Shown here one piece after another: positions 1-64,000 of a stretch of 64,000 bases of DNA. The stretch's first letter is position 1; the number at the start of each line of letters is the position of its first letter. The notes under the pieces are model-generated. The model had not been told where the DNA came from. It searched no databases and was given only the letters and a program-made list of their open reading frames with translations. The translations under genes were made by a program, and so were the position numbers. Origin of the DNA: Gammaproteobacteria bacterium (lineage in GTDB: Bacteria; Pseudomonadota; Gammaproteobacteria; Ga0077554; Ga007554); the NCBI GenBank assembly GCA_021731145.1, contig JAKFXX010000004.1, positions 1-64,000 of the forward strand. The letters are read 5' to 3'.

Positions 1-352
1 TCCCCATGCAGGGGAGGGCGGGCATTTGGGAAGCGAGGATGAGGATGTTATCGCACCCGTGCTGGAACAGCTGCGTACCGAAGACATGCACTTGACCGGT
101 CCCCTGCCCGCCGACACCCTGTTCATCCCCAAATACCTGAAAACTGCCGACGCGGTACTGGCCATGTATCACGATCAGGGGCTGCCGGTGCTTAAATATG
201 CGGGTTTTGGCCGTGCGGTCAACATCACCCTCGGCCTGCCGATCATCCGCACTTCGGTGGATCATGGTACAGCGCTGGATCTGGCGGGTACGGGCAGGGC
301 CGATACCGGCAGCCTGGAAGCGGCCATTCAGGCTGCGTTGGAGATGATTTAG
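1..352 (+). CDS. pdxA: 4-hydroxythreonine-4-phosphate dehydrogenase, C-terminal part
   Basis: PdxA oxidises 4-phosphohydroxy-L-threonine in the DXP-dependent route to pyridoxal phosphate. The gene is cut by the window edge. Reading from base 2 gives [10 protein letters not shown], the glycine- and histidine-rich PdxA motif, followed by [11 protein letters not shown] and a C-terminal [19 protein letters not shown] block, which carry the metal and substrate ligands of the family. The frame ends at a TAG at 350-352. The TTG at base 26 is an internal leucine codon, not a start. Upstream context lies outside the window; a hairpin follows directly. Confidence 0.95.
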
Positions 353-373
353 TTTTAAGCGGTGGTACACCGT

Positions 374-400
374 GGGGCAATTAATCGCCCCTATTTTCTT
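374..400 (+). terminator. Probable intrinsic terminator after pdxA
   Basis: GGGGC (374-378) pairs with GCCCC (387-391) across an 8-nt loop and is followed by a short T-rich stretch (TATTTTCTT). The stem is short, so termination may be partial. Confidence 0.5.
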
Positions 401-447
401 GTTGATGTTATAATTAATTTACTTTATCAATTGGTTGCGTGATTTTT

Positions 448-966
448 ATGGATGTCCAGAAAAGCCGTTCGCTGAATTTGCTAGGTAGTCTGATTTTTTG
501 GAGCCGCTGGCTGCAGGCGCCTCTGTATCTTGGGTTGATTGTTGCCCAAGGTGTCTATGTCTTTCATTTCATGGTTGAGCTTGAGCATCTGGTCGTCAAG
601 ACTGCGACCATTGGCGAGGCCGAAATCATGCTGGTGGTGCTCGGTCTGATCGACGTGGTGATGATCGCCAACCTGTTGATCATGGTGATCGTCGGCGGCT
701 ATGAGACCTTTGTTTCCAGGCTCTATAAAGAGGAACACCCGGATCATCCCGAGTGGTTGAGCCACGTTAATGCCAGTACCATGAAGATCAAGTTGTCCAT
801 GGCGCTGATCGGCATTTCCTCCATCCACCTGCTCAAGACCTTCATCAATGCCCCGCATTTGGAAGAAAAAACCATGTTGTGGCAAGTCGTTATCCATCTC
901 ACCTTCGTCGTCTCCGCCGTGGCAATGGCGTATACCGACAAATTGATGCAGAAACCAGCGCATTAG
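448..966 (+). CDS. yqhA: UPF0114 family inner-membrane protein (YqhA-like)
   Basis: A 172-residue membrane protein of the UPF0114/YqhA family, whose function is unknown. Hydrophobic segments lie near residues 23-41, 60-80, 110-130 and 140-158. The family-typical stretch [10 protein letters not shown] and the loop [18 protein letters not shown] are both present. Length matches the family (about 165-175 residues). The ATG at 448 is preferred over the upstream in-frame GTG at 439, because the conserved part begins just after it. It appears to be monocistronic, between the pdxA terminator and a repeat-rich gap. Confidence 0.85.
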
Positions 967-1067
967 TTCTGCTGTGTCATAGGCCGATCAGATGCAGGTT
1001 GGGTCAAGTGTAGCGACCCAATATTGCTCCAGGCTATGACTCATTGGGTCCGGAGCTTGCGCTCCTT
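966..1067. repeat. Remnants of two dispersed inverted-repeat elements
   Basis: Right after the yqhA stop, bases 966-997 resemble the left end of the hairpin element at 48937-49079 (TTCTGCTGTGTCA against TTCTACTGTGTCA, then GATCA..GATGCAG). Bases 997-1067 align with the element at 19677-19764: GGTTGGGTCAAG, then ACCCAA.ATTG, then GGGTCC.GAGCTTGCGCTCC. The right terminal repeat of that second element is missing here. These look like non-coding, MITE-like remnants. Confidence 0.65.
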
Positions 1068-1442
1068 CGACTGCATGGCCGCTCTTTGGCTGCGGCACTC
1101 GTGCATCCATGCACGTCGGATGCAGGCCACTCCTGTGCATCCTGCGCCCCAGCCTGAAAACGGCTTTTTCTCTCCCCCTGCTTTTAGTCCTGCCCCGGTT
1201 CTAGGCGCATTTTGCGCTTGTTCCTCTTATCTCTCAAACCGCTGAAAAAACGCTTTTTCCCGGCAGCTATCCCATTTCTTGATTTTCCTTAAGTCTATTT
1301 ATTTTTCTGCCGATACCCTCACCAGGGAAATTGTGTACGTTTCTAGCCCAGCGGGCTGCCAGGTTCACGGTCTTTGCGGGAAAGGCTAAAAATTGGATGG
1401 TGTCCCATGACCATATGAGTGAGTAGTTGAGGATATAAAGAT
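967..1442. other. 476-bp gap between yqhA and pilG
   Basis: No gene is supported here. The first 100 bp are repeat remnants. The middle (about 1070-1250) shows no codon structure, and its short open frame has no recognisable product. The right part carries a possible flagellar-type sigma-28 promoter (1289-1316) and the leader of the pil-chp operon. GAGG at 1429-1432 serves as ribosome binding site for pilG. Confidence 0.6.
1289..1316 (+). promoter_or_regulatory. Possible sigma-28 (FliA)-type promoter of pil-chp
   Basis: GCCGATAC at 1309-1316 differs from the FliA -10 element (GCCGATAA) at one position. TTAAGTCT at 1289-1296 resembles the -35 element (TAAAGTTT), with a 12-bp spacer instead of the usual 11. 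It lies about 125 bp upstream of pilG. Weak evidence from one site only. Confidence 0.3.
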
Positions 1443-1928
1443 ATGACGGGAAATGACATCGTGGAACACGACTGTGTTGGCATCAAGGTGATGGTGATCG
1501 ATGATAGCAAAACAATACGCCGCACAGCGGAAATTATTTTGCAAAAAGCCGGGTGCGAGGTTTTCACGGCGACAGATGGCTTCGAGTCGCTGGCGCTGAT
1601 TGCGGATCATAAGCCAGACATCATTTTTGTTGACATCATGATGCCGCGCCTGGACGGTTATCAGACCTGCGCGCTCATCAAGCATAACCTCGTTTTTCAA
1701 AACACACCGGTCATCATGCTGTCCAGCAAGGATGGTCTGTTTGACAAGGCGCGTGGTCGCATCGTTGGCGCGGAAGAATATGTCACCAAGCCTTTTACCA
1801 GTGACGAGTTGCTGGGAGCGGTCAAGCGTCATGTGCGACGGAAGGACACGGAGGGCAGTGCATTTGGCGAGGATGTTCCTGTTGTGTCTCTGGGGTTTGA
1901 AAGCGAGCAGGCCGTGCTTCCCGTGTAG
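1443..1928 (+). CDS. pilG: Twitching-motility response regulator PilG
   Basis: Single-domain CheY-like receiver of the Pil-Chp pathway, which controls type IV pilus extension. The receiver spans residues 15-130. The acidic pocket is in VIDDSK (D20-D21), the phosphoacceptor is D64 in FVDIMMP, and the conserved lysine is in VTKPF. At 161 residues it is longer than typical PilG (about 135) because of a C-terminal tail of about 30 residues with no recognisable motif. It is the first gene of the pilGHIJ-chpA-chpC operon, which gives PilG its identity over other receivers. Confidence 0.88.
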   Translation: MTGNDIVEHDCVGIKVMVIDDSKTIRRTAEIILQKAGCEVFTATDGFESLALIADHKPDIIFVDIMMPRLDGYQTCALIKHNLVFQNTPVIMLSSKDGLFDKARGRIVGAEEYVTKPFTSDELLGAVKRHVRRKDTEGSAFGEDVPVVSLGFESEQAVLPV

Positions 1929-1930
1929 GC

Positions 1931-1956
1931 ATTGCGCCACCCGTAAAGGGCGCAAT
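1931..1956 (+). other. Hairpin between pilG and pilH
   Basis: ATTGCGCC (1931-1938) pairs with GGGCGCAAT (1948-1956). A second small stem (TCACC/GGTGA) follows at about 1965-1981. There is no T-run, so this is more likely an attenuating or mRNA-stabilising structure than a full terminator. It separates pilG from the rest of the operon by 161 bp. Confidence 0.4.
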
Positions 1957-2089
1957 GTCTCATTGTCACCTTCACGGTGATCACGGGTGGGACAACGTGA
2001 CGGGGTTGTAGCAGGTTTTTGGAATGAGTGGTGTTTTGCCGCGTTTTTTATTTTAGAACTATCCAACAGTGTATTACAGGAGATTTGAA

Positions 2090-2455
2090 ATGGCTCGTAT
2101 ATTGATTGTGGATGATTCGCCGACGGAAATGCATGTGCTGAAAACCATGCTGGAAAAGAATGGCCATCAGACGCTGGGTGCCAGTAATGCGGAAGAGGGT
2201 ATCGCAAAATCAAAATCGGAAAAACCGGATCTGATTTTGATGGATGTCGTCATGCCCGGCACCAATGGTTTTCAGGCCACGCGCCAACTTACTAAAGACC
2301 CGGAAACCGCCTCTATTCCAGTCATTATCGTCACCACCAAGGATCAGGAAACCGATAAGGTGTGGGGGCTGCGTCAGGGTGCCAAGGATTATCTCACCAA
2401 ACCGGTGGACGAGTCTGCGTTGATAGTGAAAGTCAAGGCGGCGATGGGGGGTTAA
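2090..2455 (+). CDS. pilH: Twitching-motility response regulator PilH
   Basis: Second CheY-like receiver of the Pil-Chp system, thought to oppose PilG and favour pilus retraction. It has 121 residues, a normal PilH length. The motifs are ILIVDDSPTE at residues 4-13, D52 in LMDVVMPG as phosphoacceptor, and YLTKPVD near the C terminus. The start at 2090 is chosen because AGGAGA (2078-2083) lies 6 bases upstream; an in-frame ATG at 2069 would add seven residues without a binding site. It ends 4 bp before pilI. Confidence 0.92.
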   Translation: MARILIVDDSPTEMHVLKTMLEKNGHQTLGASNAEEGIAKSKSEKPDLILMDVVMPGTNGFQATRQLTKDPETASIPVIIVTTKDQETDKVWGLRQGAKDYLTKPVDESALIVKVKAAMGG

Positions 2456-2459
2456 TCTC

Positions 2460-3011
2460 ATGATGCCGCTTGTCGCTAGCCACACCCCCTATGAAATGCT
2501 GCGCGAGATTGAGCGGCGCAGTCTTGAGACGGGCGCTGAGTTGCCCAAGGAAGAGAAACATAAAGCGGCGTGGCACGGGGTGGCTTTTGTATTGGATCAT
2601 AACCTTCTGCTGGCACCGCTGCATGATGTGCAGGAAGTCCTGGATTGCCCTCCGTTAACAATGGTGCCGCGGACCAAAGGCTGGTTGCGGGGCATTGCCA
2701 ATGTGCGTGGCCGTTTATTGCCGGTCATTGACCTGAATGTATACCTGGGTGGTGATGCGACGCCGTTGCGCGGCAACAACCGGATTCTGATTGTGCAATA
2801 CGGCGTACTGTCAGCAGGGCTGCTGGTTGATGATGTGCTGGGACAACGGCATTTTCTGGACGAAGACCGCTGCCCGCTACCGACGCTGGAAGCGGGGGGG
2901 GTAATGGACTATGTGCGGCCCTTTGCTTATCACAGGGACGGCGACGTTTGGCTGGTGTTTGATATGACTAAATTAGTGACATCGTCCCGGTTTCTGCAGG
3001 CGGCAGAGTAA
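2460..3011 (+). CDS. pilI: CheW-like coupling protein PilI
   Basis: A 183-residue cytoplasmic adaptor with one CheW domain (about residues 38-175) that links the receptor PilJ to the kinase ChpA. Visible family motifs are WLRGIANVRGRLLPVIDL (strand and turn of the CheW fold) and GLLVDDVLG. The N-terminal 35 residues form the helical extension seen in PilI proteins. It lies 4 bp after pilH and 42 bp before pilJ, so it is presumably co-transcribed. Confidence 0.9.
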   Translation: MMPLVASHTPYEMLREIERRSLETGAELPKEEKHKAAWHGVAFVLDHNLLLAPLHDVQEVLDCPPLTMVPRTKGWLRGIANVRGRLLPVIDLNVYLGGDATPLRGNNRILIVQYGVLSAGLLVDDVLGQRHFLDEDRCPLPTLEAGGVMDYVRPFAYHRDGDVWLVFDMTKLVTSSRFLQAAE

Positions 3012-3053
3012 CCAGGTATTCCCGGGAATTTTTTAATCGTAGAGGGTTTTGGC

Positions 3054-4820
3054 ATGAAGATAAGCGGGTTAAAGAACGCAAGCGGGCTTATGAATATAAG
3101 CATGCTCAAGAACATGGGTGTGAACGCCTTGCTGTGGTTTCTGATGGGGTTGATGTCGCTGGCGGTGGTAAGCATTGGTGCGTTCGGATTTTACAGCACT
3201 TACAAGGAGCAGGTGTTGGTCGTGGAAGCGGTGGATGAGGGCGAATTGGCTATCAAGATGCTCGATCAGGTGCAGGAGGCAACCATCTCGCTGAATAGAG
3301 AGCTGGAGGCATGGAAGAATATCCTGCTCAGAGGCGAAAAGCCCGAGGATTATAAAAAATATCTGGAGATGTTTGAGAAGGAAGGAGCCAAGGCCGACTC
3401 AAAACTAAAAGCGGCAAAGCAACTGATGACGAATCGTGCCGGGCTGGATGCCGCACTGGTGGATGCGGTGCTAAAGAAGCATGAGGAGCAGATTGCGGCG
3501 TATCGCGAGGCCCTGAAGAGCTATGACCCCGCTCGTCCTTTCGAAACCGCCCACACGGCGGATGATTCTGTTCGTGGCTTATTCGGTGCCACGTGGGAGA
3601 AGATGGATGTCCTAAAAAATAAAATAGACGCATACATTCCTCAGCGTCTTGAGTTTGATAGAAAAGACGCACAAGAAGCATTCGATAACAGCCGTGTAGT
3701 TTTCATCGCGGTGGTGATTCTGGCATTGGTGTTGACGTTCGCTCTTGCCTTTCCAATTAGAAAGGGTGTCAATCAGGCCATTAATAAAGTGAACACCCTG
3801 CTTGCCGACGCCGAACGGCAGAACCGCCGCAACCAGGACGCGATTTTGCGCTTGCTGGATGAGGTGGCCGATCTGGCGGATGGCGATCTGACCAAAAAGC
3901 CTGTAGTGACGGAGGATTTCACCGGCGCTATCGCTGACTCGCTGGGGTACGCTATCGACACGCTGCGCGGGCTGGTGGGATCGATCAACACCACGGCGGT
4001 GAAGGTGGCTTCCGCCGCAACGGAAACCCAATCGACCGCGCTGCGGCTCACCGAGGCCAGTGATCAGCAGGCGCAGGAAATTGAGACTGCGGGTGTGGCG
4101 ATTTACGAGATGACGAAATCCAGTGAACGCGTATCGGCGAATGCCGCGCAGTCGACGGCGGTGGCGCAACAGTCAGTGGATATCGCAAAGAAGGGTGCGG
4201 AGACAGTGCAGGGCACCATTCAGGGTATGGAATCCATTCGCGAGCAGATTCAGGAAACCTCGAAACGTATCAAGCGTCTGGGTGAAAGCTCCCAGGAGAT
4301 CGGTGAGATTGTGGGCCTGATTAATGACATTGCCGATCAGACTAACATTCTCGCGTTGAATGCCTCTATTCAGGCGGCAATGGCAGGCGAGGCGGGACGC
4401 GGCTTCTCGGTGGTGGCAGATGAAGTGCAACGCTTGTCCGAGCGTGTTGCGAACTCCACCAAGCAGATTGGAACGTTGGTGAAAACCATTCAAACCGATA
4501 CCAACGAGGCGGTGATTTCCATGGAAAAGAGCACCTCTGGTGTGGTGGCGGGTACGCAGTTGGCGCAGGGTGCAGGTAAGGCGCTCGAAGAGATCGAGAG
4601 CGTGTCCGGGAACCTTGCCCGCTTGATTGGCGACATTGCCGAAGCAGCCAATCAGCAGACGATGATGGCAAGCACGGTATCCAGCACCATGAAGATGATT
4701 CAGGATGTCACCACGCAGACATCGCAAGGCACCAAGCAAGCTGCGGCGTCCATCGGTGAGTTGACGGGCATGGCGGGTGAATTGCGGAAATCGGTGGCTG
4801 GCTTCAAGCTGCCCGCGTGA
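3054..4820 (+). CDS. pilJ: Methyl-accepting chemotaxis protein PilJ
   Basis: Inner-membrane receptor of the Pil-Chp system, 588 residues. A first membrane helix lies near residues 23-45 and a second near 216-238, with a helical periplasmic sensor domain between them. A HAMP-like region and a long cytoplasmic coiled coil follow. The signalling tip is [20 protein letters not shown] followed by [18 protein letters not shown], the PilJ version of the receptor hairpin. Because no cheR- or cheB-like gene lies in this operon, how its methylation is handled is unclear. GAGGG just upstream supports the start. Confidence 0.93.
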
Positions 4821-4886
4821 TAGCGGCAGAGCGCAGCACCCTGCCTCTGGGGGTTGGGAAATACTTGATTACAAAAAGGTGAGCGC

Positions 4887-7800
4887 ATGATATCGGCGGA
4901 GCATATGGATTATGGCGTCCTGAAGTGGGTAAAGGGTGAGATTGAAGTAAACCTGCAACAGGCGCAACGGGCATTGGGGGTGTTCCGGGAGCATCCTGCC
5001 GAGGCGGCACAAATCGACTTGTGCATCACTTTGCTGCATCAGGTGCGTGGCGCGTTGCAAATGCTGGATCTCACAGAGGCATTTGCACTTGCCAGGGAAA
5101 TGGAGCAGGCGGTCCGTGTGCTTGCCGGGGATGAAAGCCGACGCAAGGGTTGGGTCTATGACACCCTGATGCGCGCCATGTCGGAATTGCCACTCTATCT
5201 GACCGGGCTGCAGGACGCCCAAGCGGATAGCCCTCAGCCCTTTTTGCCGCTGATCAACGATTTGCGCGTGGCCACCGGTGCCTCGGTGCTTTCAGAGAGC
5301 ATGGTGTTTGGTCCGGCGGTTATCCCCACTGTTCCTCCACATAGCCCCGATACGCAAGACACGCTGACGCCGGATGTCAAGGCATTGGCGCATCAGCTAC
5401 GTCCGGTGTATCAGGCGGGTTTGCTGGTGTGGTACCGCGATGCCGGCAATAAAGCGGCATTGCGGCGGCTGTTGCAGGTGGCTGTACAGTTGCAGCGGGC
5501 GTGTCCTGAAGAAGGCCTGTGGCGAGTGTCCGAGGCGTTGATTGAAAGGTTGCTGGCTGAAACGCTTGAAACCAACAATGCCATCAAGTTGCTGCTGGGG
5601 CAAGTGGAGCGCCAAATAGGCCGGGTCATGGTGGCGGGGGCGGAGGAGTTGCGCGATCACCCGCCCGCCGATCTCATAAAAAATCTGCTCTATTACATTG
5701 CCTATGCCGACACGCAAAGTGAGCAAGCTGGTGATATGGCTGTTTCTGCCGGTGCCGATATGCCGCAGCATACTCGCGGTGGAGTGGACGCTGCCAACCC
5801 CGGCTTGCTGGAAATCGCTGCGGCTGCAGTCAAGGATGAGCTGGCATGGGCCAAGACCAAACTGGACGGCTTCGCGCGTGCCGGTGGACGTCATACCCCG
5901 CAAGAGTTGCGTGTGATAGCCGGTGTGTTGTCCAGGGTGTCAAACACCCTGGATATGCTGGGCCGCTGGGAGCTGCGTCAGCGCGTGCGGCAGCAGACTG
6001 GTGTGCTCGATGCGATGCTGGAAGGGGGTGCCATCATCAACGACCCCCGCCTCCTGGAAGTGGCCAACGCCTTGCTGTATGTGGAATCGCTGTTGCGCGA
6101 TGTCCAGATGCCGGAGGCGGCGGACTCTGAAAGCCGCTCCGGTGAAGTCGTAGGCAGCCCGGAAGCTGTAAAAGCCGGGACCGCAGAGTATCACGATTTG
6201 TGTCGCGCCGTTATCCGCGAAATAATGATTGATATGGGCAAGGTGAAGGACGATATCATGGCCTTTACCAAGGCACCTGGTCAGCATGAATTGATCGGCT
6301 CCGCGCCCGCTGTGCTGCACCGTATCATTGGCAGTTTGAAAATGCTGTCGCTGAAGCGTCCGGAAGACTTGTTGAAATCAGGTTATCACTATATCCGGCG
6401 CGAGTTAATCGAACGCAAGATCACGCCATCCCTTGATGCGCTGGACATCTTGGCTGACATGCTGACCAGCACTGAGTTTTACCTGGATACCCTGACCGAA
6501 AGCCAGATGAGCCTTGATTCCCTGCTGGATCTGGCTGAAGGCAATGCTGTCGTTTTAGGTTATCCGGTGGATACAGTGGATGATTTCCCGCTGGATGCCA
6601 TGATTCAATCTGCGGTGTCTGAAGAGCCCGCTGCTTTTGAAACCACCCCCTTAATGGCAGACGCCGAAGTGTTGGTCCTACCGCCGGTTTCGGACAGTAT
6701 CGTCCTGAACGTGGGCAGCGCCGATCCGGAGGAAGATTATGCTGTGGCGGGTGCTGTCGAGGCCGTTCAGTTATCACCCGTCGCGCGCACCCAGGAGGAG
6801 GAAGACGCAGACGAGGTGATGGAAGTATTTATCGAAGAAGTGGGCGAGGAGCTGGCCGCTATTGCGCAACATTATCCTCAGTGGAGACAGGACACGAGCA
6901 ACCATGAGGCGCTCAAGAATATTCGCCGTTCATTCCATACCCTGAAAGGCAGCGGCAGGCTGGTGGGTGCGAACGTAATTGGCGAGGTCGCCTGGGCCAT
7001 CGAGCATTTGTTGAACAAGGTGATAGATGGCGAAGTTCCCGTTACGCTGCCACTGTTCGATGTGGTGGAGCATGCCCAAGCGGTTATGCCAGCGCTGCTG
7101 GAGCAATTCCAGCATGTTAAAACAAATATGGATATCGGCGCGGATATCCAGGCATTGATAGACCGGACGCAGGCAGTGGCCTCCCCTGCGCCGATCTTGG
7201 GTGAGCATGTTAATGACGTTCCCGATGCGGCGGTAATGCAACACGAAATCACGGCAGCCGCCTTTCCCATGGAGCAGGAGGCGGTTATTGACCCTGTTTT
7301 GCTGGATATCTTCAGAACCGAATCCAACGGACGTTTGGAAGAGGTGCAGCGGTTTATCGATGCCTGCGGTCAGGCCAAAAAAGGCCAGGTGACGGAGCCG
7401 CTGATGCGTAATTTGCATACCCTCCAAGGCAGTGCGCATATGGCGGGCTTTAAGGACATCGGAGATCTCGGCGGCTTGTTCGAAAAGCTCGTCAACACGA
7501 TTCATCGCAATCACGGCGAGGTCACGGAGGCGGAGTTGCTCGCTTTGGGTGATTTCAGTGAGGTGTTCCATGAAATGGTGCACCTGGAGAATCCGCTCGC
7601 TCAGTCCCCGGGAAAGACGGCGGCACTGGAAAAAATTTCTTTCCTGACACGCCGCGCGCAGCACCTTCTTGATGCCGCTGCTATAGAGGCAGGCTCCTCT
7701 GCGGAAGTCGAAACGCCCTATGTGTTGAATGATGGGACATCGGGCGGCGGCGATGAAGTGCGCGAAATTTTTCTCGAAGAGGCGGCGGAAATTCTGGGTA

Positions 7801-10184
7801 ATACGGAATCCCTGCTGCAAAGCTGGATGCGCGCGCCGGATTTGCTCGGGCCGGTGGCAAGGCTGGAACGCGAGCTGCATACCTTCAAGGGCGGTGCCCG
7901 CATGGCGGGAATCAGCGCCATGGGTGATCTCAGCCATAGCTTCGAATCTTTGCTGAGCGCCATCGTGACGGGTGATGTTGCCGCCACTGATGAGATTTTC
8001 CAGACATTCCAGCAGACCCATGACCGGCTGCAAGCGATGCTGGAACAGGCGCTGTTGCGCTTGCCGGTTGAACCGGTGCCAGATTTGGCTGCCAGGATGG
8101 AAGCGTTGGCCAGGCATGAAGGCATTGAGTCGGCTCAGTCGTCTGATGCGGCACTTGTGGAAGAGAGCACGGATGAGAGTATTGTTCTGTCTTCGGTAAT
8201 GCTGGAAGCAGTTGCCGACGATGTACAGGCAGAGGCAGGCTTCAATCCGGCTCCTGCGAACAATACCCAGTTGCCTGTTGACGCTACGGGGGCCGCCCCA
8301 GAGCCGGCATGGCTGATCCCCAAGCCATCTACCGAGCAAATCCGTGTGCGCGCCGATCTGCTGGACAGCCTGGTAAACCAGGCCGGAGAGTTGAGCATTT
8401 CCCGCTCCCGTCTGGAGCAACAGATTAATGGCTTCCATGCAGGCTTGACGGAAATGAAACAGACGGTTTCACGTTTGCGTGATCAACTGCGTAAGCTGGA
8501 TATGGAAACCGAGGCGCAAATTCTGTTCCGTCATCAGGAAGCAGGGTTGCAGGGGCAGGATTTCGATCCGCTGGAGTTTGACCGCTTCTCGATGTTGCAA
8601 CAGTTGTCGCGCAGCATGATGGAGTCAACCGCCGATCTTGCCAGCATTCAGGATCAATTGGAAAAGCAGGCTGGAGATTCGGAAACCGTGCTGTTGCAAC
8701 AGGCGCGTCTCAACACCGAGTTGCAGGAGGGCATGATGCGCACCCGCATGCTGCCCTTCGCGGGTATAGCGTCACGCCTGCGCCGGGTAGTGCGGCAAAC
8801 AGCGCAGGAGGTGGGTAAGCCGGTTGAATTGCAGGTCATCGGTGAAGACCTTGAAATGGACCGCACCGTGCTCGATAGAATGGCGGGTCCCCTGGAACAC
8901 ATGGTACGCAATGCCGTCGATCACGGCATTGAAGATTCAGCCGCCCGGCGTGCGCAGGGCAAGCCCGAGATGGGCGTGATTACCCTGCAACTTGCCAAGG
9001 AAGGCACGGAAATGGTGCTGCGGCTGGCGGATGATGGGCGAGGCCTGGATCTGGCGGCCATCCGCCGCAAGGCCGTTGAGCGTGGCCTGCTGGGCGTAAA
9101 CACCGTTATTGATGACTACAACCTGATGCAATTCGTGCTCGAATCAGGGTTCAGCACCGCCTCGCAAGTTACGCAGATTTCCGGGCGCGGTGTGGGTATG
9201 GATGTGGTGAATAACGAGATCAAGCAGCTCGGCGGCAGCCTGCAAATTGAATCCGTCGTGGGCACAGGCAGCCGGTTCACGGTGCGCCTGCCGGTGGCAT
9301 TATCCATCACCCAGGCGCTGGTCGTAGGAGAAGGTGAGCACATCTACGCCATTCCCCATTCCAGTATCGATGGCGTGATGCGCGTCAGCTACGAAACGCT
9401 CATGCAGGCGCATGCGAACGACGCACCTACATTTGAGTACGGCGGCGCCCATTACTCATTGCAATCGTTAAACGGGCTGTTGAGTGGTGGTGCGCATTCC
9501 CTTCCTGAAAAAGAGACTCGGCATCTATTGCTGATGGTGCATGGCAGCGGTCAGCGTGTGGCATTGCGGGTGAATTCGGTCATGGAAAACCGCGAAGTCG
9601 TCGTCAAATCCTTGGGGCTGCAGTTGAGCACTGTGCGCGGCATCATGGGCGCCACTATCATGGGTGATGGTGGTGTGGTGTTGATTCTCGATATCCCTGT
9701 ATTACTGCGCCTGGGTTTGATTGCCGAGCAGTCGCAGGGGTTGACGCCGGAAACGAAAGTCGCCGCGCGGCCATCGGGAAGCGGGATTATCAACGTCATG
9801 GTGGTGGACGATTCAATTACCGTTCGCAAGGTTACCTCGCGTCTGCTGGAGCGCAATCAGATGAAGGTGCTCACCGCGAAGGATGGGGTGGACGCGCTGG
9901 AGGCGCTACAGCATCAGATACCTGATGTCATGCTTCTGGACATCGAGATGCCGCGCATGGATGGTTATGAGCTGGCCTCGGTTATTCGCAATGACGAACG
10001 CCTCAAGCATATCCCCATTATCATGATTACCTCTCGCACTGGCGAGAAACATCGCGAGCACGCCAGGCGCATAGGCGTGAACGAATATCTGGGCAAGCCC
10101 TATCAGGAAAGTGAATTGCTCGATCATATCCGCGCACTGGTCAGTGGCCAGGCGGCGAATAACGACTTGAGCATGGCAGTCTAA
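4887..10184 (+). CDS. chpA: Hybrid CheA-type histidine kinase ChpA (PilL)
   Basis: Central kinase of the Pil-Chp pathway, 1765 residues; known ChpA proteins reach about 2500. The N-terminal 600 residues are helical FimL-like repeats without a clear phosphoacceptor. Three Hpt domains have histidines in FHTLKGSGR (about 683), LHTLQGSAHMAG (about 844) and LHTFKGGARMAG (about 997). Then come the dimerisation region, the ATPase with its N box EHMVRNAVDHGIE (about 1336), ADDGRGLD (about 1380) and SGRGVGMDVV (about 1431), a CheW-like domain (about 1470-1610), and a terminal receiver with VVDDS and the phosphoacceptor in LLDIEMP (about 1683). It reads through without interruption. It lies 66 bp after pilJ and 13 bp before chpC. 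Confidence 0.93.
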   Translation: MISAEHMDYGVLKWVKGEIEVNLQQAQRALGVFREHPAEAAQIDLCITLLHQVRGALQMLDLTEAFALAREMEQAVRVLAGDESRRKGWVYDTLMRAMSELPLYLTGLQDAQADSPQPFLPLINDLRVATGASVLSESMVFGPAVIPTVPPHSPDTQDTLTPDVKALAHQLRPVYQAGLLVWYRDAGNKAALRRLLQVAVQLQRACPEEGLWRVSEALIERLLAETLETNNAIKLLLGQVERQIGRVMVAGAEELRDHPPADLIKNLLYYIAYADTQSEQAGDMAVSAGADMPQHTRGGVDAANPGLLEIAAAAVKDELAWAKTKLDGFARAGGRHTPQELRVIAGVLSRVSNTLDMLGRWELRQRVRQQTGVLDAMLEGGAIINDPRLLEVANALLYVESLLRDVQMPEAADSESRSGEVVGSPEAVKAGTAEYHDLCRAVIREIMIDMGKVKDDIMAFTKAPGQHELIGSAPAVLHRIIGSLKMLSLKRPEDLLKSGYHYIRRELIERKITPSLDALDILADMLTSTEFYLDTLTESQMSLDSLLDLAEGNAVVLGYPVDTVDDFPLDAMIQSAVSEEPAAFETTPLMADAEVLVLPPVSDSIVLNVGSADPEEDYAVAGAVEAVQLSPVARTQEEEDADEVMEVFIEEVGEELAAIAQHYPQWRQDTSNHEALKNIRRSFHTLKGSGRLVGANVIGEVAWAIEHLLNKVIDGEVPVTLPLFDVVEHAQAVMPALLEQFQHVKTNMDIGADIQALIDRTQAVASPAPILGEHVNDVPDAAVMQHEITAAAFPMEQEAVIDPVLLDIFRTESNGRLEEVQRFIDACGQAKKGQVTEPLMRNLHTLQGSAHMAGFKDIGDLGGLFEKLVNTIHRNHGEVTEAELLALGDFSEVFHEMVHLENPLAQSPGKTAALEKISFLTRRAQHLLDAAAIEAGSSAEVETPYVLNDGTSGGGDEVREIFLEEAAEILGNTESLLQSWMRAPDLLGPVARLERELHTFKGGARMAGISAMGDLSHSFESLLSAIVTGDVAATDEIFQTFQQTHDRLQAMLEQALLRLPVEPVPDLAARMEALARHEGIESAQSSDAALVEESTDESIVLSSVMLEAVADDVQAEAGFNPAPANNTQLPVDATGAAPEPAWLIPKPSTEQIRVRADLLDSLVNQAGELSISRSRLEQQINGFHAGLTEMKQTVSRLRDQLRKLDMETEAQILFRHQEAGLQGQDFDPLEFDRFSMLQQLSRSMMESTADLASIQDQLEKQAGDSETVLLQQARLNTELQEGMMRTRMLPFAGIASRLRRVVRQTAQEVGKPVELQVIGEDLEMDRTVLDRMAGPLEHMVRNAVDHGIEDSAARRAQGKPEMGVITLQLAKEGTEMVLRLADDGRGLDLAAIRRKAVERGLLGVNTVIDDYNLMQFVLESGFSTASQVTQISGRGVGMDVVNNEIKQLGGSLQIESVVGTGSRFTVRLPVALSITQALVVGEGEHIYAIPHSSIDGVMRVSYETLMQAHANDAPTFEYGGAHYSLQSLNGLLSGGAHSLPEKETRHLLLMVHGSGQRVALRVNSVMENREVVVKSLGLQLSTVRGIMGATIMGDGGVVLILDIPVLLRLGLIAEQSQGLTPETKVAARPSGSGIINVMVVDDSITVRKVTSRLLERNQMKVLTAKDGVDALEALQHQIPDVMLLDIEMPRMDGYELASVIRNDERLKHIPIIMITSRTGEKHREHARRIGVNEYLGKPYQESELLDHIRALVSGQAANNDLSMAV

Positions 10185-10197
10185 AAGGAGAGGATGG

Positions 10198-10668
10198 ATG
10201 GCTACAACATTAAATATGATTCACTGCCTGCTGCTGCCGGTGCATGGAAAAATGCTGTTGCCACACGCCACAGTTGCGGAAGTCGTCCCCTATGGTGTCG
10301 CCGAGCCGGTGCCGCATGCTCCAGCCTGGCTGGCAGGCATGCTGTCCTGGCGGGGCGCGCGTATCCCTCTGGTGTTTTTTGAGGGGGCTTGCGGAGATTC
10401 CTTGCCCGTCTCCGCGCCTGCTCAGCAAAAGATAGTAGTGTTGAAAACCTTGGGTGAGGATCCTGATCTGCCTTTCATCGCACTGGTGATGCAAGGTCTG
10501 CCGCGCGCCATCAAGGTGGATGCGGACGCCTTGAGCGGCGAGGCCGATGAGTCATCCGTTCCACTGATCCTGAAGCATATTCATATCAACGGACAAGCCG
10601 CATACCTCCCCAATCTTGATGCCCTGGAAGACGCGATTAAAGCAGCGCTGCAGACAGTTAATAATTAG
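10198..10668 (+). CDS. chpC: CheW-like protein ChpC
   Basis: A 156-residue single CheW-domain protein closing the pil-chp operon. WLAGMLSWRGARIPLVFFE matches the CheW signature seen in PilI, and FIALVMQGLPRAI is a later beta strand. It starts 13 bp after chpA. AAGGAG (10186-10191) lies 6 bases before the ATG at 10198, which is preferred over the overlapping ATG at 10194 in another frame. ChpC links additional receptors to the kinase in pseudomonads. The gene chpB, which normally sits between chpA and chpC, is absent. Confidence 0.82.
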   Translation: MATTLNMIHCLLLPVHGKMLLPHATVAEVVPYGVAEPVPHAPAWLAGMLSWRGARIPLVFFEGACGDSLPVSAPAQQKIVVLKTLGEDPDLPFIALVMQGLPRAIKVDADALSGEADESSVPLILKHIHINGQAAYLPNLDALEDAIKAALQTVNN

Positions 10669-10725
10669 CGATATTGCACGAGTATGTAGTAAAATTCCGC
10701 TTTTAGCACACAAAGCAGAATATCC

Positions 10726-11824
10726 ATGCTCGAAATCAATCCGGTCGTAAAGCACATCAAAGATATGCAGGGGCGTTCCGATGCCCTGAGGGGGTATCTT
10801 TGACTATGATGTCAAAAAGGAACGCCTGACCGAGGTCGAGCGCGAGCTCGAAAATCCCGCCATCTGGAACACCCCCGAACGCGCCCAGGAGCTGGGGCGT
10901 GAGCGCGTTCAGCTCCTTCAGATCGTCGACACGCTAAGTGGTCTGGGCGAGAGCCTGACGGATGCGCAGGCGCTGGTCGAAATGGCGGGCGAGGAGGACG
11001 ATCAGGCCACGGTCGATGCGGTGGTCACCGATCTCGACAAGCTGGAAAAGAAGCTCGCCGAGCTGGAATTCCGTCGCATGTTCTCCGGCGAGATGGATCA
11101 CAACAACGCCTTTCTTGAAATCCAGTCCGGCTCTGGTGGCACCGAGGCACAGGATTGGGCCAACATGCTGTTGCGCATGTATTTGCGCTGGGGCGAGCGG
11201 CGTGGATTTGTTACCGAGCTGATTGAAGTGTCGCCTGCCGAAGTCGCGGGCATCAAGAGCGCCACGATCCGTTTTGAGGGCGAATACGCCTACGGCTGGC
11301 TGCGTACCGAGACTGGCGTACACCGCCTGGTGCGCAAATCGCCGTTTGACTCCGGCAACCGTCGACATACCTCGTTCTCTTCGGTGTTTGTTTCCCCCGA
11401 GGTTGATGACAGTATCGAGATCGATATCAATCCAGCCGACCTCAGGGTCGATACCTACCGTGCCAGTGGCGCGGGTGGGCAGCACGTCAACCGCACCGAA
11501 TCCGCGATCCGCATCACACATGTGCCTAGCGGCATTGTCGTGGCGTGCCAGAGTGACCGTTCCCAGCACAAGAACCGCTCCACCGCCATGAAACAGTTGC
11601 AGGCCAAGCTGTACGAGATGGAAATGCAAAAACGCCGCGCTACCCAACAGATACTGGAGGATAGCAAGTCTGATATCGGCTGGGGCAGCCAGATTCGCTC
11701 CTATGTGCTCGACCAGTCGCGCATCAAGGATTTGCGCACCGGCGTCGAAACCGGCAACACCCAGGCAGTGCTGGATGGCGATCTGGACGACTTCATCGAG
11801 GCCAGCCTGAAGAGCGGGCTATAA
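10726..11824 (+). CDS. prfB: Peptide chain release factor 2 (programmed +1 frameshift)
   Basis: RF2 recognises UGA and UAA and triggers peptide release. Frame 0 runs from the ATG at 10726 for 25 codons to an in-frame UGA at 10801-10803. Translation then slips +1 and continues with GAC at 10802 in the frame that ends at 11824, giving a product of about 365 residues. The anticodon-like tripeptide is SPF in [16 protein letters not shown], and the catalytic GGQ is in [15 protein letters not shown]. Both are intact, so this is a functional autoregulated gene and not a pseudogene. An annotation starting at 10982 would lose the N-terminal domain. Confidence 0.97.
10789..10804 (+). promoter_or_regulatory. 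prfB +1 recoding site
   Basis: AGGGGGTATCTTTGAC carries the internal Shine-Dalgarno-like AGGGGG (10789-10794), the slippery CTT (10798-10800) and the UGA stop (10801-10803) followed by C. This is the classical arrangement that lets scarce RF2 raise its own synthesis. Confidence 0.97.
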
Positions 11825-11835
11825 AATAAAAAAGT

Positions 11836-11934
11836 GTAGGGTGCGTCTCACGCACCACATTCTTGAGAATTTAATGTGATCTCCCCTGCGCGCCAAGGAG
11901 GCGCCTTGAACGTGGTGCGTGAGACGCACCCTAC
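11836..11934. repeat. 99-bp MITE-like element with 23-bp perfect terminal inverted repeats
   Basis: Left arm 11836-11858 (starting GTAGGGTGCGTCTCACGCAC) and right arm 11912-11934 are exact reverse complements. The interior has its own small inverted repeat, GGCGCC. There is no coding capacity. It fills the prfB-lysS gap. A decayed relative lies at 31219-31280. As RNA it would form a strong hairpin and may end prfB transcription. Confidence 0.85.
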
Positions 11935-11949
11935 AACCAGAACCCCGGA

Positions 11950-13458
<1,509 letters not shown>

Positions 13459-13462
13459 TTTT

Positions 13463-14461
13463 TTAAAACCGGTATACCGCCTCCACCATCGCAGCCATCG
13501 ATTCCCAATTTGCCTGATTGAACCGTGTTTGACCTGCGGTGCCATCAGCGAAATAGGTCACGTCCTTGCCCGGATCGGTAGTCCATTTGCGGTGTTCCAA
13601 TGTGACATTGAGTAGAAATCTACTGGCAATGGCATACGATCCCCCCAGCGACGCGGTATAGCCATGGCCCTTCGCACTATGGGTAAAGCTCAAAGGATGA
13701 GCGAGGTCGTTCCGCAAGTTCCAGTTGGCGTCGGCGGAGTAATCTACCCAGTGGTATTCCAGGCTGGCGATGACGGCCAGCTTTGGCCCGGCCTGCAACC
13801 ACGCGTCCATACCCAGCCAGGGGCCTTTCCACTCGGCGCTGTATGTGGTGTTCAGGCCGGGAAAGGCGCCGGTGGGCGGCCAGGTCTGGTAGCCGTCGGT
13901 CATGGTCAAGTTTTGCTGGTGGAATGAATAGCCCGCCAGCGGGGTGAGATAGATAAATTTTCCGACCGTTTTATCGAAGAATCGGAAGGTGTGCCCCGCG
14001 CCCAGGCTTGCATCGCGCACATCACCGCCCGCCTTGTTGTTGGAGCGAGAATATTCAAGAGTGCGGTTGTCGCCGCCGTAATCCGAATCCTGATTTTGGC
14101 CGGTGACGATTTTGCCGTAGCTTGCCGCCCCGCGCATAACCCAGTCGTTCTTGTACGTTATTTTGCCGCCCGCCCGTAGTTGGGCAATATTCAGGTTATC
14201 CCAGCTAAGTTCTGACAGGATGTTGGGATTTGTTCCCGCTGATGTGCCGGCGATATTCCAGTTGAGTTTGTCTTGGCGGTAGCCCGTGCTCAGCGAGCCT
14301 TCCATTTGTACGTTAGGCGATGCGTGTACGGCGGGTAGCGCGGCGGCGAGCCCTAAAAGCAGCGCATATTGCAGGTCTTGTTTCATGGGTTCCGCTTGTG
14401 CTTGGGGCAGGCAGGCTGCGAATGCGATAATGCAAGCCGCCCTTCTGTAGTAAATTTTCAT
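13463..14461 (-). CDS. Outer-membrane beta-barrel protein (omptin/protochlamydia OMP-like)
   Basis: A 332-residue exported protein made of alternating amphipathic strands and ending in EAVYRF, the terminal phenylalanine typical of BAM-inserted barrels. The N terminus holds two signal-like segments in a row: residues 1-23 (from MKIYYRR, ending AQAE) and a second beginning MKQDLQYALLLGLAAALPA. The start at 14461 has AGGAAG upstream; a start at 14386 would use only the second signal and has a weaker site. Aromatic girdles and GYS/WxG spacing resemble omptin-fold and protochlamydia-type outer-membrane proteins. No catalytic residues are claimed and the substrate is unknown. Confidence 0.6.
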   Translation of the reverse strand: MKIYYRRAACIIAFAACLPQAQAEPMKQDLQYALLLGLAAALPAVHASPNVQMEGSLSTGYRQDKLNWNIAGTSAGTNPNILSELSWDNLNIAQLRAGGKITYKNDWVMRGAASYGKIVTGQNQDSDYGGDNRTLEYSRSNNKAGGDVRDASLGAGHTFRFFDKTVGKFIYLTPLAGYSFHQQNLTMTDGYQTWPPTGAFPGLNTTYSAEWKGPWLGMDAWLQAGPKLAVIASLEYHWVDYSADANWNLRNDLAHPLSFTHSAKGHGYTASLGGSYAIASRFLLNVTLEHRKWTTDPGKDVTYFADGTAGQTRFNQANWESMAAMVEAVYRF

Positions 14462-14554
14462 GGCGCTCTTCCTGACAGGCTGTTTTCCATTCTTCCTGCT
14501 AAAAACATCGGACATTCTGCCGATAGCTTTAATAAGAGAGGAAAGGAGGCGTTT

Positions 14555-15142
14555 ATGGAATCCCTGGTGATACACCCAACCGCTACAGCGCAGTGGCAAG
14601 CCCTGGTTCTTGAGGCCGAGTCCGCCGCGCATCATCGGCTCGATGAGGAGACGGAAAGCTATCTGGTTTTTCTGCTGATGCGCTTTATGAGTGAGGTGGG
14701 GGCGGCGAAGAAGGTTCTTGCGATGGATTATTTGAACGCCATGAATGACATGGGCCGCGTCCGGCAGGGAAAATTGCGAGATGTTGGTGATCTGTGCCTG
14801 ATCCATGCGGGTCTGTTTCCTTTACAGGCGGAGCGCCGCCGCGTTGCGGTGAGCTATTTCGTTGATCTTGGGCGCAGCGCCTATTTGCAGCTTGCCGGGT
14901 ATTTGCATAATAGCGCGGCGGATACCTATATTCACCTTGCGCAGGATTTTATAGTATTGATGGATGTGCTGCAGAGCATGCGCACCCTTGGCGGTAATAG
15001 TACCTCGCTTTTTAGTCCCTTGACCGCCTATGACCTGTGGAATGACACGGGTGCCAGCCATGTTTACCGGGCAGCATACGATGGCGCCAGCGCATTGCCG
15101 GTGAAGACGGGCGGGCGCGGAGAAAAACAAAAGTCGCATTAA
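14555..15142 (+). CDS. Conserved-looking protein of unknown function upstream of glnA
   Basis: A 195-residue cytoplasmic protein with no family I recognise. It is mostly helical by composition, with LDEETESYLVFLLMRFMSE near residues 27-45 and ERRRVAVSYFVDLGRSAYLQL in the middle, and no signal peptide or membrane segment. The start at 14555 is well supported by AAAGGAGG (14542-14549). It is divergent from the outer-membrane protein gene and precedes glnA by 319 bp, outside the NtrC/sigma-54 control region, so it probably has its own promoter in the 94-bp divergent gap. Confidence 0.7.
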   Translation: MESLVIHPTATAQWQALVLEAESAAHHRLDEETESYLVFLLMRFMSEVGAAKKVLAMDYLNAMNDMGRVRQGKLRDVGDLCLIHAGLFPLQAERRRVAVSYFVDLGRSAYLQLAGYLHNSAADTYIHLAQDFIVLMDVLQSMRTLGGNSTSLFSPLTAYDLWNDTGASHVYRAAYDGASALPVKTGGRGEKQKSH

Positions 15143-15278
15143 TCTCATCAAAACCCTTGCCAGCGGTACTTTCCAGAGGTAATCTTCGCCGATCCGGGAG
15201 TTCTGTTGATGACGGCCCGTAATTTTTTATCAGTCGGCAGCGCACTTCAAGTCTTGATATAAAAAGCCGCAATAGGGC

Positions 15279-15293
15279 GCACCAATGTGGTGC
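15279..15293 (+). promoter_or_regulatory. NtrC box 1 upstream of glnA
   Basis: GCACCAATGTGGTGC matches the NtrC consensus GCAC-N5-TGGTGC exactly. It lies about 133 bp before the predicted sigma-54 start site, a normal enhancer distance. The 15143-15461 gap holds this box, a second box, the -24/-12 promoter and the glnA leader, and no gene. Confidence 0.88.
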
Positions 15294-15306
15294 TTTTCTA
15301 TTTTTT

Positions 15307-15321
15307 GCACATTAATGGTGC
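15307..15321 (+). promoter_or_regulatory. NtrC box 2 upstream of glnA
   Basis: GCACATTAATGGTGC is a second perfect GCAC-N5-TGGTGC site, 28 bp centre-to-centre from box 1. The same 15 bases with matching flanks recur before nirB at 61260-61274. Confidence 0.9.
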
Positions 15322-15385
15322 GTTCGGCGGGCCACTTTTGGCCGTTGCGGTTTTTAACCTGCTGAAATAGCGAGTTAATTTTTTA

Positions 15386-15401
15386 TGGCATGTTTTGTGC
15401 T
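15386..15401 (+). promoter_or_regulatory. Sigma-54 (-24/-12) promoter of glnA
   Basis: TGGCATGTTTTGTGCT fits TGGCACG-N4-TTGCW with GG and GC at the required spacing. Transcription would start near 15412, leaving a 50-nt leader with GGAGGGGAG before the glnA ATG. Confidence 0.8.
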
Positions 15402-15461
15402 AATCCCGACCTAGATTTGTTCGAAAACTAAACCCAGATTGCCCTTTGGAGGGGAGTTTAA

Positions 15462-16871
15462 ATGTCCGCAGAAACAGTTCTCAAAATGATCAAAGACAAC
15501 GAAGTGAAATTCGTTGATTTCCGTTTCACCGATACCCGCGGCAAAGAGCAGCACGTCTCCGTGCCGGCTTCCACCCTCGATGCCGATGCCTTCAGCGAGG
15601 GTAAAATGTTTGACGGATCTTCCATCGCCGGCTGGAAGGGTATTGAAGAATCCGACATGATTCTGATGCCCGATGCCGATACCGCAGTGATGGATCCTTT
15701 CTTCGACGAAAGCACACTGATTCTGCGTTGCGACATCCTCGAACCCCACACCATGAAGGGTTACGACCGTGACCCGCGCTCGCTGGCCAAGCGCGCCGAG
15801 GCCTACTTGCAGTCCACTGGCATTGCCGATACCGCGTTTTTTGGTCCGGAGCCTGAGTTCTTTATCTTCGACGACGTGCGTTGGGGCGCGGACATGAGCG
15901 GCTCATTCTGCAAGATCGACTCGGAAGCGGCCTCGTGGAACTCCGAGAAGGTATACCCGGACGGCAATATGGGTCATCGTCCCGGCGTGAAGGGCGGCTA
16001 TTTCCCCGTGCCGCCGGTGGATCAGTTCCAGGATCTTCGTTCCGCCATGTGCCTGGCGCTGGAAGACATGGGGTTGTCCGTTGAAACCCATCACCACGAA
16101 GTGGCCACCGCCGGCCAGTGCGAAATCGGCACTCGCTTCAGCACCTTGGTGAAAAAGGCTGATGAGGTTCAGATCCTCAAATATGTCATCCAGAACGTCG
16201 CGCATGCCTATGGCAAGACAGTCACCTTCATGCCCAAGCCCATTGTCGGCGACAACGGCAGCGGTATGCACGTACACCAGTCGCTTTCCAAGGGTGGTAA
16301 TAACCTGTTCGGCGGCAATCTGTACGGTGGCCTGTCCGAGATGGCGCTTTTCTACATCGGCGGTATCTTCAAACACGCCCGCGCGCTGAACGCCATCACC
16401 AATTCCACCACCAACAGCTACAAGCGTCTGGTGCCGGGCTTCGAGGCGCCGACCATGCTCGCCTACTCGGCGCGCAACCGCTCCGCTTCGGTGCGTATTC
16501 CGTATGTGCCCAGCCCGAAGGCGCGCCGCATCGAGCTCCGCTTCCCGGATGCCAGCAGCAATCCCTACCTGGCCTTTGCTGCAATGATGATGGCGGGTCT
16601 TGACGGTATTCAGAACAAGATCCATCCCGGCGATGCCATGGACAAGGATCTGTACGATCTGCCGCCGGAAGAGGCGAAGAAGATCCCGACCGTGTGCCAT
16701 TCACTGGACATGGCGCTGGACGCGCTCGACAACGACCGTGCCTTCCTCACCGCAGGTGGCGTGTTCTCTAACGAGATGATCGACGCCTATATCGACCTGA
16801 AGATGAAGGAAGTCACGCGCTTCCGCATGACCACCCATCCGGTTGAGTACGACATGTATTACAGCCTGTAA
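15462..16871 (+). CDS. glnA: Glutamine synthetase, type I
   Basis: Makes glutamine from glutamate, ammonia and ATP; the entry point for ammonium assimilation, acting as a cytoplasmic dodecamer. The 469 residues match GlnA of gammaproteobacteria. Visible motifs are [17 protein letters not shown] near the N terminus, [14 protein letters not shown] and [12 protein letters not shown] (metal and ATP ligands), and the adenylylation loop [14 protein letters not shown], so activity is probably controlled by GlnE. Transcription is probably driven by NtrC and sigma-54 from the upstream sites. A terminator at 16901-16938 separates it from ntrB. Confidence 0.98.
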
Positions 16872-16900
16872 TACGTTTTTTCGTCTCATTTACCTTTTCA

Positions 16901-16938
16901 CCCCCTGCGTGCCTCGGCATTCAGGGGGTTTCTTTTTT
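16901..16938 (+). terminator. Intrinsic terminator of glnA
   Basis: CCCCCTG (16901-16907) pairs with CAGGGGG (16922-16928), followed by TTTCTTTTTT. It is a strong hairpin-plus-U-tract terminator 30 bp after the glnA stop. Confidence 0.9.
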
Positions 16939-16974
16939 AGACCCAAGCAAGACGGGCACTTATGCCCGGTACCT

Positions 16975-17007
16975 GTGACGATCGCACCATTATGGTGCGA
17001 TCGTCAC
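16975..17007. promoter_or_regulatory. NtrC operator in the glnA-ntrB gap, embedded in a 33-bp palindrome
   Basis: GCACCATTATGGTGC (16984-16998) matches GCAC-N5-TGGTGC exactly. It is the core of a longer palindrome with 16-bp perfect arms (16975-16990 and 16992-17007) around one central base. It lies about 180 bp before ntrB and could bind NtrC strongly for autoregulation. The rest of the 16872-17187 gap holds the glnA terminator and a possible -24/-12 site. Confidence 0.8.
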
Positions 17008-17160
17008 GGGTGTGAGTTATTATAAAGCTGCATTGTTTCCCATTCTCCCGCTAAAATAAAATACCGATGACGCACGGGATTTGATGCTCGTGTTTTAACA
17101 TATTGTATTTATTTGTGAATTTATGGTTTTTTGATTCTTTGGTGTGCGGATGTCATGCCT

Positions 17161-17176
17161 TGGTTCAATTTTTGCT
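17161..17176 (+). promoter_or_regulatory. Possible sigma-54 promoter of ntrB
   Basis: TGGTTCAATTTTTGCT has GG and TTGCT at sigma-54 spacing, but TTCA replaces CACG. Transcription would start near 17186, too close to the ATG at 17188 for a leader. If the promoter is real, translation more likely begins at the in-frame ATG at 17203. Confidence 0.4.
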
Positions 17177-17187
17177 AATCCCTTCAT

Positions 17188-18264
17188 ATGCTGCCCGATG
17201 TTATGACACAAGATGCAATAAGTCGGCGCATCATTGATGCACTCAATACCGCAGTATTGATGTTCGATGATGCGCTGCGCCTCATTTACGTTAACCCCGC
17301 CGCTGAGATGCTGTTCGCGGTGAGTGCAAGACGGGTGCGCGGTATGCCAGTGCAAGAGCTGTTGCCGGGTGCCGAGGTGGTTATTGATGCCATGCGCAAG
17401 GCGCTGGAGAGCGGGTATCCCTTTACCGAGCGCGAACTGCTGCTGATGCTGCCGGTGGATCGCAAGATCACAGTGGATTTAACGGTTACCCCGTTGGGTG
17501 AGGTGCAGGGCAAGGAACTGCTGGTTGAGATGGTGCAGGTGGATCATCATATGCGCATTACCCGTGAGGAAAACCTGCTGGCGCAGCATCATGCGGCACG
17601 CGCCGTGGTGCGTGGCCTGGCGCACGAGATCAAAAATCCCTTGGGCGGGTTGCGCGGCGCCGCGCAGTTGCTGGAGCGTGAATTGAGCGATGAATCGCTC
17701 AAGGAATACACCAGCATCATCATCGGTGAAGCGGACAGGCTGCAGAATCTGCTTAATCGCATGCTGGGGCCTAATACCGTGCCGCACAAGCGCCCTATCA
17801 ATATCCATCAGGTGCTGGAGCGCGTGCGTGGTGTGGTGCTGGCCGAGGTGCCGGTAGGGGTGGAGATCATCCGTGACTATGATCCCAGCATCCCGGACTT
17901 CAACGCCGATCAAGACCAACTTATCCAGGCGTTGCTCAACATTGTGCGTAATGCGGTGCAGGCCATTGATGGATCAGGCGAGATCATCTTGCGCACCCGG
18001 GTTCAGCGCCAGTTCACCATTGGCCAGCATCGTTACAAGCTGGCAGCAAGGATTGATGTTATTGACAATGGGCCAGGGATCCCCGCCGATATGCTTGAAA
18101 GTATTTTTTACCCGATGGTCACTACCCGCCCGGAAGGCACGGGGCTGGGGTTGTCCATCGCCCAGTCGCTGGTGCAGCAGCACGACGGCCTGATCGAATG
18201 CACGAGCCGTCCGGGACGGACGGTGTTTACGGTATTGCTCCCACTGGAGAAGGCCCATGAGTGA
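17188..18264 (+). CDS. ntrB: Nitrogen regulation sensor kinase/phosphatase NtrB
   Basis: Cytoplasmic histidine kinase that phosphorylates NtrC under nitrogen limitation and dephosphorylates it with PII. It is 358 residues long, with a PAS domain (about 10-120), the phosphorylated H146 in RGLAHEIKNPLGGLRGAAQ, and an ATPase with NIVRNAVQAI, DNGPGIP and GTGLGLSIAQ. There is no membrane segment, as usual for NtrB. An alternative start lies at 17203. It overlaps ntrC by 8 bp, indicating coupled translation. Confidence 0.96.
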   Translation: MLPDVMTQDAISRRIIDALNTAVLMFDDALRLIYVNPAAEMLFAVSARRVRGMPVQELLPGAEVVIDAMRKALESGYPFTERELLLMLPVDRKITVDLTVTPLGEVQGKELLVEMVQVDHHMRITREENLLAQHHAARAVVRGLAHEIKNPLGGLRGAAQLLERELSDESLKEYTSIIIGEADRLQNLLNRMLGPNTVPHKRPINIHQVLERVRGVVLAEVPVGVEIIRDYDPSIPDFNADQDQLIQALLNIVRNAVQAIDGSGEIILRTRVQRQFTIGQHRYKLAARIDVIDNGPGIPADMLESIFYPMVTTRPEGTGLGLSIAQSLVQQHDGLIECTSRPGRTVFTVLLPLEKAHE

Positions 18265-19666
18265 AAAGGAACATGTTTGGGTGATTGACGATGACCGGGC
18301 GATCCGCTGGGTGCTGGAGCGGGCGCTCCGTCAGGCGGATATGGATGTCGCCAGTTTCGACAATGCGGCGGCGGCGCTGAACGCGTTGGAGGAGGGTGCG
18401 CCGGATGTCATCATCAGCGATATTCGCATGCCCGGCATGGATGGAATCAAGATGCTCGAACGCATCAAGGCCGAGCACCCGGATCTGCCGGTGATCATCA
18501 TGACCGCCCATTCCGATCTGGACAGTGCGGTATCCGCCTATCAGGGCGGCGCGTTTGAATACATGCCCAAGCCCTTCGATGTCGATGAGGCGGTAGACCT
18601 GGTGCGCCGCGCCGTCGATCAGAGCCGCCGTAACCGCACCGTGCAAGTCACTGAAAAAGATCTTCCTACGCCCGAGATCATTGGCGAGGCACCGGCCATG
18701 CAGGAGGTGTTCCGCGCCATCGGCAGACTTTCCAGGTCGAATATCACGGTATTGATCAACGGTGAATCCGGCACCGGCAAGGAGCTGGTGGCACTCGCGC
18801 TGCATCGCCACAGCCCGCGCGCCAGCAAGCCGTTTATTGCGCTCAACACCGCGGCGATCCCGCGTGACCTGCTGGAATCCGAGCTGTTCGGCCATGAGCG
18901 TGGCGCGTTTACGGGTGCGCAGAATATGCGTCGCGGCCGTTTCGAGCAGGCCGATGGCGGCACACTGTTTCTGGACGAGATCGGCGACATGCCGGCGGAA
19001 TTGCAAACCCGCTTCCTGCGGGTACTGGCGGATGGCGAGTTTTACCGTGTTGGCGGGCATACCCCCGTCAAAGTGGATGTGCGTATCATCGCCGCCACCC
19101 ATCAGGATCTTGAGCGGCGCGTCAAAGAGGGGCTGTTTCGCGAGGATCTGTTTCACCGCCTGAACGTGATCCGCATCCATATTCCGGCGCTACGCGAACG
19201 GCGCACCGACATGCCGCTGCTGCTGCGCCATTTTCTCAACAGCGCCGCGCGGGAACTCAATGTCGAGCCCAAAACCCTGCGCCCCGACGCGGAAGCTTAC
19301 CTGTGCAGGCTCGACTGGCCGGGCAATGTCCGTCAGCTTGAAAACACCTGCCGCTGGCTGACCGTGATGGCCTCGGGCCGCGAAATCCACATGGAAGACC
19401 TGCCCCCCGAACTGAAGCTCGACACCACAGCTCCGCCCGTCAATGGCGGTGAATGGGAGGCTGCGCTCAAGACGTGGGCGGATCAGAGCCTGATGCGCGG
19501 CGAAGTGGGTGTGCTCGATCATGCCATGCCTGTTTTTGAACGCATCATGATTGAAACCGCCCTCAAGCACACCGGCGGCCGCCGCCAGGATGCCGCCCGG
19601 CTGCTGGGCTGGGGCCGTAATACCCTGACACGTAAAATCAAAGACCTGGGGATGGGGGAGGAGTAG
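18257..19666 (+). CDS. ntrC: Nitrogen regulation response regulator NtrC
   Basis: Sigma-54-dependent activator of nitrogen-assimilation genes, 469 residues. Receiver with D55 in IISDIRMPG; AAA+ domain with Walker A GESGTGKE (about 172), the GAFTGA loop that contacts sigma-54, and LDEIGDMP as Walker B; C-terminal Fis-type helix-turn-helix in GGRRQDAARLLGWGRNTL. It overlaps ntrB by 8 bp. Likely targets visible in this same window are glnA, ntrB itself, the nitrate transporter gene at 54267 and nirB at 61454. Confidence 0.97.
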   Translation: MSEKEHVWVIDDDRAIRWVLERALRQADMDVASFDNAAAALNALEEGAPDVIISDIRMPGMDGIKMLERIKAEHPDLPVIIMTAHSDLDSAVSAYQGGAFEYMPKPFDVDEAVDLVRRAVDQSRRNRTVQVTEKDLPTPEIIGEAPAMQEVFRAIGRLSRSNITVLINGESGTGKELVALALHRHSPRASKPFIALNTAAIPRDLLESELFGHERGAFTGAQNMRRGRFEQADGGTLFLDEIGDMPAELQTRFLRVLADGEFYRVGGHTPVKVDVRIIAATHQDLERRVKEGLFREDLFHRLNVIRIHIPALRERRTDMPLLLRHFLNSAARELNVEPKTLRPDAEAYLCRLDWPGNVRQLENTCRWLTVMASGREIHMEDLPPELKLDTTAPPVNGGEWEAALKTWADQSLMRGEVGVLDHAMPVFERIMIETALKHTGGRRQDAARLLGWGRNTLTRKIKDLGMGEE

Positions 19667-19676
19667 GGCTTCTAAA

Positions 19677-19764
19677 GTAGGTTGGGTCAAGCGAAGCGGA
19701 CCCAACATTGTACTGAAACGATGATTTGTTGGGTCCAGAGCTTGCGCTCCTTGACCCAACCTAC
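19677..19764. repeat. 88-bp MITE-like element with 15-bp perfect terminal inverted repeats
   Basis: GTAGGTTGGGTCAAG (19677-19691) and CTTGACCCAACCTAC (19750-19764) are exact reverse complements. Inner GGACCCAAC and GTTGGGTCC repeat the motif. It sits 10 bp after the ntrC stop and may act as its 3' end hairpin. A partial copy lies at 997-1067. Confidence 0.85.
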
Positions 19765-19827
19765 ACACCTAATGGACGATCTGCGATTAATTCTCTGATT
19801 GAAGCGGAATTAGAATAAAATATCTTG

Positions 19828-20283
19828 ATGTTCCACGTCGTCCTCTACCAGCCCGAAATACCGCCCAACACCGGCAATATCATTCGCCTATGCGCGAATG
19901 CCGGGGCGGGTTTGCACCTGATTCATCCGCTGGGTTTCCGTCTGGAAGATGCCAAGCTGCGGCGCGCGGGCCTTGATTACCATGAGTTCGCGCGCGTGGT
20001 GGAGCACGAAACTTTCGATGCCTTTCTGGAAGCAGTCCAGCCCGCGCGGCTGTTGGCGTGTTCCACGAGGGGCAAGCAATGCTATGCAGATGTTGTTTTT
20101 CAGCCCGGTGACGCCTTGCTGTTCGGCCCGGAAACGCGCGGTTTGCCCGGTGAGTTGCTTGATACGCTGCCGCCTGAGCAGCTATTGCGCATTCCCATGC
20201 GGCCTGGCAACCGCAGCCTGAATTTGTCGAACGCGGTTGCGGTTATCCTTTATGAGGCATGGCGGCAGCAGGGATTCGCCTAA
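19828..20283 (+). CDS. trmL: tRNA (cytidine/uridine-34-2'-O)-methyltransferase TrmL
   Basis: SPOUT-family enzyme that methylates the ribose of the wobble nucleotide in leucine tRNAs. It has 151 residues, a typical TrmL length. Family motifs are [20 protein letters not shown] at the N terminus, [11 protein letters not shown] (knot region, SAM binding) and [19 protein letters not shown] (C-terminal knot). The ATG at 19828 is preferred over the TTG one codon upstream. It is transcribed alone, after the inverted-repeat element and opposite to the CHAP gene that follows. Confidence 0.95.
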
Positions 20284-20292
20284 ATGACATCC

Positions 20293-20976
20293 TCAAGTAG
20301 GGGCCGCGACGCGCTTCCAGCCGAGCAAATAAGGGTCCAGCAGCCAATATTGGCCATTCTTGCGTACCCATGTTATCTCCCGCGCGTAATTGGCTGGCCA
20401 GGGCTTATTGAGGAAATTCTGTTCTGCCACCCGGATGATGCCTGCGGCCTCATCCACCTCCGTTATCACCGCGACATGGCCGGTGTTGAGCAATTCCTTG
20501 GCGTAGATCAATAAATCACCCGGCTGCGGCGCGTCCGCCGAGCCATTGAGATAAGCCTGAAACGGGACCTGCGCACCGTCCGCGACACGCGTAACGGCAG
20601 TGATCTTGCCCCAGAGGTCGGAGGCGGTGTCGATATCGCCGTATACCACTCCCTTGTTGTTCAGCAGCCAGCGCCGCGCAAACTCCACGCACTGCCATTT
20701 GATTCCGGTAAAAGTGCCGCGCTCCTTGTTCGGAGCAAACACGAAACACTTCGCGCTGCAATTGGAATAGGCCGACACATGATCCGGCGAAACCCCCAGT
20801 AACGCACCGAAAGGCGTCACGCAATCACTCCGGCAGCTCAGCGGCAGCACCGCCCCGGTTTCGATGGGTGGCATCGCGGCAACAGGCGCACTACCCGGGC
20901 TGGCGCACGCTGCGAGCAAGACCGGAAAAATAACGGCAGCGATAAAACTCAACAGGGTTCTGTGGGTTGAGGTCAT
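20293..20976 (-). CDS. CHAP-domain amidase lipoprotein
   Basis: A 227-residue envelope protein. The N terminus is a lipoprotein signal with lipobox LLAAC (C24). The CHAP domain spans about residues 60-215 with catalytic Cys in KWQCVEFARRWL (C96), His in TGHVAVITEV (H167) and the acidic residue in VAEQN (E185). The pattern resembles the amidase half of glutathionylspermidine synthetase as well as peptidoglycan amidases, so the substrate (peptidoglycan peptide or glutathionylspermidine-like amide) is open. It converges with trmL 9 bp away and stands alone. Confidence 0.8.
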   Translation of the reverse strand: MTSTHRTLLSFIAAVIFPVLLAACASPGSAPVAAMPPIETGAVLPLSCRSDCVTPFGALLGVSPDHVSAYSNCSAKCFVFAPNKERGTFTGIKWQCVEFARRWLLNNKGVVYGDIDTASDLWGKITAVTRVADGAQVPFQAYLNGSADAPQPGDLLIYAKELLNTGHVAVITEVDEAAGIIRVAEQNFLNKPWPANYAREITWVRKNGQYWLLDPYLLGWKRVAAPT

Positions 20977-21155
20977 GTCCGGCTCCTTATTGCACGGCTT
21001 TGTTACTTATATGTCCTTTGGCGGCAGCGCAAGAAAGCCAGTGTGGCGCGCCACGCACACGATCAAACGGTGGGAGTCGCTTATTACATCACACTCTCCC
21101 GGTCTTGTATCGCATACGTCGCGTCAGCCATGCTGTACTTGGACAAGGAAGCTGT

Positions 21156-21298
21156 ATCGCCAAGGGTGGTGAGATCAGCTGATCGGTTTCGGCGAGTTCC
21201 ATGCTGCTCAGTGTGCGGCGCGCACCGGGAGCAATCTGACCATTGGCGAGCAAATGGATGCCCAGATGGAAACGCCCAACAGCCTGGAAAGAATATAG
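21156..21298 (+). pseudogene. Decayed HU/IHF-type DNA-binding protein gene fragment
   Basis: One frame (from 21156) reads IAKGGEIS and then stops. A second frame from 21179 reads LIGFGEFHAAQCAARTGSNL followed by TIGEQM, closely matching the HU core (QLIGFGTF...RAARTGRNPQTGEE). The match ends abruptly and a stop follows at 21296. The N-terminal helices and the C-terminal end are missing or unrecognisable, so this is a frameshifted remnant. The rest of the 20977-21341 gap shows nothing else I can name. Confidence 0.55.
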
Positions 21299-21341
21299 CG
21301 ATATGGCGCGATAATGTTTGCCCGCCACAAAAAAGAATATC

Positions 21342-21842
21342 ATGCCAAAAGTTGTTTCATCTCAAGAGCTCGATCAGATTGTTGACCTGATCGCACAATA
21401 CCCCGACGGCATTGGAACGGAGGGGCTTGCGCGGGTGCTCGGCGCAGATATGCCGCGTCGCACCTTACAGCGTCGCCTGGCCACACTGATCGAGCAACAG
21501 CGAATCCGAGCCGAAGGCGGCGCGCGTGCGATAAAATATCGACTTGCGCCGATCATCGGAACGCTAGCCACAACCCAAGAAGAAAATGTGCTGTTGGCAA
21601 CCGGTGAAGTCTATGTACCTGTTTCCACCGAGGGACAAGAAATCAAGGTCTACGTCCGCCAACCACGCCAGCTGGTGAGCTACAAGATCGGGTTTCTGGA
21701 GCAATACCACCCCAACAAGACCGCCTATCTGCCGGAGTCGTTACGCGCGCAACTGCATACCCTCGGCCGATCCTCAGCAAGCCACGCGGAAGCTTGGCGT
21801 CAGGTCTGGAAGCTTGGCGTCAGGTCTTGCATTAACACATAA
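21342..21842 (+). pseudogene. Truncated Fic-family protein (N-terminal part only)
   Basis: The frame encodes 166 residues. Residues about 5-65 form a winged-helix-like segment (TEGLARVLGADMPRRTLQRR). Residues about 85-145 resemble the N-terminal domain that precedes the Fic fold (GQEIKVYVRQPRQLVSYK, then FLEQYHPNKTAYLPESLRAQ, then LHTLG). The catalytic HxFx(D/E)GNGR motif is absent: the frame runs into a 20-bp tandem duplication (21788-21827) and ends. The start at 21342 is the first ATG; a TTG lies further upstream. Probably a broken AMP-transferase or regulator gene; no active product is expected. Confidence 0.55.
21788..21827. repeat. 20-bp tandem duplication at the break of the Fic gene
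   Basis: GGAAGCTTGGCGTCAGGTCT occurs twice back to back (21788-21807 and 21808-21827). The duplication marks the point where similarity to Fic proteins stops. Confidence 0.9.
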
Positions 21843-21930
21843 CACCTTTTATTTTTCATTTTGTATTGTAATGCAAGACCTGACGCAACACTGCGCATGA
21901 CGCAACACCGCATGACGCAATACTGCAACA
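21817..21930. repeat. 17-bp inverted repeat followed by 15-bp tandem units
   Basis: GCGTCAGGTCTTGCATT (21817-21833) and its exact reverse complement (21870-21886) flank an AT-rich 36-bp spacer. From about 21881 to 21926 the unit TGACGCAACACYGC(GC)A occurs three times with small changes. It is non-coding, and is probably the footprint of a mobile or recombinogenic element that truncated the neighbouring Fic gene. Confidence 0.75.
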
Positions 21931-22036
21931 CACAAAAAAGCCCATCCGCATGGGGTGGGCAATCATGCACTGTGACATCGAGGCTATATCTGGTGAGCAA
22001 TTCCGAATTGGGAATGGAATCAGATCTGGTCACTCC

Positions 22037-22834
22037 TCAATTACCGAGCGCGCCGAAGACTTTCTTTACCCAGTGCCCGGTACGCGCGACGGGATCGGTG
22101 CGGATTGCGCGCTCTTCGTCGGCAACCATGAGGAACAGGCCGTCCAGGGCCTTTTGCGTTACATAATCCTGTACCGTCGCTTGATCCTTCCCTACCAGGC
22201 CGAGTTTGGATGCCGAACCGGCGACGCGGTTATATTTCCCGGCTACGCCCAGGCGTCCCACTGCCTTGTCCACTATCGGAAGAAAGCGGGTGCGCAGATC
22301 CGATTCAGTGGATTTGCGGAAGTATTGAGTTGCTGCATCCTGTGGGCCAGTCAGTATCTGCTTTGCATCTTGCACGGACATCTGCTTGATCGCGGCCACC
22401 AGCAGGGTCTTTGCTTCCGGTACGGCAGCCTCTGCGGCACGGTTCATCGAGGTGACCAGATCGTCGATCGCTTTGCCTTGGCCCAGCGTGCGGAGCATGG
22501 GTTCTGCTTTCCTAACTGCATCGGGGAGGGGAATGCGCACCTTGTCGTTGCCGAGAAACCCGTCCTGCCGCCCGAGGCTGCCCACTGCGTTGCCCGCGCC
22601 CTGAGTAAGCGCCTCTTTCAAGCCATTCACTACATCGCTGTCGGAAAGCGCGGCGATTCCGGCGTTGTCTGCGGATTGGGATGGCTGAGGCGTGGCGAGC
22701 CGTTTGAGGTCGCCCAAGTCAAATGCGTTGGCTGGGACGCCAATGAAAATCAAGGCAGAAAAACAGAAAATATTGCGTAGCGCGTGTACCCTGAAAATGC
22801 CCTGATGCTGTATTTTTTGTATGCTGTTGTTCAC
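22037..22834 (-). CDS. DUF4197 domain exported protein
   Basis: A 265-residue protein with an N-terminal signal-like segment (FCFSALIFIGVPANA) and a DUF4197 body. Typical stretches are GLKEALTQGAGNAV, IPLPDAVRKAEPMLR, FRKSTESDLRTRFLPIVDKA and the C-terminal ALDGLFLMVADEERAIR. The family has no known function; members are periplasmic and helical. The start is GTG 22834 or TTG 22837, both served by AGGAG just upstream. It is monocistronic, and faces the slp gene across a divergent gap of about 190 bp. Confidence 0.88.
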   Translation of the reverse strand: MNNSIQKIQHQGIFRVHALRNIFCFSALIFIGVPANAFDLGDLKRLATPQPSQSADNAGIAALSDSDVVNGLKEALTQGAGNAVGSLGRQDGFLGNDKVRIPLPDAVRKAEPMLRTLGQGKAIDDLVTSMNRAAEAAVPEAKTLLVAAIKQMSVQDAKQILTGPQDAATQYFRKSTESDLRTRFLPIVDKAVGRLGVAGKYNRVAGSASKLGLVGKDQATVQDYVTQKALDGLFLMVADEERAIRTDPVARTGHWVKKVFGALGN

Positions 22835-23026
22835 CAAGGGGTACTCCTGTTACAGGATGGGACTGAAGGGGCCGATATGATAAGGTATTTCAAAGCATTG
22901 GCTCTGTTCCAGTATCTACTTTTTGCCATTGCCCGGCAATCCCCGTTGGCTATGCGACTATGGTGAACTATTGCCACGCTGATGGGTCCAATCAGCCGGG
23001 ATTGAAGCATAATGCGGAGTAATCAA

Positions 23027-23575
23027 ATGTTGCGCTGGACTGTATTAATCGCTGTGCTGCTGTCTGGCTGCGCCTCCATTCCCCAGCCGATCAGGGGGAA
23101 TGTCGCCACCCTTTCTCCGCAACAGGCGTTGCACGAGGATGTAACAGGCAATCGTGTGCGTTGGGGAGGCGAGGTCGTCAAGGTGACGGTGAATAAGGAT
23201 GACACCTGTTTCGAACTGCTCGCCAAGCCGCTTGATCGTTCCGCACGTCCTCTGCGCAGTGATAATTCAGATGGCCGTTTTATTGCCTGTGCTCCCCAGT
23301 TTTTTGATCCGGCAGTGTACGCCAAGGGTAGGGAGGTAACTGTGGTGGGCACCGTGATAGAGCCGGTGAGTGGCAAGATTGGCGAGTACGATTATCGCTA
23401 TCCGCGCGTAACAATTGAACGGATTTTTCTGTGGCCGGAACGCCCCGACTTTTCAACTATGCCGCCGCTTTATCCTTATCGCCCGTTTTATCCCTACGGC
23501 TTTTATGATCCTTTCTGGCCTCCCATGGGCTATCAATATTTTCCATCGCCTTTCATGCACCGCCACTTTTGGTGA
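23027..23575 (+). CDS. slp: Slp-family outer-membrane lipoprotein (copy 1)
   Basis: A 182-residue lipoprotein with lipobox LLSGC and a Slp/YeaY domain. RVRWGGEVVKV, CFELLAKPLDRSARP and GRFIACAPQFFDPAVYAKGR are family motifs, ending with a proline/tyrosine-rich tail. Slp proteins are induced by starvation or stationary phase in enterobacteria; their role is unclear. GGAG at 23016-23019 supports the ATG at 23027 over that at 23012. Two further copies lie at 52865-53880. Confidence 0.88.
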   Translation: MLRWTVLIAVLLSGCASIPQPIRGNVATLSPQQALHEDVTGNRVRWGGEVVKVTVNKDDTCFELLAKPLDRSARPLRSDNSDGRFIACAPQFFDPAVYAKGREVTVVGTVIEPVSGKIGEYDYRYPRVTIERIFLWPERPDFSTMPPLYPYRPFYPYGFYDPFWPPMGYQYFPSPFMHRHFW

Positions 23576-23610
23576 CAAGTCTACGGATGGCATTGACGCC
23601 AGCTTTCATC

Positions 23611-24417
23611 TCACCATTTCACTACGCGCACATTGTAAAGCGTTCTCCCCAAAAACCGCTCGCCGATGGTCTGGAAACGTAACGGTACATCGGTGACATA
23701 AAAATGGTAATCGGGCGCTGAACGTTGCGGATTCGCCAAGCCCATCTTGTCGAGCAAGTCAGCAGTCTGTTCTGCCATGCTTTCGGCAGAATCAACGAGT
23801 TGAATTTTCGGTCCGGCGGCTTCTTGTAGCAGCGGTTTGAGCAGGGGGTAGTGTGTGCACCCCAGCACCAGCGTGTCGATGTTTTGCGCCAGTACGGGCT
23901 TGAGATATTCCTGTGCGGTAAGGCGTGTGACCTGGTGATCGAGCCAGCCTTCTTCCACGAGCGGTACGAATAACGGGCAGGCTTGTGAAAATACCCGGAT
24001 GTCGGGGGCGCGCTGATGTATTGCGCGGGCGTAGGCGTTGCTGTTGATGGTGGTGGGAGTGCCGATTACCCCCACATATTTTTGGTGTGTTGCAGCAATG
24101 GCGCCCAACGCGCCGGCATCAATCACATCCAGCACCGGCACGGGGGAGAGGTCGCGCACCACCTGCGAGGCTACGGCGGCCATGGTGTTGCACGCAATGA
24201 TGAGTAGCTTGACGTTCTGCTGGAGCAGGAACTCCGTGATCTGTGTTGTGAAATGGGAGATGGTTTCGACCGACTTCACGCCATAGGGCACGCGCGCTGT
24301 GTCGCCGAAATAAACGATGTTCTCAAACGGCAGACGCTCCATGAGCGCGCGCACGACGGTAAGGCCGCCGACGCCGGAATCGAATACGCCGATGGCGTTG
24401 TTGGAATTGGGGGTCAT
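23611..24417 (-). CDS. murI: Glutamate racemase
   Basis: Converts L-glutamate to D-glutamate for peptidoglycan. It has 268 residues, the usual length. Motifs are IGVFDSGVGGLTVVRAL at the N terminus, IACNT with the first catalytic cysteine (C76), and LGCTHYPLL with the second. FGDTARVPYG is also conserved. It stands alone, convergent with the slp gene (35 bp apart) and divergent from the hydrolase-fadE operon. Confidence 0.97.
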   Translation of the reverse strand: MTPNSNNAIGVFDSGVGGLTVVRALMERLPFENIVYFGDTARVPYGVKSVETISHFTTQITEFLLQQNVKLLIIACNTMAAVASQVVRDLSPVPVLDVIDAGALGAIAATHQKYVGVIGTPTTINSNAYARAIHQRAPDIRVFSQACPLFVPLVEEGWLDHQVTRLTAQEYLKPVLAQNIDTLVLGCTHYPLLKPLLQEAAGPKIQLVDSAESMAEQTADLLDKMGLANPQRSAPDYHFYVTDVPLRFQTIGERFLGRTLYNVRVVKW

Positions 24418-24634
24418 GGGATTCAGTAATTAGCAAAATGCTGTAGATATACACTCTCACAAGTATACAGCTTTTAATGTCTCGGGTGGCTGGTTTGCCT
24501 GGCTCTCATCCCTTCAAAGAATCGACACTCTGCCGCTATAGAACATGTGGCAACCGGCATTGTCTACCTAATTATATACCCCGTTTCAAGCCGGCTCTCA
24601 CGGCACAGAGGTAACGTCAGGCAGAGAGGTGAGT

Positions 24635-25564
24635 ATGTTAGGCTGGCTGAGAAAAAGATTCGACCGATGGCTTGCCCAGGAGATGGGCGCCAATGCCTCC
24701 CCGCTGTGTGATTTCGAGCGTTTGTGCCGGGTGATTCGCCCCGGTGATGTGGTGTTGGTGGAGGGGAGTACCCGTCTTAGCGGTTTCATCAAAAATATCA
24801 CGCAAAGTCAGTGGACCCACTCCGCGCTCTATCTCGGTTATCTTCATGAGATAGAGGACGAAGGCGTGCGCTGGCATATCCGCAGGTTTTATGACGGTGA
24901 TCTCAGTGAGCCGTTACTGATCGAGGGGTTGATTGGTCAAGGCATTATCGTTGCGCCTCTGAGCCGTTATCGCGGTGCACATTTGCGTGTTTGCCAGCCG
25001 CGTGGTTTGTCATCCGATGATGCCTACAAGGTGATTGGATTTGCCGTGCGGCATTTGGGTGTCGAGTATGATGTACGTCAATTGTTCGATCTGGCGCGGC
25101 TGATGTCTCCTTATAGCGTGCTGCCACGGCGTTGGCGGTCCAGTCTGTTTGATATTCGTGCGAATATTTCCCATCGCACCATCTGCTCCACGCTGATTGC
25201 GGCGGCGTTTGAGTCCGTGAATTTCCCGGTATTGCCGGTGGCGCGCCGCAGTGATGATGGCGGGCTGCGGCTCTATCCACGAAATACGCGCTTGTGCACG
25301 CCCCGTGACTTTGATTATTCTCCCTACTTTGATGTTGTGAAGAGTCCTCTGCCGGCCCTGGACGATGTAGGTGTGTATCGCCATCTGCCTTGGGACAGCA
25401 GCGGGGCGATTTGCAATAACGAAAATGACTGCGTTATGCCCGTGGCTCCGGCTTCGTCCTTGGCGGTCAATGTCAGAGACGGTGCCGCCGCGCGCAATGG
25501 CGTGCAATGGCGCAGCCGCCGCGCCCGAAGGCATAGAGTTATAGTGGGAGCGACCAAGACATGA
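24635..25564 (+). CDS. YiiX/YebB-like NlpC/P60-type cysteine hydrolase
   Basis: A 309-residue protein of the permuted papain-like group (DUF830/YiiX). IRPGDVVLVEGS precedes the family histidine in QSQWTHSALYLG, and the cysteine is in HRTICSTLIAAAFES, the His-before-Cys order expected for permuted enzymes. Such proteins are thought to hydrolyse or transfer acyl or amide groups. It overlaps fadE by 4 bp (ATGA), so it is translated with a beta-oxidation gene, which may point to a lipid-linked substrate. AGAGGTG supports the ATG at 24635. Confidence 0.75.
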   Translation: MLGWLRKRFDRWLAQEMGANASPLCDFERLCRVIRPGDVVLVEGSTRLSGFIKNITQSQWTHSALYLGYLHEIEDEGVRWHIRRFYDGDLSEPLLIEGLIGQGIIVAPLSRYRGAHLRVCQPRGLSSDDAYKVIGFAVRHLGVEYDVRQLFDLARLMSPYSVLPRRWRSSLFDIRANISHRTICSTLIAAAFESVNFPVLPVARRSDDGGLRLYPRNTRLCTPRDFDYSPYFDVVKSPLPALDDVGVYRHLPWDSSGAICNNENDCVMPVAPASSLAVNVRDGAAARNGVQWRSRRARRHRVIVGATKT

Positions 25565-27912
25565 TGTCCTTTTTGTTGGTAGCAGGTGTTTTGTTGGCCG
25601 CTATGGCAGTGGTGCTCAGTGTCCCGGCTTTAAGGCGGCCATTAATCAGCAATCGCATATTGCCATGGTTCCGCGCTGCACTGCCGCCCATGTCGCAAAC
25701 CGAGCGCGATGCGATTGAGGCGGGTACGGTATGGTGGGAGGGTGATCTTTTCAGTGGCCGTCCCGACTGGAACAAGCTGCTCGCCATCCCCGCGCCGAAA
25801 CTCAGCACTGAGGAGCAGGCGTTTCTCGACGGCCCGGTGGAAGAGCTGTGTCGCATGCTCAACGACTGGCACATCACCGAGGAATTGCACGATCTGCCGC
25901 CGCACGTCTGGCAATTCATCAAGGACAACCGTTTCTTCGGCATGATCATCCCGAAAAAATACGGTGGCCTGGAATTCTCTGCTTTGGTACATTCCGCAGT
26001 GGTGATGAAGATCTCCGGCCGCAGCGTGGCGGCGGGCGTGACGGTGATGGTGCCCAATTCCTTAGGTCCGGCGGAGCTGCTGCTGCACTATGGCACGGAG
26101 GAGCAGAAGAACCATTATCTGCCGCGTCTGGCGCGTGGCGAGGAGGTGCCGTGCTTTGCGCTCACCGGTCCGGAGGCGGGTTCGGATGCCAGCTCTATCC
26201 CGGATACAGGCGTGGTGTGCCGTGGCATGTTTCAAGGGCACGATGTCGTTGGCATTCGTCTCAATTGGGATAAGCGCTATATCACCCTCGGTCCGGTGGC
26301 GACGGTGCTGGGTCTGGCCTTCAAGCTTTATGACCCCGACGGGCTGCTGGGCAACAAAAAGGAGCTGGGCATCACCTGCGCGCTGATCCCGACCCGCACG
26401 CCGGGGATCACTATCGGCAATCGCCATTTCCCTCTCAACATTCCCTTCCAGAACGGGCCGAACAGCGGCAAGGATGTGTTTATTCCGTTGGATTGGATTA
26501 TCGGCGGTGCGGCGGGCGCGGGCCAGGGCTGGCGCATGCTCATGGAGTCTCTGGCGGCAGGGCGCTCCATCTCGTTGCCTGCGCAGAGTGTGGGGGCGAG
26601 CAAGCTGGCATGCCGCGCCACAGGCGCCTATGCGCGCATCCGCAAGCAATTCAAGATGCCCATTGGCCGCTTCGAGGGCGTGGAAGAGGCCTTGGCGCGT
26701 ATTGCCGGTTATACTTACATGATGGACGCCGCACGCGTCATGACGGCAGGCGCCGTGGATCTGGGCGAGAAGCCCTCGGTGGTGTCGGCTATCGTCAAAT
26801 ATCATCTCACCGAACGCATGCGCAAAGTGGTCAACGACGCGATGGATGTGCAGGGCGGCAGCGGCATCTGCATGGGCCCGCGCAACCTGCTGGGGCGTGT
26901 TTATCAGTCCATTCCTATCGGCATTACGGTGGAAGGGGCGAATATTCTCACGCGTAGTCTGATCATTTTCGGCCAAGGCGCGGTGCGCGCCCATCCCTAC
27001 GTGTTGAAGGAGATGCGGGCAGCGACGGATACCGATCCGCAACGCGCATCCGAGCAGTTTGATAAGGCGTTTTTCGGGCACATCGGATTCACCGTGAGTA
27101 ATGCCATTCGCGCGCTGATGCATGGTTTGACGGGGGCGAATTTTGCGGGCGCGCCTGCGCAGGCTGGGCCGGAGCGTCATTATTATCAGCAATTAACGCG
27201 CATGAGCGCCGCGTTCGCATTGGTGGCCGATGCGTCCATGTTGATGCTGGGCGGGGCGCTCAAACGCAAGGAAAAACTATCCGGGCGACTGGCCGATGTG
27301 TTGAGCCACTTGTATCTGGCATCCACCGTGCTCAAGCGCTTTGCCGATCAGGGGCGTCCCGCCGCCGATCTGCCTCTGCTGCAATGGGCGTGCGATGATG
27401 CGCTGCATCAAATGCAGGAGGCGCTGGACGGCCTGCTGCGCAACCTCCCGAACCGGGGCGCCGCCGCGCTGCTGCGCCTGCTGGTCTTTCCGCTTGGCAA
27501 GCCGTATGCTGCACCACATGACGCGCTGGGCCACAAGGCTGCGAGCCTGCTGCTTGAGCCTTCCGAGGCCCGCGACCGGCTGACATTAGGGGTATATCTC
27601 CCCGCTGATCTTGCCGAGCCAATGGGGCGTCTGGAAGACGCATTGACGAAGACCATCGCCGCTGAGGCGGTGGAGAAAAAACTGCGCGCTGCGCTGAACG
27701 CGGGCGCATCGAACGGCAATGACGAGGTGGCGCGGATACGCGAAGCCGTCAAACAAAGTGTGATCAGCGAAGATGAAGCAGGTGTCTTGCTTGACGCCAT
27801 CGCCGCGCGCAAAGAGGTGATTAAAGTCGATGACTTTGCGCCTGAGTATTGGAAAACGGAGGAAATCGAGTGGCCAACGGAACAGAAAACGCCGGCAAAA
27901 CGGTTTATATAA
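25561..27912 (+). CDS. fadE: Acyl-CoA dehydrogenase FadE
   Basis: FAD enzyme for the first step of fatty-acid beta-oxidation (acyl-CoA to trans-2-enoyl-CoA). It has 783 residues and the large FadE layout: an N-terminal membrane helix (FLLVAGVLLAAMAVVLSVPA), the dehydrogenase core with CFALTGPEAGSDASSIPD (FAD and substrate loop) and VQGGSGICMGPRNLLGR, and a C-terminal DUF1974 extension. No frame breaks. It overlaps the previous gene by 4 bp and the thiolase by about 40 bp, so the block is probably one operon. Confidence 0.95.
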   Translation: MMSFLLVAGVLLAAMAVVLSVPALRRPLISNRILPWFRAALPPMSQTERDAIEAGTVWWEGDLFSGRPDWNKLLAIPAPKLSTEEQAFLDGPVEELCRMLNDWHITEELHDLPPHVWQFIKDNRFFGMIIPKKYGGLEFSALVHSAVVMKISGRSVAAGVTVMVPNSLGPAELLLHYGTEEQKNHYLPRLARGEEVPCFALTGPEAGSDASSIPDTGVVCRGMFQGHDVVGIRLNWDKRYITLGPVATVLGLAFKLYDPDGLLGNKKELGITCALIPTRTPGITIGNRHFPLNIPFQNGPNSGKDVFIPLDWIIGGAAGAGQGWRMLMESLAAGRSISLPAQSVGASKLACRATGAYARIRKQFKMPIGRFEGVEEALARIAGYTYMMDAARVMTAGAVDLGEKPSVVSAIVKYHLTERMRKVVNDAMDVQGGSGICMGPRNLLGRVYQSIPIGITVEGANILTRSLIIFGQGAVRAHPYVLKEMRAATDTDPQRASEQFDKAFFGHIGFTVSNAIRALMHGLTGANFAGAPAQAGPERHYYQQLTRMSAAFALVADASMLMLGGALKRKEKLSGRLADVLSHLYLASTVLKRFADQGRPAADLPLLQWACDDALHQMQEALDGLLRNLPNRGAAALLRLLVFPLGKPYAAPHDALGHKAASLLLEPSEARDRLTLGVYLPADLAEPMGRLEDALTKTIAAEAVEKKLRAALNAGASNGNDEVARIREAVKQSVISEDEAGVLLDAIAARKEVIKVDDFAPEYWKTEEIEWPTEQKTPAKRFI

Positions 27913-29177
27913 TCGACGGCAGCCGCACGCCGCAGCTCAAGGCGAAAAACAAGCCGGGGCCATTTATCGCCGGTGATCTGGCGGTGGCGGCGGGTCGTCC
28001 GCTGCTGGCGCGTCAGCCCTTTGAGCCGGGTGATTTTGACGAAGTGATTCTGGGCTGTATGATGCCGGGGCCGGATGAGGCGAATATCGCGCGCGTTGCA
28101 GCGCTACGTCTGGGATGCGGCAAGCACGTCCCGGCATGGACGGTGCAACGTAATTGCGCCTCTGGCATGCAGGCGCTCGACTGTGCCGCGCACGACATCG
28201 CTGCGGGCCGCGCCAACCTGGTGCTGGCGGGCGGTGTGGAGTCGATGAGCCATGCGCCTGTGCTGCTCAACACCGACATGGTGGGGTGGCTTGGCGAGTG
28301 GAGCGCGGCGCGCAATTTTGGCGCTAAACTTGCCGCTCTGAGCAAATTGCGCCCTGCCTACTTTGCGCCGATCATCGGCTTGCTGCGTGGACTCACCGAT
28401 CCCGTTGTTGGCCTGTCCATGGGACAGACCGCCGAAAATATCGCGCACCGTTTTAACATCAGCCGCGAGCAGATGGACGCCTTTGCCCTGGAAAGCCACC
28501 GCCGCCTGGCCAAGGCGCAGGATGAAGGCCTGCTGAATGAGATCGAGACACTCTACGACACGCGGGGCAATGCCTACGAGCACGATGACGGCCTGCGCCG
28601 CGATGGCGACCTGGCTAAACTCGCCAAGCTCAAACCTGTCTTCGACCGTCATTTTGGTAATGTCACCGCAGCCAACAGCGCGCAGATCACCGATGGCGCG
28701 GCACTGCTGATTCTGGCAAGTGAAGAGGCCGTTGATAAATATCAACTGCCGGTGCTGGGCCGGATTATCGACAGCCAATGGGCAGGATTGGAGCCTGCAC
28801 AAATGGGGCTTGGCCCTGCCCACGCCATGGCACCGATCATGCGGCGGCGCGGATTGACGATTGGCGATATCGATTACTGGGAGATCAATGAGGCATTCGC
28901 CGCGCAGGTGTTGGCGTGCCTGGCGGCATGGAAAGATGCTGATTATTGCCGCAGCGAACTGGGGCTGGATGGAGCACTGGGTGAGATCGACCACGCGCGG
29001 CTCAATATTGATGGCGGTGGCGTGAGCCTTGGGCACCCCGTGGGGGCGAGCGGTGCGCGCATTGTGTTGCATCTATTGAATGTATTAAAACGCACCAACA
29101 CACGGCGCGGCATGGCCAGTCTGTGCATTGGCGGCGGCCAGGGTGGTGCGATGCTGGTTGAAAGCGGAAGGGAGTGA
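27870..29177 (+). CDS. fadI: Acetyl-CoA acyltransferase (thiolase, FadI-like)
   Basis: Cleaves 3-ketoacyl-CoA to acetyl-CoA in the last step of beta-oxidation. It has 435 residues, long like FadI-type thiolases. The nucleophile is C96 in QRNCASGMQALDCA, and the other active-site motifs are GGVESMSHAP, EINEAFAAQ, GHPVGASGAR and CIGGGQGG. The GTG at 27870 is chosen because GGAGGA lies 6-7 bases upstream, inside the end of fadE. Its stop overlaps the region just before the fadJ-like start, as expected for a two-subunit beta-oxidation complex. Confidence 0.92.
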   Translation: MANGTENAGKTVYIIDGSRTPQLKAKNKPGPFIAGDLAVAAGRPLLARQPFEPGDFDEVILGCMMPGPDEANIARVAALRLGCGKHVPAWTVQRNCASGMQALDCAAHDIAAGRANLVLAGGVESMSHAPVLLNTDMVGWLGEWSAARNFGAKLAALSKLRPAYFAPIIGLLRGLTDPVVGLSMGQTAENIAHRFNISREQMDAFALESHRRLAKAQDEGLLNEIETLYDTRGNAYEHDDGLRRDGDLAKLAKLKPVFDRHFGNVTAANSAQITDGAALLILASEEAVDKYQLPVLGRIIDSQWAGLEPAQMGLGPAHAMAPIMRRRGLTIGDIDYWEINEAFAAQVLACLAAWKDADYCRSELGLDGALGEIDHARLNIDGGGVSLGHPVGASGARIVLHLLNVLKRTNTRRGMASLCIGGGQGGAMLVESGRE

Positions 29178-29179
29178 CG

Positions 29180-31210
29180 ATGACGGAATCCACTTACAAG
29201 AATTGGCGCATTGAGCGTGATAGCGACGCTATCGTCTGGCTGCATCTGGACAAGGCGGGAAGCGCCACCAACGTGCTCTCCAGCGATGTGCTGGAAGAGC
29301 TCAATGCCATCCTCGATCCATTCATCTCGGAAGAACCTCGCGGCCTGATTATTCTGTCCGGCAAGCCCAACGGCTTTATCGCCGGGGCGGATATCAATGA
29401 ATTTGTGCCACTGAAAGAACCCGCCGAGGCTTTGGCGCTGATCCGGCGGGGGCAAAAAGCGTGCGACAAGATTGCCGCGCTGAAATGCCCTACCGTGGCG
29501 CTGATCCATGGTTTTTGTCTTGGCGGCGGCATGGAGCTGGCGCTGGCATGCCGTTACCGTATCGCGGATGACGACGCGCGCACTCGCCTTGGCTTGCCCG
29601 AGATCAAACTTGGTATTCATCCCGGCTTCGGTGGCACGGTACGCCTGCCGCCGCTGGTGGGTGCGCCCGCCGCGATGGACTTGATGCTCACCGGCAGAGC
29701 TATCGACACGCGTGCCGCGAAAAAGATGGGGCTGATTGATTATGCCGTACCCACTCGTCATTTGAAGCGCGCCGCGCGCGGGGTGGTGATGAATCCGCCC
29801 GCGCCGCATCGTCCCAAGGGCTGGCTGGCGCTCACCAATAACAGCCTGGTGCGTCCATTGCTGGCACGGACGATGCGCGCCAAAGTGGCGGAGAAGGCCC
29901 CCGCCGCGCACTATCCTGCGCCATATGCGCTGATTGATTTGTGGCAGAAACACGCCGATAACCCGGCGCGGATGATGGATGAAGAGGCCGCCTCTGTTGC
30001 CCGCTTTGTGCTCGGTGACACGGCGCATAATCTGGTGCGCGTGTTCTTTCTGCAAGAGCGGCTTAAATCATTGGGCAAAAAAGAGCTGATTGCGCCACGC
30101 CATGTGCATGTTATCGGCGGCGGTGTGATGGGTGGCGATATTGCCATCTGGTGCGCGCTGCAAGGCATGCGCGTTACGGTGCAGGACCGCAAGCACGAAA
30201 CCCTGGCGAAGGTCGTCAAGCGCGCCTATGCGTTGTACAAGAAGCGCCTCAAACAGCCGCGCCTCATCCAGGCGGCGCTGGACCGCCTGATCCCGGACGA
30301 CAAGGGTGTGGGCGTGAGCCATGCCGATGTGGTGATCGAGGCGATCTTTGAGGACATTGCCGCGAAACAGAATCTCTACCGCGAAATTGAACCCAAGCTC
30401 AAGCCGGGTGCGTTGCTTGCCACCAATACATCCAGTATCCCGCTCGAAGTGTTGAGTGAGGCGCTCGCCAATCCGTCGCGCCTGGTTGGGCTGCACTTCT
30501 TCAACCCTGTGGCGCAGATGCAACTGGTGGAGATCGTCAGCAGCCCGATTACAGACCCCGGCGTGGCGCGCCAGGCCGCCGCCTTTACGCGCCACATCGA
30601 CCGTTTGCCTTTGCCCGTGAAAAGCTCGCCGGGTTTTCTGGTCAACCGTGTGCTCATGCCCTATCTGCTCGAAGCCGTAACGCTGGAGTGGGAAGGCGTA
30701 CCGGCCACCGTTATCGACAAGGCAGCGCTCGATTTTGGCATGCCAATGGGGCCGATCCGTCTGGCGGATACCGTTGGCCTGGATATTTGCCTGTCTGTTG
30801 CGGAGATTCTGTCGCAGCGATTGAATGTCGATGTACCGCCGCGCCTGCGTGAGCTGGTGAGCGCCGGTCGGCTGGGCGTCAAGAGCGGGCAGGGATTCTA
30901 CACTTATCACGGTGACAAGCCGCAGATGCCGCGCCTCAAGCCGGGGTATGTTCCGCCTTCCGATGTGGCGGAGCGTCTGATACTGCGCTTTTTGAATGAA
31001 GCGGCGGCGTGCCTGCGCGAAGGTGTGGTCGCCGATGCCGACCTGCTCGATGCGGGTGTGATATTCGGCACAGGGTTTGCCCCGTTCCGTGGCGGCCCGA
31101 TTAACTACGTTCATGAGTCTGGTGTCGAGACCCAGCGCAAAAAACTGCAAGCACTGGAAGAACATTATGGTAAGCGCTTCGTGGCAGATGCGGAGTGGGT
31201 GGAGTTGTGA
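29180..31210 (+). CDS. fadJ: Fatty-acid oxidation complex alpha subunit (enoyl-CoA hydratase / 3-hydroxyacyl-CoA dehydrogenase)
   Basis: Bifunctional enzyme for the two middle steps of beta-oxidation, 676 residues. The N-terminal crotonase part has GFIAGADINEF (oxyanion loop), HGFCLGGGMELALACRYRIA and PEIKLGIHPGFGGT. The NAD-binding part starts with HVIGGGVMGGDIAIW and includes NTSSIPLEVL and GLHFFNPVAQMQLVEIV. The length is nearer to FadJ than FadB. The ATG at 29180 follows AAGGGAG. It lies 2 bp after the thiolase stop, so the two probably form the complex. Confidence 0.93.
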   Translation: MTESTYKNWRIERDSDAIVWLHLDKAGSATNVLSSDVLEELNAILDPFISEEPRGLIILSGKPNGFIAGADINEFVPLKEPAEALALIRRGQKACDKIAALKCPTVALIHGFCLGGGMELALACRYRIADDDARTRLGLPEIKLGIHPGFGGTVRLPPLVGAPAAMDLMLTGRAIDTRAAKKMGLIDYAVPTRHLKRAARGVVMNPPAPHRPKGWLALTNNSLVRPLLARTMRAKVAEKAPAAHYPAPYALIDLWQKHADNPARMMDEEAASVARFVLGDTAHNLVRVFFLQERLKSLGKKELIAPRHVHVIGGGVMGGDIAIWCALQGMRVTVQDRKHETLAKVVKRAYALYKKRLKQPRLIQAALDRLIPDDKGVGVSHADVVIEAIFEDIAAKQNLYREIEPKLKPGALLATNTSSIPLEVLSEALANPSRLVGLHFFNPVAQMQLVEIVSSPITDPGVARQAAAFTRHIDRLPLPVKSSPGFLVNRVLMPYLLEAVTLEWEGVPATVIDKAALDFGMPMGPIRLADTVGLDICLSVAEILSQRLNVDVPPRLRELVSAGRLGVKSGQGFYTYHGDKPQMPRLKPGYVPPSDVAERLILRFLNEAAACLREGVVADADLLDAGVIFGTGFAPFRGGPINYVHESGVETQRKKLQALEEHYGKRFVADAEWVEL

Positions 31211-31218
31211 TTATCCAT

Positions 31219-31280
31219 GTGGTGCGTGCATTGTGCCCCATTGTCCCCTTACGGGGATTCACGGGTAAGACGCACCCTAC
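31219..31280. repeat. Decayed copy of the GTAGGGTGCGTC inverted-repeat family
   Basis: GTGGTGCGT (31219-31227) and GACGCACCCTAC (31269-31280) are the ends of the element found intact at 11836-11934. The interior differs. It sits between the fadJ-like gene and the acyl-CoA ligase gene. Confidence 0.6.
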
Positions 31281-31298
31281 GTTGAAGCGCAGAAACCT

Positions 31299-33101
31299 AT
31301 GACGACAAAAACATCCGACATCATTCCTATTGAAACAGCCCGCACCCTGCATGGGTTGTTTCGCGAGCGCGTCAGGCGCACGCCCGAGGCGGTCGCTTAT
31401 CGCCATTTCGATGAACAGGCCAGGCAATGGCAAGACACCACCTGGGCTGAGATGGCCAGCCACATGGCATGCTGGCAGGCCGCGCTGGCGCGCGAAGGAT
31501 TGCAGTCGGGTGAGCGCGTGGCGCTACTGATGCGCAATTGCCGCGAATGGGTGATCTTCGAGCAAGCCGCACTCGGCCTGGGGCTGGTATTGGTGCCGCT
31601 TTATCCCAACGACCGCGCCGATAATATCGCCTACATCGTGCAAGATGCCGGCGTGCGATTATTGTTGATCGAAAATGGGGATCAGTGGCAAAGCTTGTCG
31701 GAGGTGCGTGCTCAGCTTGAGGGTTTGTTGCGCATCGTTACTCTACGCCCTGTTATCGACGTTACAGAGCCGCGACTGCAAGTTTTCACAAAATGGCTGC
31801 CTGAGCACTGCGGCGAATTGCGTACCCATGAGTGCGAACCCACAGCGCTTGCCACCATCGTGTATACCTCCGGCACCACAGGGCGCCCCAAAGGTGTCAT
31901 GCTCAGCCACCTTAATATCTTATGGAATGCGCACAGTTGTCTGGACAGTGTTCCCGTTTACCGTGAAGACCTGTTCCTGTCATTTTTGCCGCTGTGCCAT
32001 ACCTACGAACGCCTTGTTGGCTATTATCTGCCGATGATGGCGGGCGCTACCATTGCCTATGCGCGCGCCATTCCTTTGTTGGCCGAGGATATGCTTTCCG
32101 TGCGGCCTACCATCATGGTTTCCGTGCCGCGCATTTATGAAAGAATCCATGGCAAGATCAAGGCGCAACTGGAAGAGGGGCCAGCACTCAAGCGCAATCT
32201 TTTCAATGCCGCCGTTGAAACAGGCTGGTCGTGTTTTGAGCATCGGCAAGGGCGCGGTTCGTGGCGCTTATCCCATCTGCTTTGGCCGTTGTTCGATAAG
32301 CTGGTGGCAAGCAAGGTGATGGCAAAAATGGGTGGCAGGCTGCGCGTCGCCATGTGCGGTGGTGCGCCAATTTCACTGCCGGTGGCCAAGCTTTTTATCG
32401 GGCTTGGCTTGCCTCTCCTGCAGGGCTATGGTCTTACCGAGGCCAGCCCCGTCATCAGCACCAACAAGGAACATGATAACGATCCGTCCGGCATCGGCCC
32501 GCCGATACGCGATGCGCTCGTCCGCATCGGCGAGGAAGGGGAGCTTTTAGCCAAAACGCCCGGCGTCATGCTGGGCTATTGGCACAACCCCGAAGCCACG
32601 GCCAAGGCCATTGATGCCGATGGCTGGTTGCACACCGGCGATAAGGCGCGTATTGAAAATGGGCACATCTATATCACCGGGCGCCTCAAGGAAATCATCG
32701 TCATGGCCAACGGCGAGAAGGTGCCCCCCGCCGACATGGAGATGGCTATTGCTCTGGACCCCCTGTTTGAACAGGTGATGGTCATCGGTGAAGGAAAGCC
32801 GTATTTAAGCGCGCTGGTAGTGCTGAACAAGGAACACTGGATGGGCCTGGCGGGTGGATTGGGGCTGGACCCTGACGCCCCGGTGTCTTTAAAAGACAAG
32901 CGTGTATCCAGTGCCGTATTGCAAAGAATTGCCGAGCAATTGCGCGGCTTCCACGCCTACGCACAGGTGCGGCGCGCCGCGCTTGATCTTGAGCCGTGGA
33001 CCGTGGAAAACGGGCTGATTACTCCCACTCTCAAGCTGCGGCGCAGCCGTGTGCTGGAGCGGTATCATGAGGCTGTGGAGAGGCTTTATGAAGGGCATTG
33101 A
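31299..33101 (+). CDS. fadD: Long-chain fatty acid-CoA ligase (AMP-forming)
   Basis: Activates fatty acids to acyl-CoA for entry into beta-oxidation. It has 600 residues of the ANL superfamily. AMP-binding motifs are YTSGTTGRPKGVMLSH, GYGLTEASPVIS, GWLHTGDKARIENGHIYITG and GRLKEIIVMANGEKV. The overall layout is nearer to the COG1022 (FAA1-like) group than to E. coli FadD. It lies 88 bp after the fadJ-like gene, separated only by the decayed repeat, and overlaps the thioesterase frame at its stop; it presumably belongs to the same catabolic block. Confidence 0.92.
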   Translation: MTTKTSDIIPIETARTLHGLFRERVRRTPEAVAYRHFDEQARQWQDTTWAEMASHMACWQAALAREGLQSGERVALLMRNCREWVIFEQAALGLGLVLVPLYPNDRADNIAYIVQDAGVRLLLIENGDQWQSLSEVRAQLEGLLRIVTLRPVIDVTEPRLQVFTKWLPEHCGELRTHECEPTALATIVYTSGTTGRPKGVMLSHLNILWNAHSCLDSVPVYREDLFLSFLPLCHTYERLVGYYLPMMAGATIAYARAIPLLAEDMLSVRPTIMVSVPRIYERIHGKIKAQLEEGPALKRNLFNAAVETGWSCFEHRQGRGSWRLSHLLWPLFDKLVASKVMAKMGGRLRVAMCGGAPISLPVAKLFIGLGLPLLQGYGLTEASPVISTNKEHDNDPSGIGPPIRDALVRIGEEGELLAKTPGVMLGYWHNPEATAKAIDADGWLHTGDKARIENGHIYITGRLKEIIVMANGEKVPPADMEMAIALDPLFEQVMVIGEGKPYLSALVVLNKEHWMGLAGGLGLDPDAPVSLKDKRVSSAVLQRIAEQLRGFHAYAQVRRAALDLEPWTVENGLITPTLKLRRSRVLERYHEAVERLYEGH

Positions 33102-33169
33102 TTGAAGGCTTTATTGGCCCGAATGTTTTCCCGCCCTTCGCGTACCCTATATTCTGGATGGAAATTCTA

Positions 33170-33571
33170 ATGAAAATCCCTCACGCCACCCTGCCCGATA
33201 ATCGCCAGCCCACCCTGCGCCTGGTGGCGATGCCCACCGACGTCAATGCCGCGGGTGACATCTTCGGCGGCTGGATCATCTCCCAGATCGACATCGCCGG
33301 TAGCATCGAAGCCCATCGCCGCGCCAAAGGTAGAGTCGTCACCGTTGCAGTGAATTCTGTGCAGTTCCACGAGCCGGTGTTCGTTGGTGACATCGTGAGC
33401 TGCTACGCTGAAGTCACAAGAGTAGGGCGCACTTCTATCACAACCAGCGTCAAAGTTTTCGCGGAGCGCGTCTGGCATGACGGCTCGAAGATCATCAAGG
33501 TGACGGAGGCGACGTTGACGTATGTTGCTCTGGATGAGCATCGCAGGCCGAAGGTAGTGCCAGCAGAGTAG
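33170..33571 (+). CDS. yciA: Acyl-CoA thioesterase (YciA-like, hotdog fold)
   Basis: Hydrolyses acyl-CoA to free acid and CoA. It has 133 residues. PTDVNAAGDIFGGWIISQID is the YciA signature with the catalytic Asp region, and VTVAVNSVQFHEPVFVGD is the second. The frame is open from 33098, but conservation begins after 33170; an ATG at 33158 is also possible. It follows the ligase gene directly and may prevent CoA trapping. Confidence 0.9.
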   Translation: MKIPHATLPDNRQPTLRLVAMPTDVNAAGDIFGGWIISQIDIAGSIEAHRRAKGRVVTVAVNSVQFHEPVFVGDIVSCYAEVTRVGRTSITTSVKVFAERVWHDGSKIIKVTEATLTYVALDEHRRPKVVPAE

Positions 33572-33601
33572 TGTTATGGGCGGTAGATATTATCCCCGAT
33601 A

Positions 33602-33706
33602 GTCCATTAGCCCCACAACTGTTCGCCCTGAGACTGTCGAAGAGCTGTTCATGGCTCGACCAGATCACCACGAACGGTGTTGGGTGCTCTATTTCGCCTA
33701 ATGGAC
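33602..33706. repeat. Nested inverted-repeat element between yciA and the HDOD gene
   Basis: Outer arms GTCCATTAG (33602-33610) and CTAATGGAC (33698-33706) are exact reverse complements. Inside, GTTCGCCCTGAG...GTCGA at 33621 and TCGAC...GTGGTGATC read in reverse to GTTCG at 33675 form a second imperfect pair. The inner motif is the widespread TTCGACAGGCTCAGGGCGAAC type of dispersed repeat. It lies between two convergent genes. Confidence 0.65.
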
Positions 33707-33722
33707 CGCCTGGGTTCATAGC

Positions 33723-34601
33723 TCAGCTGGTCAGCAGTTTCTGTATTTCCATTACCTCCGCCCGCGCGTCATTGAGGGTAATAAGGCACTGCTCGGGTGT
33801 CAGGCCCAGTTTGTCACAGGCAGGAATCGCGGGCCATTCGGTTTTACCAAAATGGTGGTTTGTGCCGACGTGACTGTACAGATTTGCCATGAGCACGACA
33901 TCGACATAATCGGCTTGCGGTCCGGGATTGCGCGCCAGATTTTCGTGTTCGGCGGCTACCGCAGTCAGTTCTGGGGGGAAATCCCAGGTTTCGAGGATGA
34001 CTTTTCCGATCTGGGGGTGGAGGAGTGTGACCAGGCGTTCAACTGTTTGTTCATTCTCAAGCAGATCGGGGAACATCTCCAGTTGCATCAGAATCGGCAA
34101 CTTTCCGATGTCATGTATCAGTCCGGCCAGCATGGCCTGCTCCGGCATGAGCCGGGTGAATTTATGGGCCAGAACATGACTGATGGCTGCCACCTGAATG
34201 GTATGTGCCCATGTCGTTTTTAAGCGGTGTTTTATGGCGGACGGTACCTGAGCCTGAAATAGCTGGCTGACGACGACACTGGTGATCAGGTTACGTACCA
34301 GTGTGGTGCCGAGGCGGGCGATGGCAGTTTGTATGTTAAGAATTGAGTTGTTTCCGCGATAGAGCGGGCTGTTTGCCACCTGTAACAAACGTGCCGACAA
34401 AACAGGATCGGTGCCGACAAGTTGTGCGAGCTGTGCCGCTGTGACATTCGGCGCAGCGGCTGCTTTGCGCACCCTGATGGCTACTTCCGGGAGAGTGGGT
34501 AATCTTATTCGTTGAAGACGGATGTCATCGAGAAGCTTGGAGATGAACCTGTCTTCTATCTCTGCTGTGGCATCTTTTGTGGCGTGTTGGGTGGCAGTCA
34601 T
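33723..34601 (-). CDS. HDOD domain protein
   Basis: A 292-residue cytoplasmic protein with one HDOD domain (about residues 25-225), the phosphodiesterase-like fold without a conserved HD catalytic pair in most members. LPTLPEVAIRVRKAA, LAQLVGTDPVLSARLLQVAN and LAGLIHDIGKLPIL are typical; the last retains an HD. Family members act in signalling, often near chemotaxis or c-di-GMP systems. It is transcribed towards yciA and away from ygfZ by 96 bp, with no operon partner evident. Confidence 0.9.
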   Translation of the reverse strand: MTATQHATKDATAEIEDRFISKLLDDIRLQRIRLPTLPEVAIRVRKAAAAPNVTAAQLAQLVGTDPVLSARLLQVANSPLYRGNNSILNIQTAIARLGTTLVRNLITSVVVSQLFQAQVPSAIKHRLKTTWAHTIQVAAISHVLAHKFTRLMPEQAMLAGLIHDIGKLPILMQLEMFPDLLENEQTVERLVTLLHPQIGKVILETWDFPPELTAVAAEHENLARNPGPQADYVDVVLMANLYSHVGTNHHFGKTEWPAIPACDKLGLTPEQCLITLNDARAEVMEIQKLLTS

Positions 34602-34697
34602 GCCGCAATCCTGTGTTTGCCGAACATACTTACTGGTTGGTTTTCGGCAGCCTCCCTGAATAACTTTAGGGCACCCCCGTAGTTTTTTAGCGGGTGA

Positions 34698-35750
34698 TCA
34701 GGTTTCTGAAGGAGATAGAGGATAGGGCAACTCCCGGAATGCGAGTGTCGCTCCTCCAGCGCTATGTAAATGCACGCCGCTATGCTCTGCAGCCTTGATT
34801 TCCACCACGGCGAGTGCGTCAAAGCCGCCTTCGGGCGCCGGTTGCGCGGTGACGATAGCCCCAATGCCTTGAGTATTTTCAGTGCCGGAGCCATAAAGTG
34901 TGTCACCCGGTTGAGGGGCCGTGTCCGACAGGATATGGGCGAGATACATGCGCCGCTTGAGCGTGCCGAGGTAGTGCATGCGCGCTACGATTTCCTGGCC
35001 GGGATAGCAGCCTTTTTTAAAACTGACGCCGTTAATGAGGTGCAGGTTGACCATCTGCGGCACAAAGGCTTCGCTGGTGGCGGTGTAGATGGTGGGAATG
35101 CCGGCGCGAATATCGAGCAGATCCCAGGTACTTGCACCCACCGGTGTGGCATGTGCGCTCAATTTGTCCCAAACATCCTTGGTAGTTGCAAATTCTCCAA
35201 TAATCTCAAAGCGTGGCTGCGCACCGGGGAGGCGTATCACGGTCAGTCCATTGTTGTGTACGGTATTGTCAACGTCTTCCGGCAAGCCACCCAGTATATC
35301 TTTTAATCCGGTTGTGTCATGTGGGCTGGCAATACCGATGCGCACCAGCGTGTCGCTGGCATCTTCCAGTGTGACCTTGGCGCGCAGTACAAACATGCGC
35401 AAGCGCTTGAGGGTGGTGTCAATCAGCTCGCGTGGCATGCGCAAGTAGTAAGTATCATCGCGCATGAAAATGCGAAAACAGGCCAAAATGCGCCCCTTTG
35501 GATTGCAATAGGCGCTCATCTGGCTGTGCTGCTGCGACACCTCGCGCACATCGTTGCTGAACTGATTCTGAAGAAAGGTGGCGGCATCCGGCCCGCGAAC
35601 GGCAATCAGCCCAGTGTGCGACAGATCGGCAATAATGGCGCCAGTTGCCAACGCCTGCAGCTCCCGCGAGGGATTGCCGAAATGGCGGACAGCGCCAGCC
35701 TCGATAACAGCGCCAGTGGCTTCGATAAGGGTTTTCCATTCTGTGTGCAT
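34698..35750 (-). CDS. ygfZ: Folate-binding protein YgfZ (Fe-S cluster repair / tRNA modification)
   Basis: A 350-residue GcvT-like protein that supports folate-dependent maintenance of certain Fe-S enzymes. The signature is KKGCYPGQEIVARMHYLG with its essential cysteine, and IADLSHTGLIAVRGPDAATF is the N-terminal GcvT-like part. The start at 35750 (MHTEW) is preferred over the longer frame from 35828, because similarity begins there. It diverges from sdhC by 98 bp, so it faces an operon encoding an Fe-S enzyme, a plausible client. Confidence 0.93.
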   Translation of the reverse strand: MHTEWKTLIEATGAVIEAGAVRHFGNPSRELQALATGAIIADLSHTGLIAVRGPDAATFLQNQFSNDVREVSQQHSQMSAYCNPKGRILACFRIFMRDDTYYLRMPRELIDTTLKRLRMFVLRAKVTLEDASDTLVRIGIASPHDTTGLKDILGGLPEDVDNTVHNNGLTVIRLPGAQPRFEIIGEFATTKDVWDKLSAHATPVGASTWDLLDIRAGIPTIYTATSEAFVPQMVNLHLINGVSFKKGCYPGQEIVARMHYLGTLKRRMYLAHILSDTAPQPGDTLYGSGTENTQGIGAIVTAQPAPEGGFDALAVVEIKAAEHSGVHLHSAGGATLAFRELPYPLSPSET

Positions 35751-35848
35751 ACTATAAACGGCCTTTTTGTGCGTATTACAAAGATAGCTAATAACCAGTT
35801 TCCGCATAATACTGGACGGATGCCTCAAGTGATATAAACTAATGTCCG

Positions 35849-36241
35849 ATGATAAATAAAATGGTTAAAAATATAAAACGCCCCATCTTTATGGATCTGC
35901 TGCGCATACGCATGCCAGTGGTCGCCGTTCTTTCCTTCGCCCACCGTGTTACGGGTGTGATGCTATGCCTGTTGATTCCGCTCGTGATCTATCTGCTGGA
36001 TCTGTCGCTGCGTGACGCGCAGGGTTATGCCGAGGTGCTGGCAATCCTGGCTTCGCCGCCTGTCAAATTCATGGCAGTGATATTGTTGTGGGGGTTTTCT
36101 CATCACCTGTTGGCGGGCATCCGCTTTTTATTGATTGATGCCGATATCGGTGTCGAGCGCGACAGTGCGCGCCGCAGCGCCTGGGCCATCAACATTGGTG
36201 GCTTGATTGTGCCGATTATTGCTCTGGTGCTGCTGCTATGA
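35849..36241 (+). CDS. sdhC: Succinate dehydrogenase cytochrome b556 subunit
   Basis: Membrane anchor of complex II, 130 residues with three hydrophobic helices. RIRMPVVAVLSFAHRVTGV is the SdhC signature (quinone site and SxxHR), and GFSHHLLAGIRFLLID carries the heme ligand histidine. First gene of sdhCDAB. It overlaps sdhD by 4 bp. ATGs at 35849 and 35861 are both possible; no strong ribosome site is visible. Confidence 0.95.
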   Translation: MINKMVKNIKRPIFMDLLRIRMPVVAVLSFAHRVTGVMLCLLIPLVIYLLDLSLRDAQGYAEVLAILASPPVKFMAVILLWGFSHHLLAGIRFLLIDADIGVERDSARRSAWAINIGGLIVPIIALVLLL

Positions 36242-36579
36242 TCTGGCGCGCCTCCGGTTTTCGTGCCTGGCTGTTGCAGCGTTTGAGCGCGGTTTACATG
36301 GCGCTTTTCATCGGTATGTTTGTATTGCATCTGGCGCTGGATGCGCCAAGCTCCTATCAGGAGTGGCGAGACTGGATGGCGCTGCCCTTCATTGCCGTGA
36401 CCACCAGTATATTTTTTGCCGCGCTGTTGATCCACGCCTGGGTGGGCCTGCGTGACGTGATTATGGATTATGTACACCCGCTGGGGGTGCGCTTTGTGCT
36501 GCTGGCGCTGGTGGCGGCAGGTCTGTTGGCAATGGGGCTGTGGATGCTGCGTATTCTGATGATGGGAGGGGCGGCGTGA
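36238..36579 (+). CDS. sdhD: Succinate dehydrogenase hydrophobic membrane anchor
   Basis: A 113-residue, three-helix anchor of complex [16 protein letters not shown] at the N terminus and [14 protein letters not shown], with the heme-ligand His and the Asp-Tyr pair of the quinone site, are typical of SdhD. It overlaps sdhC by 4 bp and sdhA by 4 bp. Confidence 0.95.
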
Positions 36580-38354
36580 GCCAGATTAAAACTAGCATAC
36601 CAAGCCGCAAGTTCGATGTGCTGGTGATCGGCGCGGGCGGAGGCGGGCTGCGTGCGGCCTTGCAGTTGGCGCAGGATGAGGCCAACGTGGCGGTGGTGTC
36701 CAAGGTGTTTCCGACGCGCTCGCACACCGTCGCCGCGCAGGGCGGGATGAACGCCGCACTGGCCAATGTGTCGCCGGACAACTGGCACTGGCATATGTAC
36801 GACACCGTCAAGGGTGGCGACTTCCTTGGCGATCAGGACGCCATCGAATACATGTGCCGCGCCGCGCCGCGCCTGGTGATCGAGCTTGAGCATATCGGCG
36901 TGCCGTTTTCGAGGCTGGATAACGGCAAGATCTATCAGCGCGCATTTGGCGGCCAGAGCCAGAACTTCGGCGGTGATCAGGCGGCGCGCACCTGTGCTGC
37001 GGCGGACCGTACCGGGCATGCCATCCTGCACGCGTTGTATCAGCAAAACATCCGCGCCAAGACCCATTTTTTCGACGAATATTTCGCCATTGATCTGCTC
37101 AAGGATGACGAGGGTTATATTCTTGGTGCGCTGGTGCTGGAGATCGAGACCGGCGAGCCGCTGGTGATCCAGGCCAAGACCACGCTGCTTGCGACCGGTG
37201 GGGCAGGGCAGTTATTCCGCACCAACACCAACGCCCGTATCAACACCGGCGACGGCATGGCGATGGCACTGCGCGCCGGCATCCCGCTGCAAGACATGGA
37301 GTTCTTCCAGTTTCATCCCACCGGCATTGCCGGTAAGGGTATGTTGATCACCGAAGCCGCGCGTGGCGAGGGTGGCTACCTTGTGAATGGCGAGGGCGAA
37401 CGCTTCATGGAGCGCTACGCCCCCCACGCCAAGGATCTGGCGAGCCGCGATGTCGTGAGCCGCGCTATTGCTACCGAGGTGCGCGAAGGCCGGGGCTGCG
37501 GACCCAACAAGGATTTTATACTGCTGAAGGTAGATCACCTCGGCGAGGATGTGGTGCGCAAGCGCCTGCCAGGGATACGCGACATGGTGCAAACCTTTTT
37601 GCATATCGATCCCATCAACACCGCCATACCCGTATTTCCCACGGCGCACTACACCATGGGCGGCATTCCTACCAACCGCTTCGGGCAAGTCGTTGCACCG
37701 CACCAGCAAGGCGCGGAAGAGCCGGTGCCCGGACTCTATGCCGTCGGCGAATGCGCCTGCGTCTCGGTGCATGGCGCCAACCGCCTGGGTGGCAATTCGC
37801 TGCTGGATATCGTCGTGTTTGGTCGTGCGGCGGGCAATCATATCAGTGAATATCTGCGCGAAAACCGCTACAGCCGCCCACCAGCAGCGAACAGCGTGGA
37901 TCAGGCCCTGGAGCGCCTCGCGCGCTGGGATCGGCGCGGCGATGGTGAAACAGTGGACGCGCTACGCAATGACCTCAAGCGCGCCATGGAGCATTACTGC
38001 GGCGTGTTCCGCACGGAGGACGTGTTGCGTGAAGGGCTGGAGAAGGTGCGGGAGATTGAGGCGCGCCTGCAGAATGTCTATCTCAAGGACCACAGCAAGG
38101 TCTTCAATACCGCGCGCATCGAAGCCTTGGAACTGGAGAATCTGGTGGACATCGCGCTCGCCACGGTGAGCTGTGCCTTGGCGCGCAAAGAGAGCCGCGG
38201 CGCCCACTCCCGCATCGACTATCCCGAGCGTGACGACGTTAAATGGCTGAAACACAGCCTGTACTCCAAACAGAACCGTCAGATTGACTACAAACCGGTG
38301 CGGATGAAACCGCTGACCGTGGAGAGTTTTCCACCCAAGCCGAGGGTGTATTGA
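36576..38354 (+). CDS. sdhA: Succinate dehydrogenase flavoprotein subunit
   Basis: Catalytic subunit oxidising succinate to fumarate, 592 residues. The FAD motif [15 protein letters not shown] and H50 in [12 protein letters not shown] (covalent FAD attachment) are present, as are the substrate loop [22 protein letters not shown] (about residues 248-269) and [18 protein letters not shown]. The start is GTG at 36576, preceded by GGGAGGGG; the frame is open further upstream but inside sdhD. sdhE, which installs the FAD, follows in the same operon. Confidence 0.96.
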
Positions 38355-38355
38355 T

Positions 38356-39057
38356 ATGCGCTTCTCCATTTATCGCTACAACCCTGAAACAGACGCCGCG
38401 CCCCGCATGCAGGACATTGATCTGCCGGACGCGGACGTCGCCCCCGGTATGATGCTGCTCGACGCGCTGCGTCTGATCAAGGCCAACGATGAAAGCCTGT
38501 CTTTCCGTCACTCCTGCGGCGAGGGCGTGTGTGGTTCGGATGCCATGAACATCAATGGCCGCAACGGGCTGGCCTGCATCACACCGCTTGCCAGTCTCAA
38601 ACAACCGATCGAGATCAGGCCCGTGCCCGGCATGCCGGTGATCCGCGATCTGGTGGTTGATATGAGCCAGTTTTACCACCAATACCGTGCCATCCAGCCC
38701 TACCTCATCGTTCATGATCCCGAGCCTGAAGTTGAGTATCTGCAAACGCCCGAACAGCGCGACGAGCTCGACGGTTTGTATGAATGTATCCTGTGTGGCT
38801 GCTGCTCCACCGCCTGTCCCTCGTTTTGGTGGAACCCTGACAAATTCCGTGGCCCGGCAGCGCTATTGCAAGCCTATCGCTTTCTCGCCGATAGCCGCGA
38901 CCAGGCCACGGCCGAGCGTCTGGAAGCGCTGGAAGGCCCGTACCGGCTGTTCCGTTGCCACACCGTCATGAACTGTGTCGATGTTTGTCCCAAGGGATTG
39001 AATCCCACCAAGGCCATCGGGAAAATCAAGAAACTAATGTTGAAGCATTTGATCTAA
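38356..39057 (+). CDS. sdhB: Succinate dehydrogenase iron-sulfur subunit
   Basis: Electron-transfer subunit of complex II, 233 residues. The [2Fe-2S] ligands lie in SCGEGVCGSDAMNINGRNGL (plus the following AC), the [4Fe-4S] ligands in CILCGCCSTACP, and the [3Fe-4S] ligands in CHTVMNCVDVCPKGLNP. All clusters are complete. It begins 1 bp after the sdhA stop and abuts sdhE. Confidence 0.97.
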   Translation: MRFSIYRYNPETDAAPRMQDIDLPDADVAPGMMLLDALRLIKANDESLSFRHSCGEGVCGSDAMNINGRNGLACITPLASLKQPIEIRPVPGMPVIRDLVVDMSQFYHQYRAIQPYLIVHDPEPEVEYLQTPEQRDELDGLYECILCGCCSTACPSFWWNPDKFRGPAALLQAYRFLADSRDQATAERLEALEGPYRLFRCHTVMNCVDVCPKGLNPTKAIGKIKKLMLKHLI

Positions 39058-39306
39058 ATGGAGAATGCAGAACGCGCGCGATTGTACTGGCAATGCCGCC
39101 GTGGCATGCTGGAGCTGGATCTCTTGCTGCAGGCATTTCTTGATGGGCAGTTTGACACCCTGACCACGCCGGAACAGCAGGCGTTTGCTGATCTGCTTGG
39201 TTACCCTGACACCGTTTTACTTGAATATATGCTGGGACGAATGATCCCCACTGATAAGGCCATTGCTGATGTCGTCGCTAAAATCCGCCGCCCCGTTGCA
39301 AATTGA
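39058..39306 (+). CDS. sdhE: FAD assembly factor SdhE
   Basis: An 82-residue factor that promotes covalent FAD attachment to SdhA. The signature RRGMLELD (residues 14-21) is intact. It begins immediately after the sdhB stop, so its synthesis is tied to that of its client. It overlaps ygfX by about 38 bp in another frame. Confidence 0.94.
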   Translation: MENAERARLYWQCRRGMLELDLLLQAFLDGQFDTLTTPEQQAFADLLGYPDTVLLEYMLGRMIPTDKAIADVVAKIRRPVAN

Positions 39307-39751
39307 TTTACGCTATTCCCCCCGGCTTGCCGGGCTGGTGCTGCTCGCCCACGGCGGCGCGCTGGCCTTGCTTCCGCCGCTTGCCTTGCCTGTATGGGAG
39401 ATGCTGCTGTTGGCGGGTGTCATTCTCGCCAGCTTGACGTATACCCTCAACACCCACGCCTTGTTGCGTGACAAGCGCGCTATCCTCCGGTTGGTATGGG
39501 ACTGCAACGATGACTGGAAGCTCCACACCGCCGACGGCAAAGAAATTGTGGCGCGTCTGCTGCCCGGCAGTTATGTACATCCATTACTGGTAGTGCTCAA
39601 CTTTGAAGTGGATCGTGCCGATATACAAGAGCGCACACCGCTATGGGGTCGCCGCCGTTCCGTGGTGCTCGCGCCGGACAGCAGCGACGCCATGACGCTC
39701 AGGCGTTTGCGCGCGCGCCTGCATATCTTTTCACCGAAAAATAAAAAGTGA
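39269..39751 (+). CDS. ygfX: YgfX/CptA-family membrane protein
   Basis: About 160 residues with two adjacent membrane helices (about 20-60) and a soluble C-terminal half (LRLVWDCNDDWKLHTADG, then LLPGSYVHPLLVVLNFE). YgfX is the usual partner of sdhE/ygfY in gammaproteobacteria and has been discussed as a toxin of cell-division and cytoskeletal proteins; that role is disputed. The start is inside sdhE. A palindrome overlaps its 3' end. Confidence 0.82.
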   Translation: MSSLKSAAPLQIDLRYSPRLAGLVLLAHGGALALLPPLALPVWEMLLLAGVILASLTYTLNTHALLRDKRAILRLVWDCNDDWKLHTADGKEIVARLLPGSYVHPLLVVLNFEVDRADIQERTPLWGRRRSVVLAPDSSDAMTLRRLRARLHIFSPKNKK

Positions 39752-39757
39752 AAAGAT
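39725..39757. repeat. 10-bp perfect palindrome at the end of the sdh operon
   Basis: ATCTTTTCAC (39725-39734) and GTGAAAAGAT (39748-39757) flank an A-rich 13-bp loop and overlap the last codons of ygfX. It has no U-tract on the plus strand; it may be a weak terminator or protect the mRNA end. Confidence 0.5.
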
Positions 39758-39799
39758 GTGGGTCGCGGTCAAATTCAACTTTTTAAGGAGATCTGCTTG

Positions 39800-40042
39800 A
39801 TGAATAAAATTCTGATTGGCGCTGCCGCGATGGCCATGGTTGCTTCGTTTGGTGTTTCCACCGTGGTGAGTGCCGGTGATAAGGAGGCTGAAGCTGCGGG
39901 TATAGTGGCCGTTGAGCGTGACGGACATGACGCCAAAGGTCACGATAAACATGCCGAAAAAAACAAGATGGATAAGCATGCTGCCAAGGACGAGGCCATG
40001 AAAGGACGAAAAAAAATGGACGATAAAAATATTCCTAAATAA
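39800..40042 (+). CDS. Small exported Lys/Asp/His-rich protein (paralogue 1)
   Basis: 80 residues. A signal peptide MNKILIGAAAMAMVASFGVS ends near the alanine after VVSAG, followed by a charged body (GHDAKGHDKHAEKNKMDKHA). AAGGAG at 39785-39790 supports the ATG. No family recognised. The next gene encodes a paralogue with nearly the same signal peptide. Rich in Lys, Asp, Met and His, so metal or anion binding is conceivable but unproven. Confidence 0.7.
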   Translation: MNKILIGAAAMAMVASFGVSTVVSAGDKEAEAAGIVAVERDGHDAKGHDKHAEKNKMDKHAAKDEAMKGRKKMDDKNIPK

Positions 40043-40253
40043 TCAAAGCGGGTGTGTTTGTTGACGCGCTGCTTATGGGGGGTAATGAGTCAGTGTGTCA
40101 GTTTTTTGTCGTAGCTCGCGGCCTGACATTAATAACGTCGTATTGCCAAACCCTATAATTATTTGTGATACCATCAAAAGCGATGGTGAGCAGGGCAGTT
40201 CTTGCCCAAACCGCCAGATGTCAGGTATGTCATTATCTAGCGAGGATTGCGAA

Positions 40254-40493
40254 ATGAATAAAGCTTTAATTGGTGCTGCGGCGATTGCTATTACCACCTT
40301 GTTCGGCTTCTCTGCCGTGGCCAATGCCGACGATAAGGCCGCTGCCCCAGCGGCACCGGCCGCTGAACACAAGGACATGAAAAAGCACGCAGAGATGAGC
40401 AAACACCATAAGAAGGAAACCAAGGCTGAAGAGAAGAAGGAAGAAATGAAAGAAATGAAAGAAATGAAAGAAATGAAAGAAATGAAGAAGTGA
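40254..40493 (+). CDS. Small exported Lys/Glu-rich protein with MKE repeats (paralogue 2)
   Basis: 79 residues with signal peptide MNKALIGAAAIAITTLFGFS, an Ala/Pro linker (AAAPAAPAAEHKD), and a Lys/Glu/Met/His body ending in five tandem EMK units encoded by near-identical 9-bp DNA repeats. CGAGGA upstream supports the ATG. The signal sequence is close to that of the gene at 39800. Unknown function; the repeat number could vary between strains. A clear terminator follows. Confidence 0.7.
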   Translation: MNKALIGAAAIAITTLFGFSAVANADDKAAAPAAPAAEHKDMKKHAEMSKHHKKETKAEEKKEEMKEMKEMKEMKEMKK

Positions 40494-40540
40494 TTCGGCA
40501 AGAAATGCCGAAATAATTAATACGTTTACTTCCCATTTGG

Positions 40541-40571
40541 AAAGCGCCTCCAATATTGCGGGCGCTTTTTT
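40541..40571 (+). terminator. Intrinsic terminator after the small exported proteins
   Basis: AAAGCGC (40541-40547) pairs with GCGCTTT, and seven T residues close the structure at 40565-40571. Confidence 0.85.
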
Positions 40572-40695
40572 TAGTCCTGATACTCCACCCCATATGCGTA
40601 AGCCTCAAAGGCAGCAGCTCAGGCAGGTCGCCAATCACATGGACGACGACAGATAAGCCGATAGTTTGGTCGTGATTCCGAATGCAACCAAAAAA

Positions 40696-41244
40696 TCAAC
40701 GCACCAGTCCCGCCTCCACCTCACCGCGCTTGGCCTTGCCCGCCAGCACCTCAATCAGCGTAAGCGCAAAATCCATGGCTGTGCCCGGTCCGCGCGAGGT
40801 GATCACCTTGCCGTCTTGTACTACGGCATCCGTTTTCAATTCCACATCCTGCAGATTCATTTTGCTGAGCACGCTGGGAAAACTGGTGGCTCGCTTGCCA
40901 TGCAGTAAACCGGCGTGTGCCAAGACCAGCGGCGCGGCGCAGATGGCGGCGGTGTATTTGCCTTTATCGGCCATGTGCCTGAGCAGGGTGTGGATGCGTG
41001 GATCGGAATTGAGATTGTTGCTGCCGGGTTGTCCGCCGGGCAGCGCCACCATGTCAAAGTCCTGCTGCAATGCATTATGGAGTGTGGTGTCGGGTATCAG
41101 CACAGTGCCACGGCTGCCGCGAACGGGGCCATCATCGAGTCCTGCGGTAACAACCTGTATGCCAGCGCGACGCAGTAGGTCAATAATCGTGACGGCTTCG
41201 AGTTCTTCGTAGCCTGGTGCGAGTGGAACGAGGACGTTTGCCAT
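40696..41244 (-). CDS. yajL: DJ-1/PfpI family protein YajL
   Basis: A 182-residue DJ-1 superfamily protein implicated in protection of thiols and glycated proteins. It has the conserved acidic residue in GYEELEAV, the nucleophile C102 in AAICAAPLVLA, and GGQPGSNNL and TSRGPGTAMDFAL, which are typical of YajL/ThiJ. Transcribed alone, 53 bp downstream of the SQR gene on the same strand, so it could be co-transcribed with it. Confidence 0.93.
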   Translation of the reverse strand: MANVLVPLAPGYEELEAVTIIDLLRRAGIQVVTAGLDDGPVRGSRGTVLIPDTTLHNALQQDFDMVALPGGQPGSNNLNSDPRIHTLLRHMADKGKYTAAICAAPLVLAHAGLLHGKRATSFPSVLSKMNLQDVELKTDAVVQDGKVITSRGPGTAMDFALTLIEVLAGKAKRGEVEAGLVR

Positions 41245-41297
41245 AGAGGTCTCCCAAGGATTATTTGCTGGTTAATGCACAGACGCAAGGCTCGCCC

Positions 41298-42569
41298 CTA
41301 CTTCAATTTCTCTATCCCCAGCGATTTAAGAATATATTTTTCATAAATCGGTTCTGTTGATCCTTTCTTCATTTTGCCGATGAAGTACTTTTCAAAGGCA
41401 ACCTTGGCCAGATGCACCCACTTGCCTTTTTTCATCCATGCCACGTTACGGGGCGGGATCTGTGGCATGGCGACGAAGGCGGCGCCGGTGTCGCCCATAT
41501 CGGCCAGGCAGATGGCGTTCCAGGTGGCTTCGTGGCCGGGTTCGATGCCCGCGATAGCGTCCCTGATGTTGTGGGCGGTGGCGGTGACCATGGATTCGAT
41601 CATATAGCCGGTTTTGGGTGCGCCGGTCGGTACGGGGGTGGCCTCCACCGGCGGGATGGCGATGCACACGCCTACGGAATAGATGTTCGGCCAGACAGGG
41701 CTGCGCTGGTATTTGTCGACCTTGACGAAGCCGCGTGGATTCACCATCTGGTCACCCAGCGCCGCCACGGCATCGACGCCCTTGAAGGCGGGGAGCATCA
41801 TCGAGAACTTGAAGGGCAACTGATGTTCCTTGACCGGTTCGCCCTTATCATTGTGTTCGGTGACAAACATCACGCCAGCTTCCACCTTGGTGGTTTTGGC
41901 ATTGGTGATCCATTTGATGTCATGCTGGCGCAGTTCGTGTTCCAGCAGACCTTTGGAGTCGCCGACACCGCCCAGGCCAAGATGGCCGATGTAGGGCTCT
42001 GAGGTAACGAAGGTCATGGGGACACGGTTGCGCAGCTTTTTACGCCGCAGGTCGGTGTCCATGATAAAGGCAAATTCGTAGGCCGGACCGAAGCACGATG
42101 CCCCCTGTGCCGCACCCACTACAATCGGCCCGGGGTCTGCCAGAAAATGCTTCCAGCGCTCATAGGCCTCCTCGGCATGGCCGATGGTGCATACCGAATG
42201 CGTAAAGCCGTTGGGTCCCAGTCCCGGCACCTCATCGAAGGCCAGCTTCGGCCCAGTGGCGATCACCAGATAGTCGTAATCGATAACCTGTCCATCGGCG
42301 AGCACCACCTTGTTGTCGGCGGGTTTGATCTCCTGTGCCCCCACGGCAATGAACTCAATGCCCTTTTTGTGGAGTGGGGGTGCCAGCGCGAAGGCGGTGT
42401 CCTTGCGTGAACGCCAGCCGACGGCGACCCAGGGATTGGAGGGTACGAAGTGGAAGGTGTCGGTATTGGAGATGACCGTGACGCGGTGTTGTGATCCCAC
42501 GGCTTCCTTGATCTCGTAGGCGGCGGGTAGCCCGCCGGTGCTGGCGCCAATGATAACGATGTGTGCCAT
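41298..42569 (-). CDS. sqr: Sulfide:quinone oxidoreductase
   Basis: Membrane-associated FAD enzyme that oxidises sulfide to polysulfide or sulfur and reduces quinone. It has 423 residues. The N-terminal dinucleotide motif is VIIGASTGGLPAAYE, with LVIATGPKLAFD as the second part. C127, C159 and C354 occupy the positions of the three catalytic cysteines of structurally known SQRs (128, 160 and 356 in the Acidithiobacillus enzyme); a fourth, C302, is extra. The C terminus has amphipathic helices for membrane contact. Its yajL neighbour may share its promoter. No other sulfur-oxidation genes adjoin. Confidence 0.88.
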   Translation of the reverse strand: MAHIVIIGASTGGLPAAYEIKEAVGSQHRVTVISNTDTFHFVPSNPWVAVGWRSRKDTAFALAPPLHKKGIEFIAVGAQEIKPADNKVVLADGQVIDYDYLVIATGPKLAFDEVPGLGPNGFTHSVCTIGHAEEAYERWKHFLADPGPIVVGAAQGASCFGPAYEFAFIMDTDLRRKKLRNRVPMTFVTSEPYIGHLGLGGVGDSKGLLEHELRQHDIKWITNAKTTKVEAGVMFVTEHNDKGEPVKEHQLPFKFSMMLPAFKGVDAVAALGDQMVNPRGFVKVDKYQRSPVWPNIYSVGVCIAIPPVEATPVPTGAPKTGYMIESMVTATAHNIRDAIAGIEPGHEATWNAICLADMGDTGAAFVAMPQIPPRNVAWMKKGKWVHLAKVAFEKYFIGKMKKGSTEPIYEKYILKSLGIEKLK

Positions 42570-42767
42570 GATAGTGCTCCTCCATGTTTGATCAGAGTGA
42601 AAAAAACACGCCTTGAATATTAGTAAATATTAATATAGATATCGACGGTCACGCAAACAGATATTTTTAGGAGATCCCACAATATACCAATAGTGCAGTG
42701 GCGGATATCCTGCCGGGGTGTGCGGTGTTAAAATGCGTCATTATTCAAACTCACCTGAGAGACACCC

Positions 42768-45700
42768 ATGCTCCGACTGCGCGGCACCGCTGCCCTTTCC
42801 CCGTTCCGCCTCGAAAAATTGATGGCCGCTGTACGTGAGTGCGTGCCCGGCATTGCCGGTATTCGCACCGAATATGTCCATTTCGCCGATCTGGAAAGGA
42901 CGCTGGCACCCGCTGAGCTCGACCTGCTGGCGAAGATTCTTGATTATGACCCGCTACGCGAGACAACCCTGCCGCAGGGCGAGCTGATGCTGGTTGTGCC
43001 GCGACTGGGCACGCTCTCACCCTGGTCGAGCAAGGCCATCGATATTGTCCATAATTGCGGATTGCCGGCAGTGCGGCGCGTGGAGCGCGGCGTTGCCTAT
43101 TATTTTGCCAAGACGGGCGGCACGGCTTTGACCTTCGATGAGCGTGCGGGGCTGGCGGCTTTGATTCATGACCGGATGACCGAAACCGTGCTGGCCAGTA
43201 TGGACGATGCCGACGGTCTGTTTTTGCAGGCCCAGCCTGCGCCGTTGGTTACGGTGGATGTGCTGGGAGGGGGCAGGGAAGCCCTGGTTGCGGCAGATCG
43301 CACGATGGGCCTGGCGCTGAGCGCCGACGAGATTGATTACCTGCTGGAGAGCTTTACGGCGCTGCGGCGCAATCCTAGTGATGTCGATCTGATGATGTTC
43401 GCGCAGGCCAACTCCGAGCATTGCCGCCACAAGATTTTCAACGCAGACTGGGCCATCGACGGTCACCCGCAGGCGCACAGCCTGTTCGCCATGATCCGCA
43501 ACACTGCCAAGCAAAGCCCTGAAGGTTTGCTGTCAGTCTACAAGGACAACTCCTCGGTCATTGAGGGCCACGCCACCACCCGTTTCTTCCCCGATCACGC
43601 GACACGCGAATATACATCGCTTCATGAAGAGGCCCACATCCTCATGAAGGTGGAAACGCACAACCATCCCACTGCGATTTCTCCTTTCCCCGGTGCGGCC
43701 ACCGGCTCGGGCGGGGAGATCCGCGATGAGGGTGCGACCGGGCGCGGTTCCAAGCCCAAGGCTGGTTTGAGCGGCTTCTCGGTTTCGAATCTGCGCTTGC
43801 CGGGCGCGGTGCAGCCTTGGGAAGCGGATCACGGCAAACCGGCTCGCATCGCTTCGGCGCTGGATATCATGATCGAAGGTCCGCTCGGGGCAGCGGCATT
43901 CAACAATGAATTCGGCCGTCCCGTGCTGTGCGGCTATTTCCGCACCTATGAAGAGCGTGTGCCCGGCCCGCAGGGGAAGGAGCTGCGCGGCTATCACAAA
44001 CCGATCATGATCGCCGGCGGCGTTGGCTCGATTCGCCCCGGCCATGTCGAGAAGGATGTGATCCCGGTGGGTGCGCAGCTCGTGGTGCTGGGCGGGCCGG
44101 CGATGCTGATCGGTCTGGGTGGCAGCGCGGCTTCCTCGGTCGCCAGCGGAGAGAGCACGGAAGCGCTGGATTTTGCCTCTGTGCAGCGTGGCAATCCTGA
44201 AATGGAGCGGCGCTGCCAGGAAGTTATTGACCGTTGCTGGCAGATGGGCGATGCCAATCCCATCGTTTCGATCCACGATGTCGGTGCGGGCGGGCTGTCC
44301 AACGCCCTGCCGGAACTGGTGAACGAGAGTGGCCGTGGCGCGCGTGTCGAGCTGCGCGCCATCCCCAATGACGACCCCGGCATGTCGCCGATGCAGATCT
44401 GGTGCAACGAGGCACAGGAGCGTTATGTGCTGGCGATACAGCCCGAGCATCTTGATTTGTTCCAGGCGATCTGCGAACGCGAACGCTGCCCCTATGCCGT
44501 GATTGGCGAGGCCACCAACGAAGATCCGCAACTGATCGTGGGCGATGCCCACTTCGATAACACGCCGGTCGATATGCCCATGGCGCTGCTGCTTGGCAAG
44601 CCGCCCAAAATGTTCCGCGATGTCCGGCATCATCCCTTCAGCAAGCCGGAGTTTGATACGCACGGCATTGATCTGCACGAAGCCGCGCTACGCATCCTGC
44701 GCCTGCCCGCCGTGGCGGACAAAACCTTTCTTATCACCATTGGCGACCGTAGCGTCACGGGCCTTGTGACGCGTGATCAGATGGTCGGCCCATGGCAGGT
44801 GCCGGTGGCCGATGTTGCCGTCACTGCCAGCGGCTTTGTCGGTTATACCGGTGAAGCAATGGCGATGGGAGAGCGCTCCCCTGTCGCGCTGATAGACCAC
44901 GCCGCATCGGGGCGCTTGGCCATCGGCGAGGCGCTCACCAATATCGCCGCCGCCCGCATTGACGATATCAGCGAGATCAAGTTGTCGGCCAACTGGATGG
45001 CTGCTGCTGGCCACCCCGGCGAGGATGCCGGGCTGTACGATACCGTCAAGGCGGTGGGCATGGAGCTGTGCCCGGCGCTGGGTATAGCCATTCCAGTGGG
45101 CAAGGATTCCCTGTCCATGAAGACCGTGTGGCGCGACGAACAGGGGCAGGAGCAGCGCATGACTGCGCCGCTGTCCCTCATCATCAGCGCCTTTGCGCGC
45201 GTGTCGGACTGCCGCAAGACGCTTACCCCGCAACTGTGCACGGATCGGGGCGATACCGACCTGATCCTTATCGACCTCGGCAAGGGGCGCAACCGCCTCG
45301 GTGGCTCGGCGTTGGCGCAGGTCTACAAGCAAGTGGGTCACCACGCCCCGGATCTTGACGATCCGCAGGCATTCAAGGCATTTTTCGCCGCAGTGCAGGC
45401 ATTTAACGAGGAAGGGCTGATCCTGGCGTATCACGATCGCTCCGACGGCGGCCTGTTCGCGACCGTGTGCGAGATGGCTTTCGCCGGACATGCAGGCGTT
45501 ACCATAGCTCTGGACGACTTGGGGGATGACATTGCGGCCGCCCTGTTCTGCGAAGAGCTGGGTGTTGTGCTGCAAGTCCGGCACAGCGATACAGACACCG
45601 TGCTCGACTGGTTGCATGGCGCAGGTCTGGGTAAACACAGCCACGTCATCGGCGAGTTGCGCGACGATGACCGCATCGTCTTCACCCATGACCGCCGCGA

Positions 45701-46679
45701 GGTGCTGGCCGGGCGTCGCGTCGATTTCCAGCGCGCCTGGTCCGAGACCACCTGGCGCATGCAGACGCTGCGCGACAATCCCCATTGCGCACAGCAGGAA
45801 TACGACCGCCTCCTGGATGAAAATGACCCTGGCCTGAATGCGGTGCTTACCTTTGACCCCGAAGAAAATATTGCTGCGCCTTATATAAAGCGTGGTGCCA
45901 GGCCGCGCGTGGCGATTCTGCGTGAACAGGGCGTCAATGGTCAGGTGGAGATGGCCGCTGCTTTCGACCGCGCTGGTTTCGCTGCCTTCGACGTACATAT
46001 GAGCGACATCATCAGCGGCGATGTCAGCCTGCGTGATTTTCAGGGCGTCGCAGCGTGTGGCGGATTTTCCTACGGCGACGTGCTAGGCGCGGGCGCGGGT
46101 TGGGCGAAGTCCATCCTTTATAACGCGCGCGCCCGTGACGAATTCGCCGCTTTTTTTGGCCGGGTGGACAGCTTCGGATTGGGGGTGTGCAACGGCTGCC
46201 AGATGATGTCCCACCTTCACGATCTCATCCCCGGCGCCGCACTGTGGCCGCGTTTTGAGCGTAACACCTCGGAACAGTTCGAGGCGCGCTTCGCGCTGGT
46301 GGAAGTGCCCGAGTCGCCTTCGCTGTTCTTCCAGGGCATGGCCGGTTCGCGCTTGCCCATCACCGTTGCCCACGGCGAAGGCCGCGCCGAATTCCGCGAC
46401 GGCGCCAGCCCACAGCAGGCGTTCGATCTGGGTCTGGTTGCGCTGCGCTATGTCGACAATTATGGCCGGCCTGCCGAGACCTACCCCGCCAATCCCAACG
46501 GCTCCTCTTTGGGCATCACGGGCCTAACCACCCCCGATGGCCGCTTCACTATCTTGATGCCCCATCCGGAGCGTGTGTTCCGTACTGTTCAAAATTCCTG
46601 GCATCCCGAAGCGTGGGGCGAGGAGGGCGCCTGGCTGCGGTTGTTCCGCAATGCGCGCAAGTGGGCTGGGGAGCTGTGA
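42768..46679 (+). CDS. purL: Phosphoribosylformylglycinamidine synthase
   Basis: Large single-chain FGAM synthetase of purine biosynthesis, 1303 residues, as in other gammaproteobacteria. It has an N-terminal PurS-like domain, a linker, and two AIR-synthase-like halves with [38 protein letters not shown] and [15 protein letters not shown]. The C-terminal glutaminase has the catalytic cysteine in [11 protein letters not shown] (about 1140) and His/Glu in MPHPERVFR. No interruption. A half-match to a PurR box upstream is too weak to call. Confidence 0.97.
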
Positions 46680-46865
46680 GCCACATAGCACCATGTCAGC
46701 CTCTCTTCGCATTCCTTTTCTTTTGCGGATCCCCATAATTTGGTAAAATGCTTCTTTGGGCGCGGGCGTTTGCTCGCGCACATAGTGATACGGGGACGAT
46801 GAGAGCATCACCTGTCATTTTGTTTTTGCGGTATGGCAGCCCTTTAAGGCGCGATAGGGTTGTTT

Positions 46866-47366
46866 ATGAGCTGGATTGATTTTGCCATTTTCGCCATTCT
46901 CGGGCTTTCAGCCCTGATAGGTGTAATGCGTGGCTTCGTGCGTGAAGTTCTCTCCCTGGTAGTGTGGGTATTGTCCTTTTGGGTGGCGCTAAACTACTCT
47001 TCTAAACTTAATGGTCTTTTTGCCGATCACATAGCCATGTCTCCCATACGCTTGGTCGTGGCGTTTGCAGCACTTTTTTTAGCCACGTTCATTCTGGGAA
47101 GCATTTTCAAGTATTTGATTTCAAGCTGGGTACGCAAAAGCGTGATCAGCAGCACGGATCGTTCTGTGGGCATGCTCTTCGGATTGGTGCGGGGCATGCT
47201 GGTAGTTTCCGTGCTGGTGGTGGTGATTGGCGTAACACCCCTGGTGCAGGCGCCGTGGTGGAAAACGTCCGTGTTTGTAGATTATTTTCAGGGTATGGTG
47301 CTGTGGGGGCGCGACTGGCTGCCACTTGGCGTCGCCCGCAATTTCATTGATGGGCTGAAGCGTTGA
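46866..47366 (+). CDS. cvpA: CvpA family membrane protein
   Basis: A 166-residue inner-membrane protein with four hydrophobic segments and the family motifs GVMRGFVREVLSLVVW and FGLVRGMLVV. CvpA is linked to colicin V secretion and envelope homeostasis, and usually precedes purF, as here (52 bp). The ATG at 46866 is preferred to the TTG at 46860. Confidence 0.93.
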   Translation: MSWIDFAIFAILGLSALIGVMRGFVREVLSLVVWVLSFWVALNYSSKLNGLFADHIAMSPIRLVVAFAALFLATFILGSIFKYLISSWVRKSVISSTDRSVGMLFGLVRGMLVVSVLVVVIGVTPLVQAPWWKTSVFVDYFQGMVLWGRDWLPLGVARNFIDGLKR

Positions 47367-47418
47367 GCACGTCCCGACTTCCTCTGTTTTTCGTAAACCC
47401 AATGGGTAGGTGATCCTC

Positions 47419-48936
47419 ATGTGTGCCATTATCGGTATTGTCGCTAACAGCAGTGTCAATCAGGCCTTGTACGATGGTCTTACTGTCCTCCAGCATCGTG
47501 GACAGGATGCGGCAGGGATTGTCACCTGTGACAGCAGCGGAAAGTTTTACCTGCGCAAGGATAACGGCCTGGTGCGCGATGTGTTTCGTTCCCGGCACAT
47601 GCTCAATCTGCGCGGCAACATGGGCATCGGCCATGTGCGTTATCCGACGGCAGGTTGCGCCACCTCCGCCGAGGCGCAGCCATTCTATGTGAATTCTCCC
47701 TTCGGCATAGCGCTTGCGCACAATGGCAACCTGACCAATGCCAGTCAGCTAAAGCAGGATATGTTTCTCGAAGACCGGCGCCATATCAACACCGACTCCG
47801 ATTCCGAAATCCTGCTGAATGTGTTTGCGCATGAACTGCAAGAGCAGGGCAAGCTCAAGATCAGCGCGCAGGATATTTTCAATGCCGTGGCGGGCGTGCA
47901 TCGGCGCTGCCGTGGCAGTTACGCCGTGGTGGCAATGATCAGCGGCCATGGCATCGTCGGTTTCCGTGATACCTATGGCATCCGCCCCGTTGTGTTCGGC
48001 AAGCGTGAGACAGACAAAGGCACGGAATACATGATCGCCTCCGAGAGCGTCGCGCTGGACGGGCTAGGTTTCCAGCGGATACGCGATATCGCGCCCGGCG
48101 AGGCGGTGTTTATTGATCTTGAAGGCGGGATTCATATCCAGCAGTGCGCCGAGAACCCGGTATATTCACCGTGTATCTTCGAGTACGTGTATCTGGCGCG
48201 CCCTGATTCGATCATTGATGATGTGTCGGTGTATAAGGCGCGCCTGCGCATGGGTGACAAACTGGCTGACAAAATTCTGCGCGAATGGCCGGATCACGAT
48301 ATCGACGTAGTGATCCCCATCCCTGACACCAGCCGCACTGCCGCCATGCAATTGGCCAACAGGCTGGGCGTGACATACCGCGAAGGGTTTATCAAAAACC
48401 GCTACATCGGCCGCACCTTTATTATGCCAGGGCAAAAACAGCGCAAAAAATCCGTGCGCCAGAAACTCAACCCCATCGACCTCGAATTCAAACGCAAGAA
48501 CGTGCTGCTGGTGGACGATTCCATTGTGCGCGGCACCACGTCGCAGCAAATCATCCAGATGGCCCGTGAGGCCGGCGCACGCAAGGTCTACTTCGCCTCC
48601 GCCTCACCGCCGGTGCGTTATCCGAACGTCTATGGCATCGACATGCCCGCCGCTAGCGAATTGATTGCCCATGGAAGAAGCGATGCCGAAGTCGCTGAAG
48701 CCATTGGCGCGGACAAACTGATATTTCAGGATCTGCCCGATTTGATCGAGGCCGTGCGCAAAGGCAACCCCAAGCTGGAACGCTTCGACGCCTCCGTGTT
48801 TACCGGCGAATACGTCACCGGCGACATTGGCAAAGACTATCTCGACCACCTCGAACAGCGGCGCTGCGACCTCAACACAGCCGCCCAAGCCCGCGATGCC
48901 GAGGCGTCGATGATTGATTTGTACAATTCCCCTTAG
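47419..48936 (+). CDS. purF: Amidophosphoribosyltransferase
   Basis: First committed enzyme of purine synthesis, 505 residues. Its N-terminal nucleophile is Cys2 in MCAIIGIVA, which fixes the start at 47419. The glutaminase half includes [11 protein letters not shown] and [11 protein letters not shown]. The phosphoribosyltransferase half includes [18 protein letters not shown], the PRPP loop. Together with purL (purine) and cvpA it forms a conserved cluster. A hairpin repeat follows its stop. Confidence 0.97.
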
Positions 48937-49079
48937 TTCTACTGTGTCACAAAGCGATCAAGGGATGCAGTGCAAGGCAAAATCGGGCGAAAAAGCGGAG
49001 TTTACACGGAGTAAATGAGCATTTTGAGCCCGATTTTAACGCCGCAATGCGCCCTTCAGCGCTTTGTGACGCAGTAGAA
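48937..49079. repeat. 143-bp self-complementary hairpin element
   Basis: The first and last 20 bp (TTCTACTGTGTCACAAAGCG and its near-exact reverse complement at 49060-49079) pair. The inner arms also match imperfectly (CAAAATCGGGC at about 48978 with GCCCGATTTT at 49028) around a loop near AGTTTACACGGAGTAAA. The whole element can fold back on itself and has no coding capacity. It is MITE-like. A fragment of its left end lies at 966-997. It probably also ends purF transcription. Confidence 0.75.
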
Positions 49080-49162
49080 TTAGCCGTCCTTCCAACTCCA
49101 TTTCATCAGTCGAATTAATCCACCCACTCGCCCCGCTTGCGGGAGGGCGAACGGAAAACTGC

Positions 49163-49183
49163 GTAGGGTACGGCGTACCCTAC
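49163..49183. repeat. 21-bp GTAGGGTACG palindrome
   Basis: GTAGGGTACG (49163-49172) and CGTACCCTAC around one base form a palindrome, related in sequence to the GTAGGGTGCGTC repeat ends. The remainder of the 48937-49304 gap shows no gene and no clear mgtA leader peptide or metal-sensing RNA. Confidence 0.6.
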
Positions 49184-49304
49184 AACCTCATGCTGACGGA
49201 ACACCACATTTTTTCCATGGCCCCATCCGGGGATGTCTTTTGATGGTTTTTGTAACATCTATCGGGTAACCTCACCCAGAATAAGGTAACGAGAAAGCTA
49301 CTCC

Positions 49305-51857
49305 ATGCGTGTTGATACTCAGGATGCGGCATCTAATTTCTGTTGGTCACAAGCCTCAGATGCACTACTGTCGCATCTGAAATCAGATCCCGGCGGACTG
49401 AGCAGCGCTGAGGCCGCCGCGCGCCTTGAGCACTTTGGCCCGAACGTGTTACGCGTCCACCGTGAACGCGCGCTGATTCTGCAATTCCTGTCGCGTTTCC
49501 GCAATCCGCTGATTATTCTCTTGCTCGCTGCCAGTGCCGTCTCCGCCTTTACGGGGGATGTGACGAGCTTCTTCATTATCAGTGCCATCGTACTCATGAG
49601 CGTGACGCTGGATTTTATCCAGGAATACCGCGCTGGACAGGCGGCGGAGCGGCTTAAAGAAACGGTTACTGTGCGCGCCAGCGTGCTGCGCGATGGTCAG
49701 CCCAGGGATATTCCCATCGACAGCCTTGTGCCGGGGGATGTAGTGCTGCTCGCGGCGGGCGATCTGATCCCCGCCGATGCGCGTCTCCTGGAGGCCAAGG
49801 ATTTTTTCGTCAAACAGGCGCTGCTGACCGGTGAGCCGTATCCGGTGGAAAAACGCCCCGGCGAGGTTGCCGATCCTGCGGCGGGCATTAATGATGCCAG
49901 CAATACCGTCTTCATGGGCACCTCCGTCATCAGCGGCAGCGCCAAGGCGCTGGTGTGCCGCACCGGCTCTGCCACTGCTTTAGGTGAAATCGCCGACACG
50001 CTCGCTGCCAAGGCGCCGCCCACGGATTTTGAACAGGGTACCCAGCAGTTTGGCATGTTGATCATGCGCCTCACCATTTTGCTGGTGCTCTTTGTGCTGC
50101 TGGTCAATACCTTTTCTCACAGGCCATTGCTGGAGTCTTTCCTGTTTGCCGTGGCACTGGCAGTGGGGCTGACGCCCGAGCTGTTGCCCATGGTGGTGTC
50201 GGTGACGCTTGCCCGGGGTGCGCTACGCATGGCGCGTAAGAAAGTGATCATGAAGCGGCTGCCCTCCATCCAGAATCTCGGCAGTATGGATGTGCTGTGC
50301 ACCGACAAGACCGGCACCCTCACCGAGGCGCGCATCCGTCTGGAGCGCCATCTCGACGCGCTGGGCAGGGACAGCGAGCGGGTGCTGGAGCTGGCTTATG
50401 TGAACAGCTTTTTCGAGACGGGGCTGAAAAGCCCGCTGGATGATGCGATTCTGGAACACAGCGAGATCAACGTGAGCCGCTGGCGCAAGATCGACGAAGT
50501 GCCTTTTGATTTCGAGCGGCGGCGGGTGTCGGTGCTGGTGGAAAATGGCGGTGCGCGGCTGCTGGTGGTAAAGGGTGCGCCCGAGGACGTTCTGCGCCTC
50601 TCCACGCATTATGAAGGCGACAGCCAGGAAGATCTGCGCGCCATGGACGATACCGCCCTGGCGCGTATCCAGGCGCAGTTTGATCATTTGGGGCAGGAAG
50701 GCTTCCGGGTGCTGGGCATTGCCTGGCGGCGGGTAGGGCTCGATCATCCCCATGCCGTTGTGGACGATGAAACTGAACTGGTATTCGCCGGTTTTGCCGC
50801 CTTTCTCGATCCGCCCAAGACCAGTGCCGCCCCCGCCTTGGCGGCACTGGCGGGCAGCGGGGTTACGGTCAAAATCGTCACCGGCGACAACGAACACGTC
50901 ACCCAATACATCTGCGCCCAACTAGGTTTGCCGGTCACAGGGATACTGACCGGGACGGAAATTCAGCACATGGATGACGCGGCGCTCCAGGCGCAGGTGG
51001 AAATGGTCAACCTCTTCTGCCGTGTTACCCCCATGCAAAAGAATCGCGTGATTCTCGCGCTGAAGCACCGGGGGCACACGGTGGGGTATCTCGGTGACGG
51101 CATTAACGATGCACCTTCACTGCACTCGGCGGATATCGGCATCTCCGTGGATGGCGCCGTGGATGTGGCCAAAGAGGCGGCGGACATGATCCTGCTGGAG
51201 CACGATCTGGGCGTACTCCATGCGGGCGTTCTGGAAGGGCGGCGCACCTTCGGCAATATCATGAAGTACATCATGATGGGCACCAGCTCCAACTTCGGCA
51301 ACATGTTCAGCATGGCCGGGGCGTCAATGTTCCTGCCGTTCTTGCCCATGCTGCCGGTACAGATCCTGCTCAATAATCTACTCTATGACCTCTCCGAGGT
51401 GCCGATCCCCAAGGACGAGGTGGACGAGGAATACCTCAGCCGTCCGCGCCACTGGGACATGAAGTTCATCCGCAACTTCATGCTGGTGGTGGGGCCGGTC
51501 AGCTCAATTTTCGACTTTCTTACCTTCTACGTGATGCTGGTGGTGTTCCAGGCCGGTGAATCGCTCTTCCAGACCGGGTGGTTCATCGAATCTATCGCCA
51601 CGCAGGTGCTGGTCATCTTCATCATCCGCACGCGCCTCAACCCGTTCAAGAGTCGTCCACATCCCTGGCTGACGGTTACATCGCTGACTGTGGTCGTATT
51701 GGCTGCCATCCTTCCTTTTACGTCATTGGGAGACTACTTCGGTTTCACTCCACCCCCGCTTGCATTTTTCCTTGTTCTGGCTGTCATGGTGCTAGCCTAT
51801 CTGGTGGCGGTGGAAGTGATGAAGCGCTGGTTTTATAGACGCTTTGCCATTGATTAA
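49305..51857 (+). CDS. mgtA: Magnesium-translocating P-type ATPase
   Basis: Type IIIB P-type ATPase importing Mg2+ across the inner membrane, 850 residues. It has the actuator motif LLTGEPYPVEK, phosphorylated Asp in CTDKTGTLTEARI (about 333), nucleotide-binding LLVVKGAPEDVL and hinge GDGINDAPSLHSADIGISVD. The ten-helix layout and the C-terminal membrane half with LPMLPVQILLNNLLYDLSE fit MgtA/MgtB. No mgtC-like gene adjoins. The upstream region shows only repeats. Confidence 0.95.
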   Translation: MRVDTQDAASNFCWSQASDALLSHLKSDPGGLSSAEAAARLEHFGPNVLRVHRERALILQFLSRFRNPLIILLLAASAVSAFTGDVTSFFIISAIVLMSVTLDFIQEYRAGQAAERLKETVTVRASVLRDGQPRDIPIDSLVPGDVVLLAAGDLIPADARLLEAKDFFVKQALLTGEPYPVEKRPGEVADPAAGINDASNTVFMGTSVISGSAKALVCRTGSATALGEIADTLAAKAPPTDFEQGTQQFGMLIMRLTILLVLFVLLVNTFSHRPLLESFLFAVALAVGLTPELLPMVVSVTLARGALRMARKKVIMKRLPSIQNLGSMDVLCTDKTGTLTEARIRLERHLDALGRDSERVLELAYVNSFFETGLKSPLDDAILEHSEINVSRWRKIDEVPFDFERRRVSVLVENGGARLLVVKGAPEDVLRLSTHYEGDSQEDLRAMDDTALARIQAQFDHLGQEGFRVLGIAWRRVGLDHPHAVVDDETELVFAGFAAFLDPPKTSAAPALAALAGSGVTVKIVTGDNEHVTQYICAQLGLPVTGILTGTEIQHMDDAALQAQVEMVNLFCRVTPMQKNRVILALKHRGHTVGYLGDGINDAPSLHSADIGISVDGAVDVAKEAADMILLEHDLGVLHAGVLEGRRTFGNIMKYIMMGTSSNFGNMFSMAGASMFLPFLPMLPVQILLNNLLYDLSEVPIPKDEVDEEYLSRPRHWDMKFIRNFMLVVGPVSSIFDFLTFYVMLVVFQAGESLFQTGWFIESIATQVLVIFIIRTRLNPFKSRPHPWLTVTSLTVVVLAAILPFTSLGDYFGFTPPPLAFFLVLAVMVLAYLVAVEVMKRWFYRRFAID

Positions 51858-51918
51858 TTACCGAGCCGCCGGGCGATGCGGGCTACGCTTTACGGTGGCG
51901 TGAAATCAGTCTACTTGC

Positions 51919-52239
51919 TCAAAATGAAATAACCTTGTCAGCCCACTCAACCATATTCACACAATCAAGCATCGTTGATATTGGGCAAACATCTGTTTCA
52001 CTTTGGTTGCGTGATTTAATGCAGGTTCCGCAAGCCAAAACAATGCCGCCATTTTTTGCAAACTCTTCAATCTGCACTTTTGCGTTGTATTTTTCATGAG
52101 TGATATTTTCTATTTCAACGCCAGCACTCATTAAAAAGATTTTTACCTCATGTCCTTGCTTCAGGGCAGCGTTACCGAAGCGAACTGCATTCCAAGCCTT
52201 TTCCGGTTCATTTGATTCAATGATGATACCCATTTTCAT
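51919..52239 (-). CDS. DsrE-family protein
   Basis: A 106-residue DsrE/DsrF-like protein, AT-richer than most of the window. The sheet/helix fold is indicated by MKMGIIIESNEPEKAWNAVR and IFLMSAGVEIENI. Cysteines at 70, 73, 85 and 93 (LACGTCIKSR, DVCPIS and LDCVNM) could serve in sulfur relay, but this is inferred from the family only. GAGGTG supports the start at 52239. It overlaps the preceding methyltransferase gene by 4 bp. Confidence 0.82.
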   Translation of the reverse strand: MKMGIIIESNEPEKAWNAVRFGNAALKQGHEVKIFLMSAGVEIENITHEKYNAKVQIEEFAKNGGIVLACGTCIKSRNQSETDVCPISTMLDCVNMVEWADKVISF

Positions 52240-52811
52240 GTCGACACCTCTTTGACTAATTGAATACCCCAATGGTACGGCTCCAGTATTCTACTGTTGC
52301 CTTGATAGAGAAAATTTAGCCCTTCATATGCATTTAGTATTTGAGTTATATCTGGCCGAAGATCAATAGCCGGCCCACGTGGGGTAGGAATGTCCTTTCT
52401 CCAGTGAATAATTGCAACAACGCCCCCTTTTTTGAGAATGCGTGCCGCTTCGGCAAGCAGCATTCTTTTTTCACTGAAGTGAAGAATATTGAAAAGCAAA
52501 ACCATGTCCACGCTATTGGACTCAAGGCCTGTTCCCTGCTCAAGAATATCTCGCAAGCTGAATATTACGTTTGACAACCCGGATTTGTATACATTCTCCC
52601 GCGAGATTTCAAGCATTGATGGCTCAATATCAAAAGCGTAGATATTGCCTGCCGATTTCTTTGCTATGGGGACGGTGAAGGTGCCATACCCGCAACCAAT
52701 TTCAACAATCGTGGAGTCTTTTGTAATCGCCAGCCAATCAACGATGCCTTCGATGTCAAACAAGCTATTCCAGTAGGCTTCTTCTGGCATCCCGCTATCA
52801 TTGATTTTCAT
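52236..52811 (-). CDS. Class I SAM-dependent methyltransferase
   Basis: 191 residues of a Rossmann-type methyltransferase. Motif I is IVEIGCGYGTFTVPIA (about 35-50), the acidic residue of motif II is in YAFDIEPSML, motif IV is VDMVLLFNILHF and LKKGGVVAIIHW is motif VI. The substrate is unknown; its overlap with a DsrE-like gene suggests chemistry on a sulfur, selenium or metalloid compound, which is speculation. Composition and codon use are AT-richer than in the neighbours, so it may have been acquired. Confidence 0.85.
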   Translation of the reverse strand: MKINDSGMPEEAYWNSLFDIEGIVDWLAITKDSTIVEIGCGYGTFTVPIAKKSAGNIYAFDIEPSMLEISRENVYKSGLSNVIFSLRDILEQGTGLESNSVDMVLLFNILHFSEKRMLLAEAARILKKGGVVAIIHWRKDIPTPRGPAIDLRPDITQILNAYEGLNFLYQGNSRILEPYHWGIQLVKEVST

Positions 52812-52864
52812 TTCTTGCTCTTTTGTAAGCGTCTAACACAGAAAGGAGATGCTGCCTCATATTA

Positions 52865-53359
52865 TCAACGCACAATCCCGACGCCGACACCGATACTAAA
52901 CCGGGACGCACCGGCACTGCGGAGCGGCCAGAGGTAAATCCTGTCCGTCTGCACGATCGGGTAGCGATATAGGCTGTCACCCACGCGGCCTTCCTTGATC
53001 TCCTCCACCATCCCCATCACGGTGATCTCGCGTTTGGGGGCGTATATCAGCGGTTCGAGGTATTCAGACCGCCGCACCAGAAAGCGTCCGATGGGCGCCC
53101 TGGCGGTTTCGGGCCGCTGGCCGGAGTCGAGCGGATAACCAAGCACAGTCAGCTCGGTATAGTCGCTCATATTGCTGCTGCCGACAATTACTCCTCCCCA
53201 TAATACGGTGGTTTTCGGTGCAATATTGTTTTGCGATACTTGCTGCGGAGTGAGGCCGCGGTCCACCATCACCAGCTTCTCCACAGAGAAAGGTGGATTA
53301 CCGGCGCAGCCGCTTACCAGCACCACCATCAACAGGCCGAGCCAGCGCGATGTATTCAT
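52865..53359 (-). CDS. Slp-family lipoprotein (copy 2)
   Basis: A 164-residue lipoprotein with lipobox LVSGC and a divergent Slp domain (VLWGGVIVGSSN, GYPLDSGQRPETARAPIGRF, YRYPIVQTDRIYLWP). It lies 2 bp downstream of copy 3, apparently co-transcribed. The start at 53359 places the signal peptide correctly (MNTSRWLGLLMVV). Confidence 0.85.
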   Translation of the reverse strand: MNTSRWLGLLMVVLVSGCAGNPPFSVEKLVMVDRGLTPQQVSQNNIAPKTTVLWGGVIVGSSNMSDYTELTVLGYPLDSGQRPETARAPIGRFLVRRSEYLEPLIYAPKREITVMGMVEEIKEGRVGDSLYRYPIVQTDRIYLWPLRSAGASRFSIGVGVGIVR

Positions 53360-53361
53360 CG

Positions 53362-53880
53362 TTACCACCAGGGATAAGGGTTATAAGGCCAATAGGGCCC
53401 GTAGAAGGGACTCCAGAAGGGATCTCGATAGGGGACGTAAATTACTTTCGGCCGTTGCGGCCACAGGTACACCGTTTCCAATCGGAGCTTGGGGAATACA
53501 TAGCGATAATTGTCCACGGCGCCTGATTCGACGCCATCGAGATTTCCGGTAACCGTGATTTCACGTCCGGCGGCATATACCGCCGGGTCATAAAAGGCCG
53601 GCGCGCATCCGATGAAGCGTCCCAGCGCATTATCGCTACGTTCCGGGCGCGCACTGCTATCAAGGGGCAGCGCCAGCACGCGAAAGCAGGTTTCCTTCTC
53701 GCCGGGCGCCGCATCGACAACTACCCCACCCCAGCGTACCCGTTGCCCGTCATATTTTCCCGTCTGGGCTTCTTGTGGTGTCACTTGGGTGTAAGGGCCG
53801 CTGGTAAGCTCGGTAGGTACCGTGGCGCAGGCACCGAGCAGCAGGCCAGGCAAGGCTAACAACGATAACAATCGGTACAT
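53362..53880 (-). CDS. Slp-family lipoprotein (copy 3)
   Basis: A 172-residue lipoprotein with lipobox LLGAC and the Slp motifs RVRWGGVVVDA, CFRVLALPLDSSARPERSDN and GRFIGCAPAFYDPAVYAAGR. It has a Pro/Tyr/Trp-rich tail (PFYGPYWPYNPYPWW). It is much closer to the copy at 23027 than to copy 2. It leads a two-gene operon with copy 2. Confidence 0.87.
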   Translation of the reverse strand: MYRLLSLLALPGLLLGACATVPTELTSGPYTQVTPQEAQTGKYDGQRVRWGGVVVDAAPGEKETCFRVLALPLDSSARPERSDNALGRFIGCAPAFYDPAVYAAGREITVTGNLDGVESGAVDNYRYVFPKLRLETVYLWPQRPKVIYVPYRDPFWSPFYGPYWPYNPYPWW

Positions 53881-54068
53881 AATGTGCCTCTCTGAAAGAG
53901 CTCGAACCTATCGCCCATGCCGCGAAACATATTGAACCATATCATGGTGGTGACTTTTTTGACCCAGATCAAAAAAGTTCAAACTAAGGCGTTGTTGTTT
54001 ACCCGGTAACTCTATGTTTTGGGAAGGCCTGCTAATCGCACCAAATTGATAAAGGGACAATGGTTTGC

Positions 54069-54083
54069 GCTCGAAGTTGGTGC
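54069..54083 (+). promoter_or_regulatory. NtrC box 1 upstream of the nitrate transporter gene
   Basis: GCTCGAAGTTGGTGC differs from GCAC-N5-TGGTGC at one base. It lies about 100 bp before the -24 element. The 53881-54266 gap contains this box, a weaker one, the sigma-54 promoter and the leader, and no gene. Confidence 0.65.
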
Positions 54084-54106
54084 GCAAGCGCCATTCTGAA
54101 GCTGAC

Positions 54107-54121
54107 GCCATTTTATGGTGC
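54107..54121 (+). promoter_or_regulatory. NtrC box 2 (weak) upstream of the nitrate transporter gene
   Basis: GCCATTTTATGGTGC keeps the TGGTGC half and has two mismatches in the other half. It lies 38 bp downstream of box 1. Confidence 0.45.
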
Positions 54122-54170
54122 GCTCATTTTATCTTTATATATTAACAACATGATATTAATTCTCCGAGGT

Positions 54171-54186
54171 TGGCACACGGCTTGCT
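54171..54186 (+). promoter_or_regulatory. Sigma-54 (-24/-12) promoter of the nitrate transporter gene
   Basis: TGGCACACGGCTTGCT matches TGGCAC-N5-TTGCW fully. The predicted start lies near 54197, giving a leader of about 70 nt. Confidence 0.88.
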
Positions 54187-54266
54187 CTGCATGAGTGCAT
54201 GTGCATTTATTTAGCACGTGATCCAGCCCGGTGCGAGCATAGTGCCGGTAATCAGAGGTGTAGAGG

Positions 54267-55547
54267 ATGAATTTTCAGGATTTCAAACAGGCAGGGCATT
54301 GGCCCACGCTGTTGGCGGCGTTTTTGTATTTCGATATCAGCTTCATGGTATGGGTAGTGCTGGGGCCGCTGTCGTTGTATATCACCCAGGAGCTGGGCCT
54401 TCCCATCGAAGAGAAATTTACGATTGTCGCTGTGCCTATCCTGGCGGGCGCGCTGTTGCGCGTGCCGATGGGGATGCTGGCGGATCACATCGGTCCGAAA
54501 CGCGCGGGGCAGTTGGGGCAGCTTATTGTCATGGCAGGGTTGGCCTATGCCTGGATATCTGGGTTGCATAGCAAGCTGGAGGTGGAACTGTTCGGGGTGA
54601 TTCTCGGGTTTGCAGGCGCGAGCTTCGCAGTGGCGCTGCCGCAGGCCAGCCGCTGGTATCCTCCTCATTATCAGGGCATCGTGCTGGGCATCGCCGGGGC
54701 GGGCAATATGGGCGTGGTGCTGGACTCCATGATCGTGCCGTGGCTGGCGGAAAATTTTGGCTGGCAGTCGGTGTTCGGTTTTCTGCTGATCCCCGTCGTG
54801 CTGGTCTTCCTGCTTTATAGCTGGATGGCCAAGGATGCACCGCATCAACCCACCCCGGTGACGTTGGCGAACTACGCCACAGTGCTCAAGGATGCCGATA
54901 CCTGGTGGTTTATGTTCTTCTATTCGATTACCTTTGGTGGCTTCGTGGGCTTGGGTACTGCGTTGCCGCTGTACTTTACGACGTGGTATCACACCTCCGG
55001 CGTGGCGGCGGGCATGATGGTGGCTCTGGTGGTGTTTGCAGGTTCGCTATTCCGCCCGGTAGGGGGCTGGCTGGCGGACCGCATGGGTGGCATAAAGACG
55101 CTGCAGGTGCTATTCGTGGTCGTGGCGCTTTCGTATTTGAGCATTTCCTTGATGCCGGAAGGCCCTGCGCCTGCCGCAGGCGCGGTGGCGGATGCCAAGG
55201 TGAGTGGCTGGGGGCTGTTCGAGTTGCCCGCTGTTGCCTGGGGCGCAGTGGCCATTTTCTTTGTCGGCGCGATGGCGTTGGGTATGGGCAATGGCTCGGT
55301 ATTCCAACTCGTGCCGCAGCGCTTCCGCCATGAAATGGGTGTGATTACCGGATTGGTGGGCGCGGCAGGTGGCGTGGGCGGATTCTTTCTCGCCAAAGCA
55401 CTGGGCTGGTCCAAGGGCATGACGGGTGACTTCGCGGCCGGTTTCTGGGTATTCGCCGGGTTGGCCTTGATTGGCCTGGTTGGCCTGGTACGCGTCAAAA
55501 CCCGCTGGCGTACCACCTGGGGCGCGGCGTCGGGGGCGAGGGTCTGA
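54267..55547 (+). CDS. nasA: NarK/NasA-family nitrate/nitrite transporter
   Basis: A 426-residue, 12-helix major facilitator protein of the nitrate/nitrite porter family. Family signatures are GPLSLYITQELGL in the first part, GIAGAGNMGVV, a nitrate-signature-like glycine stretch, and GLVGAAGGVGGF near the end. The arginine-containing loop LLRVPMGMLADHIGPK is MFS-typical. An assimilatory role is inferred from its sigma-54/NtrC control region and from nirB/nirD 6 kb downstream. No nitrate reductase (nasC) gene lies in the window; it may follow nirD. Confidence 0.9.
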   Translation: MNFQDFKQAGHWPTLLAAFLYFDISFMVWVVLGPLSLYITQELGLPIEEKFTIVAVPILAGALLRVPMGMLADHIGPKRAGQLGQLIVMAGLAYAWISGLHSKLEVELFGVILGFAGASFAVALPQASRWYPPHYQGIVLGIAGAGNMGVVLDSMIVPWLAENFGWQSVFGFLLIPVVLVFLLYSWMAKDAPHQPTPVTLANYATVLKDADTWWFMFFYSITFGGFVGLGTALPLYFTTWYHTSGVAAGMMVALVVFAGSLFRPVGGWLADRMGGIKTLQVLFVVVALSYLSISLMPEGPAPAAGAVADAKVSGWGLFELPAVAWGAVAIFFVGAMALGMGNGSVFQLVPQRFRHEMGVITGLVGAAGGVGGFFLAKALGWSKGMTGDFAAGFWVFAGLALIGLVGLVRVKTRWRTTWGAASGARV

Positions 55548-55623
55548 GAAAACCGTAAAGTGTATGGGGCGGAAAAATGGCCGCGAGCATCAGGTGTCAT
55601 TAATCGAGGGAAAGAAAAAATCG

Positions 55624-55665
55624 ACCTTGGGCGGAGGGGGGGCGGCTTCATTTTCCGCTCAAGGT
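55624..55665. repeat. 12-bp imperfect inverted repeat after nasA
   Basis: ACCTTGGGCGGA (55624-55635) and TCCGCTCAAGGT (55654-55665) pair with one mismatch around a G-rich loop. It has no U-tract. It may terminate nasA or mark the left edge of the accessory island. Confidence 0.4.
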
Positions 55666-55702
55666 TAGAACATTGACGTCGGTGAATTGATGAGCAATCA
55701 CA

Positions 55703-55785
55703 CATGCTTTCGTTACGTGTGACGGGGAGCAGGTAACCGGCGATTACGCCCTCGCATCGAGCGCGGCCGCGCCAGGACGGTTTCT
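55703..55785 (+). pseudogene. Fragment of a second GNAT-toxin gene
   Basis: About 80 bp are nearly identical to 56971-57066 inside the intact GNAT gene (shared TTCGTTACGTGTGACGGGGA and CCTCGCATCGAGCGCGG). A 12-bp in-frame block is missing, and there are only scattered mismatches. It encodes [16 protein letters not shown]-like residues but no start or acetyl-CoA site. It is a partial duplication or a remnant of a related TA module. Confidence 0.75.
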
Positions 55786-55794
55786 GCGGGCGAG

Positions 55795-56094
55795 CTACTG
55801 TTCCCGCGGAATCTCCCCAGTCTGCAAATCCCGCCGCTTGTGGATGACAGCCAGAATGCCGATGTGAGTGGTTTTGATCTCGTAGAGGATGCTGTAAGAG
55901 TATGGCGACACCTCCCGGACCATCTCATCATTGAGCTCCGGCACTATGCGCCCCAGGCGGGGCAATTCGTCGAGCAAAAAGGTCTTGCGCACCAAGGCAT
56001 CCGACACGCGCTTGGCGTACAGCGGCGAATCTTCCGCGATGTAATTATGAATATGGCGAAGCTGGGCCAAGGCATGATTGGTCCATTTCACCAT
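55795..56094 (-). CDS. RelE/ParE-family toxin
   Basis: 99 residues with the compact ParE-like fold: MVKWTNHALAQLRHIHNYIA, the RVSDALVRKTFLLDELPRLG helix, then RIVPELNDEMVREVSPYSYS and ILYEIKTTHIGILAVIHKRR. It is read after the small antitoxin gene, which it overlaps by 7 bp. ParE toxins poison gyrase and RelE toxins cut mRNA at the ribosome; which applies here cannot be read from the sequence. It is the first intact gene of the island next to nasA. Confidence 0.85.
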   Translation of the reverse strand: MVKWTNHALAQLRHIHNYIAEDSPLYAKRVSDALVRKTFLLDELPRLGRIVPELNDEMVREVSPYSYSILYEIKTTHIGILAVIHKRRDLQTGEIPREQ

Positions 56095-56267
56095 GATTGG
56101 ATATCTCGCAACACCTGCTCAGCGGGCGTGGTCTTGCCTTTCTCAACGTCTTCCTGCCCGCGCCGGATATTCTCCAGCACATAGAGTCGGTACATGATTT
56201 CTTCCATGTCCGCATCATCGGGCAGACTGGTAATGACGTTGATGGCATCTTTCTTGAGCGGTTCCAT
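56088..56267 (-). CDS. Antitoxin partner of the ParE/RelE toxin
   Basis: A 59-residue acidic and helical protein (ITSLPDDADMEEIMYRLYV, ENIRRGQEDVEKGKTTPAEQ, ending VLRDIQSW). No ribbon-helix-helix or HTH is obvious. It precedes and overlaps the toxin gene, the usual order for type II modules. The ATG at 56267 has GAGGTC upstream, whereas the ATG at 56303 has none. Antitoxin assignment rests mainly on context. Confidence 0.72.
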   Translation of the reverse strand: MEPLKKDAINVITSLPDDADMEEIMYRLYVLENIRRGQEDVEKGKTTPAEQVLRDIQSW

Positions 56268-56522
56268 AAAATTGACCTCAGTAACGTATCTTGGCCTTTC
56301 CATTTTCAGCCGTGGCCGACTGTTTGTCTATGGGCGAACGCGCTGCCAACAGAGCTGTCCCATTAAAAGTGTATCAGTAAATGCTTAACCCGTTGCACAC
56401 CCTGACCCGTTGTACACTCGTAGCGCGTAGCCCCAGCCGTCGGTGTTCAGGCGAGCAGGAATGCCCAAAAAGGTTTCCGAAACGACAGCTTGACCATCGT
56501 AATGACAAAGACGTTACGTGTC

Positions 56523-56550
56523 GCTATAATATAACATAGCTAATGAGGAG
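56523..56550 (+). promoter_or_regulatory. -10 element and likely operator of the DUF1778-GNAT operon
   Basis: TATAAT at 56525-56530 lies within an inverted repeat GCTAT...ATAGC (56523-56540), fitting an antitoxin-bound operator over the -10 box. GAGGAG at 56545-56550 is the ribosome site of the antitoxin gene. No good -35 is seen. Confidence 0.55.
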
Positions 56551-56556
56551 CTTTCG

Positions 56557-57341
<785 letters not shown>

Positions 57342-57416
57342 CGCCAACAGGGGAGGGTGGTGCGCAATCAACGCGTAAACGGGGACATGGGACGACGTGC
57401 GGTGCCTGTGGGTGCA

Positions 57417-57425
57417 TGCTAGAAT
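57417..57425 (+). promoter_or_regulatory. Extended -10 promoter of the retron RNA
   Basis: TGCTAGAAT fits the extended -10 (TGN-TATAAT with one change). Transcription would begin near 57432, exactly where the a1 arm starts. No good -35 is visible, as expected for extended -10 promoters. Confidence 0.6.
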
Positions 57426-57431
57426 GCAGAT

Positions 57432-57564
57432 GGGCCTACAGACAGACCTTTTGCCATGATTCGTGGCATTTGAAACAAACGGCAGGGCCTATGCTTCTTG
57501 TCAATCTCCGTTTACGTATGCGTATACGTTACGTTAGCTCTCGCGTAAGAGTGTCTGTAGGCCC
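57432..57564 (+). ncRNA. Retron msr-msd RNA
   Basis: GGGCCTACAGACA (a1, 57432-57444) and TGTCTGTAGGCCC (a2, 57552-57564) are exact reverse complements that close a 133-nt RNA, the long-range stem needed to prime msDNA synthesis. Inside are an msr-type hairpin TGCCA-TGATTCG-TGGCA (57452-57468), an AAACGG/CCGTTT pairing (57477-57482 with 57508-57513), and an msd-type hairpin ACGTAT-GCGT-ATACGT (57514-57529). A further stem uses CTCT/AGAG (57538-57551). The element ends 22 bp before the reverse transcriptase ATG in the same orientation. The exact branching G and the msDNA length are not assigned. Confidence 0.85.
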
Positions 57565-57586
57565 GCCTCATCTCAACTGACGCTAA

Positions 57587-59341
57587 ATGACACAACTAAC
57601 CATACTGAAATCGGCGGAGACCCTTCACGCTGTAGCTGACCTTTTGGGCTTTAAGGCATCTGCGCTTTCCTTTATTCTGTACAAGAAGCCCAGTGCCAGC
57701 AAGTACAAGCAATTCGATATCCCAAAGCGATACGGTGGCACACGCCAAATCTGCGCGCCGTCACCCGATCTAAAGTTACTTCAGCGACGGTTGTCCGATC
57801 TCCTTCAAAACTGCGTCGAGGAGATTAATGAAGCCAATGGTCTGGACGACAAAATTTCTCATGGATTCAAACGAAAGCGCTCGATCATCACGAATGCGAA
57901 GGAACACCGAAATCGCAATTACGTCTTCAATGTTGATTTGACGGACTTCTTTGGTGGCATCAACTTCGGTCGTGTTCGCGGATTTTTCATGAAGGATAAG
58001 AACTTTTCGTTACATCAGGATGTTGCGACAGTGCTTGCGCAAATCGCTTGCCACGAAAACGCGCTGCCACAGGGAAGCCCGTGTTCGCCAATCATCTCCA
58101 ACTTGATTGGACACGTGCTTGACATCCATCTCGTCCGGTTGGCCTCGCGTAATGGCTGTACTTACTCTCGATACGCAGACGACCTGACATTTTCCACAAA
58201 CAAGACCGAGTTCCCATCGTGCATTGCTAAACGTACAGTGGGCGAAGAACACCAGTGGAGTCCTGGCAATGATCTCGCGAGACTGGTCAAGAAGAGTGGC
58301 TTTGAGATAAACCCTCTCAAGACCCGAATGCAGTACCGTGATTCGCGTCAGGAAGTGACCGGGTTGGTCGTCAACAGAAAGGTAAACGTTCGTAGCGAGT
58401 ACAGACACACAGTCCGCGCAATGGTGCATCGCTTGTTCACCAAAGGCAGTTTTGAGTTTGTGAACAGGATGACTGACGACAAAGGAGCTATGACCCTGAA
58501 CAAGATAGCGGGCACCACCAATCAGCTCCACGGCATGCTCGGTTTCATCGATGGCGTTGATCTGTATAACAAGAAGCTGATTCCGAAAGTCAAAGGTTCA
58601 ATAGCGATAGACCAATCAAGCTTAACGAGCAAGGAATCAATGTACCGCCGTTTTCTGCTATTCAAAGAGTTTTACACTGCCTCCACTCCGGTCATCATCT
58701 GCGAAGGCAAGACGGACAACGTGTACATTCTGCATGCGATTCGCAGTTTGGCTGCGACATATCCGCAACTGGCGACAACGAACGCCGATGGCAAGATAAA
58801 ACTGCATGTTCGAATCTACAAATATTCCGGCACCAGTACAGGTCGAATTCTTGGCATTAATGGGGGAACAGGAGACCTGTCAAACTTCATGCACTTATAC
58901 AGCCGCGAGATCAAGAAGTTCAAAGCACCAGGAGCACAACAGCCGATTATCTTGTTGGTCGATAACGACGCCGGTTCAAAAGGCATATATAGCTCAGTAA
59001 AAGAAATAACCAAAAAGAATGTGGTGGGCGCGGAGCCATTTATCCACATTACAGGTAACCTTTACATGTCAGTCACGCCGCTGAAATCTGGAGCAAAGAC
59101 CTCTGTGATTGAAGATTTCTTCGATAACAACATCAAGTCAATAATCGTAGGTGGCAAGGTTTTCAATCCCCAAGATAAATTTGATCATGACACGCATTAT
59201 GGGAAGCACGTCTTCGCGCAGAAAGTCGTGAGGGTGCATGCAGATAAGATTGATTTCAGTGAGTTCAAAGCGATCTTGTCGAACATAGTGGAAGTGATTG
59301 ACGTGCATGAGGAGAAAAAAAACCTGACAGACCACGATTGA
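57587..59341 (+). CDS. Retron reverse transcriptase fused to a TOPRIM domain (Ec67/Eco2-like)
   Basis: 584 residues. The N-terminal part is a retron RT: NAKEH (103-107), the retron NAxxH motif; DLTDFF (117-122); LPQGSPCSP (from 160); YADD (196-199); and VTGLVVN (from 257), the retron VTG motif used to recognise msr. The C-terminal 210 residues form a TOPRIM-type nuclease domain with CEGKTD (E373) and LLVDNDAG (D459, D461). In E. coli retron Ec67 (Eco2) the same RT-TOPRIM fusion is an anti-phage effector. The gene is visibly AT-richer than its neighbours and lies directly downstream of its msr-msd RNA. No separate toxin gene is needed in this type. No frameshift or missing catalytic residue is seen. 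Confidence 0.93.
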   Translation: MTQLTILKSAETLHAVADLLGFKASALSFILYKKPSASKYKQFDIPKRYGGTRQICAPSPDLKLLQRRLSDLLQNCVEEINEANGLDDKISHGFKRKRSIITNAKEHRNRNYVFNVDLTDFFGGINFGRVRGFFMKDKNFSLHQDVATVLAQIACHENALPQGSPCSPIISNLIGHVLDIHLVRLASRNGCTYSRYADDLTFSTNKTEFPSCIAKRTVGEEHQWSPGNDLARLVKKSGFEINPLKTRMQYRDSRQEVTGLVVNRKVNVRSEYRHTVRAMVHRLFTKGSFEFVNRMTDDKGAMTLNKIAGTTNQLHGMLGFIDGVDLYNKKLIPKVKGSIAIDQSSLTSKESMYRRFLLFKEFYTASTPVIICEGKTDNVYILHAIRSLAATYPQLATTNADGKIKLHVRIYKYSGTSTGRILGINGGTGDLSNFMHLYSREIKKFKAPGAQQPIILLVDNDAGSKGIYSSVKEITKKNVVGAEPFIHITGNLYMSVTPLKSGAKTSVIEDFFDNNIKSIIVGGKVFNPQDKFDHDTHYGKHVFAQKVVRVHADKIDFSEFKAILSNIVEVIDVHEEKKNLTDHD

Positions 59342-59501
59342 TGCTGAGATCAAGGCCAGCAAGCGGCGGGTGACCGAGGATTTCCTCAGCCCGCTATAAG
59401 AAGTGCCCAAAAAAATAACAATCATCAAGCAATAAAATGCAAGAATAAGAAGCTAGTGAAGGTTTTGTTTTCTTGCGTCTTGTATTTTTGAGCCTATCTT
59501 T

Positions 59502-61199
59502 ATGTCCAGCGACCATCTCCAAACCCGTATCGGTTTCACCAGCATCACAGGCAAGCGTGATACCAACCAGGATTATGTAGGCACCTATCTGGACAACACC
59601 CGCTCCAGCGCGCGGCGCAGCGTCGTGGCGGCGGTGGCGGATGGTGTGGGTGGTGCGAAAGGCGGGCGTGAGGCGGCGGAGACTACGGTGCGGGGGTTCA
59701 TTGAAGGCTATTATGGCCTGCCGGAAACCCTGGGGGTGGAGCGTGCCGCAGCGCGCGCCTTGGGTGCGATTAACCGTTGGGTCTATGTTCAGGGGCGGCA
59801 GGATCGCCGCCTGGAGGGCATGGCTACCACCTTTAGTTCGCTCATTCTGCGTGGCCGCCAGGCGCATGTGGTGCATGTGGGTGACTCGCGTGTCTACCGC
59901 TTGCGTGGCCAAAAGCTTGCCCGGCTGACTGAGGATCACACCCTTGCTCATCCTGATCTGAGCCATGTGCTATTTCGCGCCGTGGGTATCGAGGAAAATC
60001 TGCGCATCGATTATTCGGCCCACAGCCTGGAATTGCACGACCGCTTTCTGCTGTGCAGCGATGGTGTGCATGGCGTGCTGTCGGATCGCCGTATTCTGGC
60101 TCTGTTGATGGCGCGCGCCGCGCCGGAAGAGGACGCTCAGGCCATTGTGCAGGCGGCGCAGGAGGCGGGCAGTCAGGACAACATCACCGCCCTGGTGATT
60201 GATGTTATCGGCCTGCCTGCGGCGGAGCAGTCCGATCTTGAAATGGCCATTGATGCCTTGCCGATTCATGATCTGCCCAATGAGGGTGACGTGGTGGACG
60301 GTTTCCGCTTGGTGGAAAAGATTTCCGACGGCCATTACAGCAGATTGTTCAAGGCCGAGGATACGCTTGAGTCACGCACCGTGGTGCTCAAGTTTCCTCA
60401 CCCCCGTGTCGCCAGCGAAGAGGCTTATCGCCGTGCCTTTGTGCGTGAAGCATGGATCGCGGCACGGGTGCGCAGCCCATGGATCGCGGGCGTGATTGAG
60501 CTGACGCCGGGGAGGCAGGCGCGTCTGTATTCGGTGATGCCTTATTACCAGGGCGCAACGCTTGAGGCGCGCCTGCTGCGTCCCCCGAAAATATCCATCG
60601 ATGAAGGCGTGGATATTGGCATCAAGCTCGCCAAGGCTGTGTACGCGCTCAACCGGCTGCGTATCATCCATCGTGACATCAAGCCGGACAATGTGTTGTT
60701 GCAGGAAGGCGGCGGCCTGAAGCTGCTGGATTTAGGTGTGGCGCGTCTGCCGGGATTTGAGGAATTATCGCGCGCGGAGATCCCGGGCACACCCAGTTAC
60801 ATGGCGCCGGAATTGTTCGATGGCGAATTGGGCGACGAGCAATCCGATCTCTATGCCTTGGGCGTAACGCTTTATCGCATGTTCAGCGGCGGCCACTATC
60901 CTTATGGTGAGGTGGAGCCCTTTTCGCGGCCACGCTTTAACAAGCGCACTGCTTTGACGCATCACCGCCCGGATTTGCCCGCGTGGCTGGATATGCAGCT
61001 TGCGCGGGCCGCTGAGGTGGAGAAAGGCAAGCGCCTGGGCGATGCCATGGAGTTGGCGTTCGAGCTGGAAAATGGCTTGGCACGCGGCATTCGCACGGTG
61101 CCGGTGAAACAGCCGCTCTATTACCGCAATCCCGTTGTGTTCTGGCAGGTGATTTCGGCCCTGCTTTTATTGGCGTTGATTGCAGCGCTGACACATTAG
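59502..61199 (+). CDS. PP2C phosphatase-Ser/Thr kinase fusion protein
   Basis: 565 residues. The N-terminal PP2C domain (about 8-240) has RDTNQDYV, VADGVGGAKGG, HVGDSRVYRL and GSQDNITALVID. The protein kinase domain (about 265-535) has the ATP lysine in VVLKFPHP, HRDIKPDNVLL (catalytic loop, about 390), DLG instead of DFG in LLDLGVARL, and GTPSYMAPELF. Its glycine loop is degenerate. A C-terminal membrane helix (VFWQVISALLLLALIAALTH) anchors it. In pseudomonads a gene of this type sits between the nitrate transporter and nirB; here the same gene order is kept apart from the inserted island. Its substrate is unknown. Confidence 0.9.
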   Translation: MSSDHLQTRIGFTSITGKRDTNQDYVGTYLDNTRSSARRSVVAAVADGVGGAKGGREAAETTVRGFIEGYYGLPETLGVERAAARALGAINRWVYVQGRQDRRLEGMATTFSSLILRGRQAHVVHVGDSRVYRLRGQKLARLTEDHTLAHPDLSHVLFRAVGIEENLRIDYSAHSLELHDRFLLCSDGVHGVLSDRRILALLMARAAPEEDAQAIVQAAQEAGSQDNITALVIDVIGLPAAEQSDLEMAIDALPIHDLPNEGDVVDGFRLVEKISDGHYSRLFKAEDTLESRTVVLKFPHPRVASEEAYRRAFVREAWIAARVRSPWIAGVIELTPGRQARLYSVMPYYQGATLEARLLRPPKISIDEGVDIGIKLAKAVYALNRLRIIHRDIKPDNVLLQEGGGLKLLDLGVARLPGFEELSRAEIPGTPSYMAPELFDGELGDEQSDLYALGVTLYRMFSGGHYPYGEVEPFSRPRFNKRTALTHHRPDLPAWLDMQLARAAEVEKGKRLGDAMELAFELENGLARGIRTVPVKQPLYYRNPVVFWQVISALLLLALIAALTH

Positions 61200-61259
61200 A
61201 GCCTGTCCGCGCATCAGGAAACCGGCGCACCAAGATGGATGCACCCAAGCGAAAAGGTT

Positions 61260-61274
61260 GCACATTAATGGTGC
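61260..61274 (+). promoter_or_regulatory. NtrC box upstream of nirB
   Basis: GCACATTAATGGTGC is a perfect NtrC site. With flanks (TTGCACATTAATGGTGCGTT) it is identical over 20 bp to the second glnA box. A poorer box (GCACCAAGATGGATGC) lies at 61227. The distance to the -24 element is about 110 bp. Confidence 0.88.
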
Positions 61275-61382
61275 GTTACCGGCTGACGGCGAAGTGCGCA
61301 AACACTTTGTGGATGAGTCATGGCATTGCTAACTCGTTGTCATAAAATAGATAATTGTCGCATTGAAATGCCATGATATATC

Positions 61383-61398
61383 TGGCACGCATATTGCC
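61383..61398 (+). promoter_or_regulatory. Sigma-54 (-24/-12) promoter of nirB
   Basis: TGGCACGCATATTGCC matches TGGCACG-N4-TTGC exactly. The predicted start lies near 61409, 45 bp before the nirB ATG. Confidence 0.92.
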
Positions 61399-61453
61399 CT
61401 AATGGTTTAAAGATGGCCCTCTGGGCTTATGGGCAAGATGCGAGGATTCGGCA

Positions 61454-63898
61454 ATGAAAGAAAAACTGGTTTTGATCGGCAACGGCATGGCGGGTGTGCG
61501 CACCCTTGAAGAACTGCTGAAAATCGCGCCGGATAAATACGACATCACGGTGTTCGGCGCCGAGCCGTATGGCAATTACAACCGCATCCTGCTTTCGCCG
61601 GTGCTGGCGGGCGAAAAGACCATCGACCAGATCATGCTCAATGACAAGCAATGGTATATCGACAACGGCATCACCCTGCATTGCGGCAAGGAGAAGGAGG
61701 TGGTGCAGATAGACCGCCGCAAGCGCAAGGTCATCGCCTCCGATGGCACCATAGCGGAATACGATTTCCTGTTGCTGGCCACGGGTTCCAATCCCTTCAT
61801 CGTTCCCGTGCCGGGCAATGACCTGCCGGGCGTTGTGACGTTCCGCGATATCCACGATGTCGACCTCATGCTGGAGGCCTCAAAGCAACATCAGCACGCG
61901 GTGGTGATCGGCGGTGGCCTGCTGGGCCTGGAGGCGGCCAATGGTCTGATGCTCCAAGGCATGAGCGTCACCGTGGTGCATATTCAGGACACGCTGATGG
62001 AACGTCAGCTCGACAAGGCGGCGGGCGAGTTGTTGCGCAAATCCCTGGAAGAGCGCGGCATGCACTTTTACATGCCGGCGCAGACCACTGCGATCATCGG
62101 CGAAGACCGCGTGCGTGGCGTGCGTTTCAAGGACGGTAGCGAGCTGTATGCCGACCTGGTGGTGATGGCGGTGGGTATCCGCCCCAATATCGATCTGGCC
62201 AAAAAATCCGGCATCCACAGCGAGCGTGGCGTCGTGGTCAACGACACCTTGCAAACCTACGATCCGCGCGTCTATGCCGTTGGCGAGTGCGTGCAGCACC
62301 GCGGCCAAGCCTATGGTCTGGTGGCGCCGCTGTTCGAGCAGGCCAAGGTGTGCGCCAATCACCTGGCCCACTTGGGCTACGCACGCTACCAGGGTTCCAT
62401 GACCTCCACCAAGCTCAAGGTCACGGGCATTGATCTGTTCTCTGCGGGAGATTTCACAGGCGACGAAACCACGGAAGAGATCGTGATCAAGGATGCCGCG
62501 CGCGGCATGTACAAAAAAATCGTGCTGAAAGACAACCGTATTCATGGCGCGGTGATGTACGGTGATACCGTCGATGGTGCATGGTATTTCCAGTTGATGC
62601 GCGACGGCACCGATGTCTCGGCGTTCCGCGATCATTTAATGTTCGGCGAATCGCATCTGGGTGATGCCGGCCATGGCGGGCAGAACAAGGCAGCCAGCAT
62701 GAGCGACAGCATGGAGGTGTGCGGCTGCAATGGCGTGTGCAAGGGCACCATCGTCAAGGCTATCACCGAGCAGGGTTTGTTTACACTTGATGAGGTGCGC
62801 ACGCATACCAAGGCATCGTCGTCATGTGGTTCCTGCACCGGATTGGTGGAGCAGATCATGTCTTCGGTGCTGGGCGGTGGCTATTCCGCCGCACCCAAGG
62901 AAAAGCCGGTGTGCAAATGCACTGATCATACCCACGACGAAGTGCGCAAGGTGATACGCCAGCAGCATCTGCTTAGTATTCCCGACGTGATGCGCTACCT
63001 GGAGTGGCGCACCCCGAATGGATGCCACTCATGCCGCCCCGCGCTTAATTACTATCTGCTGTGCGCCTGGCCCGCTGAATACAAGGATGATGCGCAGTCG
63101 CGTTTTATCAACGAGCGCGTCCACGCCAACATCCAGAAGGATGGCACCTATTCCGTCGTGCCGCGCATGTGGGGCGGTGTGACCACGCCCGATGAGCTGC
63201 GCACCATCGCGGATGTCGCGGATAAATATAAAATCCCCACCGTGAAAGTGACAGGCGGACAGCGCATCGACCTGCTGGGTGTTAAGAAGGAGGATCTGCC
63301 CGACGTGTGGCGCGATTTGAACAAGGGCGGAATGGTGTCGGGACACGCCTATGCGAAGGGGTTGCGCACCGTCAAAACCTGCGTGGGCAAGGAGTGGTGC
63401 CGCTTCGGCACGCAGGATTCCACCGCGATGGGTATCGAGTTGGAAAAGCGCACCTGGGGATCGTGGATGCCGCACAAGTTTAAAATGGCGGTATCAGGCT
63501 GCCCGCGCAACTGCGCCGAGGCCACCATCAAGGACTTCGGCATCGTGGCCGTGGAGTCGGGCTGGGAGTTGCACGTTGGCGGCAACGGCGGTGTTAAGGT
63601 GCGCGCCACCGATCTGCTGTGCAAGGTTACCACCGACGCCGAGGTGGAGGAATATTGCTATGCCTTCATTCAGCTCTACCGCGAAGAGGCGCATTATCTG
63701 GATCGCACCGCACCGTGGATCGAGCGTGTTGGATTAGAATACGTCAAACAACGCATCGTGGAAGATGCGGAAGGCCGCAAGGCGCTGTGTGAACGCTTTG
63801 TCGAATCACAGAAATATGCCCAGATTGATCCGTGGGCGGAACGTGCCAGCCATGATGTAGAGCGGCATGAATTTGTTCCGCTTAAATTGGTGGGCTAA
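61454..63898 (+). CDS. nirB: Assimilatory nitrite reductase large subunit
   Basis: Reduces nitrite to ammonium with NAD(P)H. It has 814 residues: an N-terminal FAD/NADH domain with VLIGNGMAGVRTLEELL and VVIGGGLLGLEAANGL, a BFD-like [2Fe-2S] domain with CGCNGVCKG and SCGSCTG, then the siroheme/[4Fe-4S] domain with CVGKEWCRFG and GCPRNCAEATIKDFG (about 682). All cysteine ligands are present. It is probably expressed from the NtrC/sigma-54 promoter upstream and followed by nirD. Confidence 0.97.
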   Translation: MKEKLVLIGNGMAGVRTLEELLKIAPDKYDITVFGAEPYGNYNRILLSPVLAGEKTIDQIMLNDKQWYIDNGITLHCGKEKEVVQIDRRKRKVIASDGTIAEYDFLLLATGSNPFIVPVPGNDLPGVVTFRDIHDVDLMLEASKQHQHAVVIGGGLLGLEAANGLMLQGMSVTVVHIQDTLMERQLDKAAGELLRKSLEERGMHFYMPAQTTAIIGEDRVRGVRFKDGSELYADLVVMAVGIRPNIDLAKKSGIHSERGVVVNDTLQTYDPRVYAVGECVQHRGQAYGLVAPLFEQAKVCANHLAHLGYARYQGSMTSTKLKVTGIDLFSAGDFTGDETTEEIVIKDAARGMYKKIVLKDNRIHGAVMYGDTVDGAWYFQLMRDGTDVSAFRDHLMFGESHLGDAGHGGQNKAASMSDSMEVCGCNGVCKGTIVKAITEQGLFTLDEVRTHTKASSSCGSCTGLVEQIMSSVLGGGYSAAPKEKPVCKCTDHTHDEVRKVIRQQHLLSIPDVMRYLEWRTPNGCHSCRPALNYYLLCAWPAEYKDDAQSRFINERVHANIQKDGTYSVVPRMWGGVTTPDELRTIADVADKYKIPTVKVTGGQRIDLLGVKKEDLPDVWRDLNKGGMVSGHAYAKGLRTVKTCVGKEWCRFGTQDSTAMGIELEKRTWGSWMPHKFKMAVSGCPRNCAEATIKDFGIVAVESGWELHVGGNGGVKVRATDLLCKVTTDAEVEEYCYAFIQLYREEAHYLDRTAPWIERVGLEYVKQRIVEDAEGRKALCERFVESQKYAQIDPWAERASHDVERHEFVPLKLVG

Positions 63899-63963
63899 AA
63901 CACAGTCCAGGGTGCGCAACAAAATACTATGAACGCTCAACTGCAAGAGAAATGGTTGAAACA

Positions 63964-64000
63964 ATGACTGACTGGATTGAAATCGGGACACTTGAAGATA
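63964..64000 (+). CDS. nirD: Nitrite reductase small subunit (5' end only)
   Basis: The last 37 bases read MTDWIEIGTLED, the usual N terminus of the Rieske-like NirD subunit, starting 66 bp after nirB. The start overlaps (ATGA) the end of a 12-codon frame beginning at 63929, which could couple its translation. The gene runs off the window. Confidence 0.85.
   Translation, partial: MTDWIEIGTLED

Follow-up and report, generated by a model that had tools for sequence, protein, structure and literature searches.

The region in front of the assimilatory nitrite reductase genes of this gammaproteobacterium-like organism (positions 61227–61398 of the window, by which we mean the whole 64,000-nucleotide stretch of DNA that was analyzed) is very likely a standard enhancer-dependent sigma-54 promoter, controlled by NtrC, that serves the nirB–nirD operon and probably nasC as well. 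An NtrC operator, a second, degenerate site, and a −24/−12 promoter stand there at enhancer spacing and are conserved within the genus, and the genome has the genes for both regulators (Table 1). An earlier note on this DNA had predicted direct NtrC control of nitrite reduction, and the anatomy of the elements, their conservation, and the agreement with other bacteria support that prediction. From the sequence we infer both that NtrC binds at nirB and that its action depends on phosphorylation.

The nirB promoter has the GG and GC of a −24/−12 element at the correct spacing (TGGCACGCATATTGC, 61383–61397), and all fixed positions of TGGCACG-N4-TTGC are matched by TGGCACGCATATTGCC. Its last base is C, at a position where the sigma-54 consensus has W (A or T); the earlier description of a perfect promoter is right for every fixed position and slightly overstated for this one. 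Transcription would start near 61409, 12 nt after TTGC, which places the center of the operator at about −142. The gap between operator and −24 element is ∼107–108 bp, an enhancer distance (the 10%–90% range is 63–107.5 bp among nirB orthologues with both elements). The candidate second site, GCACCAAGATGGATGC, has its center ∼33 bp, some three turns of the helix, upstream of the main operator; its profile score is weak, its columns are conserved, and its function at nirB is putative. Because the glnA sites of this genome are part of the profile, the score of the nirB operator depends on the finding itself; the survey of orthologues described below is independent of it. Both ntrC (TIGR01818) and rpoN (PF04552, 235.7 bits, on a contig other than the window's) score above cut-off in the genome; for ntrC, as for glnA and ntrB, this is the result of NCBIfam equivalog models. 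Under nitrogen limitation, phosphorylated NtrC would bind the main operator, perhaps helped by the degenerate site three turns upstream, and would loop to the RNA polymerase–sigma-54 waiting at the promoter, driving transcription of nirB.

The nirB operator lies in a 20-mer (TTGCACATTAATGGTGCGTT) that recurs exactly before glnA, as had been claimed (the earlier note began the nirB copy at 61260, 2 bp inside its start at 61258). A search of the window at up to three mismatches returned the two exact copies, both on the forward strand, and no other match, with a chance expectation of 0.01. Across the whole genome (2,893,550 bases in 47 contigs) there were again two exact matches, both in the window, and only one further match, with three mismatches, on contig C28; the reversed control pattern had none. 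Both copies are intergenic, one between an ORF ending at 15142 and the start of glnA, the other between the end of the kinase gene and the start of nirB, and the many random copies in coding DNA against which the earlier note had cautioned were not seen. The identity consists of the 17-bp operator, one base to its left, and two to its right, and it ends there, the next bases being T and G on the left and C and A on the right. It was also said to extend beyond the consensus, which is true of these three bases and of nothing past 20 bp.

Table 1. Features of the glnA–ntrBC, nasA, and nirB regions and of the nasT-like leader (window coordinates unless stated; scores are those of the glnA-derived NtrC profile, mismatches those to the sigma-54 pattern)
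Feature	Position	Strand	Evidence
Distal glnA NtrC operator, GCGCACCAATGTGGTGC	15277–15293	+	Score 19.8
Proximal glnA NtrC operator, identical 20-mer	15305–15324	+	Exact match; profile
glnA sigma-54 promoter, TGGCATGTTTTGTGC	15386–15400	+	2 mismatches
glnA, glutamine synthetase	15462–16871	+	NF007006 and TIGR00653 above cut-off
Perfectly palindromic NtrC site before ntrB, GCACCATTATGGTGC	16984–16998		Score 24.0
ntrB (glnL), sensor kinase	17188–18264	+	NF008293 above cut-off
ntrC (glnG), sigma-54 activator	18257–19666	+	TIGR01818 764 bits, above cut-off; Pfam Sigma54_activat, Response_reg, HTH_8
Candidate NtrC half-sites before nasA, GCACCAAA ... TTGGTGCG	54038–54084	+	Best score 11.6
nasA sigma-54 promoter, TGGCACACGGCTTGCT	54171–54186	+	1 mismatch
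nasA-like NarK-family nitrate/nitrite transporter	54267–55547	+	MFS_1; TIGR00886 254.6 bits, below cut-off 311.7
PP2C phosphatase/Ser-Thr kinase fusion adjoining nirB	59502–61199	+	Pfam Pkinase and PP2C_2
Candidate second, degenerate NtrC site of nirB, GCACCAAGATGGATGC	61227–61242	+	Score 3.3 (weak); conserved columns
nirB NtrC operator (20-mer)	61258–61277	+	Score 20.7
15-bp core of nirB operator, GCACATTAATGGTGC	61260–61274	+	Unchanged in G000, G001, G003
nirB sigma-54 −24/−12 promoter, TGGCACGCATATTGCC	61383–61398	+	0 mismatches to TGGCACG-N4-TTGC
Short putative nirB leader, ∼45 nt	61409–61453	+	Start predicted from promoter
nirB, nitrite reductase large subunit	61454–63898	+	TIGR02374 953 bits, above cut-off
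nirD	Downstream of nirB		TIGR02378 above cut-off
Molybdopterin oxidoreductase, third gene	Past window end		Formate dehydrogenase alpha 500.9 bits, NasC 458.5 bits, both below cut-off
Stretch after nasT-like ANTAR gene	L225 3798–3949 (G000 contig C5)		Three A..G.. hexaloops and 20-bp terminator stem

The molybdopterin oxidoreductase gene after nirD is probably nasC, a guess from its position. The gene order in the window resembles that of the Pseudomonas assimilatory cluster, and the nearest named nirB records are labeled Gammaproteobacteria. No NCBIfam model scored above cut-off for the PP2C/kinase fusion. A tblastn comparison placed this kinase gene within 700 bp upstream of nirB in five of 80 orthologous loci, with 15 more matches at the far locus edge (>2.2 kb of upstream sequence was available in 68 of the 80), which makes the window's gene order atypical of these orthologues. 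In the interval between nasA and the kinase gene (55548–59501) lie a gene for a ParE-like toxin, a TacA1-like antitoxin accompanied by a GNAT gene, and a reverse transcriptase (57587–59341, forward strand; best match PADLOC RT-Toprim_I-C, 769.7 bits) that is a candidate for retron-type defense. The same interval is ∼7 kb long in G003, a genome of the same genus, where it includes a GNAT relative at 95% identity and pieces resembling the ParE gene; in three other genomes (G004, G005, G006) nasA and the kinase gene are ∼76–103 bp apart. The interval looks like an insertion spot.

We compared 37 genomes, this one (G000) included. At a threshold of E up to 1e-100, nirB was found in 15, two of which (G009 and G034) had only partial or distant matches; glnA was detected in 30. 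Besides G000, nirB is present in the genus members G001 and G003, and the fourth member, G002 (genome 78% complete), gave no nirB match. Across the three genomes the operator core GCACATTAATGGTGC is invariant in 15 of 15 columns, with differing flanks, the outer site GCACCAAGATGGATGC is unchanged in 16 of 16, and the promoter TGGCACGCATATTGCC consists of the same 16 bases. Core, outer site, and promoter together are thus invariant in 47 of 47 columns versus 74 of 162 in the rest of 61200–61408 (Fisher p ∼9e-14, with columns treated as independent). Adding G005, which belongs to another genus, leaves 42 of the 47 element columns invariant versus 27 of 162 elsewhere; the promoter keeps all 16 columns and the outer site 15 of 16, and the operator position is taken by a different core, GCACGAAATTGGTGC. 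These comparisons support the action of selection on the operator core in the genus, so that the strong selection suggested earlier is supported for the core. The glnA core is common to G000 and G003 (two of the four genus members); it has one change in G001, and G002 has another core.

The same arrangement recurs before nirB in many related loci. We scanned up to 300 bp upstream of the best 80 of 595 nirB orthologues with an NtrC profile built from glnA sites, at main thresholds of score ≥10, at most two sigma-54 mismatches, and a gap of 40–160 bp. An NtrC site was found in 52 of the 80, a sigma-54 element in 54, and a suitably spaced pair in 46; because the loci are related, the last figure does not count independent events. 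Twenty rounds of shuffling all 80 sequences gave means of 3.65 NtrC sites, 1.8 sigma-54 elements, and no pairs, and control stretches at −1000 to −700 (73 loci) gave six, one, and none. At thresholds (score/mismatches) of 8/2, 10/1, and 12/1 the pairs numbered 47, 33, and 30 of 80, the shuffled means were 0.05, 0, and 0, and the controls had 0 of 73. Paired elements therefore exceed chance. The remaining 34 orthologues have no pair at the main thresholds, suggesting that NtrC control of nirB is common and not universal; we dropped universal control as a candidate on this count. It is scarcely credible that the nirB elements of this genome are chance matches without function. Single matches to GCAC-N7-GTGC are indeed often chance, with 90 exact sites in the genome versus 47 for the reversed control and five in the window versus 2.6 expected; the nirB operator and promoter, on the other hand, occur jointly, at the proper spacing, and conserved.

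Besides nirB, the predicted targets of this NtrC are glnA and a porin–glnK–amtB operon and, less surely, nasA and a nasT-like gene. This list of candidates is partial, and the scan behind it rests on 50 of the 90 GCAC-N7-GTGC sites and ∼100 of the 120 sigma-54 pattern matches that the genome has at no more than one mismatch. The sigma-54 element of glnA has a counterpart in all eight aligned sequences, this genome's included. The porin–glnK–amtB operon is preceded by a pair of NtrC sites at a spacing of 32 bp and by a sigma-54 element with two mismatches; the nasT-like gene has a one-mismatch element and a weaker NtrC site (score 13.6). The nasA alignment comprises four genomes, as the stretches fetched for G001 and G003 were without the nasA start. 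Within it the sigma-54 element has counterparts with small changes in G004, G005, and G006; GCACCAAA is kept in G000 and G005, with one change in G006 and two in G004; and GGTGCG is kept in three of the four sequences, with GGTGCA in G004. Two combined NtrC/sigma-54 patterns had five and three matches genome-wide, some of them inside genes, and reversed controls had none; both patterns miss nirB because they allow gaps of 45–106 bp. The palindromic site GCACCATTATGGTGC between glnA and ntrB may serve autorepression of ntrBC; the only sigma-54 element found within 300 bp of it has three mismatches and lies outside the 40–160 bp gap.

A rival reading is that another sigma-54 activator, such as NifA or an NtrX-like protein, drives nirB from sites that are themselves real. 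Other activators may exist in a genome with nifH and nifQ, but the nirB operator fits the glnA-derived profile and has its exact copy in front of glnA, next to ntrBC, and we regard a different activator as very improbable. Exact TGGCACG-N4-TTGC elements lie near nifH and nifQ (L006 and L211, contig C4), and the presence of these two genes suggests that the organism may fix nitrogen.

How NtrC control of nirB and glnA came to use the same 20 bp is a separate question. The earlier note had suggested a copied control segment, which would mean that a short piece was transferred between glnA and nirB, by duplication or micro-conversion, in this lineage or in the genus. Beyond the exact identity itself, the outer sites share 10 bp (GGCGCACCAA, 15276–15285 and 61224–61233), and at three flanking positions the nirB operator of G000 equals glnA where G003 and G001 differ. 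Under a model of independent draws from 42 glnA operators in 30 upstream regions (class-level), a match over all 20 bp has a probability of 2.1e-6, and one over the 15-bp core a probability of 5.8e-4; both values are per pair and uncorrected for the number of operators. However, the main match does not go past 20 bp, the spacing of outer and inner sites is 28 bp at glnA versus ∼33 bp at nirB with nothing between them that aligns, and the 10-bp match itself falls within operator-like sequence. The sister genomes G001 and G003 have only the 15-bp core, without extended likeness around it, and G005 has a different core at the same place. Moreover, when operators of glnA and nirB are taken from one genome they match on average at 13.5 of 21 positions (21 pairs; 13.2 in the 19 pairs without G000), hardly more than those of different genomes (12.8 of 21, 255 pairs), in a comparison of 13 genomes with both genes, nine of which contributed pairs; the operators of the two genes drift independently. 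A search of 94 other genomes yielded no copy of the 20-mer. With the pattern shortened to 18 bp and one mismatch allowed, three of the 95 genomes matched, namely G000 (twice, exact), G003 (before glnA, one mismatch), and G078 (one mismatch). Tests for homology past the binding site and for a shared history in the sister genomes detected neither. We therefore consider copying unlikely, and the sequence comparisons do not support it. The most plausible reading of the 20-bp match is a 15-bp core that selection has maintained in the genus, together with flanking bases that match in one lineage, the latter being, we conclude, a small, unexplained coincidence. Plain coincidence is not a fully comfortable account of the operator match, given the per-pair probability of 2.1e-6 and the 10-bp match of the outer sites. 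More generally, two genes may have identical operators without any copying between them.

We turn to the leader that would follow the nirB promoter. NasT-type antitermination was assessed by a rule of two hexaloop hairpins (A at position 1, G at position 4) followed by an intrinsic terminator, the hexaloop part of which is described in the available text of PMC3369931. The short nirB leader has neither a dual hexaloop nor a terminator. Rfam gave no match at the gathering threshold anywhere in the window, a result that says little on ANTAR-target families. Among the 54 orthologues in which a sigma-54 element lies within 260 bp, the leader is ≤70 nt in 43, 71–100 nt in five, and >100 nt in six; 48 of the 54 are thus ≤100 nt. 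Four of the six long leaders, all labeled Thiothrix (L117, L125, L132, and L143; 146–154 nt), have both dual hexaloop and terminator. Both features are absent from the other two, L135 and L078; in L078 a second candidate promoter lies nearer the gene. One further locus, L077, has a dual hexaloop and a terminator and no detected sigma-54 element. When no terminator was required, a scan of 300 bp found dual hexaloops in eight of the 80 orthologues. A search of openly licensed papers with a few terms returned, among its top matches, none that treats NasT leaders of nirB in Thiothrix.

The genome does have one ANTAR match, a nasT-like response regulator (the family was matched in 0 of 14 control genomes), and NasT-type structure follows its gene (Table 1). 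The genes after that stretch encode a substrate-binding protein, a permease, and an ATPase; the last two score above cut-off with nitrate ABC models, and the binding protein has no such match. The short leader without an antiterminator and the NasT-type structure elsewhere would place nitrate/nitrite sensing on uptake and not on nirB. We are evenly divided over this reading of the sequence, in which nirB would be under nitrogen-status control alone and NasT antitermination would act on a separate nitrate ABC-transporter operon. If true, inducer control gates uptake instead of the reductase, unlike in the Pseudomonas scheme and in Thiothrix, and gating by nitrate/nitrite through NasT may fall on the reductase in some lineages and on nitrate uptake alone in others. 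Such a shift may be widespread, as most sigma-54-bearing nirB orthologues have short leaders.

NtrC control of nirB is very probably real in this organism, and its logic is already well known in other Proteobacteria; it places nitrite assimilation here in the standard nitrogen-starvation regulon. The E. coli glnA enhancer has two NtrC sites upstream of a −24/−12 promoter. The two-site layout is alike here, with the sites 28 bp apart at glnA and ∼33 bp at nirB, where the outer one is degenerate. Closer parallels come from nitrite reductase genes themselves, each cited here for the portion of the report available to us. The nasB nitrite reductase of Pseudomonas stutzeri A1501 is NtrC-dependent, with a putative NtrC site in its promoter (PMC8443478), and nirB of Burkholderia cenocepacia H111 is down in an ntrC mutant (PMC5491218). 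In both species nitrite reductase genes are thus down in an ntrC mutant, the evidence in these portions being expression data and site predictions. Across Pseudomonadota, this enzyme family is enriched for predicted sigma-54 control (PMC12316311), and another report portion describes nirB and nirD as upregulated when nitrogen is limiting, with a regulation that it calls not clear (PMC7801951). In the NalA system, as the available part of its description has it, phosphorylated NtrC mediates transcription of the nirBD leader from a sigma-54 promoter, and NasT must antiterminate this leader (PMC12830290), whereas in the putative ∼45-nt leader here we found no such structure. What the two systems would have in common is the promoter, a sigma-54 promoter activated by phosphorylated NtrC that drives nirBD.
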